Below are positions 1 through 64,000 of a DNA stretch of 64,000 bases, one piece after another. The notes beneath the pieces were generated by a model. It made no database searches, had not been told where the DNA came from, and worked only from the letters and a program-made list of their open reading frames with translations. A program made the position numbers and the translations under genes. Source of the stretch: Macrocystis pyrifera (taxonomy: Eukaryota > Sar > Phaeophyceae > Laminariales > Laminariaceae); assembly GCA_031763025.1 (NCBI GenBank), contig JASSKH010000002.1:1604929-1668928 (forward strand). Direction: 5' to 3'. The stretch's first letter is position 1. Each line of letters begins with the position of its first letter.

Positions 1-865
1 TGGGAGCACATGTGATGTGACGAAGGTGTCATATTATACGGCAACAAATACTGCTGCGACGACTCCGCCCCTTCCTCAACCCGTTGGAATGATCACAAAC
101 GTATATACACACCGGGTACGTACATGCTCTGCTATTTTTTTAATGTACTATTAATATTAATACCTGATGCACCGGTTTTGTGCTTGCTTGAGGCCGGCAT
201 GGCACGGAATGCCCGATTTACCTGTGAGTTCTCCTCTTATGTACTGCTTGTATCATCCGTCGTACCACAGGGTAGATCAAAATGTCGATTTCGCAGGTGC
301 AACTTTGATTGTGCTTGCTCCGTGTATCAGAGCAGCCCCCTGCATGAGGGTGTCGTCCACCACCAGTCAGACAAAGACAGCACAAGCCAGTGTCAGTGCT
401 GATGTTGTACAGCAGTAAGCACTTACCCTTCCTTCCTTCGGAACTCCCACTGTGAGGACTGCTGTTAATGCTATTTTTAATATTAATGATAGGCACTCGG
501 AATTTGAGTCAGATTTTGGCTCCTGTTCTCTAATATTAGTATTATAACAGCAGTAGTATTAACAGTCAGTAGTACGTCGTACCAAAATCGTCACCAACAG
601 GACGATATGACGATTTCACAACACAGTCAGTAGTACGTACGAAAAATGATTTGTACGAATGAATATGATCCACATCTGCATTTTGTGCTGATACACGTAC
701 AGGATACAGGATACGCAACATACCAGAGCCTCTGCGGTGTGCCGATCGATGCGTTGTGTACTGCTGTTAATATCTTCTTATTTCTCGTGATTTTTTTCTG
801 ATTTTTTCGGTGCACGATACGCACCCACCACTCCATCACACACATGCTGCTTTTGCTATTTTGAC
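1..865. other. No gene recognised
   Basis: I see no supported exon or element here. A 15-bp direct repeat (CAGTCAGTAGTACGT) occurs near 566 and 624. The open frames are short, overlap on both strands and show no domain. Confidence 0.5.
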
Positions 866-867
866 TA

Positions 868-972
868 TTACGGGGGGTCCATAGTAAACAGGACCAAATA
901 TTGTTAGTAAAAATACCTAAATATATAGGTTTTGTGTATACCATGGGTCCTGTTAACTATAGACCCCCGTAA
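868..972. mobile_element. MITE-A copy (hybrid arms)
   Basis: MITE-A elements are about 105 bp, start TTACGGGGG, end CCCCCGTAA and sit between TA dinucleotides (here 866-867 and 973-974). The core reads roughly AAATATTGTTAGTAAAAATA then ATATATAGGTTTTTGTGT. No protein is encoded, so movement would need a transposase supplied from elsewhere; the TA target suggests a Tc1/mariner-type enzyme (inference). This copy has a GTAAAC-type left arm and a GTTAAC-type right arm. Confidence 0.85.
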
Positions 973-974
973 TA

Positions 975-2426
975 TTAATAACAGGTAAGTACGCTGTATC
1001 CCAAGAAGGGCCGAGAATCGAGAAGGATTCGGATTGGAATCCAGAACTTATACCCCGTACATATCATCATTCAACCTGTTGTTCGTGTTGTTGTGGTTAA
1101 AAAGACCGAATAAACTATTTTTACACCGACAGCCAGCCGCATGATCCCGTCAGAGCAGACGGCAGGCACGCCGGCAGGTCGCACGCGGCGTGGATGTGGG
1201 CGTCTCACACTCGGGTAGGTATGCAGGAAACAAGCAAACAAGCAAACGGAGTGCTCTCGGGCGGTGTCCGTCCGTCCGGCGCAAGCAAGCCGCGCGCCAA
1301 ACAAACAAGAAGCGAACAACAATAAAACGAGAGCAATGGGCGATAACAACGCGACCACCGCTCAACCGCGGTTTCTCCGAGAGGCAGGGAGGGAGGGAGG
1401 GAAGGAGGGAGGGAGAGAGGGAGGCAATCACGCCAATCGCCTTACTTACCCGAGGATAGTACTCGACCTCCCGAACTGGTAAAGGATACTGGTGTGTTGC
1501 ACTGCTCTATCCGTATGCTGGTATATGAATGACCCAAACGATCATTTTTTGTATACGAGTACAACGTATTTTTTTCAAGACATGGGTGATACTATTTTTC
1601 ACTACTGAGAAAACAAATAATATAATAATACTGATTGCACGTATAGTAGGGGAATGACAATGAGCTTTTTTTCTTTTCTTTTTTTTTTGGCGCCCCGGAG
1701 AGCGAAAGGAAACTCCTGTCGACGCTTATTTCTCTAGCTTTCGTGTGCCGGTTCGAACCCGGTTCGTTTCTTCCACCTTACTTTGTCGGGCCTGTCTCTG
1801 TCTTACCGTGCCGTCATCAAACTGTGGTTTACTCCGAGGATGTAGGCACCTGAAGGGAGTCTAGATTTTGTCTCTCAAGACTGCCTGTATAATCGTGCAA
1901 TGTAGGAGTTGATCCCACCACGATAAAAAAACTTCTCAATAGTCTCCCCAGCTTGACTCAGTGGATGAGTCACACTACCCATCTGGGCGTTGGTCCGCAG
2001 CTACTGCTGTCTGCTGCACCATCATGGCGGAATGTGCAGCGTAACGCGTGAACATGCGCGCTTAGGGTTACAGCAGCAGCAGTAGAGGCGGTGATAGCAA
2101 CAACTATTATTAATGCTTGGATACTGCTGTGTATGTGCCCGTACTCCTCAAGGCTGCATACTGCGTACCAGGTACGATACAGCTATGTACCGGGGAACCC
2201 CGGCCGACTCGGAGTTGACTGTCTCCGGTGGGTTCTCACTTAATGGTATCCAGACTTTGAATCATTTCGTTGTGGAATCCAGAACTGGAGTATGAAACCA
2301 ACATATTTAATCACCGACACCCTCCTCTATCTACTGCAATTTTTCTTTTTTTTCCTCTACTGCAATACGTAGTAGTTGTTAATAGTAATAGTAATAGTAC
2401 CTACGGCTAGGTGTGGTAGGTATCAT
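975..2426. other. Unassigned DNA with low-complexity patches
   Basis: There is a G/A-rich tract (GGGAGGGAGG type) at 1385-1425. At 1748-1761 the motif CCGGTTCGAACCCGG resembles a tRNA T-arm / pol III B box, but no D-arm or acceptor stem is convincing, so no tRNA is called. Short TAATAG and CAGCAG runs occur at 2070-2110 and 2380-2400. No coding sequence is supported. Confidence 0.45.
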
Positions 2427-2768
2427 GCCGGCGTCCCCGGTGGCTTGGTAGGTGGTCCGCGAGCCTATCAAGATCAATTTCGTGAGTTCGAGTCTCACCG
2501 AGTGCATGCTCGTAGGGACTTTTTCTTGCATAAAATTGATTAGCGGAAAGCGCGAGAGAGCGTGAGTTAGCCGTACATTCGATGAAAGTCGACGAGCAGT
2601 GGGAATGCTGAACCCTATGCGCGATAAAAACTAAAGGCACGTACCGGGGGGGAGAAGGGACGACACCTGTGACCACGGCTTGTCCAGAAGATCGCTGAGG
2701 GTAGAACCTCCTTCGAGTTAGGCTGGAAAGTAAAAGTGATGAAAAAAAAAAGAAAAAAAAAAGAAGAA
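2427..2768 (+). mobile_element. tRNA-derived SINE (SINE-T), copy 1
   Basis: The head resembles a tRNA gene: an A-box-like TGGCTTGGTAGG near 2440 and a B-box-like GAGTTCGAGTCTCACC near 2483, about 45 bp apart. A tRNA-unrelated body of about 250 bp follows, then an A-rich tail (2741-2766). Pol III transcription and retrotransposition by a partner LINE are known for such elements and inferred here. GGTAT lies just upstream and again after the tail, a possible short target duplication. Confidence 0.85.
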
Positions 2769-2822
2769 GGTATTAACAACTCTTCTTGTTATGAATACCT
2801 GGATCGGATGTCTGGTATTCAA

Positions 2823-3140
2823 GGCCGGCGTCCCCGGTGGCTTGGTAGGTGGTCCGCGTGCCTGTCAAGATCAAATTCGTGGGTTCAAGTCCCACCGAGT
2901 GCATGCTCATAGGGACTTTTTCTTGCATAAAAAATTGATAAGCGGCAAGCGCGAAAGCGTGAGTTGGCTACATTCGATGAGAATCGACGAGCAGTGGGAA
3001 TGCTGAACTCTATGCGCGACAAAAAATAAAAGCACGTGCCGGTGGGGAGAAGGGACGACACCTGTGACCACGGCTTGTCCAGAAGATCGCCGAGGGTAGA
3101 ACCTCCTTCGAGTTCGGCTGGAAAGTAAAAGTGATGATTA
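2823..3140 (+). mobile_element. SINE-T, copy 2
   Basis: Same head, body and A/AT-rich tail as copy 1. This copy has the best B box (GGGTTCAAGTCCCACC near 2880). It lies 55 bp downstream of copy 1 in the same orientation. GGTATT occurs both before the head (2813) and after the tail (3169), consistent with a short target duplication. Confidence 0.85.
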
Positions 3141-3194
3141 AAAAATATATATATAAAATATATATATAGGTATTGTTATTGGCTCGTTAAATAT

Positions 3195-3745
3195 AGTACC
3201 AAACCTAACCCGAGTGTTCGGTACGGCCGCAACACGCTACCGACCGACCTCTCCGGTAAGGTTCGATGTGAACTCGATACCCGCAGATCCGGCACTTCGG
3301 TAAGTTCAGTACCGGTACCCGTAACTTGGGGCAAAATCAGTTCGACGTCGACACCGGTACCCGGCACTTTGGTATGAGTAGTGTACCACATACCGGCGGC
3401 AGTTACCCTACCGAAGTAGCCCGGTACCGCGGTCTCAATACCCTACCACCGCAGACTCCGGTATGGTTCCGCACGAACACGCGGCATTTTGGTGTGAGTA
3501 TTGTGCCGCATACCGGCGGTAGTTGCCCTGCCGAAGTCGCCCGGTACCGCGGTCTCAATACTCTACCACCGCAGACTCCGGTCTGGTTCCTCACGAGCAC
3601 GAAGCCGGTATCCGACACTTGGGTGAGTTCGGTACGGCTTCAACACCGGTACCCGACACTTGACGGTAAGTTCGGTATGACTTCGATACCGGTACCCGAG
3701 ACACCTCGGTAAGCTCGGGACGCCCGAACAAAATACCCCGGATAT
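3195..3745. repeat. GGTACCG-rich minisatellite with 120-bp units
   Basis: Two adjacent units of about 120 bp (about 3369-3488 and 3489-3608) are nearly identical and carry CCGGTACCGCGGTCTCAATA. Shorter, more diverged units built on GGTACCCG and GTAAGTTCGGTA flank them on both sides. The long open frames here come from the repeat and show no protein family. Confidence 0.8.
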
Positions 3746-3899
3746 GTACCGGTACACACCCTACCGAGCACACCCTTGCAATATTCGTTGGAAATAGCTT
3801 GTACGTAGGCCGTCCCCGCCCACTTGGGACTACTTCAGAGGAGAAAATTTACGATACGTAGCGAGTGATGATTGCAGCGACGGCCGCTCACTGTGTGGT

Positions 3900-4072
3900 T
3901 GGGCGGGGGGGGGGGGGGGGGGAGGGGGCGTACTCATTTGTTGCTTGCCTTAGCCATTTGACCATTGACCACGCATCCCTTTCGAGACGGAGCACCGTTG
4001 CTACTCCTAATAAGAGACACCTCCAACGATTGGGCGCTCATATTTCGTTGTTTCCATATATTTCATAAGAAA
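3900..4072 (-). mobile_element. Poly-C element, reverse orientation
   Basis: On the minus strand this reads GTCTCGAAAGGGATGCGTGG, then a GTCAATGGTCAAATG-type segment, then TGAGTACGCC running into a long C tract (a G run at 3902-3922 on the + strand). It matches the forward copies at 26.5-26.8 kb. The repeated association of this body with a C homopolymer suggests a C-tailed retroposon or an unstable 3' end. Confidence 0.65.
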
Positions 4073-4083
4073 CTTTTTTGCTA

Positions 4084-4190
4084 TTACGGGGGTCCATAGT
4101 TAACAGGACCTATGGCGTGCATAAAAACCAGTATATATTTTCCTATTTTTACCTACAAAATTTGGTCCCGTTAACTATGGACCCCCGTAA
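4084..4190. mobile_element. MITE-A copy
   Basis: Both arms are the GTTAAC type (GGTCCATAGTTAACAGGACC and its complement). TA flanks both ends (4082-4083, 4191-4192). Confidence 0.85.
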
Positions 4191-4199
4191 TAAATCTTA

Positions 4200-4669
4200 T
4201 TTATCCCCTTCCTGTCCGGCCGGCTGTGGCTACCATCTATCCCCTAGGATGATGGCGATCGTTTTTCTCGCTCCTATTCGGTGTGTCAAACTCCTCCATG
4301 TCACATTCGTCTGTGTGTTTGGGGGGTGATGATACTATGGTTGGTGCCCGGAGTAGTTGTACGGTATGGGCGCAGGCATCGTGATCCCACCGGTTCTGCT
4401 TGGCGCTCAGTCGCCCCTAGACGGTTGGCGGCACCAACGTTTGTTTGTTGTTGTGCTGAGTTGTGGTCGCTAGATATCTCGGGGTTGATGCCGAAAGGAG
4501 CTCGAAAGAGCAGCGAACAGCGTGCTGCCTTTGGGGTTCGGATGGCCCAGTCAGCCTCGTCAGAGCGTTGAACTCGTAAGCTCTCTCCTCTCCACCTACT
4601 GCTGGATTACGCACCAGTATCATATACCTGGCACCAGGGCTTGGAACAAATACAAAGCAACAACAGCTC
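4200..4669. other. No gene recognised
   Basis: I see nothing supported here. The stretch 4430-4570 faintly resembles the body of the Poly-C element, too weakly to call. Confidence 0.4.
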
Positions 4670-4774
4670 TTACGGGGACCATAGTAAACAGGACCAAATA
4701 TTGTTAGTAAAAAGAGGTAAATATATAGGTTTTTATGTATATCATAGATCCTGTTAACTATGGACCCCCGTATT
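4670..4774. mobile_element. MITE-A copy (hybrid arms)
   Basis: The left arm is ACCATAGTAAACAGGACC and the right arm GTTAACTATGGACCCCCGTA, so the two arms are not exact complements. The terminal TAA has decayed to TATTA. Confidence 0.8.
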
Positions 4775-5795
4775 AGCTGTGACATGGAGGATTTCGTCCA
4801 AACTCATTTTTTTTGCGAGCTGTGTCACATTTCGATATCGCGTACTTCGGGTTTTATATGGCCTCATGCGGGGGATGTACATGCCGTGTTTGAGGAGGAC
4901 AGATCTGAAGCTGCGGAATTCAGGGAGCGTGTGTGTAGTTATGCTTTTTTTGTATCGCGGAATAACACAAAACATCGCGGGTTTCTTTCTGTTTCTTCAA
5001 CTGAATGCCGTAAGGTAAAACATAATAATTCAAAAAGTCACCAAAAATCCCAAGCGCTTTTTGCAAACGTATAATTTGGCATCTTTATTGACTCCGACGA
5101 TCTCGGTGGGTATGATAACGTCATAATATTCGGATGGGCCAAAGTCTCCGAGAAGCCGACGAGATCAAACGGGCCCACCAACATAATATGCCGTTATCCA
5201 CCATCCATTTATATCGAGTCACTCAGGCTACCACGTGGGGTCGTCCCTGGGCGCTTGATATATTTAAAATTTGAACAATAAAAAAACAGCTGCGAGCTAT
5301 TATATACATCAACGGCAACAAGCCAGTGCCGGCTCTGACCCTAACAGGCCTTCGATTCAACCATTGTCTCTATTTCTTTTCGATCCAACCATTGCCTCTA
5401 TTTCCTTTCTCCTGTATATCACCAATGCCCTCTGCTGATATATAGTACCACTCTGTCTCGAAATATAAGGACCATTTCTAGACTAATAAAATAGGTCATT
5501 ATACATGCAGGGACCCCGAGATAGCGACCCAACACAGATGGGCATAGTAGTGTTTGATGCCGTCTACGACGGGAGCAGCGCGGGTGCCCAGCGGCGCGGG
5601 TGTTAGGCTCTCGTGTTGCGCCTCGTGTTGCGTCCGTGCCGTCCGACTGACTCCCCGCATTGGCGCTCAGACACCAATGAACCAATGAGTGCGTATCATC
5701 TACACCTCCATCTCCCCCCTCACATAGCAGCGGCCGCTGATGCGTTCGTCGGTTTATTTGTCGTCCATTTTCCTCTTTGAAGTCCCAACTTTTAG
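4775..5795. other. No gene recognised
   Basis: No exon or complete element is supported. The part at 5450-5480 (CTGTCTCGAAATATAAGGACCATTT) is a lone piece of the repeat that forms an array at 17.86-18.29 kb. Confidence 0.4.
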
Positions 5796-5889
5796 GACTG
5801 CAGTTTCAGTTGCCTGTGGGGACACACTACTTTTACAGCAGGGACTTGGACTTGAGTGGGTTGTCCGAAAAGGGGACTGACTGCAGTCC
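5796..5889. mobile_element. Fold-B foldback element
   Basis: Fold-B elements are short near-palindromes: a CAGTCCCGTTTTGGGGACAA-type arm, CTACTTAGAATTTGAGTAG-like centre, and the reverse complement arm ending GGGACTGCAG. They could fold into a hairpin of about 30 bp. This is a diverged copy with a long spacer. Confidence 0.6.
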
Positions 5890-5924
5890 TGGAGGGTTTG
5901 CGTACGAACTACCCTGTCCCGATA

Positions 5925-6540
5925 TATAAGGAACGTTGTTAGATTATTGCTCAATATAAATGGTCCTTAAATTTCGGTGCAGAGCGGTACTTGTATATCG
6001 CGTACTACGTAGGTATACTTTTTCTTTCTTCTTTTGTCTTGCTTGAGGTATACGATATGCTTCACTTGTGATGTGATGTGCATCGTGATGTTTCGCATTT
6101 TTTTTTTTTTTTTTGTTTTTTTTGTTTCTCTTTTTTTCATTTTTCCCGGGGTATTCTGCCGCTCACAGAGTTACTCGGAGTCTGTGGTGTGAAGGCGGGC
6201 TAGATTTTGGCGGTCAGTTAATGTGAGAGTTCAAATTCGAGGAAGGATCCAGCTCCAAATTGTTTGAAGTGCATTTAGTAGTCTCTGTAGTTCACACAAT
6301 GCACAGATCGTCGGTTCCCACTTGATGTCTGCTGTGACTGCACGGTACGTAGATGTTTCAGGGCAGATAGCTCCTTGATGAGCTGTGTGACCTGCATGAT
6401 CTGTATGATCTGTGCGATCTAATTAGCTCATGATGCCGGGTCGGAGCCCTATGGTCTGCATGATCTATCACAGCATATGTTTTCCTTCGTTGGATCTGTA
6501 CTTTACAGGCCCCGCATGATGTCTCTCTCATAGCGGCAAC
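5925..6540. other. Unassigned, with T tract and ATCTGTATG-type repeats
   Basis: At 5918-5965 there is another lone piece of the GGGACCATTTTGATT repeat. A T-rich tract occupies 6098-6140. At 6385-6480 a degenerate tandem repeat of GATCTGTATGATCTGT type appears, as at 21.2-21.8 kb. No exon is supported. Confidence 0.45.
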
Positions 6541-6543
6541 CTG

Positions 6544-6648
6544 TTACGGGGGACCACAGTAAATAGGACCAAGTATTGTTAGTAAAAATGGCGAAATATA
6601 TAGGTTTTTGTGTGTACCGTAGGTCCTATTTATTACGGCCCCCCGTAA
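6544..6648. mobile_element. MITE-A copy
   Basis: The left arm is TTACGGGGGACCACAGTAAA and the right arm ends GGCCCCCCGTAA, followed by TA (6649-6650). Substitutions in the right arm (TATTACGGCC) show moderate age. Confidence 0.8.
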
Positions 6649-6720
6649 TAGCAATTACATGATCTACAACATAATTACTTAGTAGATGGTGGAACTGTCC
6701 GACGTACAACCCTCTTTTTA

Positions 6721-6792
6721 GTACTGCAGTTTTTGTTTTGGGGACAAAGTACCTAGACTTTTAATGGATTTTCCCCAGCACGGGACTGCAGC
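6721..6792. mobile_element. Fold-B foldback element
   Basis: The arms are ACTGCAGTTTTTGTTTTGGG and TTTTCCCCAGCACGGGACTG around a short centre. Confidence 0.65.
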
Positions 6793-6832
6793 TCCAAAAG
6801 AGTTAACGTACCAGGTGTTTACTATTACGGGG

Positions 6833-7303
6833 GGCCATACTTGCTGTTGTTTTCTTCACATTAAACCTTTCTAGCCGGCGTCCCCGGTGGCTTGGTAGGT
6901 GGTCCGCGAGCCTATCAAGATCAATTTCGTGAGTTCGAGTCTCACCGAGTGCATGCTCATAGGGACTTTTTTCTTGCATAAAATTGATTAGCGGAAAGCG
7001 CGAGAGCGTGAGTTAGCTGTACATTCGATGAAAATCGACGAGCAGTGGGAATGCTGAACCCTATGCGCGATAAAAAATAAAGGCACGTACCGGGGGGGGA
7101 GAAGGGACGACACCTGTGACCACGACTTGTCCAGAAGATCGTCGAGGGTAAAACCTCCTACGAGTGGGCTGGAAAGTAAAAAGTGATGATGAAAAAAAAA
7201 AACAAAAAAAAGTGAGCAGGACCTACGGTACACACCAAAACCTTTATATTTTCCTATTTTTAATATCAATACTTGGTCCTGTTTACTATGGTCCCCCGCA
7301 ATA
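6833..7303. mobile_element. MITE-A copy interrupted by other insertions
   Basis: The left end (TTACGGGGGGCCATA, 6833-6847) and the rest of a MITE-A (about 7217-7303, ending TGGTCCCCCGCAA) are separated by about 370 bp. The intervening DNA is a piece of Ins-G (TTCTTCACATTAAACC, 6853-6868) followed by a full SINE-T. This gives the order MITE-A first, then Ins-G, then SINE-T. Confidence 0.75.
6874..7212 (+). mobile_element. SINE-T, copy 3 (nested)
   Basis: A tRNA-like head at 6874-6950, body, and A-rich tail (7190-7211). It lies within the split MITE-A copy and directly abuts the Ins-G remnant. Confidence 0.85.
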
Positions 7304-7399
7304 ATGTCAATAGTAGTTTGTCCTCGACTTGGGTCCGTCTAAAATCGCGTGCCTCCCATTCTGGTTTATTCATTCGTATTTTTTTTCTTGACCCTTCTG

Positions 7400-7503
7400 T
7401 TGCGAGGGGCCATAGTTTATAGGACCTATGGCATACATAAAGACCTACATATTTTACTTTTTTTACTAACAATATTTGGTCCTATTTACTATGGTCCCCC
7501 GTA
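7400..7503. mobile_element. MITE-A copy
   Basis: It runs from TTGCGAGGGGCCATAGTTTA to GGTCCCCCGTAA. The core orientation is CCTATGG...ACATA...ACTAACAATATTTGG. The left terminus is diverged. Confidence 0.75.
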
Positions 7504-7504
7504 A

Positions 7505-7592
7505 TGGTCCCGCAGTTTTTGTTTGGGGGACAGGCACAAACTAATACTGAGAATTAGAGTGATTTTTTCCCCCAAACGGGACTGACTGCGGT
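7505..7592. mobile_element. Fold-B foldback element
   Basis: The arms are GTCCCGCAGTTTTTGTTTGG and CCCCAAACGGGACTGACTGC. It directly abuts the preceding MITE-A. Confidence 0.65.
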
Positions 7593-7983
7593 GTGCTTGA
7601 GAAATAAGAAGGGTTGTGAGCGGTGTGTATGCTGGTGCCTGGTGCTTCAAGCAGTCAAGTACCTATGATACGCATGTATGCCGGTGGCGCCTACTCGTTT
7701 CATTCTTGTTCCTGGCTGTGATGCTGGTGTGCCGCCGAGCTCCGCTGCTGCGTGGTAGAGTTTTGTTCGTCGCTTGTTGTATGACATCATCATCTGTCTC
7801 GTTTCTCTTTTCTATCGAGTACTACCGCTGCTGGAGGTTATTGAGTTTTTTTGTGGTCGAAATTTATAGTAAATTCAAGTAATGTCCGGCCTCGGCCTTC
7901 TCAAGCAAGAGACTCCGGCGCTTTTTCACACCACACCCTACGGCAGAAGCAGAAGCAGCAATTTGTAGTTGGCCCTTGCAGGA

Positions 7984-8050
7984 GTGCAGTCCCGTTTTGG
8001 GGACAAACTACTTAGAAATTGACTGCTTTGTCCCCAAGTTGGGACTGTAG
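7984..8050. mobile_element. Fold-B foldback element
   Basis: A near-consensus copy: TGCAGTCCCGTTTTGGGGAC on the left, TTTGTCCCCAAGTTGGGACT on the right, with CTACTTAGAAATTGA between. Confidence 0.75.
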
Positions 8051-8084
8051 TTCTATCAATAGAAGGGAGATCGAACCCCTCAAT

Positions 8085-8216
8085 CATCAATCGTTTCTGT
8101 TTCGTTTGTGGTTGTGGTTGCAGTGGCACGTATGGTTTAGATGAGCTCGATCGTCATCAATCAAATTTCTGTTTTGTTTGTGGTTGTGGTTGCAGCGGTG
8201 CGTATGGTTTAGATGA
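8085..8216. repeat. Tandem duplication, about 70 bp unit
   Basis: Two adjacent copies share ATCAATC, TTTCTGTT, TTGTGGTTGTGGTTGCAG and CGTATGGTTTAGATGAG, differing at a few positions. Confidence 0.8.
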
Positions 8217-8359
8217 GGAGTCCGGAGCTCCAGAGCCCGTATGATGTGTCTGACACGAAATCGGTTTTACGAAGTTTTCGTATATATATATATATATGTA
8301 CTGATTGTTGACGCGTTGTTTGAGGATATTTGGTACGACTGATGATGATTATGGGGATT

Positions 8360-8696
8360 TTTTATTTTATTTTATTTTTTATCATTACTTTTACTTTCCA
8401 GCCCACTCGTAGGAGGTTTTTACCCTCGACGATCTTCTGGACAAGCCGTGGTCACAGGTGTCGTCCCTTCTCCCCCCCGGTACGTGCCTTTATTTTTTGT
8501 CGCGCATAGGGTTCAGCATTCCCACTGCTCGTCGATTTTCATCGAATGTAGCCAACTCACGCTTTCGCGCTTTCCGCTTACCAATTTTTGATGCAAGAAA
8601 AAGTCCCTATGAGCATGCACTCGGTGGGACTTGAACCCACGAAATTGATCTTGACAGGCACGCGGACCACCTACCAAGCCACCGGGGACGCCGGCA
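8360..8696 (-). mobile_element. SINE-T, copy 4, minus strand
   Basis: The head lies at the right: the B box reads as GGTGGGACTTGAACCCACGA near 8620, the A box near 8675. The A tail appears as the T-rich tract 8358-8385. Confidence 0.85.
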
Positions 8697-8699
8697 GGA

Positions 8700-9410
8700 T
8701 ACATATCGTACTCGCGACGTTTTTTACTTTACCCGCCGCCTACACTTTTTACCCGCCTTGTCCGCGTACCGGTGAATTTATTTGTTCCGTTATTGTATGC
8801 TTCATTTTTTTTCATCATACCGCTGGTGACGGAAATGAAAGGACCGTTTGGTCTTCATGTTGATGTTGAAACGGTCCTTGTGCATCCGTCCAGAATTGGT
8901 ATGTATATGTGTATGTTGATCATTATGCCAATCAATATACTTCGTACCACTATGTTGCGAAACATGAGGACTGTCTGTATTTTATCTTTTGATGTAAACC
9001 GTCCTTATTTTTAGGCACAGCGTGGCGCTTTTGGGACCCGGAGATGACGACCAAAGCAATGGTTGGTAATTTTGGTCTATGTATGGTGCCATCAACCATC
9101 TAACCGCCTATGTACGACCAGCGTCACTTCGCCCAGCATTATCGCGGGTATGTTGTCGTGCTGCGCCCTTGCTGTGCCGTGCGACTCGTCGCAATCGCCC
9201 ATCGTAACAGAGTCAGCAGTGACACCAGTTGATTTGTTGTATCCCTACAGCAGTGCAGTGAGTGGCTGATGCTTTGTGTTATCGCCATTTTTTATCGCCA
9301 ATTTCCAGTGTTACCACAGTTGTCAGTGCTCCGAACCCAACACGGACCCAGAGATGATGTACCGCCCTCTACATGCGTATCATATGTTTATACACCTTGG
9401 TCAGATATTT
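8700..9410. other. No gene recognised; diverged palindromic fragments
   Basis: GGACCGTTTGGT (8841) and AACGGTCCTTGTGCATCCGTC (8870) form an imperfect inverted pair, with a further AAACCGTCCTTATTTTTAGG at 8996. These look like remnants of the GGACC repeat at 17.9-18.3 kb. No coding evidence. Confidence 0.4.
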
Positions 9411-9506
9411 ATATATCTATATATTCATCTATCCATCTATCTATCTATCCATCCATCCATCCATCTATCTATCTATCTATATATCTATCTATCCATCCAT
9501 CCATCC

Positions 9507-9555
<49 letters not shown>

Positions 9556-9578
9556 CCTATCTATCCATCCATCCATCC

Positions 9579-9615
<37 letters not shown>

Positions 9616-9678
9616 CGGACATATAATCTACTCCTGCGGTTGTAGTTTCTCAACTGTCGTTGTGAGAGATTGTGCAGG

Positions 9679-9753
<75 letters not shown>
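9411..9753. repeat. (TATC)n microsatellite in two blocks
   Basis: Block 1 is about 9411-9615, with CCATCCATCCAT interruptions. Block 2 is about 9680-9753, almost pure. The 65 bp between them are unique sequence. The Ser-Ile-Tyr-Leu open frames are translations of the repeat. Confidence 0.95.
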
Positions 9754-9754
<1 letters not shown>

Positions 9755-9971
9755 GTGGAGGTACATATCCTACTGAGGAAACATGTATGTATGTGCTGCA
9801 TCATGCTGATTTTACGGCTCTCCCAGTCGGCAACATGAACTGCGTGCGGTAATATATCTATTAATAGCCTCCTGGAAATATTTAGATCACCAGATGGGAA
9901 TCGACGGCCTGTCCGAGCTGCAACAGCTTTATACACCACTACACCACTAGACCACGTTTGTTTGTGTAGCT

Positions 9972-10090
9972 ACGGGCGACTATACCGGTAGTAAATAAAA
10001 CCTACAGTAGGCACAAAAGCCTACCTGGTATATATTTACGTATTTTCACCATCACTATTTGATACGAACGTATTTCCCCCCCGTAATAGT
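9972..10090. mobile_element. Diverged MITE-A copy
   Basis: It reads TATACCGGTAGTAAATAAAA on the left and ends CCCCCCCGTAATAG. The core retains CACAAAAGCCTACC and TATATTTACGTATTTTCACC. It is strongly mutated. Confidence 0.6.
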
Positions 10091-10147
10091 GCAACCATTG
10101 ATTCCTTGCATTTCGGGTCAGGGTGATACACGGGGGGAAAATAAACG

Positions 10148-10172
10148 CCCCCCCCCCCCCCCCCCCCCCCCC
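10148..10172. repeat. C homopolymer tract
   Basis: About 24 consecutive C followed by TCCTCCTCTTCTTC. No Poly-C element body is recognised upstream. Confidence 0.9.
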
Positions 10173-10549
10173 TCCTCCTCTTCTTCTTTTCTTTGAGTTC
10201 CAGGCTGGGGGGGAAACATGTTCAAATCAAGCGGAGCGAAACTGAAAAATAAGGAACAACCATGTTTTGTTCACTTTCTGAGAAAAATCCCAGCCCGCTT
10301 CGTACTACGTAGGTATCGTATACCCTGGTATATAATATTAATATAGTTTTTTTTTTTTCGCTTCCGACGTGCATGGTGGTGGCGAGTGTGTAGCTGTTTT
10401 GTCTTTTTTTTTTTTCGCTTACCCCTGTTTTTGCATGTACCTGGTAGTACCAGGGGTAAGGTATGAAGTATGGATAAGGGTGGATAGCTTATCTCGTGGA
10501 GAAGGCGGCTCTACTAATGATATATAGGGGGGATGAAGCATTTGCCGTG

Positions 10550-10895
10550 CTCGGCGTCCCCGGTGGCTTGGTAGGTGGTCCGCGTGCCTGTCAAGATCAA
10601 TTTCGTGGGTTCGAGTCTCACCGAGTGCATGCTCGGGGGCTGTTTCTTGCATTAAAGAGATTGATTAGCGGAAAGCGCGAGAGCGTGAGTTAGCTACATT
10701 CGATGAAAATCGACGAGCAGTGGGAATGCTGAACCCTATGCGCGATAAAAAATAAAGGCACGTACCGGGGGGGAGAAGGGAAGACACCTGTGACCACGGC
10801 TTGTCCAGAAGGTCGTCGAGGGTAAAACCTCCTACGAGTGGGCTGGAAAGTAAAAGTGATGGATAAAAAAAATAAATAAAAATAAGTAAATAAAT
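10550..10895 (+). mobile_element. SINE-T, copy 5
   Basis: Head at 10550-10625 (B box GGGTTCGAGTCTCACC), body, and an A/AAATA-rich tail to 10895. Confidence 0.85.
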
Positions 10896-10928
10896 AAATA
10901 TGTATGTATACACGTGGTCATCTCTTTC

Positions 10929-11352
10929 AGGACTGCAGTCTGCAGTCCCATTTTGGCAGTAGTGGACAAACCTTGATAGTAGATCTTCCTGGGGTAGCTA
11001 ATTAGACACTCTGATTGGCTAGGGGTAAGCTTACCGCGGCTTAATAAACTTTCGAGTCTTTCCCCGGCCACAGACAGCATCCCGAGTCATCCCGAGTCAA
11101 CCTAGAGTCTTCCCAAGCTCAGCATCCACGCCGGCCGAGCCAACCTAGAGTCTTAACAAGCACAGCATCCCAGCGCTGACCACTGGCATTAGGGTTCGGG
11201 TTCGGGTTCGGGTTAGGGTTCGGGTCGGAGGTTCGGCTTCAGGTGTCCAACACAAAACCCCCATAAAGATCTACTATCAAGGTCTGTCCACCCCTCCATT
11301 TTGGGGACGGACCAGTCAATTTCTGAGTACTTTGTCCCTAGAAACGGGACTG
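10929..11352. mobile_element. Foldback-bounded composite with telomere-like core
   Basis: ACCTTGATAGTAGATCTT (10966-10983) is the exact reverse complement of AAGATCTACTATCAAGGT (11266-11283). Partial Fold-B arms lie outside both (TGCAGTCCCATTTTGG; CTAGAAACGGGACTGC). The interior contains two TCAACCTAGAGTCTT-type repeats (11096, 11140) and a telomere-like run of TTAGGG/TTCGGG (11191-11225). It looks like a Fold-B relative with captured internal DNA. No transposase is present. Confidence 0.65.
11191..11225 (+). repeat. Telomere-like TTAGGG/TTCGGG run
   Basis: About six hexamers, TTAGGG at the ends and TTCGGG between. It is too short and internal to be a chromosome end. Confidence 0.6.
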
Positions 11353-11366
11353 CGTTACTATCTACG

Positions 11367-11649
11367 GTAAGGGACCACAGTAAATGTGTGTGTGTGTTCT
11401 TCACATTAAACCGTTCTTCTACTCGTCAACATCCAGCAAGCCCAGTGTCCGTGCTGGTTCTTCACCCTAGAAAGATACGAGCTCTGTGGTCACAGACTAC
11501 GACACAGAGATAACACACCGTAATGCATTAATAGCCTACGCAATACCATGCTAGGGTTAGGGTTGGGACCAGACATTGTTAGTATAATTTCGGACATATA
11601 TAGGTTTTTGTGTGTACCGTAGGTCCTATTTACTATGGTCCCCCGTAAT
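11367..11649. mobile_element. MITE-A copy interrupted by Ins-G
   Basis: The left part is TAAGGGACCACAGTAAAT (11367-11384) and the right part GGGACCAGACATTGTTAGTA to GGTCCCCCGTAAT. The intervening DNA is Ins-G. The two flanking pieces join into one normal MITE-A. Confidence 0.75.
11385..11556. mobile_element. Ins-G element, copy 1
   Basis: It begins GTGTGTGTGTGTTCTTCACA, continues through CCAGCAAGCCCAGTGTCCGT and TACGAGCTCTGTGGTCACAG, and stops after CAATACCATG plus TAGGGTTAGGGTTG. Over about 165 bp it is nearly identical to the copy at 31.6 kb. The element is unrecognised and non-coding; both full copies and the 6.85-kb fragment lie inside MITE-A. Confidence 0.7.
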
Positions 11650-11659
11650 GGCAGGGTTT

Positions 11660-12104
11660 AAGAAACACGTCCGCAGCAGGATATGTATATATATATATAT
11701 ATATAGCATGGCACTTACAACACCCATTTGTATGTGGATGGTAGAATGTGATTGGGGCAAGCGCTGCATATTGTTAGAATGGCAAATGGCGTACTAGTAC
11801 GAGTTGTGCCGGCAGGATAAAATCCTTTCAATTCGATTGGTGAAGCGTCGGTTTGGAGTTGATGGAGGCGTCCTCCAGGGGGAGGGGGCTGCAGTGTTGG
11901 TGTAATTTTGTCGAGTGTTCAGGCCTGAGTGATAACACCTCCCCTGTTTTAAGTCACTCCATTATAGGTGGATGGTGTGATCGGAATCAGCGCAGCACAT
12001 CGTCAGGTGTCGAATGGATTAATGGGATAATAACAAGTGCGCTCTTATCTTGCGTTCGTGTCGGAGGAGCACGCGGCATCCCGACACAGGTGGCCGGGAC
12101 TCTA
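11660..12104. other. No gene recognised
   Basis: There is an (AT)n run at 11685-11704. The remaining sequence is unique with short, unconvincing frames. Confidence 0.4.
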
Positions 12105-12345
12105 TTCCCCCCCCCCCGCCCCTGCACAATGCTTGCGTGAAACAATCCTTGTGGAGACATTGAACAGCAGCAGTGCAGCAAATCCTCACGAGGAGGTGTC
12201 GACAGCCTTGCTGTGCTACATCATCATTGTTCAGCGTCTCCACAATGATTTTCTTACGCGCCCACAGTTCGCCACGCCCGCGTGACGGTGTTCTACATCA
12301 TCATTGTTCAATGTCTCCACGATGATTGTCTTACGCCCACCTTGT
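12105..12345. repeat. Inverted plus direct repeat cluster
   Basis: CTACATCATCATTGTTCA followed by GTCTCCAC and ATGATT..CTTACGC occurs at 12217-12264 and again at 12292-12336. Its reverse complement, in diverged form (GCGTGAAACAATCCTTGTGG, AGACATTGAACA), lies at 12135-12166. The unit could form a hairpin. Confidence 0.65.
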
Positions 12346-12452
12346 GGAGGGGGGGGAAGGGGGGGGGGGGGGTCCCGGCTACATGTGCGGTAACATCGTG
12401 ATACGCATGTGTGTCTGTCTTACAGCATGGCGTACTTCTCCGGACGCTACTA

Positions 12453-12556
12453 TTACGGGGGACCATAGTAAATAGGACCAAATATTGTTCGTAAAAATAG
12501 CGAAAAATATAGGTTTTTGTGTGTTCGTTGGTCCTATTTAATATGGTCCCCCCGTA
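12453..12556. mobile_element. MITE-A copy
   Basis: GTAAAT-type arms, with TA at 12451-12452. The right end reads CCCCCCGTACTA, so the terminal AA is mutated. Confidence 0.8.
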
Positions 12557-12678
12557 CTATCAGGAGCGATTAGGCGTTACCACGAAGATCACTGCTGTAA
12601 GCGCTCTTTCTATCCCCTCCGGAGTGGTGCATTGCGCTTTCGGACACACATCCCTCTAGGCCTTGACCCCCTTTAGCA

Positions 12679-12752
12679 CTACAGTCCCGTTTTTTTTTGG
12701 AGACAAAATCACCGAAATTCTGAGTAGTTTGTCCCCGAAAACGGGAGTGCTG
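12679..12752. mobile_element. Fold-B foldback element
   Basis: CTACAGTCCCGTTTTTTTTT on the left, TTTGTCCCCGAAAACGGGAG on the right. Confidence 0.7.
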
Positions 12753-12802
12753 TGCTGATAGGGCAGAGGAGTGCACTCCCGTCTTGAATTACTGTAGACT
12801 CA

Positions 12803-12865
12803 TTCACACTGCTCGTCGATTTTCATCATCATCATAATCATCATCATCATCATCATCATCACCAT
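12803..12865. repeat. SINE-T fragment and (ATC)n run
   Basis: CACTGCTCGTCGATTTTCATC (12809-12829) is the reverse complement of an internal SINE-T segment. It runs directly into a (CATCAT)n microsatellite ending at 12865, so the microsatellite may have grown from the SINE. Confidence 0.6.
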
Positions 12866-12977
12866 CGAGTTTGTTGGTTTGTTTGTTCGTTTATTTGTTC
12901 GTTTGTTGATTTTGTGTTATTCCGCCTCCCCCGCGCCATGTCACCACTCACCGGACCACCCTTCCTCGGTTTCGCAG

Positions 12978-13090
12978 GTCGCCACGACGCTCCGGCTGGT
13001 GGCGCTGTGCTTGAGCATCTCGGTGCTGTTCCCATGGCTTTGCCCCGTCCGCAGGGGGCGCATGCGCATCTTCTTTCTCCACTGGGCGAG
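12978..13090 (+). CDS. 7TM-like gene, exon 1 found: first membrane segment
   Basis: This is the most upstream exon I can support for a split gene of unknown family. It follows an acceptor (TTTCGCAG, 12970-12977) and ends before a donor (GTGCGT, 13091). Its 113 bases give 37 codons plus two bases. The peptide begins VATTLRLVALCLSISVLFPW, a hydrophobic helix of about 20 residues, then a basic turn (CPVRRGRMR) and FFLHWA. A positive turn after the helix suggests a cytoplasmic loop. The leftover AG pairs with the T opening the next exon to make Ser. The true start codon and any N-terminal exons were not found and may lie upstream or outside the window. Call rests on hydrophobicity, splice signals and phase agreement, not on homology. 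Confidence 0.6.
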
Positions 13091-13099
13091 GTGCGTTTT

Positions 13100-13640
13100 T
13101 CATGAATCTGTAAGTTTTAGAGCTGCTGTAAGTAGTCGGCGCCAACTAATTATAAATCGTGCTTGTGTTTAGTTATTAGTTGTCCTTTCCCGGACGTGGC
13201 GACTCTATCCGACTCAGTGGGTTTCCATACTTTTTGGAAGGATTTTTCCTCCACTGAGTCCCAATGAAGCTCTAAGTGTCGTCTGCCTGGTATGTCATGC
13301 CTACGTAAGAAGGACGTAGTTCATAGAGCATGCAGTACGCGACGTGTGTGAAGAATCTCCCGACTTGTTTTGGCTCTTAAGGCTCACGGCTTGTTGTGAT
13401 CTCAACGTTGGGCATATATGCTGTTGAAGGCTATTATGCAGGGTTTAGAGTGGCGTTCCTCGCTGAGCACAAATGCCTAGCCGTGAAGTCGTAACGACAG
13501 AGCTGCCTGCGATAGTAATCGGCACGACTAAGTCACCTGTCGGATTACTTTGAAGCAGCCAGTCGTTTCCCGGAGGCGCCGACTATCCGACTTGCTGGGT
13601 TTCCATACTTGTAGGAAGGATCGTTGGAGGGCGGGGATAC
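13100..13640. repeat. Dispersed repeat copies in intron 1
   Basis: Two related segments occur: one near 13115-13235 (AGAGCTGCTGTAAGTAGTCG, then TCCGACTCAGTGGGTTTCCA) and one near 13500-13620 (AGAGCTGCCTGCGATAGTAA, then CCGACTTGCTGGGTTTCCAT). A third partial copy lies at 17008-17072. They are unrecognised, non-coding and of uncertain ends. Confidence 0.6.
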
Positions 13641-14007
13641 GTTTTTTTTCTTTTTTTCGGGCAGCATCACGGGGGTCGACCTCGACCGGGTACATACGCT
13701 GATTTGGATCGCTTCGCTCGCCTCTCTTAAGACGGGGTAAGTCGGCTGGCCATCTATCCGACTTGCCGACTAAGGCCCGTCAGTTGGCCTAACCGCCCCT
13801 CTACCGATTTCCGGTAGTAAGTAGTCGTGCAATCCTTTCGACTCGCAGCTCTGGTCAAAGGACCTAGGAACGGTATCACCCCTGCGAGATTAAAGGCAGG
13901 CGATTGGTTAACCTTTTTTCCAGTAGCCTAACAAGACTAAAAAGCCATACTAGAGCGATTCCGGTCCCTCTACGATCCTATAGTGCCGGTATGTATGCTC
14001 CAACCAT

Positions 14008-14280
14008 TGATGCCGGCACTATGGATGCAAACCGGCACTAATTACTCCGCATACTGCTACACTGGCTAATCCTGTAGTATCAGCGCCAAGCGATTCCGCC
14101 GGCACTTTAGCGGGTAGTCAGTACTGCTCAACCGGCACTATGGATGCAAACCGGCACTAATTACTCCGCATACTGCCACACTGGCTAATCCTGTTGTATC
14201 AGCACCAAGTGATCCCCCCGGCACTATAGCGGGCAGTCGGCACTGCTCAACCGGCACTATGGATGCAAACCGGCACTACT
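14008..14280. repeat. Tandem array, 120-bp CCGGCACTATGG unit
   Basis: Two full units and a partial third, each opening CCGGCACTATGGATGCAAAC and carrying ACTGGCTAATCCTGT. Related single copies occur at 25630-25700 and 48950-49125, so the array derives from a dispersed element. Confidence 0.8.
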
Positions 14281-14334
14281 TGTAACAAGAAACTCAGTGG
14301 CCTGCTGTTCCAGGGGGGGGAGAGTATTATGGTG

Positions 14335-14593
14335 CAGGGTTGTGAACCGAACGCCAAACTTCCATTTTTTTTTTTCGCGGTCGTTTTGGATTCGGGTTTT
14401 TTCCCGACGGTAAAACCGACATTTTTTTTTTTTCGGCTTCACTTTGCAAAAAAATGACCGAAGCCGACCTACACCCTCGTTTTTTTTTTCGTTTCGTTTT
14501 TCTTGTTTTTTTTTCGGCTGCAATTTGCTTGAAAACCCCCGCCAGAACCCCATACCGACCGAGCCATTTTTCCTTTCCTGTTCACAACCCTAG
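14335..14593. mobile_element. Inverted-repeat element, hAT-like ends
   Basis: CAGGGTTGTGAAC (14335-14347) is matched by GTTCACAACCCTAG (14580-14593). The interior is T-rich with repeated TTCGGCT-type motifs and no coding sequence. CAGGG-type termini are typical of hAT transposons, but I see no clear 8-bp target duplication, so the class is tentative. Confidence 0.5.
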
Positions 14594-14670
14594 TTATACG
14601 GGTTAGTTTTGGGCAGGCAGGCAATCGGGTAACTTTTCACCAAGTGCGCTCGTAGCTCAACATAAAGTCT

Positions 14671-14709
14671 CGGTGATGGTGTGATGGTGCTCAACTTCTG
14701 GAGCTCTCA
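14671..14709 (+). pseudogene. Partial duplicate of 7TM exon 2
   Basis: CGGTGATGG, an extra TGTGATGG, then TGCTCAACTTCTGGAGCTCTC matches the start of exon 2 (15092-15122) apart from the 8-bp insertion and one mismatch. It lacks the rest of the exon. It lies in the preceding intron about 420 bp upstream. Confidence 0.65.
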
Positions 14710-14726
14710 ATACTATATGATATAGT

Positions 14727-14875
14727 AGCAATGAAACGACAAACGTACCGGGTGCGACAAACGTACCGGGTACGAAAAACGTACCGGTACGAAAAACGTA
14801 TCGGGTACGAAAAAGGTACCGGGTGCGAAAAACGTACCGGGTGCGAAAAACGTACCGGGTACGAAATCGTAAGAG
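14727..14875. repeat. Minisatellite, 17-18 bp ACGTACCGGGTRCGAAAA unit
   Basis: About eight tandem units of (A)ACGTACCGGGTACGAAAA type. Confidence 0.9.
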
Positions 14876-14998
14876 CAAAAAGCAGTATTGGCAATGACTA
14901 CCAACCTTTTTTGGGCTCTCTCGTCTGCGCGGTCGTTTACTTGCCTATATGTCTCCCCCTCCAATTAAACGCACGATCGGCTCGGTCGTCAACTTCCG

Positions 14999-14999
<1 letters not shown>

Positions 15000-15028
<29 letters not shown>
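15000..15028. repeat. (TC)n run upstream of 7TM exon 2
   Basis: About 13 TC units ending 28 bp before the exon 2 acceptor. It may act as a distal pyrimidine tract (inference). Confidence 0.9.
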
Positions 15029-15029
<1 letters not shown>

Positions 15030-15056
15030 TGATCGAATCAAACATGCGCTTTCTAG

Positions 15057-15234
15057 TGGGGTGATGTACGTGCTCTCCCAGTTTATCATGTCGGTGATGG
15101 TGCTCAACTGCTGGAGCTCTCGACGGCACTCCGGGCCTGTCATCTTCATCCTCAAGTTCTGGGAGCTGGCTTCGCTTAACTTGTGGTCCATCTCCAGCTT
15201 GGCCATCGCGATCCTGATCGCCAGCATTGTGCAG
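15057..15234 (+). CDS. 7TM-like gene, exon 2: membrane segments 2 and 3
   Basis: The exon follows CTTTCTAG (acceptor 15055-15056) and ends CAG before donor GTGGGT (15235). Of the 178 bases, the first completes the Ser codon begun in exon 1, and 59 codons follow. Residues include GVMYVLSQFIMSVMVLNCW (segment 2), a basic SSRRHS turn, then IFILKFWELASLNLW and SISSLAIAILIASIVQ. The last stretch is a clear helix; the middle is less hydrophobic and amphipathic. It leaves codon phase 0, which matches the next exon. Another AG at 15080-15081 would break the reading frame. A partial duplicate of its start lies about 420 bp upstream. Confidence 0.65.
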
Positions 15235-15261
15235 GTGGGTAAGGAGGGTCTCGTCGTATTA

Positions 15262-15366
15262 TTACTGGGGACCATAGTTAATAGGACCTATGGTATACAT
15301 GAAAACCTATATATTTACCTATTTTTACTAACAATATTTGGTCCTATTTACTATGGTCCCCCGTAG
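15262..15366. mobile_element. MITE-A copy (hybrid arms), intron 2
   Basis: Left arm ACCATAGTTAATAGGACC, right arm GTCCTATTTACTATGGTCCC. It begins only 27 bp after the exon 2 donor. Confidence 0.8.
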
Positions 15367-15591
15367 TAATAGTAGTGGGTGCTCGGCGTTTACTATTCTC
15401 GCAGTTTGTCGCGATCAACCGGCCTTGAAATCCCCGCCCATCACTAGGGGGGTCGAGTGTGATATATTTCGTACCCAGTACGATGACAGGCCATTGCGTC
15501 TCTCCTGGTGCTGCATTGCGGTGTTACAACGTTCAGTATAGTAGTATCTCTTTCTGTGGTGGTTTCGTGACACGCGGAGCTTGTATCTATC

Positions 15592-15700
15592 TAATACCGG
15601 GGGCCATAGTAAATAGGATCAAATGTCGTTAGTGAAAATAGAGAAGTATATAGGTGTTCGTGTGTGCCGTAGGTCCTAGTTACTACAGCCCCCTTATATA
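15592..15700. mobile_element. Diverged MITE-A copy
   Basis: TACCGGGGGCCATAGTAAAT on the left; the right end has decayed to TACAGCCCCCTTATA. Confidence 0.7.
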
Positions 15701-15959
15701 TTAGGATGAAAAAATCGGCACGGGCACTGGTTTTTGCGCGGGATGGCGACGGGTTGAAATAGCTGTTGAAATGTGAAGAATACACGAACATACACGGCAC
15801 CGCTCCCGTGCTAAGCGCCGCCCCTCCTTACGATGCTTCAACCATCCACCCCTGAAACCCTCGTAATTGTCGATCCCCACCCAGCTGTTTGTTGGTTCTG
15901 TGTTATGTCTGGTTTATGACTTCCACATGGCCTCAGGGCAGATGATGATCTACTGTTTT

Positions 15960-16230
15960 TATCCAGTTCTTCACCTGCCGTCGTGGGACCCCTTGACATA
16001 TAGATGATCTATCTACAAATAGATCATCTAGTTCCTCATTCGCCGCTGTGAGAGGTTGTGGAGGATCTGCAGTAGCACAGATCCAACCCAGGCTATTACG
16101 TTTTTCAGGTCCCACCCGGCAACATGAGTTAGATCATACAGATGATGCAGATCGGGAATAGTTCTGCCTTGAAATATTTAGATAATGTTCTGTGGGGATT
16201 TATGATCTGTGTGATCTGTCTGTAGATGCT
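15960..16230. other. Intron 2 sequence with GATCTAT-type motifs
   Basis: ATAGATGATCTATC and ATAGATCATCTAGTTC (about 15999 and 16019) make a short palindromic pair. ATCTGTGTGATCTGTCTG repeats appear near 16200. This resembles the array at 21.2-21.8 kb; no exon is supported. Confidence 0.45.
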
Positions 16231-16317
16231 TCGGCCGAGGTGTGAAATTTTGTGCTTGGCCTCCACCGAGCCATCTGCATGAGCCGCCGCGCCTCCGTGC
16301 GCCACGCATCCGATTGC

Positions 16318-16403
16318 CCCCCGCTCCTTCTCCAAAGGGATATGCTTGGTCAATGGTCTCATTATTGAGGCAGGCAAAGAATGCGTACACCCCCCCCTTA
16401 GCC

Positions 16404-16465
<62 letters not shown>
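16318..16465 (+). mobile_element. Poly-C element with 59-C tract
   Basis: CTCCAAAGGGATATGCTTGG, TCAATGGTCTC, GAGGCAGGCAAAGAATGCG and TACACCCCCCC match the consensus of the copies at 26.5-26.8 kb. A C homopolymer from 16407 to 16465 follows after TTAGCCCTG. Even this longest C run is therefore attached to the family. Confidence 0.65.
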
Positions 16466-16635
16466 ATTTTTCGTTTCGCAATGCCTCCCATCCTTTGTTT
16501 TACGTTGTTGAATCTCACGCGCCCTCTACCCCGCCTCCTCTGCTGCCCTAAACGCTTTCGAACAACGCTGATTCAGTGAATCTCACCTCCCCCCCCGCCG
16601 CCCGCCCCTACCCTCTATTGCCCCTCCCTGCCTGA

Positions 16636-16636
16636 C

Positions 16637-16706
<70 letters not shown>

Positions 16707-16735
16707 GTCATGGTGGTCATGATGATGATGATGGC

Positions 16736-16776
<41 letters not shown>

Positions 16777-16777
16777 C

Positions 16778-16809
<32 letters not shown>

Positions 16810-16812
16810 CGC
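16636..16812. repeat. (GAT)n microsatellite abutting 7TM exon 3
   Basis: An imperfect GAT/ATG run of about 177 bp, with a few GGTCATGGT interruptions, ending at the CAG acceptor of exon 3. Poly-Met, poly-His and poly-Ile frames here are artefacts. Confidence 0.9.
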
Positions 16813-16814
16813 AG

Positions 16815-16973
16815 TCGTTCGCGCAATGCCGAAGAGTGCCGACGATGATCGGCTCGCCGAAGGCGGCGTACATCTGCGTGGCTGTCTCGATAGCGGCCAC
16901 CACCCTCTCTGCCTCGTTCTGGAACAGCCTTATCGTCACCGGCGGGTACTTCTGGGTCACCAATACCGACAGC
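16815..16973 (+). CDS. 7TM-like gene, exon 3: membrane segment 4
   Basis: The exon has 53 complete codons, phase 0 at both ends, between GACGCAG (acceptor) and GTGAGC (donor at 16974). It starts SFAQCRRVPTMIGSPK, then AAYICVAVSIAATTLSASFW, a clear membrane helix, and ends NSLIVTGGYFWVTNTDS, likely the start of an extracellular or luminal loop. The acceptor is odd: the usual pyrimidine tract is replaced by the GAT microsatellite, so the exact start is less certain than the body. Frame and composition (G+C-rich third positions) match exons 1, 2, 4 and 5. Confidence 0.6.
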
Positions 16974-17080
16974 GTGAGCTTTAGTGTCTGCCTTGATTTT
17001 CGATCATTGCTAGAGCTGCTGCTGATGAGTCGGCACGACTTAAGTCGCCAACTATTATTAGTCGTTAGTCGGACTACACT

Positions 17081-17196
17081 ATTACGGGGGGGCCATAGTA
17101 AACAGGACCAAATATTGTCAGTAAAAACAGGTAAGCGTCTAGTTTTTTTTTGTGTGCCGTGGGTCCTACCAGGTATTAACTAGGGTCTCCCGTATT
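17081..17196. mobile_element. MITE-A copy, intron 3
   Basis: Left arm TTACGGGGGGGCCATAGTAA; right arm eroded (TTAACTAGGGTCTCCCGTA). TA precedes it (17079-17080). Confidence 0.75.
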
Positions 17197-17310
17197 AACA
17201 CCGCTGTGTTACGGACATGTAGGGGTCGTTGGGTCTTTGATAGTTTTGTACAAAAACTCGTCATATTTCTCCCCTAAGCGGTGGAGGTGCATACTCGCAC
17301 ACGTGTCTTG

Positions 17311-17383
17311 GGACTGCAATCCCGTTTCTGGGGAGAAACTACTCAAGAAATGTGTGGTTTGTCCCCTGTGCGGGACTGCTGTC
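17311..17383. mobile_element. Fold-B foldback element
   Basis: GGACTGCAATCCCGTTTCTG on the left and GTTTGTCCCCTGTGCGGGAC on the right. Confidence 0.7.
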
Positions 17384-17859
17384 CTAAAAAGGTTCAACAA
17401 GGATTGTTCTAACCCTCGACCCATTTAATATTTTTCGGCGGGATGGGTTGCTGCCTTCCTCCCTCGGCCGTTTCGGCTCGCTTCGCTCACCTCGCTTCAG
17501 TCGGCAAGCCATCGGCTGGCTTCGCCAGCCGATTCACCTAGCGATTTTACCGACGGCGCCTATCGATTTATTATTGGTCGTAATGCCCTTCCGGTTCTCA
17601 GCTCTTGAGAATTCTTGAGAATTCCTGTACGTCGTATGGGGTTTTATAGTTGGAATTTTGGCTTTCAATTTTTCGCGCGAAACACATGCAACATGTTGTT
17701 GGTGATGGTGATGGTGATGCTTCTGTTGGTGATCCGTGCTAAGCCGGGGGGGTTAGAATACGATCTGATAACGTGAACGCCGGGAAGGTTCGTAGTTGTT
17801 GGTTATTTCCCCTCGTTTTTTTTTTTTGTTTCTCTGTCTGTTTTTCGTCGTTGTGTTTC

Positions 17860-18290
17860 TTATATATTATCACTCTGTCCCTATACGCCGTATATAGACA
17901 CCGTTTTGATTGACAAACGACCGTTATACTGTCCCTGTATATAGGTACCATTTTGATTGAATATTATTAATATTAATATTACGGGGGTCCATAGTTAATA
18001 GGACCAAATTTTGTTAGTAAAAATAGGTAAATATATAGGTTTTTATGTACACCATAGGTCCTATATTAACTATGTACCCCCCGTAATAGTATCCAAACGG
18101 TCCTTAAACTGTTTCTAAATATAGGTGTCATTTTGATTGAGTGTTAGTATACAAACGATCCTTATACTGTCCCTAAATTTAGGGACCATTTTGATTGAAT
18201 GTTAGTATACAAGCGGTCCCTATACTGTTCCTAAATGTAGAGACCATTTTGATAGAATATTAGTATTAAAAGGGTCTTATATTTAGGGAC
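17860..18290. repeat. GGGACCATTTTGATTGAA tandem array, about 62-bp unit
   Basis: Four to five units of the type ATACTGTCCCTAAATTTAGG, GACCATTTTGATTGAAT, GTTAGTATACAAACGGTCC. The array is interrupted by a MITE-A at 17979-18086. Lone diverged units occur at 5.45, 5.92 and 63.9 kb. Confidence 0.8.
17979..18086. mobile_element. MITE-A copy inside the GGGACC array
   Basis: GTTAAT/GTTAAC-type arms with TA flanks (17977-17978, 18087-18088). It is younger than the array it interrupts. Confidence 0.85.
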
Positions 18291-18301
18291 ATAGTGGTGT
18301 T

Positions 18302-19172
18302 TCCCTGTTGGGGACCTTAGACCTATGCCAATGGGAAAGCGAAGTATCAATAAAAAGTTTGAATTCCAAAGATACCCGCCAAAACAATTCAGAACACGGT
18401 TCCTATGGGCACGTTCAGGAAAGAAAAAAAAAAGTTCCCAACTTTTGGAAAAGCGCGAAAAAAGCATATCTGGGGCCGATGTTGGGCCAAGATCGGCCTG
18501 AGAAAAACTCAGGCCGATCTTTGGTTCGAAGCGGCGAGATTCCGAGTCCTCGACAGACATCGATCGACAAAACCAATGATTGCGTCATGAATTCTGAACG
18601 GAGTGCGCTCGTTAGGGGCTCCGACCCACCCTTGGGTCACCGTCTTCACACAATGGCCAGTGACGTGCGGCGGGCGCTGGCCAGGCGTACGATAAAAAAA
18701 AACAAATAGCCGCTGGTGTGTACAAAACAGAAGACAAATTTTCTCGTTCCGTCTCGAATGGCAAAAAACAGGCTTTTTTTCAGGTTTGGGGGGATACCGC
18801 AGGACGCCGCCGGCAAGCTCTCGCCCCCTAGAGCATGTACTCACTTTCTATCTTCGATGCCGTCATCTATACTCGTTGGCTTTGCCTGAAACCAAGCGGG
18901 TTGGCCTTGGGCTGAGTCTATATCGAGATCGAGCATCTATCGTCGCACGAGCTGATTTTTATCAGAGTGTTGACAATTTGCAACGAGAGGAAACAAATTG
19001 CGCCGCCTGCAGCCGTTGAAAAAAAAAAAGAAAAAATCAAACATTCATTCCTTTTTTTCCCACAGCGGAGGTACGAGAGGATATTTTCGGCTGTTTTTTT
19101 GAAGCAATATTTTTGATTTTTTTTTTTCGGACTTCGCGTTTCCATTGGCACTATAGGTCTTAGAAGGGAAAA
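18302..19172. mobile_element. Possible 870-bp inverted-repeat element
   Basis: TTAGACCTATGCCAATGGGA followed by AAGCGAAGT (18319-18347) is complementary, with a few mismatches, to ACTTCGCGTTTCCATTGGCA followed by CTATAGGTCTTAG (19132-19164). The 800 bp between are A/T-run-rich without a recognisable protein. The inverted arms are clear; that it is a transposon is inference. Confidence 0.45.
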
Positions 19173-19485
19173 TTTGACGGCAAAGAGTGGACGATTCCAG
19201 CAAAACTGCCACAGACAGGGTGGATGAGGGATGGTGCAAATTACTTTCGAAGGGCTTTTTTCCCAGAATTACCCAAGTTTGGAAATAGTTGGAGATATGT
19301 ATCAAAAAAATACGGAGGCGTTCCGTCACTACATACTCGTGAAATTCTCCAGAAGCAAAAAAATCGGGAAAGTTAAATATCAAGTATCTGGAGAAAAAAA
19401 TCGGGAAAATCTGGAAGAGTGAAAAATTGCGCAAAAAAAATATGGAAATTATGGGAAAAAAATCTCTCCGATAGAATGACCCTCA

Positions 19486-19564
19486 ATACGGAGCACCATA
19501 GTAAATAAGACCTACGGTACAACAGCCTATTTTTACAGGTCCTATTTACTGTGGTCCCCCATAA
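19486..19564. mobile_element. Short MITE-A copy (internal deletion)
   Basis: The left arm GAGCACCATAGTAAATAAGA and right arm GGTCCTATTTACTGTGGTCC are kept, but the core is shortened to about 80 bp in total. Confidence 0.75.
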
Positions 19565-19603
19565 ATATTGTCCTGGAGTGGTTTGTTACCGTTTCACTTC
19601 GAG

Positions 19604-19706
19604 GAGCGGAACGGCAGGGGCCCAAAATGCTCGTACACGGTTGATGCCAACAAATTTAGCGTGTTCTTGCTCGATTGCTTCCGCAGGGCCCCGAAGGTTT
19701 CAATTC
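19604..19706 (+). CDS. Candidate exon, not phase-compatible
   Basis: An open stretch reading ERNGRGPKCSYTVDANKFSV, then FLLDCFRRAPKVSI, follows CACTTCGAG and ends before a strong donor GTAAGT (19707). It would enter in phase 0 after exon 3, but it leaves one extra base and the next exon needs phase 0. A second strong acceptor (TTGCTTCCGCAG, 19675-19686) lies inside it. It may be a decayed exon, an alternative exon or chance. Confidence 0.25.
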
Positions 19707-19872
19707 GTAAGTTCCCTCGCGTTTTCGGTTGTTTTTCTCCTTATTTTCCTCGGAATTTTGTTTATTTTTCGATCCCTTTTTTTTTTACCCCCCCCCCCTC
19801 CACCCCCCCCGCCCCCCACCCCCCGCGTTTTTGTTTTGTTCATCCTTCGTATTTCGCGTCGTTTTTGAACTA

Positions 19873-19977
19873 TTACGGGGGTCCATAGTTAACGGGACCA
19901 AATTTTGTTAGTAAAAATAGGCAAATATGTAGGTTTTTATGTACACCATAGGTCCTGTTAACTATGGACCCCCGTAA
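19873..19977. mobile_element. MITE-A copy, near-consensus
   Basis: Almost perfect complementary arms (GTCCATAGTTAACGGGACC / GGTCCTGTTAACTATGGACC), TA at both ends (19871-19872, 19978-19979). Probably one of the younger copies. Confidence 0.9.
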
Positions 19978-20172
19978 TAGTTTCCATTTTTTATTCCCCA
20001 CTTTACAGTACGTACTTCGTTTCGTTTCGTTTTTTTTTTTTTCAATTTTTGTTTTTCTGTGATGTTATTCTTAGTGTTATGCCATTTGCTACCTGACAAT
20101 GTGCTCGTGTTATTAATGGTATGTTGTTCATGTTATTTGCTGTTGCGGCTTATTTCTGTCAGAAAGTAGGAT

Positions 20173-20210
20173 AATCGAGATGGATCAGCCCCTCCTCCCG
20201 CGCTGTGAAG
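20173..20210 (+). pseudogene. Partial duplicate of 7TM exon 4
   Basis: AATCGAGATGGATCAGCC, then CCTCCTCCCGCGCT, matches exon 4 (20597-20628) with a few mismatches. It is frame-broken (TGA follows) and lies 424 bp upstream of the matching bases. Confidence 0.65.
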
Positions 20211-20589
20211 ACCGGGGCGGCGTCTTTTTCTTCCGCTTTTATATTTTTGTTTTCACTTTTTTTTGTTATTTCGTCTCTCCCAATTCGGAAAATAAATAAT
20301 TTCCTCATTTTTTTCCACCTCATATGAACCAAAAATTGTGGTCATAGATCGTTAGGACAAGGTATTCAGTATCAATATGCACCCCGCAGGAACGCAAGGG
20401 CGCAAGGCGCACAAGTTCCAAAGCACCACCCACGGCGTAGCTTCTTGCACGACGTCATTTTTTTTTTCGTTATAGAAGTTTTTGTTGGCTTTTAGTTTGA
20501 TTTTCCCACAGGAGCTTTTTGAATTTATGTTCATTTTCTTTCGTTCATTTTTTTTTTTTCCCCCTCTTTCGACTGTTTCCGGCGAGCAG

Positions 20590-20740
20590 GAGAGCCAATC
20601 GAGATGGATCAGCCTCTCCTTCGGCGCTACCCAGACCATAGCGGGGATGCTGATGGCTGTTGCGGTCGTTTTCTCGCTCACGGGTAACCGTCTGTCCAGC
20701 CTCAGGGTGTGCTGCAAGACAAGCAAGCGCGTCTACTTCC
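20590..20740 (+). CDS. 7TM-like gene, exon 4: membrane segment 5
   Basis: It follows a T/C-rich tract and GGCGAGCAG (acceptor) and stops before GTGAGT (20741). Its 151 bases give 50 codons plus one base. The peptide opens ESQSRWISLSFGATQTIAGM, continues LMAVAVVFSLTGNRL as a helix, and ends in a cysteine- and lysine-rich SSLRVCCKTSKRVYF, likely a cytoplasmic loop. The final C joins AT of exon 5 to make His. An in-phase alternative acceptor (TTTTCCCACAG, ending 20511) would add 26 Phe-rich residues; I prefer 20590 because that extra stretch is the pyrimidine tract itself. Confidence 0.65.
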
Positions 20741-20873
20741 GTGAGTGACTCGAAAAAAAAAAAAAACTTTAGTGATTTAACACGTCCCCCAGGATAGACC
20801 ATCATCTATCTCTGCTTATGCACCACTCTGTGTCTCAATATAACATCGTTTTGTCTCTATTTTTCGGGACATT

Positions 20874-21188
20874 GCCGGCGTCCCCGGTGGCTTGGTAGGT
20901 GGTCCGCGTGCCTGTCAAGATCATTTTCGTGGATTCGAATCTCACCAAGTGCATGCTCATTGGGACTTTTTCTTGCATAGAAAATTGATGTGCGGAAAGC
21001 GCGAGAGCGTGAGTTAGCTACATTCGATGAAAATCGACGAGCAGCGGGAATGCTGAACCCTATGCGCGATAAAAATGAAGGCACGTACCGGGTGACGTAC
21101 CGGGGGGGGGAAAAGGGACGCCGCTGAGGTTAAAACCTACTACGAGCTGGGCTGGAAAGTAAAGGTGATGATTAACAAAAAAAAAAAG
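20874..21188 (+). mobile_element. SINE-T, copy 6, intron 4
   Basis: Normal head and body, but about 35 bp near the 3' end (the GTGACCACGGCTTGTCCAGA segment) are deleted. A tail at 21176-21187. Confidence 0.8.
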
Positions 21189-21214
21189 TGGTGGTGATGA
21201 TGGGAATCTTTCCG

Positions 21215-21840
21215 GGCAGATGTATTAATGATCTGTATGAGTTCATGATTTAGATCTTTTAGGGAAGATGTTGTAATGATCTGTATGATTTGTATGCTCT
21301 GTATGATCTAGTCCAGGAGCTATATATTGCCTGCATGATCTAGTCCAGGAACTATGCAGCATCGTCACAACATATAATGACGACAGGTTAGGATACAGAT
21401 GATACACGTCGTCATCTTTTTGTTGCATCTGATCTGTCTGTAGATGAGTTATCGTACCTAGGCTCTCTGATCTATCTGTTCTGTCTGATCTATCTGATCT
21501 GCCTGATCTACGAAATCTATCTGATGTATCTGACCTATCTGATTCATCTGATACCAGGGATATCTGATCTGTCTGATCTGTCTGATTTATCTGACCTACC
21601 TGATTTAGCTATTAGTATATCTGATCTATCTGATCTATCCGATCAGGCCAGCGTGCGAGCAAGATTTTCGAAACACGGGAAATGACACCTCTATGTGCTT
21701 TATCTGACCTGATTTATCTGATATATCCGTATCTATCTGATCTATATATCTGATTTATGTAATCTGTCTGATTTATCTGACCTAAATGACTTATCTGATT
21801 ATCTGATCTATTTAATCTATCTGATCTATCTGATCGAGCC
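21215..21840. repeat. Degenerate TCTGATCTATCTGATCTG array
   Basis: A long irregular run of 9-10 bp units (ATCTGATCT, ATCTGACCT, ATCTGTATG). Two larger units, TGAGATCAGGCC-like then CGGGAAATGACACCT, repeat at 21640-21690 and 21836-21880. Confidence 0.8.
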
Positions 21841-22059
21841 GGCGTGTGTACAGGATTATCAAAACACGGGAAATGACACCTGTTTCTCACTTCAGATGCA
21901 CCAAGAAAGATCACCCTCAATGCTTACGTGCTCGTACGCAGAGCGGTGGGCTTTCTGTCGCGAAGCTGAAACAGACTGGCACCTCTTACGAAGTAGTAGA
22001 GGTACATCATGCCTGCTTAAAGTTTAAAAAACAAATCCATAAGGGTAACAAAATGCTGG

Positions 22060-22160
22060 TTTCTCAATTCACGTTTTCGTTTTCGTTTTCGTTTTTTTCG
22101 TTTTCGTTTTCGTTTTCGTTTTTTTCGTTTTTTTTTTTTTTTTTCCGTTTTTTTTTCCGT
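22060..22160. repeat. (TTTTCG)n tract
   Basis: Repeated GTTTTC/GTTTTTTTC units, intron 4. No further feature between here and the TC tract at 22611. Confidence 0.85.
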
Positions 22161-22607
22161 CTGAAGTTTTCGGCCGGTGATTTGACGACAACGCTCGTTT
22201 GCCCAGGCTCCTCTTTTTGAGACCAGTGCGTTTCATATATATATTTTTCTTTTAAATGATAAATTGCCGAAGAGATGGCCGTTTTTTTTTTTTCACCCTT
22301 TAGAACGGTTATAAATCCACGACCTCCCAACCGAACGAAATACCGAAAAATACGCTCCCAAAAGAACCGAAATGGTTCGAATTTCGCAAAACTGGCGTGA
22401 GAAATCGCCGGCACAACGCTCCTGGCCTTGTGTCAATCGACCAGACCAGCTTGTGATGACTCCCTTCTTTTTGGTGTCTGCTCGTACCTTTTGCCGTTTT
22501 CACGCTGACGATATTTTTGTCAATTTTGTTGCAAGGTTGTTTCAAGTACTCATGCATCTGTCGACTTTGACGGTGAAACGCTACGTATGTACTAAACAAA
22601 TTATGCG

Positions 22608-22862
<255 letters not shown>

Positions 22863-22897
22863 TTTCTTTCTCTCGTTTTCTTGTTTTGTGTCGGCAG

Positions 22898-22965
22898 ATT
22901 TCATCCTGACGATGTTCGGCACCTGCGTTTACGTGTACAACGGGATCGTACTCATGATCGACGAG
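22898..22965 (+). CDS. 7TM-like gene, exon 5: membrane segment 6
   Basis: A 68-base exon after TTGTTTTGTGTCGGCAG. Two bases (AT) complete the His codon from exon 4, then 22 codons read FILTMFGTCVYVYNGIVLMI plus DE, a single membrane helix. It appears to end GAG before GCGAGT, so the intron would have a GC donor, the well-known minor class; this keeps phase 0 for exon 6. The nearest GT (GTACGA, four bases on) would break the phase. If the exon instead read on, it would encode ASTMAAAAAPRIT and then stop. Confidence 0.6.
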
Positions 22966-23109
22966 GCGAGTACGATGGCCGCTGCTGCTGCACCTCGCAT
23001 CACTTAACTGCCTTGCGCAGAACACGCCATGCGTTTGGACGGCCGGAAGAGTACACCTATCCCTGCATACCTACGTCGTATATCACCACTCTGTCCTCGC
23101 ATATTGGCA

Positions 23110-23216
23110 TTACGGGGGTCCACGGTTAATAGGACGTATGGTATACATAAAAAAAACTATATATTTACCTATTTTTACTAACAAAATTTGGTCCCATTAA
23201 CTACGGACCCCCGTAA
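23110..23216. mobile_element. MITE-A copy, intron 5
   Basis: GTTAAT/ATTAAC-type arms with slight decay. Confidence 0.85.
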
Positions 23217-23296
23217 TAGTAAAAATAGGGAAATATACGGGTTTTTTGTGTGTGTACCGTACCGGTAGGTCCCATTTACTGTGGTCCCGCGTAATA
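23217..23296. mobile_element. Truncated MITE-A copy
   Basis: Starts inside the core (AGTAAAAATAGGGAAATATA) and ends GTGGTCCCGCGTAATA. Its left arm is missing; it abuts the preceding complete copy. Confidence 0.75.
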
Positions 23297-23298
23297 CT

Positions 23299-23337
23299 TG
23301 GAATTAGAGTGGTTCGTCCCCAAAACGGGACTGTAGT
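23299..23337. mobile_element. Fold-B half element
   Basis: Only the right half (GAATTAGAGTGGTTCGTCCC, CAAAACGGGACTGTAG) remains. Confidence 0.55.
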
Positions 23338-23549
23338 ATATGCTGAAAGGGTTGACCGTGCGCAGAACACGCTATGCAAAACGTTCGCTCGAACGATTTC
23401 GTCTCGACGACTGGAAGAGTGCACCTGTCTCTACATACACTCTGTCGTCGCGTGTACGGACTGTTTGTAGTTGATATTTGTGTGGGAATGATAGAAATGG
23501 TCCCTCCGTTTTCGTTGTGTGGCCCCACCCCGGGGGGGAGGGGGGTGTG

Positions 23550-24195
23550 GTAGCTTATCACACGTGTGATATTGTGCTCTCTTACCACGCCTGTGATGTT
23601 GTATTGTTGTCGCACGTCTGATAGTATGCTGTTATCACACGTGTGATATGTTTTTTATTACCACACGTGTGATGTGATACTCTTGTCACACGTGTGATAG
23701 TATGCTGTTATCACACGTGTGATATGTTTTTATTACCACACGTGTGATATTGTACTCTTGTCGCACGTGTGATAGTATGCTGTTATCACACGTGTGATAT
23801 TATTCTGTTATCACACGGGTGATGTTATACTCTTGTCGCACGTGTGATAGTATGCTGTTATCACACGTGTGATATAGTATGGTGTTATCACACGTGTGAT
23901 ATTATGCTGTTATCACACGTGTGATATTATACTCTTGTCGCACGTGTGATAGTATGCTGTTATCACACGTGTGATATTATGCTGTTATCACACGTGTGAT
24001 ATTATACTCTTGTCGCACGTGTGATAGTATGCTGTTATCACACGTGTGATAGTATGGTTACTCTTGTCGCACGTGTGATAGTATGCTGTTATCACACACG
24101 TGTGATATTATGCTGTTATCACACGTGTGATATTATGCTGTTTTCACACATGTAACAAGAATAAAATATCACACACGTGTGATATTTTATTCTTG
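23550..24195. repeat. Array of TATCACACGTGTGATA palindromes
   Basis: About twenty copies of the palindrome ATCACACGTGTGAT or its GTCGCACGTGTGAT variant, spaced every 25-35 bp and joined by AGTATGCTGTT, ATTATGCTGTT or ATTATACTCTT. Each has a central CACGTG, the classic E-box/G-box core bound by bHLH and bZIP proteins in other eukaryotes. It lies in intron 5, between the sixth and seventh membrane exons. Regulatory use is unproved. Confidence 0.9.
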
Positions 24196-24517
24196 TTACA
24201 CACGTCATATCATACGGTAGCACGCAATGTACCCCTAACCCCCCCCTCACGGGATGGCGTTTTTCTGCACGATATGGGGGGGGGCACACACAACGACACT
24301 CACGGCTTTGGGAATATCTCGACGCTTTGTTCGGCGTTAGCTGCTCACAGCAGTGTAAGACGCAATACTGCTTACAGTGCAAGACGGAATGCTGCTTACA
24401 GTGTTAGACGTAATACTGCTTGCAGCAGTGTAATATGGTAGTCACGCACATGCTTTCTTCCGTTCTCTGCTCGTTGCTGTCGCTGTTGGTTTTGCCTCTT
24501 GTTTCCTCGATGACCAG

Positions 24518-24649
24518 TTTTCGGACTTCGAGATCTCTAGGCGCCTGGTGATCATCGGCTGGTGCTCTCGGTACGTACACGTCATCGCGGATACGGCCAT
24601 CATCTTCGGAGCCTTCAAGGCCTTGGAAAAAGTCGACTGCATTGAGGAT
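24518..24649 (+). CDS. 7TM-like gene, exon 6: membrane segment 7
   Basis: 44 codons, phase 0 at both ends, after a good acceptor (CTTGTTTCCTCGATGACCAG) and before GTGAGT (24650). It begins FSDFEISRRL, then VIIGWCSRYVHVIADTAIIF, a long hydrophobic stretch with His and Arg, then GAFKALEKVDCIED. It supplies the seventh hydrophobic segment of the reconstructed protein. The charged end suggests exit into the cytoplasm. With seven segments and a hydrophilic tail the layout is that of a G-protein-coupled-receptor-like protein, but I see no family signature. Confidence 0.65.
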
Positions 24650-24659
24650 GTGAGTCCAA

Positions 24660-25145
24660 TGCTGCTCACCCACTCACCCACCCCCTCGCCTCTTTACCAA
24701 CTCCCTCAGTATCTAACTGACTCACGTATCGCTCGCTCATCTACGGACTTACTTACCACACACCCACTTGCCCACCCATCCCACCACCCACTCCTTCGCT
24801 TTCTCACTGACTATATCGGTAGCTAGCTCTATACTTCACTACTCTATTGCGCCACTCACTTACTCACCAACTAGCTCCCTCACTTGCTCAGTCAGTCAGT
24901 CACTTACTCTTGCTCGCTTACTCAGCTCACTCGCTCACTCACCCACTCACTCGCCCACTTACCCACTTACTCGGTTACCTGTTGCTCACTCGCTTACTCA
25001 GTTACTCATTCTCTTGTTCACTTCTAGTCACTTACTCACTCACTTCCTCGCTCATTCACTTACATCACTCTTGTTACCCACTCAATTTCTCACTTGTTCA
25101 CCTTATTCATTTACTCACTTATTAATTACATGTCACTTATGTCAC
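24660..25145. repeat. Degenerate CTCACTTACTCACTCG array
   Basis: Irregular tandem units of CTCACT, TTACTCA and CTCGCTCA type, starting right after the exon 6 donor. Ser/Leu/Thr-rich frames are artefacts. Confidence 0.85.
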
Positions 25146-25229
25146 AACTCAGCCAATCGGCAAATCGATCGCTGAACAAATCTTTCATTCAGTGTACCGG
25201 TTTGTCGGCCCATACCGCCCGCCATACTA

Positions 25230-25336
25230 TTCACGGAGGACCATAGTAAATAGGACCTACGGTACACACGAAAAACCATACATTTTACGATGTTTACCAA
25301 CAAATATTTGGTCCTATTTACTATGGTCCCCCGTAA
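25230..25336. mobile_element. MITE-A copy, intron 6
   Basis: TTCACGGAGGACCATAGTAA on the left, TTACTATGGTCCCCCGTAAA on the right. Confidence 0.8.
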
Positions 25337-25433
25337 AATAAACCCACACTCAAACAGCAACGGAACCGTGCGAACCCACCACCGCCAGCATCCCAATCAC
25401 CACCACCGCCGCGACCAGCAAGACAGCATCGCG

Positions 25434-25533
25434 CAGGGCCATAGTAAATAGGACCTACGGTACGCACAATAAACTAGATATTTCGCTATTTTTACTAGCG
25501 GTGTTTGGTCCTATTTACTATGCCCCCCCGTAA
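25434..25533. mobile_element. MITE-A copy, left end eroded
   Basis: Starts GCAGGGCCATAGTAAATAGG and ends TACTATGCCCCCCCGTAA. Confidence 0.75.
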
Positions 25534-25552
25534 TAGTAATTTCTCCCCAGGG

Positions 25553-25660
25553 CCTCTATGCACCAGTTTACAATTCCGGCGCCATGGCGGCCACCGGCAA
25601 TATATATTCCGCATACTTCGAGTACCGCACTGGTTATTCCCATACATGTCAAGCGATTCC
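25553..25660 (+). CDS. Candidate exon in intron 6
   Basis: After a good acceptor (TAATTTCTCCCCAG) an open, phase-0 stretch reads GLYAPVYNSGAMAATGNIYS, then AYFEYRTGYSHT, before a stop at about 25663. No convincing phase-0 donor ends it, so it may be an alternative last exon, a decayed exon or chance. A MITE-A sits immediately upstream, where the branch site would lie. Confidence 0.25.
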
Positions 25661-25768
25661 ATAGGCGCTATAGCGAGCAACCGGTACTACTCACCGGCAC
25701 ACTACTGTAGTTCATCTACCTCACCCCTCCCCCACACTCCAATCCGACAGCACCGCTACACACCACCG

Positions 25769-25800
<32 letters not shown>

Positions 25801-25862
25801 ACCACCAGAGATCTTAAGCCCCAACAAATTTCCACCACCATACAACCTGACCCTCCTTCACC

Positions 25863-25892
<30 letters not shown>
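25769..25892. repeat. Two C homopolymer tracts
   Basis: C runs at about 25769-25800 and 25864-25892, separated by unique sequence. Confidence 0.9.
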
Positions 25893-25893
<1 letters not shown>

Positions 25894-25968
25894 TTCTCGA
25901 AAGGGAGGCGTTTTCAATGGTCAAATGACTAAGGCAAGCAACACATGAGTACGCCCCCCCCCCCTAAC
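25893..25968 (+). mobile_element. Poly-C element, 5'-truncated
   Basis: TCTCGAAAGGGAGGCG, TTTTCAATGGTCAAATGACT, AAGGCAAGCAACACATGAG, TACG then C(10). Confidence 0.65.
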
Positions 25969-26119
25969 CCTCCCAAACCTCACCATTACTACCACCAATG
26001 TTATCACTGCCACCAACTCTGCTGATACTGATGCTGCCCCCTCCGAACCCACCAACACCACCACCGTCATTGACTACCACCACCATTGACTACCACCACC
26101 ACCATCCACCTTACTAGCA

Positions 26120-26148
<29 letters not shown>
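26120..26148. repeat. C homopolymer tract
   Basis: About 28 C, preceded by CCACCATTGACTACCACC-type repeats (25980-26118). Confidence 0.9.
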
Positions 26149-26151
<3 letters not shown>

Positions 26152-26247
26152 CTAGACCTGCTAGAAAGAAGAGAGAGGTATACCAGTAGCCGGGAGGAGA
26201 AAGTAGATGCGCGTTGTGGCCATCCAGTGGAGTGTATAACTCACATG

Positions 26248-26353
26248 TTACGGGGGACCGTAGTAAATAACACCTCCGCTACACACAAAAACCTATGTAT
26301 TTCCCTATTTTTACTAGCAAAATTCGGTCCTGTTTACTACGGCCCTCCGTCAT
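26248..26353. mobile_element. MITE-A copy
   Basis: TTACGGGGGACCGTAGTAAA on the left; right arm GTTTACTACGGCCCTCCGTC. Confidence 0.8.
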
Positions 26354-26524
26354 AGCAGGAGAATGTGAAATGCACGGGGAAGAACGTCAGAAGAGGAGAC
26401 GAGGGAAATTGACGAATGTGACATGGAGGAGTTTTTTGCGCTAGAAAGCAGCGAGAAAACGATCGTTATCGTAGGAGATGGATGGTGTTTGCCCCACGCG
26501 GCGAAAGAGGAAGGGATAAGGCAC

Positions 26525-26800
26525 CGGTATATGGAAACGGCGTGTTGAGCACCCATATGTTGGAGGTGTCTCTAGTAGGAGTAGGAACGGTGTTCCGTCT
26601 CAAGAGAGATGCGTGGCCAATGGTCAGATGACTAAGGCAAGCTCTATGTAATTTATGGAAACAACGTAATGAGCGCCCAATTGTTGGAGGTGTCTCTATT
26701 AGGAGTAGGAACGGTGCTCCGTCTCGAAAGGGATGCGTGGTCAATGGTCAAATGACTAAGGCAAGCAACAGTTGAGTACGCCCCCCCCCCCCCCCCCCCC
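26525..26800 (+). mobile_element. Poly-C element, tandem pair
   Basis: Two bodies in a row (about 26528-26642 and 26643-26778) share GGAAAC, TTGGAGGTGTCTCTA, AGGAGTAGGAACGGTG, TCCGTCTC, GGATGCGTGG and ACTAAGGCAAGC. Only the second ends GAGTACG plus a C run (26780-26799). This is the clearest copy for defining the consensus. Confidence 0.75.
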
Positions 26801-26829
26801 TCATATTATATATCTGGTATATATGTAGG

Positions 26830-27350
26830 TTGGGTTGGCGTCGGTTGGCGACGACGCTGTAAAACACGCCTCTCACTGTGTGAGCTACACAGCCAGGGTA
26901 CCGTTTTTTTTTTTTTTTTTTTGGCGGTTACCACGGCTGGCGCTCAAGTTAGGTCATTTTTGTGCGGGGAAAACCTTTACTCCGCACACGGGGGATGATC
27001 GTATCGCGTAGTGCGTATATGGCGAGGCACCCACGAGGCGGTTACATAGTAAACCCATCGCTGTCTCTCGAAGTGGACACACCTGAAATTAAATATATGA
27101 ATCGATGCTGTCATCCATATGCAAGAAACTCTCCGCCTCTAGAAGCGGTTCTTAGCAGAACGCAGCTCACCCTTCATGCGACTCGCCCAACACCTCACGG
27201 CGCTTCGCGCTTGGTGCAAGCAATGTTATGCCTGGTCGGTGAAAACCTGACGTGCTCCGTCCCGACATTGTAGGGATGCGAGGGTCTATGGTCACACGAC
27301 TACGCCCATGCATGATAATGAGTACACCCCCCCCCCCCCCCCCCCCCTCC
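26830..27350 (+). mobile_element. Long Poly-C element
   Basis: It starts GGTTGGGTTGGCGTCGGTTG, has CCTTTACTCCGCACACGGGG, CCTCACGGCGCTTCGCGCTT and CCCGACATTGTAGGGATGCG, and ends GATAATGAGTACAC plus about 22 C. Its last 60 bp align with the short Poly-C elements. The minus-strand reading of its first 100 bp contains TGTGTAGCTCACACAGTGAG, faintly like a tRNA D-arm. No protein is recognised. Confidence 0.65.
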
Positions 27351-27354
27351 CAAC

Positions 27355-27765
27355 TCTACCACCGTTACTAACAATACCGCCTCCTTTCCCCCATCCCACC
27401 ACCATCATCATTGTGGACACTACTCCCCCTCCCCGGAAGCTGCCAGCTAAACCACCACCCCCCGCCACTACTGACTTTGCTACTCCCCCCCCCCCTCTCC
27501 ATCCTGTGCTCCGTCTCGCCAGGGATGCAGGGTCAATTGCCGACGGACTATGGCAAGCGACCAATAAATTCGCCACCTCCACCCCCCCCCGCTAGTCTGT
27601 CCCACTGCCATTACGCCCACTACCACCGCCACCACCGCCACGACCATCATCACCATTGACGATGCTACAGTGCCTCCCTCTTCTCCCCCCCCCCCCCCCC
27701 CCCCCCCAGCAGTTGCCACCGCCTCCAGCACTGACCAGTCCCCCCCCCCCCCCCCCCCCCCCCCC
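27355..27765. repeat. CCACCACC-rich sequence with two C tracts
   Basis: Proline/glycine-type low complexity; C runs at about 27687-27707 and 27740-27765. CCGTCTCGCCAGGGATGCAG and GACTATGGCAAGCGAC (27511-27570) suggest one more decayed Poly-C element. Confidence 0.65.
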
Positions 27766-28045
27766 TCCCACGTGTATATATACATGGTATGCCTCGCACC
27801 AGGTAGTAGGTTAACATGGTACATAGAGTAAAAGTCTCCCTACATGAAAAACAACAACCAAAAAAGAAAAGAATTTCCGACGAGCTCGAGTGATTGCACA
27901 AGACCAAGTAGCCAACCCACCCCAGTTACTGAGTCTTCGTAGGCGACGAAGGCAAGAGACTTATCTGATGGCCTGAACTCCTAGGTCTGAACTCATTCGA
28001 TTTTATGTAGCCTTATCGTGGTCTTGCGAACGTGCCGAGCGGATA

Positions 28046-28149
28046 TTACGGGGGTCCATAGTTAATGGGACCAAATTTTGTTGGTAAAAGTAGGTAATAT
28101 ATAGCTTTTTATATTTACCATAGGTCCTGTTAACTATGGACCCCCGTAA
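28046..28149. mobile_element. MITE-A copy
   Basis: Near-complementary GTTAAT/GTTAAC arms with TA flanks (28044-28045, 28150 begins AG after T). Confidence 0.85.
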
Positions 28150-28155
28150 TAGTGT

Positions 28156-28741
28156 ATTTATAGGTTGGGTTGGCGTCGGTTGGCGACGACGCTGTAAAAC
28201 ACGCTGATCACCGGGATTGAGCTATAGGCCACCACCGTTCCGTTTTTCGCTTTTTTTTTTGTTTTTGACGGTCGCCACGGCTGGCGTTCGAGTTATAGGT
28301 CAGTAGTGCCAAGGTGGAGAACCTTTACTACGCACAACGGGAATGATCGCCTCACGTCGTGTGTTTGTGGCAAGGCACCCACGGGACAGTCGCATGGTAT
28401 GTCCATTTGTTGCCTGTGGGAGTGTTCACACTCATAAAAAAATTGATCAGTTAGTTCGACGCTGTCATCCAGCGCTGGAAGCTCCGCCTCGCCACGAGGG
28501 GGTCTCAGCAGGATGCCATGCAGCTCACTCCTTCATGCGACTCCGCCTGACACCCCACGGCGCTTCGCGCTTGTGTAGCGCAACTAAGCAATGCCTGCCT
28601 GTGTTCGGTGATTACCATTACCCGATGTCACTCCGTCCCCGCGCTGTGGTAATGCGAGGGTCTACAGCAATATTTTACGACTGCGGCCATGCATGACATG
28701 AGTAACCCCCCCCCCCCCCCCTCCCCCCCCCCCCCCCCCCC
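28156..28741 (+). mobile_element. Long Poly-C element, second copy
   Basis: Aligns end to end with the 26830-27350 copy: the same GGTTGGGTTGGCGTCGGTTG start, GGAGAACCTTTACTACGCAC, CACGGCGCTTCGCGCTTG and GAGGGTCTA, ending GACATGAGTAA plus a C tract to 28740. Confidence 0.65.
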
Positions 28742-28858
28742 ACACCCTAATTCGCTACCACCATCACCACGACGACCACCACCACCACCACCACCACCAC
28801 CACCACCACCAACACCGCCACCATTACCACCACCACCACGACCGCCGCCGGCACCATC
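28742..28858. repeat. (CAC)n microsatellite before 7TM tail exon
   Basis: ACC/CAC triplets with occasional interruptions, ending about 20 bp before the acceptor at 28877-28878. Confidence 0.9.
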
Positions 28859-28878
28859 GCCATCACTTCCATAATCAG

Positions 28879-29049
28879 GTTTCGGAAAACCCGGGCCAGA
28901 GCGGCTCGGGCGGCCAATCGAGGACCGGGGGCTCGACGACATACGCCGACACCACCTCCGGCGAACCCACCATATTCACTCCTCTCCCGCGACCCGTCGG
29001 AATCAACGGCTCTGGTCGCGGCTACACCGTGGGCGCGACGACGGGAAAG
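28879..29049 (+). CDS. 7TM-like gene, candidate exon 7: Gly/Ser-rich tail
   Basis: After TTCCATAATCAG and before GTTCTG (29050), 57 codons in phase 0 read VSENPGQSGSGGQSRTGGST, then TYADTTSGEPTIFTPLPRP, then VGINGSGRGYTVGATTGK. It is hydrophilic and Gly/Ser/Thr-rich, as expected of a disordered cytoplasmic tail. All three frames are open here because the stretch is GC-rich, so the frame rests on phase agreement with exons 6 and 8. The donor is weak, and the last bases already belong to the satellite that follows, so its 3' edge may be an exonised repeat. Confidence 0.4.
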
Positions 29050-30130
29050 GTTCTGGCCAGCGGTCATGTTTTGAGTCATGGCAACAGCGGGAATAGGGTG
29101 AGATTTTGTTTTCGTGGTGATACGTTGGGGAAGTATATTTTGCCCACGAGGGTCATGTTTTGAATCGTGGCATCGAGGGTAAGGTGCGGTTTTGATTGTT
29201 GTGTACGTTGGGCAAACGGCGGCGGCACGAGCACCTCGTGCGCTGATGATCGCATCTGGTCAACGGTAATATTTTGAGTCGAGTGGTCCCTCGGCAACAA
29301 TGTAAGGGTTTTGAGTGCATGTTGGAGAAGGTTTCGGCTAGCAGTCAGATTTTGTTTCATGATGGCGGGAATATAAATGAGACGAACACCTCGTGCGCTG
29401 ATGATCGCATCTGGTCAACGGTAATATTTTGAGTCGAGTGATCCCTCGGCATCAATGTAAGGGTTTTGAGTGCATATTGGAGAAGGTTTCGGCTAGCAGT
29501 CAGATTTTGATTCATGATAGCGGGAATATAAATGAGTGTTTTAGTGCATGCTGGCGGGAATGTTTGGCCAACGGTCGTGATTTGAGTCATGATGGCGGTT
29601 TTTGTGCACGTTGGGGAAGGTTTAGGCCAACGGTTATATTTTCATGGTGATATTTATAGCGGGCATAATGTGGGCGTTTTAGTGCACGTTGGGGAAGGTT
29701 CTGGCCAACGGTCACCTTTTGAATCATGATAATAATAGTGGGAACAACAAAGTGGAGGAGTAAGTGCATGCTAGGGAAGGTTCTGGCCAACGGTCATATT
29801 TCGATCCTTGATATCGAGAATACAGTGAAGGTTTTGATGCAGAGTTGGGGAATTTTCTCGTGAATGATCACATTTGTTAATCGTGATAATCGTAGCGGGA
29901 TTAAGTGGAGAGTTTTAGTGTACGTTGGGGACGTTACTGACCAACGGTCATGTTTCGATCCTTGATATCGGGGATACGTTGAGGCTTTTTGGTCTACGTT
30001 GGGGAATTTTCTGGCGAACAACTACATTTTTGAATAAGTACTCGTGGCGGGGTTAAGGTGAGAGCATTGTAGTGTACGTCGGGGGCGGTTGTGACCAACG
30101 GTCTTGTTTTGAATGACCATAGCAGGAACA
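29035..30130. repeat. Diverged GGTTCTGGCCAACGGTCAT satellite
   Basis: About 12-14 units of 70-100 bp, each with GCACGTTGGGGAAGGTT, CTGGCCAACGGTCATATTTT and AATCATGATAGCGGGAA-type parts. Two near-identical 135-bp blocks lie at about 29240-29375 and 29395-29540. Minus-strand open frames are repeat translations. Confidence 0.8.
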
Positions 30131-30159
30131 AGGTGAGCGACCTAGCGAAGGAGGGACTA

Positions 30160-30345
30160 CTACGGAGGGGGGGGGGGGGGTGGAGAGAGGCAGGTGGGGA
30201 CTGAAACAAAGTTAGACAGCGGGATGGCGGGGGGGGGGAGGGACGGGGGGAGAACTGAGTTGGGATCCATGTTCATTCTCGATGTAATCTATACAAAAAC
30301 CACGGCGGGGGAGGGGTGGGGAGCGGAGGGGGGGGGGTATCCGTC
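30160..30345. repeat. G-rich low-complexity stretch
   Basis: G runs at 30168-30180, 30230-30238 and 30322-30338 within GGAGGGG-type sequence. No exon is supported. Confidence 0.7.
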
Positions 30346-30439
30346 CGTCCCCGCCCCTATAGTAAAGACCGGTGGTGCTTTGCTGTGCTGTGGGCGCTGT
30401 TCTGTCGAATACATCCGCTCTTTAGGTCGTTTTTTTATC

Positions 30440-30515
30440 GAGCGAACGTGAATGTAATGCTCCCCCTTTGGTCATACGACTACTGCCATGCATAATATCG
30501 AGTTCATCCTCCCCT
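30440..30515 (+). mobile_element. Poly-C element fragment
   Basis: TTTGGTCATACGACTACTGC, CATGCATAATATCGAGTTCA, then CCTCCCCTCCC instead of a pure C run. Confidence 0.5.
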
Positions 30516-30759
30516 CCCTCGGCTTCTGTCTCGTTCAACGACTTCTTTCGCCGGTCCTCCCTATTTGAGCGAATGTAATTTGGTTGGTTTTGAGTTTATT
30601 AACGTGCGTCTCGACGTCGCTCTTGCCCCCCCCCACCCCCCCACGCCTCTCCCCGCGTCTCGTTCAACGGCCACCTTTCGACGATCCTTGCGCAACTGTC
30701 CTCGCTCGACGGTCCTCGCTCAACGGTCCTCTTGTCTGAATTCAACGGTCCTCGTTCAG

Positions 30760-30933
30760 GCCAACGGACACCCAACGAAGAACCCGCAGCTGCAACAACA
30801 CCACCAGCAGGTCGCCCCGTCCCCCGGCTTGCCTCCGACGGGGGTTTCCACCGTCTCTTCCAACCGCTCTTCCAACGGATCTTCCGCCAACGGTCCGATG
30901 GACCACGGGAGGAGACCGCCATTGAAGGATTGA
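30760..30933 (+). CDS. 7TM-like gene, candidate last coding exon
   Basis: After TCAACGGTCCTCGTTCAG (acceptor) the phase-0 frame reads ANGHPTKNPQLQQHHQQVAP, then SPGLPPTGVSTVSSNRSSNG, SSANGPMDHGRRPPLKD and TGA. The Asn/Ser/Gln/Pro-rich composition suits a disordered C-terminal tail. Another frame of the same exon is open to 30974 and ends in an Arg-rich GRRGPRRR, so the frame depends on the upstream exon. A sequence AAAG before GTGGGT at 30976 could be a donor for a further exon. Several CTCAACGGTCCTCG repeats precede the exon (30690-30760). Confidence 0.4.
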   Translation, partial: ANGHPTKNPQLQQHHQQVAPSPGLPPTGVSTVSSNRSSNGSSANGPMDHGRRPPLKD

Positions 30934-31130
30934 CGAGTCGCACGACAGGCCGAAGGGGGCCGAGAAGAAGATAAAGGTGGGTTTTTTTCTTTTTTGACCA
31001 TCCTTCTTCCGGAAGGTCCCCAAGAAATTCTTGTCGAAGGGTAGACGGCTATGCATTGGTGGTACTGCCCAGGAATCGTTGTGGGAATACACACACACAT
31101 CTATATATGTCCCACAAGCCCCCACCATCT

Positions 31131-31475
31131 TTAGATGTTGTTCGGAATTTCGCGGAAAGACGTGCGGCTGAAAAGTATTGTGTTTATTTTCTCTTTTTTT
31201 TCTTTGCTGTTGTCGCTGTTGTTGCTCTCCTCAGAGCTTTCGACGATGTAGATATTTGCGGGCAGGTGTGCTTCGGATCTGTATGGTCTCCAGTTGGTCA
31301 TGTTGCCGCGTGGGAGCGGGTGTACTCTGCGTGACCTACGGCAGTAAGACAATGCCGCCTCCGTTGGATCTATAATGCGCAGACCCTTCCTGCGCTCAGC
31401 GTCCTCGAGACGGAAGGCAAGGATCTAGATGATACAGCTATGTCGATCTGTCCGACGTTTGCAGTGTTAGTGGAA
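31131..31475. other. No gene recognised
   Basis: T-rich and unique sequence. The frame around 31178-31375 is Phe/Cys-rich and unlike the nearby exons. Confidence 0.4.
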
Positions 31476-31477
31476 GT

Positions 31478-31537
31478 GCGCGGTGAGCTTAAGCTTTATT
31501 TTTACCAATCTGCCGGAGGATACATAAAAAAAAAGTA
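31478..31537 (+). mobile_element. Retro-H element, 5'-truncated
   Basis: GTGCGCGGTGAGCTTAAGCT, TTATTTTTACCAATCTGCCG and GAGGATAC then an A tail. This is the 3' end of the family best seen at 34.1 kb; 5' truncation is typical of retroposons. Confidence 0.7.
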
Positions 31538-31978
31538 ATACGGGGGACCATAGTAAATAGGACCAACTATTGTTAGTAATAATGGGTAAATGTATAGGTT
31601 TTTGTGTGTACCGTGTGTGTGTGTGTTCTTCACATTAAACCGTTCTTCTACTCGTCGACATCCAGCAAGCCCAGTCAGTGTCCGTGCTGATTCTTCACCC
31701 TAGAAAGATACGAGCTCTGTGGTCACAGACTACGCCATAGAGATAACACACCGTAATGCATTAATAGCCTACGCAATACCATGCCTTCGCACTAGGTGCG
31801 GCCGACACAACATACATATACATACGCCAGCAACCAAAATACACCATAAAGAAAAGAGAAGCAACGAAGAAACCAAACCGAAAAAGAAAAAGAAAAGGAG
31901 AAGAATCCCAAATAAATAAATAAAATGGGAAGCCAAAGCTCAGACCGTAGGCCCTGTTTACTGTGGCCTCCCCTAATA
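31538..31978. mobile_element. MITE-A copy interrupted by Ins-G
   Basis: The left part runs from TACGGGGGACCATAGTAAAT to GTGTGTACCGT (31611), and the right part from ACCGTAGGCCCTGTTTACTG to CCTCCCCTAATA. ACCGT is present on both sides of the insert but once in intact copies, so it is the target duplication. Confidence 0.8.
31612..31943. mobile_element. Ins-G element, copy 2 (longest)
   Basis: Starts GTGTGTGTGTGTTCTTCACA like copy 1, then continues past CAATACCATG with CCTTCGCACTAGGTGCGGCC to an A-rich AAAGAAAAGG / AAATAAATAAATAAA end and GGGAAGCCAAAGCTCAG. The A-rich 3' part and a 5-bp target duplication (ACCGT) suggest retroposition. No protein is encoded; the family is not recognised. Confidence 0.7.
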
Positions 31979-31988
31979 CTATAAAGGA

Positions 31989-32100
31989 CTACGGGGGAAC
32001 ATGCAGCAGTAATCAGGACCAAATATGCCCAGTAAATTGTCTGGAATATGCAGGTTTTTGTGTGTATGATGGGTCCTGATATGGCCTATCAGTAGCGGTC
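31989..32100. mobile_element. Diverged MITE-A relative
   Basis: CTACGGGGGAACATGCAGCA on the left, core AGTAAATTGTCTGGAATATG, and TGTATGATGGGTCCTGAT near the right end. Confidence 0.6.
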
Positions 32101-32113
32101 AAACATGATCTAT

Positions 32114-32328
32114 TGAGGGGGGAACGTAGTAACGAGGATCAAATATGCCTACTACGGGGGACCACAGTAAAATTGGACCAAATATTGTTGGTAAAAATAG
32201 GCACATGTATAGGTTTTTGTGTATACCATGGGTCCTGTTAACTATGGACCCCCGTGACGGTGCAAATACTGGAATATATTGGTTTTTGTGTGTATGATTG
32301 GTCCTGATCAATATGCTCCCCCCGTACT
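32114..32328. mobile_element. Diverged MITE-A relative split by a MITE-A
   Basis: The left part is GAGGGGGGAACGTAGTAACG...CAAATATGCC and the right part GGTGCAAATACTGGAATATA...GTCCTGATCAATATGCTCCC. It is the same subfamily as the copy just upstream. Confidence 0.65.
32153..32258. mobile_element. MITE-A copy (hybrid arms), nested
   Basis: CTACGGGGGACCACAGTAAA on the left, GTTAACTATGGACCCCCGTG on the right, inserted in the diverged relative. Confidence 0.8.
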
Positions 32329-32329
32329 A

Positions 32330-32438
32330 TTACGGGGGGCCGTAGTAAATAGGACCTACGGTACACACAAAAACCTATATATTTACCTGTTTTTGCTAAC
32401 AATATTTAGCCCTATTTACTATGGCCCCTTACCGTAAC
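32330..32438. mobile_element. MITE-A copy
   Basis: TTACGGGGGGCCGTAGTAAA to GGCCCCTTACCGTAA. It is the last of four family members in 0.9 kb. Confidence 0.8.
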
Positions 32439-32570
32439 AGTTGTTTTCTCTGGATGGGTGGGATGGTCGGTATTTCTCCCGTGGCCTCTGTTGTCTGGCT
32501 TTTGATTGGCTGGGGAAGCACAACGATCGGGGGTTGCAGTGTATCCATCACACGAGTGACCGCGTGGCGA

Positions 32571-32574
32571 CCTC

Positions 32575-32619
<45 letters not shown>

Positions 32620-33250
32620 CGTCGCTGCCTGCAATTTCGTAGTCGCTGTCGTTGTTGCTTTTGCTGTTAGCGTTTTTACTGTCGTTCGTGGTGGTGGTGG
32701 CTGTGGTGGTGTGTGTGTGTGTGTGTGTTTGTTTTTATCCTCCGGTGGATTGGTAAAAATAAAGCTTAAGCTCACCGCACTTCCGCGTTCCAATTTCGTG
32801 TCGTGTGTCGTTTTGGGTGTTGGTGTTTGGTGTTGGTGTTGCTTGGTCGTGGTGGTGGTGGTGGTGGTGGTTTTGGTGGCGCCTATATCGGTGTTGACGT
32901 TGGTGTTGGTAATGGTGTTGGTAATGATGTTGGTAATGGTGTTGGTGTTGCTGGTCGTGGTGGTGGTGGTGGTGTTGGTGTTGGTGGCGCCTAGGTGTTG
33001 ATGTTGGTGTTGGTAATGGTGTTGGTGTTGCTGGTCGTGTTGGTGTTGGTGGTGTTGGTGTTGGTATTGGTGTTGGCATTGGTGTTGGTGTTGGTAATGG
33101 TGTTGGTGTTGCTGGAGGTAGTTGTGACGGTGGTGATGTTGGTGTTGGTATTGGTGTTGGCATTGGTGTTGGTGTTGGCATTGGTGTTGGCGTTGGCGTT
33201 GGCGTTGGTGTTGGCGATGGCTGTATTGCAGGTGTTGGTAGCACTGATGG
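32571..33250. repeat. GTT/GGT-rich strand-asymmetric tract
   Basis: A (GTT)n run at 32576-32620, then 650 bp of GGTGTTGGTGTTGGTAATGG-type triplets with very few C or A on the + strand. Val/Gly and Pro/Thr frames are artefacts. Confidence 0.85.
32738..32808 (-). mobile_element. Retro-H element, 5'-truncated, minus strand
   Basis: TATCCTCCGGTGGATTGGTA, AAAATAAAGCTTAAGCTCAC and CGCACTTCCGCGTTCCAATT, the reverse complement of the family 3' end, lying inside the GTT/GGT tract. Confidence 0.7.
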
Positions 33251-33299
33251 CGTGTTTTTTTTTTCTTTTGTAACCGTATTTTGCTTTTCGCCGTCGTCC

Positions 33300-33690
33300 C
33301 TTAAACCATGTTCACCCCAAAATCCATTTCGTACACACCTTCGACAAAGAAAAAAAAAAAAAACTCGTCATAAACGCCGCAATCGCGGGGCAATATCATG
33401 ATCTGTCTGACCTATTCGTAGATTGTAGGTATCAGTGGGTTGGGGCATTAAGGTAGGCACCATGCCACGGTACGTGGCCACCTGCTCTTTTGCGAGGCTC
33501 TCCATGGGAGGGTCGTCTAACCCCTCAACCAGAAACGACTCTGAGAAAAACAAAACGGTACGCGTAACGGAATGGGCCATCCCAATGGCCTACATGCAGT
33601 TCAGCAGGTCTGTAGCGAAATATAGGGCAAGGCACCAAGCGATATTGGGTAGTGGTCGTTAGTTCCTCAGTGCCCTTATAGAACACTTTT
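33300..33690. other. No gene recognised
   Basis: An A run at 33351-33363. A 75-codon open frame at 33435-33662 has ordinary composition but no recognisable domain or splice context. Confidence 0.35.
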
Positions 33691-33694
33691 CTGG

Positions 33695-33821
33695 ACTTCA
33701 GTCTCGTTTTGTCGGGGACAAAACTACTTGGAATTTGACGGATTTTTCCCTACCACGTGAATGCAGCACGAAGCAGCGGAATGCTATAAGCAGTGTTATC
33801 CCCGAAACGGGACTGCGATCT
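33695..33821. mobile_element. Fold-B foldback element with insertion
   Basis: CAGTCTCGTTTTGTCGGGGA on the left; the right arm (TATCCCCGAAACGGGACTGC) is displaced by about 50 bp of extra sequence with GCAGCACGAAGCAGCGGAAT. Confidence 0.6.
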
Positions 33822-33973
33822 TACGTAAGAGGGCTAAGGCACGCCATATCACGGGGCATAAATAGTTTCGCCCAAAATGTGCTACCCCTCTGTATATCGC
33901 AGCACGCCTCTCTCTCTCCACAAAACTGCCACAGCGCGTTAGGACGTGTGCTACAGCAGAGGTCGCAAGGTAG

Positions 33974-33978
<5 letters not shown>

Positions 33979-34010
<32 letters not shown>
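33979..34010. repeat. G homopolymer tract
   Basis: About 31 G. I see no Poly-C element on the minus strand beside it. Confidence 0.9.
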
Positions 34011-34120
34011 CCTAACTTGAGAGGCTCTTTGCATCTCTCCCTAAAACTGTTTTTTTTTAACGAAATAAAAACGGACGCCCGAAACTTTATTTATCGTAGT
34101 AGTAGGTGTTACACAAACAA

Positions 34121-34395
34121 ACCCGGGAGAGATGACTCTCCCGGGTGGCTATCTCCACCGCACCTGCTCCTCTCTTGGGGGTCAGGTCGGGTCAACGTGC
34201 CCAAACTCCTGGGGTAACAACAGCCTGTTCTGATGTTGCAACGGGAGAGAGCTATGGGCTAAATTGACACACGACACGAAATTGGAACGTGGAAGTGTGG
34301 TGAGCTTGAGCTTTATTTTTACCTATCTGTCCGCCGGAGGATAATAAATAAATAAATAAAAACAAACAAACAAACAAACAAACAAAGCCGGGATT
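34121..34395 (+). mobile_element. Retro-H element, longest + copy
   Basis: A hairpin (CCCGGGAGAG, ATGA, CTCTCCCGGG at 34122-34145) is followed by GCACCTGCTCCTCTCTTGGG, GACACACGACACGAAATTGG, AAGTGTGGTGAGCTTGAGCT and CTTTATTTTTACC..CCGGAGGATA, then AAATAAATAAAT / AAACAAACAAAC tails. Tail type, repeated 3' end and 5' truncation in other copies indicate a non-LTR-mobilised retroposon. No reverse transcriptase is seen. Confidence 0.7.
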
Positions 34396-34860
34396 CACGA
34401 TTTTGGTAGGTACTGTAGTTCCTCGATGACCTTGAGGGACCTCGTCAGCCAGAAACGAAACTGGTCGAAAATTGCGACCTCTATCGTAGGCCGCGTCTTA
34501 GGTCCGTGTCGAAAAATAGTGGGCTCGTAAAGCACAAAGGGTGTTCATGTTCCAGCGATAAGGCATACCAGGTACTCCTGAGTAGTATAAGGCGCAATCA
34601 GGCCTTATGGAGCCCCCCCCCGTCAGTCAGAAACATTTGCCTGGCAAGGCCAACAGAATGCTACCTGTAATATCGTGGCGCGCGTCATCTGTTACATACT
34701 GTACAGAGCGTTAAGTGCGCGCCGGGGCGGCCGGGGGGGGGGTGCGATCGTTCTCAGCGCTCGTTCTCTCTTCTTCATAACGGCGGTATTTAAGCGTGCT
34801 GTTTTTTTGTGTCTTCGGGGAGCCTTTTTTTTCTGTTCGGTGATGGCGACCTTCACCTTT
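34396..34860. other. No gene recognised
   Basis: Unique sequence with a C run (34613-34621) and G run (34731-34741); nothing supported. Confidence 0.4.
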
Positions 34861-34884
34861 TCTGGAAAAATTCGAGCTCTGAAA

Positions 34885-35056
34885 GGACCAGGGCTGTTCA
34901 CGAGTCGGGTCGGGTTTTGTCGGGCAAGGGAGCCCCGACCCCTGACCCGGTCCGACCGTACCGGACCCGACCCGACCCGACCCATGAGGTTTCGAAAAAT
35001 TCCTGACTCGACGTGCGGGTCGGGTCGGGTCATGACCCGTGAAGGGCCCTGGAAAA
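34885..35056. repeat. Inverted repeat with (GGGTC)n arms
   Basis: GGACCAGGGCTGTTCACGAG followed by TCGGGTCGGG is complementary to CCCGACCCGACCC-type runs inside and, more loosely, to ACCCGTGAAGGGCCCTGG at 35036-35053. A multi-stem hairpin is possible. Confidence 0.6.
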
Positions 35057-35361
35057 AGCGATGGCACCTCTGCGCGAATTCCATGCTCTTTTGCTCTTTA
35101 TGGTACAACCTGTCTGACTCTCCGAGGTGCATTCCTGATGTTATATACAGTAGCATGACCACAACCTGTGGATTGATTGCTACCTGGTGCTTACTGCGGA
35201 AACATGTGGAGATCGTTCAGGCCCTGTATCTATCGAATCAAGCAACCCCGGAAAGGTGGTACATACTGAGGATGTAGATCCGTGTGGACGAAATGATCTG
35301 TGAGAGTATCTGTGCGGTGATCTGTATCTGATCTGTTCACAAACGTGTGACATGTTGTGCT

Positions 35362-35362
35362 C

Positions 35363-35398
<36 letters not shown>
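35362..35398. repeat. C homopolymer tract
   Basis: About 33 C. GATGTAGATCCG..GACGAAATGATCTGTGAGAG before it and GATGCAGATCCGCGGACAAA with ATGATCAGTGACAG after it are a direct repeat, so the C run lies between two copies of one 55-bp segment (35271-35325; 35453-35505). Confidence 0.75.
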
Positions 35399-35529
35399 GC
35401 TCCCCAGTGGAGCAGACCACTCGGCCTCGTTGAAGTTGACACCTGGCACTGATGATGCAGATCCGCGGACAAAATGATCAGTGACAGTATCTAAGAATGC
35501 TCCATGCTATGTCTGTACAGTGTAAAATG

Positions 35530-35880
35530 TTGTGCCAACCTCCGAAACCTTACTCCGCCCCCCTCTCCCCTCTCTTTCCCCGCCTCCGATCCCGCCCCAA
35601 ACTCTGACACGCTGCTTTTTTTTTTTGTTCTTCGTTCGCCATCAAAAGTTTTTTTTGCAGGGTTTCTCCCATAAGGAGGAAAAAATAATATATGAAGGAA
35701 AGATGCGCGCGGGCCGGGGCTTGGGCGTTTCTACGCCCCCCCCCCCCCCCACCACCAGCGCCTCCCTGCTCTCCAGGGTGTTTTGCATAGTATGCGTGCT
35801 TTCGTTGTCTGTTAAGTGTTCACAGGAAACGTTGGGGGCTGTGGGAGGGGGGGACAGGTCGGCAACGCGTACCCGGGTAG
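35530..35880. other. No gene recognised
   Basis: C-rich patches at 35560-35600 and 35738-35752; no exon is supported. Confidence 0.4.
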
Positions 35881-35884
35881 CGTT

Positions 35885-36170
35885 GATCCCGGGCATAGTC
35901 GCTGAAAATTGTGCCGAAAATTGTTGGCAAGTTACCCCGAAGATGGTTGGGAAGTGATTCCGAAGGTCGCTGGGAAAGTTGTCCCGAAGGTTTCCCCGAA
36001 GATTTTTGTCTCTGATATTTTCCGGAATCGTTTCCCGTTGATTGTTCTGACGATTGTCCCGGAGGGGTTACCCCGAGGACTTTCCTGAATATTTTTTTGA
36101 GAGGTTTCCGCTAAGGTTCTGCTAGGGATGTCCGGAATATTGTCCGGAGAAGGACTCCGGGCGAATAGAG
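35885..36170. repeat. Diverged CCCGAAGATTGTTGGGAA repeat
   Basis: Irregular units of about 25-30 bp built on GTTGGGAA, GTCCCGAAGGT and TTCCGGAAT alternate through the region. Confidence 0.65.
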
Positions 36171-36689
36171 ACTGCAGGGTAGTAGTATGGGTCACAGCGA
36201 TTAGTTAAAAAATGCACCCTAGAGTAAGTCAAGCTTAAGAAACTGTCAGTGATTTTTGATGATGAGCGCGTTTTTCTTGAGTTGTCTTGGTCTCATTTCT
36301 CGTGATATTCTTCTGCCTGTGTCTGTTTTTCTTCTTGTTTCTGGCGTGTGTTTGTTTTGTGATTTTACCGCTTTTGATTGGTAGCTGTCGGCGTTGCTAT
36401 CGTGGTTGATGTTCGTGTTTGTTGTTGATATTGTTGTGACTTATGGCTTTCATAACAACCGGCTCGAAGCAATCACAGCTCTTCCTCTGCACATGTCCCA
36501 AGGGCACATCTCGAGGCGCTCCCAGTTTTTTTTTCGTGTGATACACGGTACCAGGTACCAAGTATGCCATACCAGGTACGCTCTAAAGACCCGAAGGACA
36601 TCTTCGAGGGTGATTTTTGATCGATAATATGCTCTCGATGCGCTTGAACGAATTTTACGAGGGTAGTGTTTTTTGTCGAGGATATGGTA

Positions 36690-37215
36690 CTCTGCATGTA
36701 CCCGGGTATCTACCCGGGTATGAATTAAGAAGGGGGGTTTTAGTAGGGTATACACTTGAGATAAACCCTAGTACCTGCCTCGGTATCTACTGCTCGGGTA
36801 TGACTCTACATTGGTGTGTTGAGTGGAGACTACCCTCTGGAGGCATCTATCCGAGTATCTGCGAGGGTACCGGCCCGGGTGTGATTCTACAAGGGTGTGT
36901 TGAATAGGGTAGATGCTCTGGATGTACCCGGGTATTACCCGGGTATCTACTTCTCGGGTGTGACTCTACAAGGGTAGGGTAGATGTTGTGGATGTACCCG
37001 GGTATCTAACCGGCATGGGTATCTGCCCGGGTATGACTATACAATCGTGTGTTTTATGTGTACCCCGGATATCTACCTGGGTAACTACTCGAGCACGACT
37101 CTAAGGGGTATGCCGAGTAGGTCTGCATGTACCCGGGTATCTATCCGGGTATGAATCTACAAGGGCGTGTTAAGTAGGGAGTACACTCTAGATGTACCTG
37201 GGCACGTACCCGGGC
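36690..37215. repeat. TACCCGGGTATCTACCCGGG minisatellite
   Basis: About eight units of 60-75 bp: GATGTACCCGGGTATCTACC, CGGGTATGACTCTACAAGGG and TGTGTTGAGTAGGGTA. Each holds one to three ACCCGGGT palindromes. It has no open protein. Confidence 0.85.
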
Positions 37216-37795
37216 ATGGCCAACATAGCAATCGGGGTTGCCCCAGAGTACACTCTCGGACAAACTCTTGGAAAATTTCAGAGGTGAGCTGCGCGAAATT
37301 GTCAGAAAGGAGACCTAAACCGGATGGATTCGACGGGTAACTAAGTACCTGTTACCCCCACTACCCCCCCGTCCGTCCTTCGGTACGGTAATGGTGCGAG
37401 TCCGGGACTTTCGCCCTCCCCTCCTGCCGCTCCTTTCCCTCCCCCAACTTTTTCCAGCGTTTTTCAGCGGTCTCAAGCTTGTCACCGCAGTCAGTTCGAT
37501 AATGGTTTCGGGCGAAGGGGGGGGGGGGAGGAGAATATGGTGTAATAAATCGAGCTGTGTGTTTTGTCGGATGTGCGACGTTAGTTTATTTATTTTTGGC
37601 CGCGCAGGGAGGGGGAGGGGAGGGGGGGGGGGGGGGAGGGGACAGCAAATCATTTTTTTTTTTTCCGTCTTTCTGGTTTTTGGTTTTGGTGATGGCTGTT
37701 GGGTTTTGGTTTGTTTGTTTTTTTTACGGTGTGGTACGTATATATTTTTCCTGACACACATGTGTGGAGGTTGGTATATTTCTGGGCCGTTGGCG

Positions 37796-37897
37796 TCGCA
37801 GGTTGACTCCGCAACCTATCTCAGGGCGAGCCTTCTAACGGGCGCTTTTTTGTTGGTGGTGGCAGTGGGGGTGTACTTATGTCATGTATGGCCCTAG
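37796..37897 (+). CDS. Candidate transmembrane exon, unassigned
   Basis: After GTTGGCGTCGCAG (acceptor ending 37801) the open frame reads VDSATYLRASLLTGAFLLVV, AVGVYLCHVWP, then stop. It holds one convincing hydrophobic helix. No donor in phase is obvious and no partner exon is identified, so a second membrane-protein gene in 37-46 kb is only a possibility. The 480 bp before it contain G-rich tracts (37517-37528, 37611-37640). Confidence 0.25.
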   Translation, partial: SQVDSATYLRASLLTGAFLLVVAVGVYLCHVWP

Positions 37898-38261
37898 TCG
37901 CATGGCCATACACCCTCTAATTCTTAGAATCTCGGGACGGAGCACGTCGAGTTCTTCACCGACCAGCCAGATATTGATTGCCCGCACCAAACGAAGCGTG
38001 CCGTGTGGTGTTCATCGGGTCACATCATGAAGAGGGTGAGATGCATCCTACGAAGAACCGCTTCCGAGGCGGGTTTCGAAAACCTTGCATGCATGCGTAC
38101 TCTTCTTGCATGTGGATGACACCATGGCCGCTCCGTGACGACCCGCGATGTTGTTTCCCGGCCGCTTCAAACACGCCGTGTTGTTTTTTTGGACTTCCGC
38201 CTGCTTTAGTTAGCCGCAAGGTTAGGCCGCTGGTTCTGTCGTGAGGAATTTTTCTTTGCAG

Positions 38262-38495
38262 AGGGAATCAGTGGTTAAAGCCAATCACCTTGGCAGTCTG
38301 GGTCGGTTGGCGCTCTCATCGCTGCGGGTCGATTTTTATTCTTGGGTGGAACCGGAGGAATTAAAGCGGGGTAATTTCTGTATTTCAACGGATGTACCGT
38401 TGTGGCAGTTGAATGAGTATGGTCGGGTTGTTGATTGGCCGTATTGCGGGGCAATGCCTGCGTCAATGGCTACATTGATGGCAGTCGCGCAATAA
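38262..38495 (+). other. Open frame after a strong acceptor
   Basis: TTTTTCTTTGCAG (ending 38261) precedes an open frame of 78 codons (begins RESVVKANHLGS, ends MATLMAVAQ stop). Composition is protein-like, but the second half resembles the diverged repeats that continue to 39.28 kb. I do not recognise a family. Confidence 0.25.
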
Positions 38496-38499
38496 ATAG

Positions 38500-39285
38500 T
38501 GTAGGATTGATCGGCTGTATGTAATGCGGAGAAAGGCTTATTACTTCAGACATTACAGTTAGTTATCGCAGTTATGTGAAATAGGGTCGGCTTTGGCTTT
38601 TGCACTTTGAACTTGAACGCGTTTGTAGTTGTGGCGACTTTGTGAAAAGCAAAATTTGGCTCCGTGGATGGAATGCGGGGCGATGTCAAATTAATACTTC
38701 GGCGGTCACATAGTTGTAGGAGTTGTGTGCGGCAGGATTGGTCCGTTGCAGTGCAGGAAGATATTTTGTCCATCGGTCAAAGTTAGGGCAGTTGCGTCAA
38801 GCGGGAGGGGCACGGGACATTGCCGGATTCAACGGGTATGTTTGAGGCAGGTATATCAAGCTGTACAGGTTCGCCCGCCGCAGGGCGGGACAACGTCTGA
38901 TTTGTCGGATTGTAGGGGGGCAGTCGTGTGAAGGAGGGTTGGCCATTTGTATCGCAGAGCAGTGTCTGACCCATCGGTTGCTACTGAGGCTGTTGTGCGA
39001 TTTGTGAGCTTGGGAGCGGTAGCTGCAGTAGATGATAATTTCTATTTCAACGGCTTACAGCAGGTTACAGTTATCGCGGACCAGCTGCAACCTACAGTAG
39101 GGGAATGACTGCCCCACCGGGGTAATACAACCTTTTTCAGTAGTTAAGTGAAATGCGGGACAGTCAGTAGGTATTTGGCTGCACATGCGGACCAATACGT
39201 TGGTGCGGGTAAATTAGACTGATGGTGACGCAGGGTGGATTGACTGCAATTTGCAGCGTCTTCAGTGAGACATTAATTGGATTAA
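38500..39285. repeat. Diverged tandem-like GCAGTTGTGTGAA sequence
   Basis: Recurring motifs GATTGGTCCGTTGCAG, GATTTGTCGGATTGTAGG, GCAGTTGCGTCAAG and CAGTTAGTTATCGCAG at irregular 60-100 bp spacing suggest an old satellite. Confidence 0.5.
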
Positions 39286-39289
39286 ATTG

Positions 39290-39790
39290 AGTTGGCTGTT
39301 ATTTCGTACTGGTACATAGCGTTTGTGCATGAAGGCATGTTACATAAAGGTCAGACATATGTAATGGGCATCTTCGATGATACAGGAATGGAGTGCATTG
39401 ATTGCCTTTTTTTATACCTAGATGGCGTTCGTGTAAGTGCTTATTTCTTCGTCCGATTGGTCCGAGATGCGTTTATTTTCGGAGTCCCCGGTTCCTAGAG
39501 GACCATCCTGCTAATAGCATACCGGCCCTGGTTAAAAATCGTACCGTTTGTAGAATTTTTGTTCGTTTGCGGGACAAAGGAGGAGGCCGAGAAGAGGACG
39601 CGAGTGTTTTGTTATTGTTCCTTGTTTTTTAGTTTTGTTCTTTACTTCCCCCGTCCATTATATCGAAAAATCACGTTTTTCTCATTGCCAGTATTATCTG
39701 TTATTGCGGTTTCAATCACGGGGGGGAGGGGAAGGTCGGGGGTGGCGGTAGGAGTATCGTATTTCCCTAGGGTATCTAGAAGCAAAATTA
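39290..39790. other. No gene recognised
   Basis: Open frames in 39292-39632 are short and overlap; none shows a motif. Confidence 0.4.
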
Positions 39791-39799
39791 ATTGCCTGT

Positions 39800-40115
39800 C
39801 CTAACGGACAAAATGACAAAAAAACGGTGCACCAGTGCTTTTTTGCCAGTTTTCGGTACGAAAAACTCAAACCAGGTCATCAGGGTACACCAAACCCAAG
39901 TTAGATGGCATTTTCTGTGAAGGTATACCGTTTTTTTTGGCAAAACATCCATGTCCGTCCGTCTCACTTGCAAAAATGCCAAAAGACGGTACACCATCGT
40001 ATTCTTGCCAATTTACGGCACGAAAAGTAAAACGAGGTGATCAGGGCACACCAAACCCAAGTCATATGAAATTTTCTGTCAAGGTATACCGTTTTCTGGC
40101 AAATGAACAATGTCC
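39800..40115. repeat. Tandem duplication, about 160-bp unit
   Basis: Two units share ACGGTRCACCA, TTTTTGCCA, GGTCATCAGGG, ACACCAAACCCAAGT, GAAATTTTCTGT and AAGGTATACCGTTTT. They have diverged by perhaps 15-20%. Confidence 0.8.
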
Positions 40116-40560
40116 CGGTACAGCTTATATTTTCGAACAAGCACTGCGTGCGTCAATAGAAGCGCCTTCTCGTACTCGTATTCATACGAACATACCAGGT
40201 ACGAGTCAAGCGTTGCTTATATAATCTGAAGCCATTTTATTTCGTTTCGTGCGCGTGCGTGTAGTCAGAACACGGTACCGCGGGCGAGCCCGACACACCG
40301 CCGCGAGTGTCAGCGGGTGCTAGCAGGCAGAGGGGGTGTTGCAAGGAGCGCCTTGGCCGTTTGCATGTCTAGGCGTCGCGTGTGTCTCGAGACACGCCGG
40401 AAGCACAAATGGTATCTGTCTGGCCTCCTTGTGAGGCTCCTCTTGCACCATATACGAGATATAAGGGTCGTTTTGATATGCGAAATAGTATTCAAGCGGT
40501 GCTTATTTTTGCGACCAAACTAAACGTCAAAGAGACTTCAATGCAGTTTGAGCACCAACT

Positions 40561-40782
40561 TTGTCGAAGTGGCGAAGCAGGGCCATGGTGAGCGCCGGGC
40601 TTGACGCGAGGCGGTCGGCGACGCTCACTGTGGCAGAGAGGGAGGAAAACTTTATCCGGACCCAATCGGTGATGAGGTGGTCGCGAGACGGGCGGGCGGT
40701 GTACAAGGCTAAGAGGGAAGCTCTCCTGTTCGTTTTTTTTTTCTTTTTGACCGGTGGAACGGGCAAGCGGAAAACGCAGCTC
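40561..40782 (+). pseudogene. PIF1-like helicase, N-terminal fragment
   Basis: The last part reads REALLFVFFFFLTGGTGKRK then TQL, before GTGAGT (40783), a good donor. LTGGxGxGKT is the P-loop (Walker A) of PIF1-family DNA helicases; here the Gly before the final Lys is replaced by Arg (GKRKT), which should weaken ATP binding. A T-rich run (40733-40748) supplies the Phe stretch and may be an expansion. Upstream, ENFIRTQSVMRWSRDGRAVY is compatible with the short region before the P-loop. The 5' end is not defined. The next recognisable helicase segment is motif V, so motifs Ia to IV are missing. Confidence 0.45.
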
Positions 40783-41324
40783 GTGAGTCACGTTTAAAAA
40801 ATTAACTCAGGGGACGATAAGTAACTATCCCCTTGTACCCGCGTCGTCCAACCCCATACAAACATACACACCGTTGGTTACTCCGGTCAGCAAGTCAGGC
40901 GATCTTACGTACCGAACACATGCCAAGACTGAGACTGACGCGGCCACGAACCGCGGCTAAGCAAGATACGAAAGCAAAATCGCTCGCAGTAGCCTTTGTC
41001 CTTTTGCGGTCTAGTCTAAAGCGCTAGATTCGAGCAGCTACCTCGGCACGAGGAGCGAGAAGCCTAACAATAACAACACAGCAGTCCAGGTTGAAGCATG
41101 CCTTCAAAAAAGAGGTGGGTGCAGATGTGCAGATGGTTTAGACTGCTGTAGACCGACCTACCGTTGTATCTATCGCTGTCGCTCGTGACTCTTGACCAGA
41201 GGGTTTGGCTGTTGATTCACAGCAGTTTTTTTTCCTTGTGTCGAATGTGGCCCTGTTTGGTTGGTCGGATCTGTGAGTTCAACCGATCGGTCGATACTCA
41301 ACTTTCTGTACACCCCGGACAGCT
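40783..41324. other. Possible intron or deleted part of the helicase locus
   Basis: No helicase motif is seen in any frame. The stretch starts as a canonical donor (GTGAGT), so it could be an intron grown by insertion or a region where coding DNA was lost. Confidence 0.4.
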
Positions 41325-41535
41325 CATGAGCTAGCTCATCTATCGTGCATAGCTCACGCTTCGAAAACATGTGCAGATGAGCTACCGCCTATAGCTCAAG
41401 CAGGGGGAAACATGTATAGCAGCTCATGTAGCTCCTATAGCTCATCTCGGGCGCAGATGAGCTACTGTAACTCATGTAGCTCCTATAGCTCAGCCTGGGA
41501 AAATGTGTGTAGATGAGCTCTCTTCTGTAGCTCAA
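41325..41535. repeat. GATGAGCTACTGTAGCTCAT minisatellite
   Basis: About four units of 50-70 bp carrying AGCTCATGTAGCTCCTATAG, CAGATGAGCTAC and GGGAAAACATGTGTA. AGCT is palindromic throughout. It ends just before helicase coding sequence resumes. Confidence 0.8.
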
Positions 41536-41540
41536 GCCTT

Positions 41541-42225
41541 CCAAACATCGACGCCGCCGACAGAGCTGGGCTAAAGCTGGACGGGCTCCCTCGAGGTGTC
41601 ATCGGCTGCTGTCCGGTTTACAGGAAGTTCTCCATCGTTGGTAAAGGCAAGCGGAAATTCACCATCAACAGAATGCAGGTTTCTCTGTCTCTTGGTATTC
41701 TTTCATCAGTCTATCGAGCACAAGGCGAAACCATCCCTAAACTTGTGCTCGACATTCGCAAGCCAGTAGACGGCTATAACGTTGCTCTGTCCCGAGCGAC
41801 CGATGCCAGCAAGCTCTTCTTGCTGTCGCCGGTTACTCTTGACGATCTGACCCATCCACAGGACGACGATGTAGCGGCTATGATCGACTACCTCGAACGC
41901 CTCGACAAGGCTACAGTAGCCTTGTTCTTGGATGATCCCTCTTCATTCCGACCGGCCACGACAAGTCCTCCGGCTAGTTATACATCCCACACCAACGACG
42001 GACAAACAGACACCGGCTCCATCCGCCCTTCACCTTTTCTGCCGCCCAATGAGAACAACAATTGCTTCTTCAACACCTCCATCGCCTCCGCTATAGCTGC
42101 TTGGGAAAGGACGCCCTCTCCCCAACCCAACCATGGCAACACCAGCTGGAGCCATCTTCTTCTCCACTCTTGCGGCTGTGCGTGCCTGCATGTTCGACGG
42201 CAAGCCTCTCCAACGCACCCTCTTG
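41541..42225 (+). pseudogene. PIF1-like helicase C-terminus joined to C19-like Cys box
   Basis: The frame reads DGLPRGVIGCCPVYRKFSIV, GKGKRKFTINRMQVSLSLGI, SSVYRAQGETIPKLVLDIRK and YNVALSRATDASKLFLLSP. GLPxGV, VYRAQGETI and YNVALSRAT correspond to the C-terminal region of PIF1-type helicases (motifs V and VI; ALSRA carries the arginine finger). From about residue 150, after a Pro/Thr/Ser linker, PPNENNNCFFNTSIASAIAA resembles the catalytic Cys box of ubiquitin-specific proteases (Cys codon 42063-42065). Downstream, TPAGAIFFSTLAAVRACMFD is in the +1 frame and fits such proteases better than the open frame does, which suggests a one-base shift near 42110-42140. It ends at donor GTAAGT (42226). 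Roles: DNA unwinding and ubiquitin removal (family knowledge). Confidence 0.6.
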
Positions 42226-42368
42226 GTAAGTTCTTGGTTGTTCTGCTATCCATATCTCGTCGTAATATTACCCTCCAATACTTACCGGCGCCCCAAGTAC
42301 CCATATATACATAAACACTACGCTGTGCTTTCATGTGTCTTCTAAACGTATTGTATCATTTCGTTCAG

Positions 42369-43039
42369 TATGCGTCGCATTCTTTGGCGGAATGCAGGAT
42401 TCTTTGGCTCAAGCACGTGACAAGATCCTTGGTAGTAGCGGCCTACCGGGCGCAGGATCCGTAATGGGAACGCCGGGCTCCATATACGAAGCGATCACCC
42501 TTCGACCTGATGATCAACTCCACCCCAACAGCGGGTGGCCAGGTAACGTCGTGGAACGGCATGCTCGTATCATGCACACTCGGACGGCTCTCGGATTCAA
42601 CTGGCACTACACTACCGATTGCCATATCGAAGACCATGGTCATATCGAGATAACCGCATCCCAATGTGCACGATGGCGAGATCCCGCACCAGTCTTGATT
42701 CCGCACGGGCCGCCCCAGTCACTCCAGGATGCAGTCAATGCCTTGTTCCTAACCGGAGCCGCTTCCGACTTCTCATTTCCTGGACCTGCTCCGTGCCCCC
42801 CCTACGACGAGAGCTGCGCCCTGCACATCAGCACATCCACATGGTCGATTCTTCCTTGGAGTGCGGACAACGCCCCAGATCGCGTTTTCTTCGCGTCTGC
42901 ACGTGTAGACATCTACGAGGACGCCGGAGAGCCGCCAGCACCGTCACCCATTTTCATAAGCTTTGAGTACAGCCTCGTAGCTGTCATCTACTCCATTCCC
43001 AACCATTTCGTGACCCAGTTGCGTTCGAGAGGGGGGTGA
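42369..43039 (+). CDS. C19-like protease domain, C-terminal exon
   Basis: After TGTATCATTTCGTTCAG the frame reads CVAFFGGMQDSLAQARDKIL; GGMQDS falls where these proteases have the QQD(A/S)-type box. Farther on, PPQSLQDAVNALFLTG resembles their SLQDAL segment, and FEYSLVAVIYSIPNHFVTQL the catalytic His box (His codon 43004-43006; usual pattern YxLxAVxxHxGxxxGHYVA, here NHF for GHY). Stop at 43037-43039. It joins the previous exon in the helicase reading frame (one base plus two), so a single fused protein is possible. Lost Gly and altered His box suggest weak or no peptidase activity. Identification is by motif memory only. Confidence 0.55.
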
Positions 43040-43049
43040 TTGAAGTACG

Positions 43050-44205
43050 ATTGCATACTCGGGGGGGGGAGTACCACGTCTTGCGACGATTTCGACTATG
43101 ACTGGTATCATGGTTTCCAGCATATGTATGTCTACCTTCGAAATTCTATGACCTTGCCTGTTCCCCAGGCACAAACGACACCATACTGCTAGCTACCATG
43201 AGCGCGCAAGCCAAGAACGCGCGAAGATAATCGAGGCGACTAGACAAGGACCCATCATGCCTCCGCCTTACCGAAGTCCTGGCCACTACGACGTGGGGGA
43301 GCGCAGCTGTGCCTTGCCGACTCGACTCCGACGTGCCGCCGCCTTGAGCGTCTCACGTGTTCTTCACATGTGTGTTGAAACGTTTTGATTTTTGATGTGA
43401 TATTGCTTCTCGATTAGGACTGCCTGCCTTCTTCTTTCCCTCTTTTTGCTAGAACGAATTTTGTAGAAATGTTGCACGGCGCGTCCAGCCTTTCGAGTTC
43501 TGCGCGGCTACATTTATATTAACTGTTCGGTCGACAGAGTGTTGTTTACGGGGTGCATGTACGTGACGATCATCGGCGAAAAGTCTACTTGTATGCCTTT
43601 TGTCATCTTTGACTTTACGGCAGCGTTTTATTTGGTGTGGGTGTGTTCGAGACACGCCGAGGTCATCGCAATCTGCGCGATGCGACTGTGACGTTTTGTT
43701 TATGTGTTTGCTTCGAAATAGCGCCAACAGCAGCATCTGCAAACAAGTAATATTCTACGTGGCAAATATCGACGTCGCGAGAGGATTGTCATACCGCCGG
43801 CCAACCTTTTGTTATATGGTAAAACCCTAGGGAACAGCGGGGCAACCCTTGCCCTGCCCTACATAGAGTATTGATACAAAAAGAGAGGGTTACCATGATA
43901 ACCATATGAAAGCTTTGCAACATCTATAAAACCACACCTTGCAAGGGCTGTGGCGGGTGGGGCCTTTTGACACTCGATGGGTGCGAGCGGGACAAATAGT
44001 CAACCGACGAATAGTTCGTTTTTTGTTTGTTCGGTTTTGAAACGAAAATCGTTTCGAACGGACACAACAAGCGGCTCAACCACGCCTTATGACCGGTTCT
44101 ACCTGTTTGTGTACGTCGTCGAGACACTTCTCCTACGAGAAGTTTAACGAATGTCATTGATACTTCGATATCGAAGTCGTTTGGACCACTTCGAATGTGC
44201 TTCGA
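43050..44205. other. No gene recognised
   Basis: Unique sequence downstream of the helicase-protease locus. No element or exon is supported; palindrome-like TTCGATATCGAAGT lies at 44164-44177. Confidence 0.4.
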
Positions 44206-44212
44206 ACAGTTA

Positions 44213-44317
44213 TTACGGGGGACCATAGTAAACAGGACCAAATATTGTTAGTAAAATTACCCGAATATATAGGTTTTTATGTGTGCCATAGGTCCTGCTA
44301 ACTATGGACCCCCGTAA
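44213..44317. mobile_element. MITE-A copy (hybrid arms)
   Basis: Left GACCATAGTAAACAGGACC, right CTGCTAACTATGGACCCCCG; TA flanks (44211-44212, 44318-44319). Confidence 0.85.
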
Positions 44318-44752
44318 TAGTTGTTGTCCAACTGAGGCCGATGTATAATAATAGACGGAAAAGTAACGAACTCGACAAATAGAGACAACTCAGGGCAGTA
44401 TAAATCCCCCTCCTGCAGAAAGAAGGGGACATGTCGCGACACTTTTTTACCCTCCCCTCCCCTGCACATCAAACACGGTGCCGTTTCCATGCATTCATCG
44501 CAAGATATATGTTTTCATGCCCCAAACTTACCCCAAAGGATCGCTACTACTGTAGTGGACCCCTCTTCTTGAACGAATCCGATCTCGAACCCGCCCCCTC
44601 GTGGCATGATTGATATCGTACCACAAAGCCTACCGATCTCAAACTTGACGGCAGAGCGCTAACGGCGCATACATGCGTGGTAAGACAGCTGCAAGCTGTC
44701 CGCCAGGGGTAAACAGATTCAGATCAACGCTACGTATAGATTTGTACATACA

Positions 44753-45028
44753 ATGGATATCTCTAGTGTAGAATCGCTATCCATAAAGGGGTTGGAAACG
44801 AAAGATAAGAGGGAGAAAATCGTTAGCGCGGACGCCGTCATAATCGACTGGCAGAAGCAACTCGAGCGAGGAATCAGCAACAAACACAATGACTATAATA
44901 CCTCAAAACCTTCAAGAGTGACCAGTCCATCCCGCAATATTATCGCCCTATTAATAGAGCCCTCTCGTATATATATATATATATATCATGTGGGCGGGCT
45001 GCTGAAGGGTACACCCAATGATGGCTGA
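44753..45028 (+). other. Open frame, 91 codons, unassigned
   Basis: ATG at 44753 opens MDISSVESLSIKGLETKDKR, then EKIVSADAVIIDWQKQLERG; charged and protein-like for about 60 codons, then it runs into an (AT)n stretch. Downstream in another frame GTCKFCENLEEDSADEALC (45084-45135) has a CxxC pair. No family is recognised. Confidence 0.25.
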
Positions 45029-45143
45029 CTTTGAGGCAATATGTACCGACCACCCGCCGGCCAATCCCACGACCAACACAACGGGACATGTAAGTTTTGT
45101 GAAAACCTTGAAGAAGATTCCGCCGATGAGGCACTATGCACTA

Positions 45144-45250
45144 TTACGGGGGACCATGCTTAACAGGACCAAATATTGTTAGTAAAAATAGTTAACTATA
45201 TAGGTTTTTTTATGTATATCATAGGTCCTGTTAACTATGGACCTCCGTAA
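45144..45250. mobile_element. MITE-A copy (hybrid arms)
   Basis: Left GACCATGCTTAACAGGACC, right CTGTTAACTATGGACCTCCG; TA at 45142-45143 and 45251-45252. Confidence 0.85.
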
Positions 45251-45302
45251 TACCAGGTTTAGGAAATTTTCCTCAGTACCCTTTACCCTTTTAGAACTGT
45301 TA

Positions 45303-45407
45303 TTACGGGGGGCCATAGTAAACAGGACCTACGGTACACTCAAAAACCTATACATTTACCTGTTTTTGCCAACAATATTTGGTCCTATCTACTATGGTCC
45401 CCCGTAA
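45303..45407. mobile_element. MITE-A copy
   Basis: TTACGGGGGGCCATAGTAAA to TGGTCCCCCGTAA, only 52 bp after the previous copy and with the core in the opposite orientation. Confidence 0.85.
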
Positions 45408-45415
45408 CAGCAGCA

Positions 45416-45482
45416 CAGTAATGGGGAACAAACAACTATTATAGTTCCAAGTGCTGTAATTTGTCCCCAAAACGGGACTGTG
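45416..45482. mobile_element. Fold-B foldback element
   Basis: Left arm eroded (CACAGTAATGGGGAACAAAC); right arm TTTGTCCCCAAAACGGGACT is intact. Confidence 0.6.
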
Positions 45483-45734
45483 TACTCCTCCCAAAGGGTT
45501 AAATTAAGACTCGTGGGACTTCAGAGGGGGAAAAAAGTGACGGATACAACGACGTCCACTGCGTGTGGTTGGGGGATGACACGATGGTTGGTGCCCCAGT
45601 TGCAATGGTTAGATGCAAGGAGGGAGTCTTGCGGCACGGCTGCAACATGAATGATCCCAGATACCCGCAATGCTGCTGGGCGCTCACGCTTCTCTCGCAG
45701 TTGATAGCAGCCAAGTTATCGTGCTTTTTTTTTT

Positions 45735-45905
45735 GTCGAGCCCCGTCACAGTCGAATGTCGGCCAAGAAGGGGCGCCCCGATGATAGCGTACATAGCACG
45801 CGTCTACCTCACGGTGGGCGCGGCTCTTCTCGTGCTACTGTCTGTCTGCGGTTCCTGGAGAGACGGGCCGTATGTATGGGGTACGGGAAGATATATCGTG
45901 TGTAC
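45735..45905 (+). CDS. Candidate transmembrane exon, unassigned
   Basis: After a T(9) tract an open frame reads PVTVECRPRRGAP, MIAYIARVYLTVGAALLVLL, SVCGSWRDGPYVWG. The hydrophobic segment is convincing and the local GC content resembles the 7TM exons. Acceptor (TTTGTCGAG or GTCACAG) and donor are uncertain, and a (GTT)n run follows at 45967-45999. Upstream, in another frame, WLGDDTMVGAPVAMVRCKEG (45563-45640) is also protein-like. Confidence 0.3.
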
Positions 45906-45965
45906 ATGGTATATATATACATCTTCGGACAAGGTAGGTTGTTTGCATGCTTGCTTTTGGTTTCG

Positions 45966-45996
<31 letters not shown>

Positions 45997-46314
45997 GCTG
46001 CTGCTGCTACGCGTGCTGTCAAAATACGTGCACTCTATCGTATAGGAGGCTATGCCAACCGGAGAAATAAGGGTGGCGGGCAGACCCTCGAAGAAGAGGA
46101 AGGCGGTGAATATTTAGCCGTGGCCTGCAAGCAAAATAACCTGTCAGTAATATCGGATCCTATTATTAATGAAACAATCAAAATCAATTTATTTTATTCA
46201 CACTGATACAGGTTGTTCCCATTTGAGAAAATCAAGAAATATAATCAACCAACTTAAGGCGTTCATTTTTTGCCAATAACGGGTTGACTATCATGGGACG
46301 CGCGTGCCACCGAT

Positions 46315-46507
46315 CTGAGTGCTGAGCGTGACGTGGGACCCGCTGCCAAAAGGAACCGTGGATTTGACTCAGTATATGGGCGCTCTTAGCAGCTTCGAAG
46401 AAATCAACAATGTTCGGCGAGGGGTTTGGCGACAAGTTGCAGGTGGTGGCACGGCTGGTCTCGGTGACAGTATCGTGTGCCTCGGAGATGACTCACACAG
46501 CAATTAA
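46315..46507 (+). other. Open frame, unassigned
   Basis: LSVTWDPLPKGTVDLTQYMG, ALSSFEEINNVRRGVWRQVA, then stop at 46505-46507. Protein-like composition but no recognised motif; could be a terminal exon. Confidence 0.25.
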
Positions 46508-46585
46508 CTACGGTAGAACTTCGTTTGCTATCTACTATATTTTCTCCTGAAATGAATAATTAATCGGTAGTCAGCGATGTTTCAC

Positions 46586-46745
46586 GCCGAGTGCACCTGT
46601 ACAAACTGGCGCCGAGGGACCGCTAAGCTGCTACAGGGGAAGGAGGGAAGAAACCGGAGCGCTGCTGACAACGACGTCGGGGTGGGACACTGACGAGGCG
46701 GGGTAGGTATATAGCGTAAACGAGGTTTTTCCAAGGGATGCAGGT
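46586..46745. repeat. GCCGAGTGCRCC dispersed repeat, copy 1
   Basis: ACGCCGAGTGCACC, GAGGGACCGCTAAGCTGCT, GGAGGGAAGAAACCGGAGCG, CTGCTGA, GTGGGACACTGACGAGGCGG and CCAAGGG align with 58160-58315. A weaker third copy lies at about 61520-61640. Confidence 0.65.
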
Positions 46746-46814
46746 GCAAGCAAGAAGAGCCTTTTCAAGGAGGGAGTATATATCTGATGCAGGTTGATGG
46801 AAGAGAAACTACTA

Positions 46815-46908
46815 TTATCACGGGGGACCATAGTCAATAGGACCTACTGTTAACACAATTATTACTAGCAATATTTGGTCCTATTTACTATGGTCCCCCG
46901 TGATAACA
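46815..46908. mobile_element. MITE-A copy with TTATCACGGGGG ends
   Basis: Both termini carry the matching change (TTATCACGGGGGACCATAG / CTATGGTCCCCCGTGATAA), and the core is shortened. Matching changes in both arms imply this variant transposed as such. Confidence 0.8.
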
Positions 46909-46909
46909 T

Positions 46910-47285
46910 TAATGTTGCGGTATTCGAAGATATCCGCTCCAAATCGGAACGGAACATGTACGATACACCAACTCATTGTCAGAGGGCAAAATCCAAGAAT
47001 TCACACCGACTGCGTAGCTCGATGCATTACACGTACGTACTGTTGTCGTATCGCTGTTTCGCGAATCATATCATCCACATACTAAAGGGCGACTACGCAC
47101 GGTATTATCCGCGCCGACTTAAAACACGGAAGGTGCCGTCAGTCAGACCTGAATCCTAGACAAAAATCACACCAATTATTATATACTGCACGATAGCAGC
47201 GCCCCTTGTGAATACCTAACCGATGCCCCACCAATCAGATCTGAAGGAGCGACATTTTCTTGTCTCGCCTTGGAACAACAAAATC
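46910..47285. other. No gene recognised
   Basis: Unique sequence; a 94-codon open frame starts inside the MITE and has no domain. Confidence 0.35.
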
Positions 47286-47288
47286 TTA

Positions 47289-47393
47289 TTACGGGGGACC
47301 ATAGTTAATAGGACCTACGGTACACACAAACACCCATATATGTCCATATTTTTACTAACCATATTTGTTCCTATATACTATGGTCCCCCGTAA
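47289..47393. mobile_element. MITE-A copy
   Basis: TTACGGGGGACCATAGTTAA to TATGGTCCCCCGTAA, TA at both ends. Confidence 0.85.
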
Positions 47394-47809
47394 TACCATG
47401 TTTGATTTCACCTCTGTTGTTCCGCGGGGCGTTCAAATCTATCGTTCCGCTTCCTGAGGTAGGATAAATCAGACTGACGGTAAGAACAGTACGAAACAGT
47501 ACGAGTAGGGGGTCGCACGTGTGTCCTTCCTAATTTTTCGGGCGAGGGGAGTCACTCCGCCGAGGGACCACCATACCTACGGGCTTCACCACCGTGCTAT
47601 TATTTCGGAGTGAGGTACAAAGTTACTCCTCCCGGTAGCGTCAACACGGTGTTCACAAAGGGTAAGTATTTCTCGCCACATAATCCAAGCAGGCCTTGCA
47701 ACATGGTAGGTGATGCATATCAATCTGAGTACAGTTTTTTTTTGTTCGCTCGTCATACGCCTGGGTCCCCAAACGGGCTCTTTTTTGTTTGTGGATGACT
47801 GAATGTCGC

Positions 47810-48190
47810 CGGGTAGTTGTTTTAGTTGGCTATTTAATAGGCATCACATCTACTTGTTTGAAAGTTGGCTACAATAGGTATTACAGTTAGTTGCTGTAGT
47901 CGGCTAGGTAATACACTTACTTGTTTTAGTTGGTGATGTAGTAGTACAAGGAGTTAGGTGTTGTAATTTGCCAGGGAATGGATAGTTTTAGTTGACTACG
48001 TAGTACAGGTAGTTAGCGTATTTGTCTAGGTAATACAGTTAGTTGCTTTTGTCGGTTTAGGTATATTCCAGTCAGTCGCTTTAGTTGGCTAGGCAGAGCG
48101 GTTTGTAGGTTTAGTTTGCCAGGTATCACAGGTGGTTATTTTGGTCGAGTACCAGCCAGTTGCCTTTTTAGTAGTAGTAACTAAGCAAGT
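47810..48190. repeat. TTAGTTGGCTAGGTAATACA minisatellite
   Basis: Nine or so irregular 40-45 bp units (TAGTTGYTTTAGTTGGCTA, GGTAATACAGTTAGTTGC). Confidence 0.8.
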
Positions 48191-48199
48191 TAGTTGGCC

Positions 48200-48940
48200 T
48201 ACTTTCGCCATCCGATCAATCCAACAAACGAATAGCCTTGACGTCTAGCTAACTTACAGCCTTTCTTGGCTTCATAGTACTTTCTCACCGCCTGACCTCC
48301 TCAAATGAGCAACCGCCGGTTTTTAGTTTGATACCTGTAGGACTTCTGTACGAGTATAGCGCATATAAATGTAGGTCGGGCATTTTTCGCAAACCAACTT
48401 CTTCGAAGTTTCATGTTTGGGGTGGAAATATCGAGCTCCTCATGTGAGGAGCTCAGAAAATAATATTAAGGCACCACCCATATAGGGTCAGTGCCCAACG
48501 GTCAAGCCGTCGCTCGCACGAACGTCACCCATATTTACACATGCAGGACAACGTGAGATAATATCCCCGGCGACTCGGACACACACAGGCTGGGCACGCA
48601 CCATTTTCGCTTGGCCTACAGCCGGCCTCGGCTATTTGTTTTTTGGTGACAATTGACTAGCCACCGATGTCGACTCAACCAACTGAAAGTTTCAGACTTT
48701 CACCCGCTGGTCTGTAAGGCAAACAGTTGAATACTTCTGTGGTGAGAGTCGGCGAAGCGGGGCGATATCAGCTCCGCGCGTACGGCAGGAAACTGGCCAA
48801 CCAGATGGACGTGATTGTTGTGATATACTTACCTACCTGGTACTGTGATATCTATCGCTAGGCTGGGCCTCCGCCGTTGGTTCTCTCTTTCTTTTTTTTC
48901 TTTTTCTTTTTCGGCTTTCATAAATATGTAACAGGTGCAG
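48200..48940. other. No gene recognised
   Basis: Short palindromes (GAGCTCCTCATGTGAGGAGCTC at 48433-48454) and a pyrimidine run (48884-48912). No exon is supported. Confidence 0.4.
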
Positions 48941-48949
48941 TAGTAGGGG

Positions 48950-49125
48950 TCACTCTATAGTGCCTGTATCATATGCGCCAGCCGACAACACCGGCACTCT
49001 AGCGGCAGCCGACACTCCCTAGCACACTGCTCCACTGGTTAATCCCTGTACCAAGCCATTTCACCAGACTATAGCGTCAGAAATAAAGCGGGCACTCGGC
49101 ACTACTCAACCGGCAATATAAAGGG
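48950..49125. repeat. CCGGCACT dispersed repeat
   Basis: AACACCGGCACTCTAGCGGC, CACACTGCTCCACTGGTTAA and CTCGGCACTACTCAACCGGC match the 14.0-kb array unit. Confidence 0.65.
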
Positions 49126-49204
49126 ACTTATGTTGTATACATGTCCGCTTTCTCTCTCTCGTCATATCATCTGTACCTGCAGCTGCTGCTGCTAGGGTAG
49201 CTTG

Positions 49205-51780
49205 TTGTGGTTGTCGAGATGGTGTGCGGGGGTGGTGGTTGTGATGTTGGAAGTGTTGGTGGTGGTTATGTGGTCGTGGTGGTCTCACCGTTTGGTCTGC
49301 CAGTGGTGCCGATGGCGGACGCGATGCTGCTGATGGTGGTGATGGTGTTAGTGGTGACGATCAGTCTCGTCTATGGGGTTGGTCTCGGCTATATCGGGTT
49401 TCGAAGTGTGGATTGTAATGATTTTGGTGGTGGTGGCAGTGGTGGGAGTAGAGGTTCTAGTAACGTGGAGGTGGTGGTACCGGTACTAGTGGTACTGGTG
49501 GTACTGGTGGTACTGGCCGTTGCGATCGTCGTGGTAGTGGCGGTGGTGATGATTATGTACGCAGTTCGTGTGAGGGTGGTAGTAGTGGTGATAGTATTGC
49601 CCGTCAATGTTGTTGCTGATGAGGTTGGTGGTACCGGTGGTAGCGGCAGTGGCGCTTGTGTGGTGCTGGTAGCAGTGGTGGTAGTAGCAGTGGTGGTAGT
49701 AGCAGCAGTACTAGTGGTGGTGGTTGCGATGATGGTGATGTTGATATATGTGATGGTGGCCGTGGAAACAGTGGCGGCTGTAGTGGTTCGGTGGTGGTGA
49801 TTGTTGTGGATTTGGCGTTTATTACGTGATTGTGGTGGTGGTGGTGATCGTTTATTTGATAGTGGTTCTGGTGGCGGTTGTACTGGTTGTGGCGATGGTG
49901 GTGGTGGTTCGTTTTTGGCGTTGGTTGAGTTGACGATGGTGTTGGTAGTAGTAATGGGGTTAGGTGTGTTGGCCGTGGTGATTGTTCTGACAATAGTGAT
50001 GGTGGTTGTCGCGATGGTAGTAGTGGTGATGGTGGCGGTGGTTTTAGGTTCTGGTGGTGGTTGCTGGTGGTCTTAGTAGTAGTGCCGGGTATGGCAGCTG
50101 TGGCGGTGGTGGTGGTGGCCGTGATGATCATGGTGTTGGCGGTCGTGGTGTTGGAGGTAGTAATCATCAAAGCAGCGGCGACGGTGGTGGTGGTTGGGTA
50201 CGGTCGTGGTGGCGATCGTAGATACGGATTGAAGTGAAAGTTGTGGTGGTAAGGGAGGTGGTGGTCGTGGTGGTGGTGGTGGTGTTGGTACTGACGTTAG
50301 TCATTGTGGTGGCGGTCCTGATGGTGGCGATGGTTTCGTTCGACTTGCGGGTGTGGCAGTAGCAGTGGTGGTGGGTGTAGTGGTCGTGTTGGTTGCGGTG
50401 TTGGTGTTGATGATGGTGGCTGTGGTCTAAGAGATGGTCATGGTGGTGGTGGACGCGATAATAGTTGTGCCGGTGGCGGTGGTGGCTCTGATAGTGGTGG
50501 GGGTAGTGGTCGGGTGGTGGTGGTGACGGCTATCCGTGTAACTGGTCGTGATATCGATTGCGGTGGCAGTAGATGTGGTGGCGGTGGCGGTGGCGGTTGC
50601 GGTTGTAGCGAGATTTGCGGTGGCTGTGGTGATGGAATCGGTAGTGGTAGGGGGAGTGATGGTTGTGGTGGCGGCTCGTGTAGGCGCTGGTGGGGTTGAC
50701 GATGGTGTTGGTGGGGATAGTAGTGAGTATAGGTGTGGTGGCTGTGGGGGTTGTATTGATAGCGGTGATGGTGATGGCCGTGATCAATGTGGGTGCGGCA
50801 ATGATTGTCGTGGTGGAGGTAGCGGTGGTGGATATATGACACATGTAGTGATGGTGATCGCGCATACAATCGGGGTAGTGGTGTTGGTGGTGGTGGTGAC
50901 GCTGGTGCTGAATGCAGTCGTTGTGGTGATTGTGGTGGTGGTAGTTGCGGTGGTGGCGTTGGTGTTTGTGGTGTTTGGTAGTGGTTGGTGGTGGTGGTAG
51001 TTGTGGCGGTGTTGGTGTCGGTGGTGGTGTTCGTGCTGGTGTTGGTTATGGTCGATACGTTGGTGGGTCTAGCCATGTTAGTAGTAGTGGTTGTGGTAGT
51101 GATAGGCGTGGTGGCTGTGGGGAATGAAACGATACTGGTGGTGGTGGCGGTGATCGTGACACGTGGGGTGGTGGTCGTGGTATGTTTGATGTGGTGGCGA
51201 CGTGGTGGTGGGGATCGTTAACAGTTTAATGGTGCTAGTGGTTGAGGTAGCAATGGTTGAAGTGATGACGGTGGTGGTGGTGGTTGCGGTGGTCATGGTT
51301 GTGGTGGTTACGTTGGCGGGTCTGTCGGTGCTAGTGGTGGTGGTGGTTGTGGTGATAGGTGTGTTCGCTGTGGGGATTGAAACGACACTGGTGATGGTGG
51401 TGGTCGTGAGAAGTGTGGTGGTGGCAGCGGCTGTGGTTGAGACGGTGGTGGCGGTGGTGGTGAAGTGGTATTTATGATCGTAGCGATCGTGCATATGGTG
51501 ATGGGCGTGATGATGGCAGTGGTGGCGGTAGCGGTGGCGACGGCGGTTGTGGTGCTAGTGATGATATTATTCGTGGCGGTGGCAGTGATGTTGTTGGTTG
51601 GGCCGATGGCGGTGGCCGTGTCGGCGGTGTGGCGTTGAATGGGGAGATAGTGCTGGCCGTGTGGGCGGTGATGGTGGTTGAGTTGGTCGTGATTTTGAAG
51701 TATGGTTGTGGTCGTGAAAATTGTGGTGGCAGTGATGGGGGTGATGTTCATGATAGCGGTGACGGTGGTGGCAGTTGTGG
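49205..51780. repeat. GGT/GTG-rich strand-asymmetric tract
   Basis: About 2.6 kb of irregular GGTGGTGGTGATGGTAGTAG-type triplets, G+T-rich on the + strand, without a fixed unit. It repeats larger motifs such as GTTGGTATGGTCGATACGTT / GTTACGTTGGCGGGTCTGTC followed by GTGGTTGTGGTGATAGGYGT (51040-51110; 51300-51370), so segmental duplication occurred. Long Val/Gly and Thr/His frames are artefacts. Confidence 0.85.
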
Positions 51781-51912
51781 AGAGACAGCAATCTGTAGCT
51801 GAAACATTCAGCATCACCCGGGACTAAGTCTGAGCTTCTCGGGGATCGGCCGGGGTCAACTGTCAACGTTTCAGGCGCCCTTGTAATTGAGTTGTGAATA
51901 GTTGGTATAGTA

Positions 51913-52017
51913 TTACGGGGGTCCATAGTTAATAGGACCTATGGTATACATAAAAACCTATATATCTACCTATTTTTCCTAACAAAAATTGGTCCCGTTA
52001 ACTATGGACCCCCGTAA
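51913..52017. mobile_element. MITE-A copy
   Basis: GTTAAT/GTTAAC-type arms, TA flanks (51911-51912, 52018-52019). It separates the two GGT-rich blocks together with a unique 130-bp stretch on either side (both carry GGTAGCTGAAAC, 51797 and 52101). Confidence 0.9.
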
Positions 52018-52139
52018 TAGTTGTGGGTAAAAACCACATTTTAAGTTGCACAGCTCCCAATTATAATAGAACGTGAAGCAGTCATTCACGTCTTTTTGGT
52101 GACGGAGATCGGTAGCTGAAACAAACAGCACCCGACCCC

Positions 52140-52765
52140 TACTATACTTGTGGTGGTGGCGGTGGTCGTCGTCGTTATACTGGTCCTGGTAGTGGTGGTG
52201 GTAACGGTGGTTGTTCTGGTAGTGATGGTGGGGGTGATGGCTGTTGCTGCGGTGGTGTTGTTGTTCGTGGGTATGGTGGTGACGGTGGTGGTCGTTGTAC
52301 GGAGTACCATAGTAAATAGGATCAAATATTGTTAGTAAAAAGTCAAATACATAGGGTTTGTGTGCGCCGTAGGTCCTATTTACTATGGTCCCCCGTAGTA
52401 GTGGTAGTTGCGGTGGCCGTAGTGATGGTGATGACATTGGCGGTGGTGTTGATATCACTAGTATGGGCTGTTTTGAGTGATGGTGGTCACGATTACGTCG
52501 GCATTGGTCGCGAAACACGTGGTGGCGGTGATGGTTCTGGCGTTGGTGGTGGTAGCGCTGGTGTTTGCGGGTGTTTGCGAGTGTGGTAGGAGTGACGATG
52601 GTTATGGTGGTGGTGGTCGTGATAATATTGCGAGTATAGTGATGGTAGTGGGAGTGGTGGTGACGTCGGTGGTGGTGGTGATGGTGGTGGGGGTGGTGGT
52701 GGTGGTGAACCTGACGGTGCTGGCGGCAATGATGAAAGCGAGCAGTGGCGGTGGCGGTCGGTTTC
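52140..52765. repeat. GGT-rich tract, second block
   Basis: Same composition as 49.2-51.8 kb, interrupted by a MITE-A at 52296. Confidence 0.85.
52296..52397. mobile_element. MITE-A copy
   Basis: GTACGGAGTACCATAGTAAA to TATGGTCCCCCGTAGTA. Confidence 0.8.
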
Positions 52766-52769
52766 TGAG

Positions 52770-53465
52770 TACAAGAACTATACCTGGTAAATGCACTAAT
52801 CACTGCTGTTACTTCTTGTTTCTACGCGTCGATCCCCTTGAACGGTTTCAGGCCGTCGACTGCAGTATCCGAGCTGCGCGTTACGGGCTTGACGCACGCC
52901 ATAGAAGGTTCTTGGAAGAAAAGTCTTGCTGCTGGTGTAGGTTTGGGAACGGCCCTTGTATATAAACGCCTCCTCACGTATTTCGGAAACCTCCCCTTCT
53001 TAACGCATTCCTACCGACAGACAGCAGATAATAGCGATCGATTTTTAATCACACTACTTTGCGGTAGCGGGCCTTGAGAGTGGTTTTCACGATCGCTCAG
53101 TTTGCGGTGTCACAGGTAGTATGCACTCAAATCTGCGGCAGCCCATACCCCCTGATTATTACCTGGCACACATAGCGTACAGTACTTTATCAGATTCCAA
53201 ATACACAGTCTACCGCAGCAGGTATATACCAGGTGCCAGGAGCTTCGCGCATAGGTCCATTTTCCTACTCTTAACGTATTGAGAACCATTACTTTTGGAA
53301 CAGTAGTTTGGAACATTCAATACAGCGATACTGCGAACATTTAAAGCTACGCTACACGATACCGTAGTGCGTTCTGAATCTCTGTCTTCTCAATAACCAC
53401 ACTTATTTACTTATGCTTACTTTCAATGCATTGCAGTAGCTGGTAATGCCTTACCACAGCAAATT
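52770..53465. other. No gene recognised
   Basis: Unique sequence; a candidate frame at 52838-53077 (79 codons) has no motif. Confidence 0.4.
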
Positions 53466-53467
53466 AC

Positions 53468-53715
53468 ATGTGTCAGGTGCAGCAGTACCAAGGTCGATTT
53501 CGCGAGTTTGGGGTCGACCTCTTCTTGTGCAAAAACTGACAGCAGAAATCGCAAATTAGCTCGTGTGCTCGCACAATTCGACTCTAGTCGATGAGGAAAG
53601 AAAGTGCTGAGCTCTAACCGTGATGAAACGAAGGCATGCGCGGTAATCGGTAGGGGGGAGAAGGTACGCACCGCAGTGAGGAGGGGGGAGAACTCATGCA
53701 CCCCTGTAGTAGGGA
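53468..53715 (+). mobile_element. Old SINE-T relative
   Basis: Landmarks are kept but diverged: GCAGTACCAAGGTCGATTTC, CTCTTCTTGTGCAAAAACTGA, AAATTAGCTCGTGTGCTCGC, GACTCTAGTCGATGAGGAAA, AGTGCTGAGCTCTAACCGTG and GGTAGGGGGGAGAAGGTACG. The tRNA-like head is only partly recognisable. Confidence 0.55.
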
Positions 53716-53717
53716 CG

Positions 53718-53720
<3 letters not shown>

Positions 53721-53749
<29 letters not shown>

Positions 53750-53955
53750 GTTATCCTCCGGCGGATTGGAAAAAATAAAGCTTAAGCTCACCACACTTCC
53801 ACGTTCGCGATTTCGTGTCGTGTGTCAATTTAGCCCAGTTGGGCACGTTGACCCGACCTGACCCCCGAGAGGAGCAGGTGCAGTGGAGATAGCCACCCGG
53901 GAGAGTCATCTCTCCCGGGTAGTGTGGGACTTGCGCGAACTCACCCAGTAACAAA
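53721..53955 (-). mobile_element. Retro-H element, minus strand
   Basis: The A tail appears as T(28) at 53721-53748, followed by TATCCTCCGGCGGATTGG, AAATAAAGCTTAAGCTCACC, TCGTGTCGTGTGTCAATTTA and the same hairpin (CCCGGGAGAG / CTCTCCCGGG at 53896-53919) as the 34.1-kb copy. Confidence 0.75.
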
Positions 53956-53959
53956 AACC

Positions 53960-54698
53960 AAGGCTATGAGGCCTTCTCGCCGGACTCGGACCAGTTACGG
54001 TCCACCCTACCCGTTGGGGCGTTGGTCCGACGGGGAAAGAGGGTCTGCTGTGTCACTCCGGATCTGAGCTACGAGAAGGAGCGAGCTGGAAAATATGGCA
54101 AACAAAATAAGCGGGGGGGTGGCAGGCATCCCTGTATGCCTGGTGACACCATGGTAATTCACAACGCATGCGGCTGTGTCCAGCCGCAAGCTGTGTCACT
54201 CCGCACGGCACATCAGGAAGAGCAAAATGCAACAACATTCTTGATCGAATGGTTGCTTCAACAGCGCTGCTACATACGTTTTCTTTATTCGTAACGTGGA
54301 CGCCTGAAGTGCTACCGACCCTCGCGTATAGTATACGTGAATAGTCCTGTAGCTGTACCTCTCTACACAAAATCGCTCGCCGAAGCTGACGCCTGATCGC
54401 TCTACTCGCAAAGAGCTAACTAAGTACAGAAAAGGGCGAGCCGCTCGCTACACGGAAAACACGTCAGTTTGGCGTCGAGGCAACTTTTTTTTCGTGTTGC
54501 TACCACTGAGCACATACGCATACTCAATTGTTGGCTATCCTATTAGGCTTGGTATGGCACTCGACCCTGTGAGCGCCGCTTTTCTCGGTCGAGTTTCTTG
54601 ACACCAAGTAGATACTATCGTGAGAAAACGAGAGAACGTCCATTCCTTACGAGGCAAGTTCTTAGCAACCGACGTGCGGTTGTTTCAACTGCTGCTGC

Positions 54699-54734
<36 letters not shown>

Positions 54735-55030
54735 TACTGCTACTGCCGCCGCTGCAAAGACATCTGCCTACCGTACATCGGATTGGCGGAGTGTGTACGC
54801 ATCTGACAATCGGAGAGTATTACTAATACACACCGAAAATCAAGGGGGGTGCCCATCAACCTAAGCACATATGGTTACTTACGTTCACCGACTCAGTACT
54901 ACGAAAAAACATGTCTACTCGCGCTGAAACGAGCGACAACACCAACGAGAAAAATGATGCACCAGTAGGAGCAGGCCATACAAGCCTGCACACACATGAA
55001 AACATTATATCACATCATACATACGATATG
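53960..55030. other. No gene recognised
   Basis: A (CTG)n run at 54688-54731 yields the poly-Ala or poly-Leu open frames. The surrounding frame (54598-54864) has no motif. Confidence 0.4.
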
Positions 55031-55032
55031 TA

Positions 55033-55137
55033 TTACGGGGGGGCATAGTAAGTAGGACCAAATGGTGTTCGTAGAAAAATGTAAACATATAGGTTTTTGT
55101 GTGTAACGTAGGTCCTATTTACTATGCCCCCCCGTAA
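55033..55137. mobile_element. MITE-A copy
   Basis: TTACGGGGGGGCATAGTAAG to ATGCCCCCCCGTAA, TA at both ends. Confidence 0.85.
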
Positions 55138-55249
55138 TAGTACACGCGCATACAAAACAGTGTACTGTACTGTACATGGGGCACAACGACAACGCAACAG
55201 GCAGCTTCGACGCGACCGCCGACCCCCGCGCTGCTGCACACCCTATTAC

Positions 55250-55448
55250 CGCCCTCTCCTCCTCCTCCAACACCTCCTCCTCCTCCTCCTCCTCTTCCTC
55301 TTGCTCCCTCCTCCTCCTCCTCCTCCTCCTCCTCGTCCTCCTCCTCGTCCTCCTCCTCCTCCCCCTCCTCCTCCTCTCTCCTCCTCCTCCACCTCCACCT
55401 CCTCCTCCTCCTCCTCCTCCTCCTCCTCCCCTTCCTCCTCCTCCTCCT
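55250..55448. repeat. (CTC)n imperfect microsatellite
   Basis: About 200 bp of CTCCTCCTC with TCGTCC and CACCTCCAC interruptions. Ser, Pro and Glu/Arg frames are artefacts. Confidence 0.9.
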
Positions 55449-55611
55449 GTTTGCTGTTTGTTGCCGTCGTATAGTCTGACGTGTGGCTTTTTGTTTGTGA
55501 AGTCTGCTGTGCCCCCCAAGAGTGCGGCGTAACGCTTTTGCCGTTGAAAAAAAACAGTTGCACTATATCACAGTACGTAAGTACCTGCCTGTATCATATA
55601 CCAGGCACCTG

Positions 55612-55698
55612 CTACGGAGGGCCATAGTAAACAGGACCAAATATTGTTAGTAAATATAGGTAAACATATAGGCTTTTGTGCGTACCGTGGTCCCCGGT
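55612..55698. mobile_element. MITE-A copy, right end deleted
   Basis: CTACGGAGGGCCATAGTAAA; the right arm is shortened to GTACCGTGGTCCCCGGTA. Confidence 0.75.
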
Positions 55699-55699
55699 A

Positions 55700-56095
55700 A
55701 GTAGTCTGGTATCGGGTACCACAATCTGTAGGAGGGAACACAAAGAGCGATTGTACTTAAAATATAGTATAAGTTTGGTACTGCCATCATAATTCAAACG
55801 GGGTTTATATTCATGGCCAGGGTAGTCTGATGTCGGTTGACGGACTTGACGTGTTTGACGGATTTGACGGACATCCGCGTCAGAGGGGTTGCCCACACAA
55901 AAAGGATAATCGATGTTCTATCTGCCTGGAAGCAAATAGTGTGAGGGATATGATTGGCTGTTCACTGACCCGGGCTTTCACGCTGCAGGGGTATCACCTA
56001 ATTTTTCTGAGCCCTTTTTACCTGAAAGAAGTATGTATATCCCTCGACCAGTAGTACTTGGATTTTGTCAATATATGTTGTGGCTTGACCCCTTC
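55700..56095. other. No gene recognised
   Basis: A small frame (55830-56054) contains NRCSICLEA, which recalls a RING opening, but the remaining Cys/His ligands are absent. Confidence 0.4.
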
Positions 56096-56097
56096 AG

Positions 56098-56174
56098 GTC
56101 CCAGTCCCATGTTGGAGACGAATCACTCAAATTCTAAGCAGTTCGTCCTCAAAGCTGATCTAAACAGACTGCTG
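56098..56174. mobile_element. Fold-B foldback element
   Basis: CCCAGTCCCATGTTGGAGAC on the left; right arm decayed (GTTCGTCCTCAAAGCTGATC). Confidence 0.55.
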
Positions 56175-56278
56175 TCTTACAAGGGTAATTTCGATGAACA
56201 ATCCCTAAAAGCTTACAAGTAGTTAGGCACAAGTATCACGAAAAATTCGAATAATAATAACGTCGTCAATCACCACTA

Positions 56279-56387
56279 TTACGGGGGACCATAGTAAATA
56301 GGACCTACGGTACACACCAAAAACCTATCTATTTAGCTATTTTCACTAACAAGATTTGGTCCTATTTACTGTGATGGTCCCCCGTAA
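56279..56387. mobile_element. MITE-A copy
   Basis: GTAAAT-type arms with a 4-bp duplication (GTGATGGTCC) in the right arm; TA flanks. Confidence 0.85.
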
Positions 56388-56389
56388 TA

Positions 56390-57045
56390 CTGTTGTAGTC
56401 CGACGATAAATCCAGGACCCCGGCCGGTCAGAAGTAGTTCAGGCAAAAAAATGCTATAACATACCCCTTTCTACCAGGCACATCGCAACACGCCTCCGTA
56501 TTATAGTAAGTCCTTGACGAGCAGAGGTCAAACCAGTAAGCAGAACGCAGCGCGGTCAGCTGACGCGGACAGGCTAAGCTGTCTTGCTGGGGGTGAAACC
56601 TGTACGATCAGGCGCCAGGTATACAAGGTATTACACGTATGCACTACAGTATACCAGGCAAATCAGTCGATTCAGGACACGGCAGGCAACAATTGTTTCA
56701 CCCCTCCCCGATCGACGGCAGGCTTCAAAGAGTCTACCTTCTTGATGGACGGCTAGCTACCCTGAAGAGCGCGGTGAGTTCCCACAGCAGAGGCGATGTG
56801 AGGTCGTTTTTCAGCGCTTGATTCTTACTGAAAACGGGGCGGGAGCTGGCTGAAAGAATACCGAACAAGATACGTGGATGTCTCGGGAAGGATCTGGCGG
56901 ATGAGAACCTTTCGAAAATGTAACGGCCGGCGTGTTCAGCACACTCACACCCGTTGCCGTTGTCGGCACAGCGAGCGCTCAGAAATTATCGTACCCCTGT
57001 GCGAAATCAACGGTCGAAATCAACGGTCATCTTTACGGTGGTAAC
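56390..57045. other. No gene recognised
   Basis: Unique sequence with several MITE-free open frames under 85 codons; none is supported. Confidence 0.4.
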
Positions 57046-57048
57046 TAC

Positions 57049-57155
57049 TACGGGGGACCGTATTAAATAGGACCCGCGGTGCACACAGAAAACCCATAAT
57101 TTTTGCTATTTTTACTAGCAATATTTGGTCCTATTTACTATGGTTCCCCCTAATA
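57049..57155. mobile_element. MITE-A copy
   Basis: CTACGGGGGACCGTATTAAA to ACTATGGTTCCCCCTAATA. Confidence 0.75.
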
Positions 57156-57464
57156 TTACACCCGTATATAGGGTTTATTCAGCGTGTGCAACACTCACGT
57201 TTAGCGACAGGGGTATATATAGCGCTTGTTGGCCGAAACGTTCATTACGGACGGCGCTTTTCATCCGCGGAGCTATACTCAATGAGGCGTGCCTTCTTAT
57301 CGTTGGCTAAGGCATGGGGTTTGTGCCTTGTATCGATGGAACACTTGGTCCAGTTGATTGTTGTGTGTGTATTGCTTACAATATAACGTCATTTTTCCCA
57401 AGACCTATTTTTCGTCTCCCTGGATTCGGAGAATTAATATATTACCCCCCCCCCGGTCGCCCAC

Positions 57465-57992
57465 AGCTGGTCGTCGAGTTGGATCATTTGTGAGAAGTAA
57501 AGAACCTTTACTCTGCAGAAGGGAATTGATCGTATCACGTAGTGCTCAAGGTAAGCCACCCAAGAGGCAGTTACATAGTACTCCCATTGCTGTCTCTGGA
57601 AGTGGCTACGCCGGAAATTAAACTAACGCATTGAAGCTGTCATCCAAATGCAAGTCCGCCTCACAAGCGGTTCTTAGTAGGATGCGGCTCACCCTCCATG
57701 CGACTCGCCGGACACCTCACGGCGATTCGCGCTTGGTGCAAGCAATGTCTGCCTGGTCGGTGAAAAAACCCGACATGCTCCGTCCCGGCATTGTAGGGAT
57801 GCGAGGGTCTATGGTCATTCTCCTGTCGAGTACACTCCCCCTCCCCTCCCCTCCGTCATAAGACTACGGCCATGCATGATAATGAGTACACCCCCCCCTC
57901 CGTCCCGGCCTTGTGCTGATGCCAGGGTCTATGGTCATACAACTAAGGCCACGCAGGATAACGAGTACCCCCCCCCCCCCCCCCCCCCCCCC
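57465..57992 (+). mobile_element. Long Poly-C element plus short tandem copy
   Basis: Matches the 26.8- and 28.2-kb copies from GGAGAACCTTTAC-like sequence (57498) through CACCTCACGGCGATTCGCGC and CATTGTAGGGATGCGAGGGT to GATAATGAGTACAC plus C (57891-57897). A second 3' end (GCCAGGGTCTATGGTCATAC to GATAACGAGTAC) follows with a C run at 57967-57992. Confidence 0.65.
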
Positions 57993-58154
57993 CTCCCCGC
58001 CCCCCTCCATCTTACTCCATATCTGGTGCGCACCAAAACCCTACACTAAAGATAGGACGAAAAAAAGGAACTCACTCGTAGACTGCATGCTACAGCATAC
58101 TATCATCACAAAAAAAAATGACCTAATATGATCTCTGTGATCACCCAGGTCGCG

Positions 58155-58315
58155 ATCCTACGCCGAGTGCGCCGGAACAAAGTGGCTCTGAGAGACCGCC
58201 AGGCTGCTGTTGGGGGAAAGAAGGAAGAAGCCGGAGCACTGCTGAAGATGTAGTGGGGGTGGAAAGTTGACGAGGAGTATAGGGAGGGTAAACAAGGGTT
58301 TGCCAAAGGAGAAAG
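58155..58315. repeat. GCCGAGTGCRCC dispersed repeat, copy 2
   Basis: CGCCGAGTGCGCCGGAACAA, GAGAGACCGCCAGGCTGCTG, GGAAGAAGCCGGAGCACTGC and TGGAAAGTTGACGAGGAGTA align with 46.59-46.74 kb. Confidence 0.65.
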
Positions 58316-58394
58316 GCGTATGTAGGAGCCCCAAAGGAGGGGAAACGAGATATCTTGTTGGCTCCGAGATATACATAAGAGGGACTACTTACTG

Positions 58395-58915
58395 CGGTGT
58401 ATGGCACTCAGGTTGGAAGGGAATATATACATACGAAACGTTGTCGGAGGGCAAAAATTAATAGTTGTATGAAACACTGCGTGGCCGTGAGATTGTTCAA
58501 ACAATTTTCTCAAAGTCACACCAGTGTTGGTTGGGTGAGATATTCAGTAGAGCTCTCCTCAAGCAAGGCAGAGCTTCTCTCTCGGAAAAAGTTTAGGTGC
58601 AGACGCCCGACCCCATGCGGTACCATGTGCGGAGACACTCGGTCCTCCGCTCTTGACCGCGCCGATGAACGCTTTTTCCCCTCTGCTGGTGGCCCCTCTA
58701 CTGACATCTTCGCCACTCCAGCTACCAGGTAAAAATGAAGGCGGCGAACTGCTACTCCTATTATTACTGTGTCACCTTCAAAACAGACATTACTCCGCAC
58801 TTTTTTTTTTTTCAACCTTTGAAATTGTTGCAGTAAATCTAAAAAAAAAACACAACGAGCGGAGACATGCATGAGGAGCGGAGGGATACAATGTTGATGA
58901 AGCCCGGCCAGCACC
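58395..58915. other. Overlapping open frames on both strands, unassigned
   Basis: A + frame of 111 codons (58397-58732) and a minus frame of 132 codons (58516-58914) overlap. Neither shows a motif or clean splice context, so no gene is called. Confidence 0.3.
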
Positions 58916-59022
58916 CGAGCAGACCGCCCGGCTGTGCGCTATATGTGCCGCTCAGAAATATACCACCGCCGGAATCGTCGCCCCGCTGCACAAGCATCGG
59001 TGGGTGGGGCGGACTCTAGGTA

Positions 59023-59130
59023 TTACGGGGGACCATAGTAAACAGGACCAAATATTGATGGTGAAAAAGGGGGAAATATACATGTTTTTTGTGTGTACCG
59101 TAGGTCCTATTTACTATGGTCCCCCGTCAT
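59023..59130. mobile_element. MITE-A copy
   Basis: TTACGGGGGACCATAGTAAA to TGGTCCCCCGTCA, TA at 59021-59022. Confidence 0.85.
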
Positions 59131-59448
59131 TGTCAATTCGAGGAGTGTGGCAATCGCATACCTGGTGCTGCTATATAGCAGCATGGTAGCAACATATCAG
59201 GTACCTGGTATACTTGTACTGTAGAAATATTTGAACAGCGGTGCTTGCGACGCACAGCGGTTAGTTGGTAACGTCTTACGAGGCGGGGTTCCGCGGTAAA
59301 ATCCGCTTGTTTTTTTTCATTACTTCTCTTCGCATAGGGGGACAACAAATTCAGAGTAGAATGCCTCCCATGAGTAGTAGAGGTGTTCATGGTCTACACA
59401 AGTACCAATCTGGCCTTCAATATAATACGCTATTTTGTCAGAAGGCAC

Positions 59449-59480
59449 TCATAATAATAATAATAATAATAATAATAATA
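59449..59480. repeat. (ATA)n microsatellite
   Basis: About ten ATA units. Confidence 0.9.
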
Positions 59481-59510
59481 TAGTACGATACTCACACCAG
59501 AGTCAGTCGT

Positions 59511-59617
59511 ATTTCGGGGGTCTATAGTTAATAGGACCTATGGCATACATAAAAACCTATACATTTAGGTATTTTTACTAACAATATTTGGTCCTGTTAA
59601 CTATGGACCCCGGTAAT
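59511..59617. mobile_element. MITE-A copy
   Basis: TATTTCGGGGGTCTATAGTT to ACTATGGACCCCGGTAA. Confidence 0.8.
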
Positions 59618-59619
59618 GG

Positions 59620-60907
59620 TAGTTTTCGGTGTTTTTTCATCCCCAACAAGAGTCAACCCCACCGCGATTTCCGCCTGTTTTCCCACAGCAGGGGAAAAAA
59701 ACTGCCGCCCATCCTCGCAACCGTGCCCCCACCCCCCCCCCCCCCCCCCCCGCCCCCGCCCGCCCCTCGCCTGTCTGATTTCTTTTCTGTTTTTTTTTTT
59801 TTTTTTTCCTTCCACAGTTGTTTCCCGTCTGGTTTTATCGTTTCCTTCGCTGTTCGTTCGGAGAGAGAAAGCGCGTCATCTTCGCCTCGCGTGTGTACTT
59901 AATATTATCACAATGCACTGAACTACCTGACTTGGCCAGACGTCCCCCTATAAGTACAACAAAATCGGGCGGAAACAATTAAACGGCCCTCAGTTTTGTT
60001 GACTTTTTTTCAGCGACGGCCGACGGCCGATGATGTTGTTGTCGAGATTTTTTTTTTTTTTTATCGTACGAGGTACGTAGTAATTAATCCCTGGTACAGT
60101 GTACAAAAGTGCACAACAAAGCAGAACTCATATACGTTCACTGCTGTCCCCATGCCTGGTCTTGGCACGGTCTACAGTATTTAGTAGTAACATACTTGCA
60201 CATAATGTGCGCCATACCAAGGACTGCATACGCAGTAAGACAATAGTTTACTGCGGCACAGCAGTGGCGGTTGTGCTACATCCCTGCACCGTCAACTTTC
60301 ATCCATACGTATACCACAGGCAGAGAGAGGGGTATACCGTCGGCCACCATCGCGTCAGCACCCCTCCGCCTCCGTGGCTGCTCTCTCCCTTCCGCCCCCA
60401 GCACCGCACCGCATCGCATCACACGGCATCGCTGCCCCGCGCCGCCCCGCGCCTCACGGGACCGCACGGCACCACACCCGATAGCAACCCAAGCGCACAC
60501 ACACACACACACGCTGTGGTGGTCTGGGCACGACGGAAATATCTGCCTGGCGAAACAAGAAAGAAGCACACACTCTGGTATTGTTATAGCCCCGGCTATC
60601 TCCTCCTAGAGACGCTGGATCCGCCACCACCAACACCACCTCCACGACCACCGGTCACCCGGCATGGGGGCATCGTGCGACTCCGATTACCACGTCATTG
60701 GTATGCAAAACGGCGAGCAGGTGGGCGGATGGGGTGGGGTCGGGTGGGTGGGTGGGTGGGTGGGGTGGGTGGGGCGGTGGGTACTTGGGTAGTAGGTGGG
60801 TCGGTTGTGTGGAGATGTATCCGGTGCTCTGCATCTGGCGGGTGGAGGAATTGCTCGTGTGGTGTGCGTCTTTGTGTGGACAGCCGAAGTTAATTTGCTT
60901 ATATATA

Positions 60908-60940
<33 letters not shown>

Positions 60941-61360
60941 CAACTGTTCTTACCTTTTCGAGTGTAATCGCAATAGGTGTTTTGGCCTCCGACTGTGTCC
61001 AGGTCGAATAAAACCTCGACTTCCTGTATAGCTAGTAGGAGTGTGATGGGAAGAAGGAAACCCGCAAGAAACGTATACATATACGCGCTGCAGCAGCACC
61101 AGACTGCTGCTGTGCCCCTGTTTCAACGTTCGTACTGCTGCTGTTGTTGGTGAAATTGCAGCAATACACTATTATTGCAGTACGTATCCTCGTACAGCAG
61201 TACTCTATGGTACATCTACAGCAGTAGTATCGTTTGATGGTCGTTTTGCGAAACTTGTGATAGAGGTATGCTGTGCTCAAGGAGAAATTGCTGGATGCGG
61301 GGACGTTCGAGCCAGCATAGCATCCAGTGGACAACTACATCAACGCAATGTGGGTGTGAG
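59620..61360. other. Low-complexity and unassigned DNA
   Basis: C run 59731-59750, T runs 59790-59808 and 60046-60062, (CA)n 60497-60513, GGGTGGGTGGGTGGG 60736-60776 (possible G-quadruplex), (AT)n 60901-60940. No exon is supported. Confidence 0.5.
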
Positions 61361-61364
61361 ACTA

Positions 61365-61471
61365 TTGCGGGGGTCCATAGTTAATAGGACCTATGGTACA
61401 TATAAAAAACTATATATATTTACCTATTTTTGCTAACAATATGTGGTCCCAGTAACTATGGTCCCCCGTAA
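61365..61471. mobile_element. MITE-A copy
   Basis: TTGCGGGGGTCCATAGTTAA to ACTATGGTCCCCCGTAA, TA at both ends. Confidence 0.85.
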
Positions 61472-61474
61472 TAG

Positions 61475-62268
61475 AAGGCTGATGAGTACGGTTGGCCCAC
61501 AAAAACTATGGCGAGGTCGAGCGGCGCCACACCCGGTGCACAAGTTATCCCCCGGAGAGGAACGGAAACAACAGCGTTGACTGCAGGTAGGGGAGTAGGG
61601 TGACTCAGCGGTGGCTTGCCAAAAGGGAAGAAGGTGCGAAAAATATACCACTCTGTTGGCGCAATCAAGAAGAACCGCCTACACATTATCATGAAGAAAA
61701 TATTGATCCTTGTTACACTCAAGCCCGGAATGATAAAAGATGGGAACCTTCACGAACGGAAGGTGGGATAGTTTTCGGTTCAGAGCGATGGAAGAGGAAC
61801 TGCAGTGCTCCTGCTGCATATATATATTGCTGGGGTACGTGCGCGGCAGCAGTACTTAGTAGGCAGATAAAATTGGTTCAAGTCGGAGGAGAACATGCAC
61901 CCATGTGCATATATTATTGTAGGAGGACGACCTTTATCAGTATATTATACTGCTGTGCAAAAACATACGTACGTAGACGTGATGCACGGGCTGTGTGGTG
62001 AAAGCGTGTCCGTCCAGAAGGGGTGGTCCCATACGTGGCGAGCGCGGCTGCTGCTGTTGCTGTTGATAGACGCGTAGGACGGACGTGGGGAGAGGCGTAT
62101 TCTAGATCGGGCACCAGGGGGGGGGGTTCCCGGTGAGCGGCACAACGACAAGCCCTTCCTTTTTTCTGCTCTAGTCTTTCCATCGTGCGCCAAACAAAGG
62201 AAAATGGAGCTGCTCTTCTATATCTCTCTACAGTAGTAGTAAGTGATCAACACGCATTGTGGTAGTGA
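61475..62268. other. No gene recognised
   Basis: 61520-61640 holds a weak copy of the GCCGAGTGCRCC repeat. The remainder is unique, with short frames only. Confidence 0.4.
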
Positions 62269-62269
62269 G

Positions 62270-62374
62270 TAACGGGGGTCCATAGTTAACAGGACCTATG
62301 ATGTACATAAAAACCAATATATTTGCCTATTTTTACTAACAAAATTTGGTCCCGTTAACTATGGACCCCTGTAG
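62270..62374. mobile_element. MITE-A copy
   Basis: TAACGGGGGTCCATAGTTAA to ACTATGGACCCCTGTAG. Confidence 0.85.
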
Positions 62375-62644
62375 TACCTGCTCAATAGGCTAATGTGGCA
62401 AAAGGGACACACGTCTTTGATAGTGTGTCCCGACAGGAATCTCCTACATACCACTGTACAGCACACACAGCACACTGTGCGGTATATGCAGGGATGCACC
62501 TCACCGGAGAGCTCTGCTATTATTTATCGTGTGTCTCGGAGCAGGTGTTGTTTCTGCACTCTATCCACATGCACCTCTATCTTACTCTAATTCCAAGTGT
62601 TTAGCGCCCACAACTGGAAATACAAGCCGAAGGGGGCAAATTCA

Positions 62645-62645
<1 letters not shown>

Positions 62646-62705
<60 letters not shown>
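62646..62705. repeat. (ACT)n microsatellite
   Basis: About 20 pure ACT units; a CCCACCCACCC run follows at 62747-62783. Confidence 0.95.
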
Positions 62706-62706
<1 letters not shown>

Positions 62707-62851
62707 ATAGTAACCAATAATACTACTTTATCTACTCGTATTTCACCCACCCCCGCCCACCCACCCACCCACCCACCCACCCCCTTCGTTTTGTTTGTCC
62801 ATCCCATTTATTATCTTCGCCCTTCTTCTCTCGCCCTCTCCTATTTTTTCA

Positions 62852-62960
62852 AGAGGCCATATAGTAAATAGGATCGAAACTTTGTTCGTAAAAATAGAGA
62901 AAGATATAGGTTTTTGTCTGTACCGTAGATGTCCTATTTACTACGTACGGTCCCCCGTAA
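62852..62960. mobile_element. MITE-A copy
   Basis: Left end eroded (AAGAGGCCATATAGTAAATA); right arm TACTACGTACGGTCCCCCGT has a 4-bp insertion. Confidence 0.7.
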
Positions 62961-63239
62961 ACAGGCTTAAAACTCTCAGATCCGGGGTCACACGGAAAAG
63001 GCGCTACTACTTCCGCCTCTCCCCACTACCTCACCTCACTACGTACGGTTCGTGCCCCCCTTCTACTTTCTTTCATCGCGATAGCACGTCGTCAGCCCTC
63101 TTTTTCTTCGCTAGTCGACTCGCGTTTTGATTTGGGCCTGCTACCCTACCCTCTATAATAATAGAAAATGTGGGGTATGAGGCGGAACTATCTCGTACTA
63201 CTGCTGTAGTTACAATATATCACTGCTGCCTTTGTAGTA

Positions 63240-63471
63240 TTACGGGGGTCTATAGTTAACAGGAACTATGTCATACATAAAAACCTATATATATATAAAC
63301 CTATATATATATATAGGTATTTTTACTATTACGGGGGTCCATAGTTAACAGGACCTATGATGTACATAAAAACCTATATATTTTCCAGTTTTTAATAACA
63401 AAATTTGGTCCCGTTAACTATGGTCCCCCGTAATAACAATATTTGGTCCTGTTTACTATGGTCCCCCGTAA
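63240..63471. mobile_element. MITE-A copy split by a second MITE-A
   Basis: The left part runs from TTACGGGGGTCTATAGTTAA to TATTTTTACTA (63328), and the right part from TAACAATATTTGGTCCTGTT (63434) to GGTCCCCCGTAA. Without the insert it reads TTTTTACTAACAATATTTGG, the normal core. An AT-rich duplication (ATATATATAAACCTATATAT) lengthens the left half. Confidence 0.9.
63329..63433. mobile_element. MITE-A copy, nested insert
   Basis: A complete copy flanked by TA (63327-63328 and 63434-63435), where the host core has a single TA. Confidence 0.9.
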
Positions 63472-63723
63472 TAGTGTCTTTTGATTCACTCACTTACAAC
63501 ATATATCTATTAGACACACGAGGTAAATGCGGCGTATATACATGCCGGCAAAACATTGCAAGTTGCTTTTTTTCACGCTGATACGCACAGCAGTACGCCT
63601 GGTAGAAGCGTCACACTCAGAAAGCGGCCACCTGTTGGAGAAAGAAGCGCACACAAAACGCTTGTATAACCCCCACGGCCTAATAAAAAATTGAAAGATA
63701 TATACTTTTGACCCTTGTAAAAA

Positions 63724-63881
63724 CGGCAGTCCCATATAGGGGACAAACCCACTCAAATTTCAAGTAGTTTGTCCCAAACCACTCAAATTTGAAGTAGTTT
63801 GTCCCAGACCACTCAAATTTCAAGTAGTTTGTCCCCGAAGGTGTCAATTGGGCGTGCTGTTTGTTGGACACTGCTGTGTAG
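63724..63881. mobile_element. Fold-B element with amplified arm
   Basis: CGGCAGTCCCATATAGGGGA opens it; then the AAGTAGTTTGTCCCARACCA / CTCAAATTT segment is repeated three times before a decayed right end. Confidence 0.7.
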
Positions 63882-63904
63882 GTGCAGTTCTGCACCACGC
63901 TGTC

Positions 63905-64000
63905 CTAAAATATATAGGGACCACTTATATTATAAACTATTTAACGTACAACATTGTTATATTTAGGGACGTAGTTGCAGTTGAGAAGCTACCACTGCTG
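63905..64000. repeat. GGGACC repeat unit
   Basis: TGTCCTAAAATATATAGGGA, CCACTTATATTATAAACTA and TATATTTAGGGACGTAGTTG resemble the 17.9-kb array unit; continues to the window edge. Confidence 0.5.

Follow-up and report, generated by a model that had tools for sequence, protein, structure and literature searches.

A probable Helentron/HINE-like element of Macrocystis pyrifera, present as a decayed copy, with a gene fragment joining a PIF1-type helicase to a putative USP-like domain

We analysed a 64,000-nt stretch of Macrocystis pyrifera contig JASSKH010000002.1 (the window) and find in it what is probably (we put the probability at roughly 0.7) a decayed member of a high-copy family of non-autonomous rolling-circle elements (Helentron/HINE-like), carrying the 3' part of a two-exon PIF1 plus USP-like gene. 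The encoded part would comprise the C-terminal half of a PIF1-type helicase, followed by a linker and then by a cysteine-protease domain of a divergent USP (C19)-like kind. On the best reading, this gene fragment is what remains of an ancestral transposase gene of the rolling-circle type, with a helicase and a deubiquitinase-like domain, or else cargo, and not a defence gene. The features of the stretch, in window coordinates, are:

39763..43863, + strand: whole repeat unit, one copy, 4101 nt, delimited by blastn coverage edges against 20 fetched loci
39763..39772, + strand: 5' terminus TTCCCTAGGG with palindromic CCCTAGGG, the 5' arm of the subterminal inverted repeat (subTIR)
39862..40095, + strand: two internal direct repeats, ~73 nt each, 161 nt apart, 86% alike
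40734..40797, + strand: "P-loop-like" TGGTGKRKT region, not a Walker A, at chance level
41316..41540, + strand: AGCTCAT-rich repeated stretch upstream of the gene fragment (repeat families D1, D5)
41541..41880, + strand: C-terminal part of a PIF1-type (SF1B) helicase, motif V/VI region, with GLPRGV, YRAQGET and ALSRAT
42054..42074, + strand: USP-like Cys box NNNCFFN, putative catalytic Cys codon 42063-42065
42226..42397, + strand: family intron, GTAAGT...AATGCAG, phase 0, from the comparison of copies
42398..43039, + strand: second exon of the USP-like domain, to the window copy's own stop
43825..43832, + strand: 3' arm of the subterminal inverted repeat, CCCTAGGG, 31 nt from the 3' end
43837..43857, + strand: 3' hairpin GCGGGGCAA-CCC-TTGCCCTGC, 6 nt from the 3' end

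Window positions 39763-43863 are one decayed copy of an interspersed repeat of about 4.1 kb. When positions 36001-47000 were compared by blastn with the 20 fetched loci, the loci covered numbered 0 at 39750 but 16 at 39800, and 20 at 43850 but 0 at 43900. The 3' end of the repeat is reached in 20/20 loci and the 5' end in 16/20, a figure in which the 5' end counted for L017 is that of a neighbouring copy. Where both ends could be located (10 copies, that of the window among them), the unit measures 3947-4344 nt. A search of the 537-Mb genome with exon 2 as query gave at least 151 matches, window included; this is a lower bound, 150 of 958 candidates having been scored. Repeat copies abut head-to-tail at two junctions (L009, L017). 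Secondary blastn matches like those of the window's internal direct repeats were seen in most fetched loci, and no array was called by Tandem Repeats Finder in the AGCTCAT-rich stretch.

The initial annotation had proposed a selfish-element or defence-type fusion, and its first alternative is borne out: the repeat is a high-copy mobile element whose ends resemble those of Helentrons and HINEs. In the window copy, the 5' CCCTAGGG block is separated from its end of the element by 2 nt and the 3' block from its own by 31 nt. The exact CCCTAGGG is present in 16/20 loci and absent from 4/20; counted by eye, it stands near both ends in 12/20. The 3' hairpin has a stem of 9 bp, and its loop and 3' arm were pattern-matched in 20/20 loci; it is only modestly stable (DNA fold of 51 nt, z -1.67; 13/200 shuffles equally stable). 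Thomas et al. 2014 (PMC4067079) describe HINE subTIRs as palindromic, at a distance of 2-4 nt (5' end) and 38-60 nt (3' end) in mite, with a 3' palindrome 8-35 nt from the end and tandem repeats in some copies. With the HINEs, or non-autonomous Helentrons including DINE-1, so described, the window element shares its high copy number, palindromic subTIRs, a 3' palindrome and internal repeats; as in them, no Rep was found in the unit and no target duplication in the copies tested. It differs from them in that its subTIR (31 nt) and hairpin (6 nt) lie closer to the 3' end, outside the published mite ranges, and in that it carries an intron-bearing helicase-protease gene fragment.

Since the 5' and 3' CCCTAGGG blocks form an inverted repeat and no Rep was found within the 4.1-kb unit, the element might be assigned to another class of DNA transposon, for example one with short TIRs. 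We consider this improbable: the inverted repeat is subterminal and asymmetric, and the 3' hairpin, the two head-to-tail junctions and the helicase gene remnant all argue against it, as does the lack of a target-site duplication in 10 copies. In these, junction repeats averaged 1.5 nt, compared with 1.97 nt for mismatched pairs (10 of the 11 copies tried; the 3' end of L016 was not located). As regards the T-rich or TT target preference of Helentrons and HINEs, the flanks of these copies are AT-rich (63% and 82% of 10 nt), and AT stands immediately past the 3' end in 8/10.

Inside this rolling-circle element lies the gene fragment. All the peptides listed in the initial annotation were located as claimed: GLPRGV, YRAQGET and ALSRAT in ORF 41517-42311, with NNNCFFNT in the same frame at ~42054-42074, and MQDS, SLQDA and NHFV in ORF 42266-43036. 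The length of such ORFs is by itself unremarkable (random 64-kb sequences reach 166-264 codons), and the period-3 signal is weak: among 1111 windows the exons come within the top 9% and 14% of a ranking headed by low-complexity DNA. Chance ORFs were rejected because the copies keep both exons and the intron; both exons are long and open in 6/19 processed copies, and in natural copies the helicase and protease-like parts belong to one gene model across a conserved intron. The intron first proposed, a stop-free GTAAGT...CAG join ending at 42368, was correct at its donor (GGTAAGT in 19/20 loci) but not at its acceptor, since CAG at 42366-42368 is absent from 20/20 other loci by string match and from 19/19 in the alignment. 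The family intron ends at 42397, at a downstream AATGCAG found in 19/20 loci, and is 173 nt long in 13/19 processed copies.

The window copy is interrupted by a deletion in the motif VI region, by a loss of frame after the Cys box and by a stop before the expected catalytic Asp. From the Cys box to the donor its reading frame departs from that of the family, so that this stretch of the joined protein first proposed is not family protein. Neither helicase nor deubiquitinase activity is expected of this copy. That the window nevertheless holds a functional helicase-deubiquitinase fusion gene with a defence role could be argued from its open frames and splice-compatible join. With a join that needs an acceptor missing from the other 20 loci, the three lesions just described, helicase motifs I-IV not found and decaying relatives at ~150 or more places, such a gene has almost no probability left, and a functional fusion is refuted for the window copy as far as its sequence goes. 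The proposed coupling of DNA unwinding with deubiquitination is thus not credited to the present window copy, and no support was found for a defence-type role. At the level of the family the fusion itself stands, a helicase C-terminal part and a divergent USP-like domain recurring together in other copies; it is the window copy that is broken.

Private variants fall on codon positions 1/2/3 in the numbers 121/118/135, a neutral-looking distribution under which the copies would be decaying neutrally. Shared variants number 29/16/26 at the same positions, and the differences common to L013 and L022 versus the majority 10/2/13; there is a hint, in small numbers, of constraint on codon position 2 before amplification. 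L017 and L019 were left out of the counts of private and shared variants, unrelated DNA inflating their exon-1 region.

The PIF1 identity of the first gene piece is supported by sequence comparison. Searched with phmmer against the PDB, it gave five matches, of which the best three are PIF1 (best E 0.0023). Of the four matches to a profile of five copies, three bear the name PIF1 (E 0.016-0.026) and the fourth is an "AAA family ATPase" (0.31). What it has in common with PIF1 helicases (PDB 5o6b, E 0.0023) is the motif V-VI region; it differs from them in that the N-terminal ATP-binding half was not found in the element and that the helicase part is fused to another domain. Thus, the PIF1 assignment holds for motifs V-VI, the three best PDB matches being PIF1, but does not extend to motifs I-IV, which were not found in the 4.1-kb unit. 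No PIF1-type Walker A occurs in the window, inspection of the ORF lists by eye revealed none of the helicase motifs Ia-IV, and Pfam PIF1 (PF05970) was absent from the matches in Pfam searches. QGxT followed by ALSR in one frame was seen in 3/100 random windows, with a pattern chosen after seeing the sequence. The TGGTGKRKT segment, read initially as P-loop-like, was rejected as a Walker A: it has R instead of S/T after GK, its ORF is a separate one, 14/100 random 64-kb sequences contain TGG.GK, and a stop falls within two codons of TGGTG in 14/14 copies listed. A single decayed copy thus yielded a false intron and a false P-loop, both of which are removed by comparing copies.

For the C-terminal domain we favour a divergent USP (C19)-like cysteine protease of putative activity. 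The Cys box, variants included, is present in 13/19 processed copies; its pattern, chosen after seeing the sequence, occurs in 3/100 random windows. The second exon holds CPPYDESC in the window copy (mostly CPPCDESC in the others) and IPNHFV, with a putative catalytic His codon at 43004-43006. Most other copies extend beyond the window copy's stop through GRWLKYD, and in the window copy the Asp motif lies downstream of that stop. In L009 the Cys-His distance is 257 residues and the His-Asp distance 15, with Asp at Trp+4. A Cys/His/Asp (WxxYD) pattern with USP spacing, composed after seeing the sequence, is matched by 9/19 spliced copies and by 0/200000 shuffles. Aligned with USP15 from Cys box to Asp, L009 scores 80.5 against a shuffle mean of 38.4 (0/2000 shuffles as good), and in this alignment Cys falls on Cys, CPPC on CPNC and Asp on Asp. 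Against the UCH consensus 6/2000 shuffles were as good, and against USP8 258/2000, which is not significant; with other gap costs, the L009 scores were reached by 15/1000 shuffles for USP15, 111 for USP8 and 2 for the UCH consensus.

The domain may instead be unrelated to USPs, or specific to its lineage, its Cys, His and Trp-x-x-Tyr-Asp merely coinciding with the USP pattern. The initial annotation had named the lack of a C19 profile match as evidence against its own fusion reading, and none was found in Pfam at E 10 or better, nor did the domain pass any other UCH/C19 threshold tried. PF00443 gave 74 matches over the whole genome (all 124 candidates scored), none of them, judged by eye, on the listed element places. 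A PDB search of the domain returned no USP match, an HMM of three USP sequences failed to tell the protein apart from shuffles (261/2000 as high), and the USP8 result points the same way; the structure prediction of exon 2 was uninformative (pLDDT 34). The motif order and spacing and the Asp at Trp+4 are consistent with USPs, however, and the alignments beat 2000/2000 shuffles for USP15 and 1994/2000 for the UCH consensus, so that we hold an unrelated domain to be rather unlikely. A divergent USP is still favoured because of motif order, spacing and the alignment to USP15 and the UCH consensus; the C19 assignment is retained on those counts and not on profile evidence. Compared with USP15 and USP8, the domain has in common the Cys box, CxxC pair, His box and WxxYD, collinear with USP15. 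It differs in falling below the profile thresholds, in that its intron junction shows no clear QQDxxE box, in its significant alignment not extending to USP8, and in being fused to a helicase inside a transposon.

OTU and Ulp1-type identities were rejected on motif order, OTU having DGNC and Ulp1 a His before the Cys. A VTD identity was likewise rejected: the residue two before the His is Pro or Ser in 18/19 copies, those that show the His box, and the Asp-x-His pair, which in PMC9741609 is Asp440/His442 of Wc-VTD1, is missing. According to the same paper, some Helentrons carry VTD (tegument-like) deubiquitinases or OTU domains. The window element would have in common with these the coupling, in a rolling-circle family, of a helicase with a deubiquitinase-like cysteine protease; it differs from them, as there described, in USP order and spacing, in Asp at Trp+4 and in having no Asp-x-His pair. 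We suggest, tentatively, that a rolling-circle transposon lineage in this genome may encode a PIF1 helicase and a USP-class deubiquitinase in one protein, a third protease class besides OTU and VTD. If true, ubiquitin removal would be a recurrent need of rolling-circle transposition. A helicase-fused USP-like domain in a different lineage would provide independent support and a concrete protein to test.

Searches elsewhere confirmed no relative in viral contigs queried with either exon, with the PIF1 segment or with alignment A1 (five of the six copies keeping both exons long and open; L010 left out), and the neighbouring MITE sequence gave 0 matches there. No relative was found in a prokaryote genome collection scanned with exon 2 of L009. 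In phages, tblastn with exon 1 returned 66 records, E 2 or worse, the matches listed being mostly annotated helicases. PHROGs gave no match, NCBIfam one at chance level (E 0.19), Rfam and tRNA searches none, and 10 other window ORFs nothing above the curated cut-off in Pfam. Within the terms and collection searched, we saw neither a PIF1-USP fusion nor a Helitron-borne USP described in the literature.

Helitrons are known to capture genes, and the fragment might derive from a host PIF1-USP gene, part of which was captured by a rolling-circle element and then amplified. The fragment is truncated on its 5' side beside a repeat-rich stretch, its open frame starts just before PNIDAAD in many copies, and one relative is 45-49% identical (L049, C198). 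L049 is itself decayed, however, and the longer copies L013 and L022 share the element ends and keep more of the helicase, which suggests that the gene was shortened inside the element and not picked up short. A helicase is also, according to PMC4067079, a normal part of the Helitron Rep/Helicase protein; capture appears unlikely.

For a remnant of a transposase gene, the helicase of the ancestral full-length protein would have unwound DNA during rolling-circle transposition, and its USP-like domain may have removed ubiquitin, protecting transposition proteins. The present element could be moved in trans by the Rep-helicase enzyme of autonomous Helitrons in the same genome, where 63 Helitron_like_N matches mark Rep-bearing Helitrons. 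An autonomous partner would share the ends of the element and encode Rep/helicase (and AP endonuclease), but no DNA similarity was found between the element and 20 Rep loci, taken with ~1.5 kb either side of the Rep domain. Candidates for an autonomous element are the region around C141:503614-510478 and the Rep ORFs at C192:7093821 and C209:1840734. The count of Rep-helicase neighbours took in 60/63 Rep places and 81/98 helicase places; the 3 Rep and 17 helicase places left out are second matches beside listed ones or fragments, mostly on low-numbered contigs. On C141, a family-type helicase segment has one Rep 6.2 kb upstream of it in the same orientation, a single pair where ~0.18 are expected by chance.

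A search of the Macrocystis pyrifera assembly (537,376,219 bases; window at C200:1604929-1668928, GC 48.7%) with the protein of the second exon returned at least 151 matches including the window's own, the others at 81-96% identity. Because 150 of 958 candidates were scored, this copy number is a lower bound. Twenty element loci were fetched for comparison. Homology to the window began at 39759-39774 in 16 of them (L019, L020, L021 and L027 begin later; in L017 the 5' start belongs to the 5' end of an adjoining copy) and ended at 43863-43882 in all 20. From these shared limits we place the unit at 39763-43863, and the feature originally described is therefore an inner part of it. The initial annotation had suspected a selfish element, and the feature is indeed a mobile repeat, present at about 150 or more places.

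The 5' end of the unit is TTCCCTAGGG. Its palindrome, CCCTAGGG, returns 31 nt ahead of the 3' end and is followed by a hairpin, GCGGGGCAA-CCC-TTGCCCTGC, and a terminal CCCTACA. Exact CCCTAGGG occurs in 16/20 loci and, by our count, near both ends in 12; the hairpin loop and 3' arm occur in 20/20. No target duplication was seen in the 10 copies with both ends located (window included; L016 was tried and left out). Another 5' end follows two copies, head-to-tail, and direct repeats lie within the unit. In its ends, hairpin, lack of target duplication, head-to-tail copies and internal repeats, the element resembles the non-autonomous Helentrons (HINEs) as portrayed in PMC4067079, although both of its 3' distances are shorter than the mite ranges published there. 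Private variants fall evenly over codon positions 1/2/3 (121/118/135), as expected of neutral decay. The element is a decayed non-autonomous transposon copy, ordinary in kind.

No Rep domain was found inside the unit. A Rep-helicase of an autonomous rolling-circle element would have copied it in trans, and the genome holds 63 Helitron_like_N matches, among them open frames of 1623 and 1646 codons. These two uninterrupted Rep frames, at L032 and L033 (C192:7093821 and C209:1840734; first ~1000 codons read), are candidates for recently active Helitrons. A comparison with 20 Rep loci, covering about 1.5 kb on either side of the Rep domain, found none that resembles the element at the DNA level and thus pointed to no autonomous partner. 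On contig C141, a family-type helicase segment has one Rep 6.2 kb upstream of it in the same orientation; chance alone predicts about 0.18 Rep-helicase pairs at distances up to 10 kb.

The peptides on which a PIF1 helicase-protease fusion had been proposed are present in two open reading frames of the window copy:

41517-42311, ORF 1, 265 aa, containing GLPRGV, YRAQGET, ALSRAT and NNNCFFNT
42266-43036, ORF 2, 257 aa, containing MQDS, SLQDA and NHFV

The join first proposed (42225/42369) gives 451 stop-free residues in this copy. Since the longest ORFs of random 64-kb sequences of local composition reach 166-264 codons, the length of these frames is no evidence by itself. Copy comparison moved the intron acceptor: the CAG originally chosen is present in 0/20 loci, whereas AATGCAG, 29 nt downstream, is found in 19/20, as is the donor GGTAAGT (GT at 42226). 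With this acceptor, 13 of 19 processed copies have a 173-nt intron (processing failed for L017; in L013 the AG is missing and L023 is disrupted), and the exon junction is in phase 0. The family protein reads, in order, PIF1 motifs V-VI, a linker, NNNCFFNTAIASAIAAWEGHPLPNP..., the intron, DSLAQARDKIL..., CPPCDESC... and VEYCLVAVIYSLPNHFVTQLRSRGRWLKYD. The window copy departs from it at three places: it has lost bases in the motif VI region, its frame changes past the Cys box, and a stop comes ahead of the WLKYD block. More intact relatives do exist; under a length rule, both exons are long and open in 6/19 natural copies.

The PIF1 identity of the first piece was borne out by a PDB search, in which PIF1 helicases were the best three of five matches (best E 0.0023). 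Of the four matches to a five-copy profile, three carry the name PIF1 (E 0.016-0.026); the other, at 0.31, is an 'AAA family ATPase'. Pfam yielded weak SF1 C-terminal matches only, the best, from a longer natural copy, at E 0.0055 and 17 bits, below the cut-off of 27.4. The ATP-binding half was not found in the present 4.1-kb unit, and copies of this length should consequently be inactive as helicases, judging from sequence. More upstream helicase is retained in two longer copies (L013, L022) and in L049, a relative 45-49% identical, which indicates that the ancestor had more of it. L049 (C198:9399000-9402000) comprises a decayed PIF1 C-terminal part and linker; no protease-like domain was found within the 3 kb read, a hint that the two parts may be separate in one family. 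A 41-residue helicase fragment, 76-80% identical to the query and in a 75-103-codon frame, recurs on C4, C5, C14, C19, C22, C32, C38, C56, C60, C98, C150, C157, C162, C166, C176, C184 and at C218:19162819. These contigs are mostly low-numbered and may be small unplaced pieces; the fragment may represent one element copy within a repeated stretch left unplaced by the assembly.

The 'ubiquitin-protease-like' label of the second domain is favoured by its Cys/His/Asp order and its alignment to USP15, but not by profiles: no C19 profile matched the window pieces, the original join or the natural copies. Across the genome, none of 74 PF00443 matches lay at a listed element place (compared by eye), PDB gave no USP match for this domain, and a three-sequence USP HMM did not separate the protein from shuffles (261/2000 as high). 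The residues nevertheless follow USP order, with 257 residues from Cys to His and 15 from His to Asp, the Asp at Trp+4; in USP7 (Cys223, His464, Asp481) the spacings are 241 and 17. This pattern, written after the sequence was seen, occurs in 9/19 spliced copies and 0/200000 shuffles. The alignment of one copy, L009, to human USP15 extends from the Cys box as far as the Asp; its score is 80.5, where shuffles average 38.4 (0/2000 as high). The copy's score against the UCH consensus was equalled or exceeded by 6/2000 shuffles and that against USP8 by 258/2000. At steeper gap costs the figures were 15 (USP15), 2 (UCH consensus) and 111 (USP8) per 1000. On these comparisons we regard the domain as probably a divergent USP-like one (probability roughly 0.7). 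VTD, a deubiquitinase class of Helentrons, was ruled out as its identity, the Asp-x-His pair of VTD being absent.

The cargo of this otherwise ordinary transposon, PIF1 plus a USP-like domain, is unusual. It may be what remains of an ancestral transposase gene. In the product of that gene PIF1 would have done the DNA unwinding, and the USP-like domain would have taken off ubiquitin, by analogy with the VTD and OTU domains of Helentrons, for which PMC9741609 suggests such removal.

Outside the unit, the sole matches in 36001-47000 were two other repeats. One, of no known type (37867-38076), is 73-77% alike in 4/20 fetched loci (L009, L019, L021, L027). The other, from 44211 on, is a palindromic MITE-like repeat of ~105 nt with arms GGTCCTGTTTACTATGGTCCCCCGTAA, very dense in the window (e.g. 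44213-44319, 45303-45407); the arms pair up as inverted pairs and have 45 matches with ≤3 mismatches in 64 kb, where 0 are expected.
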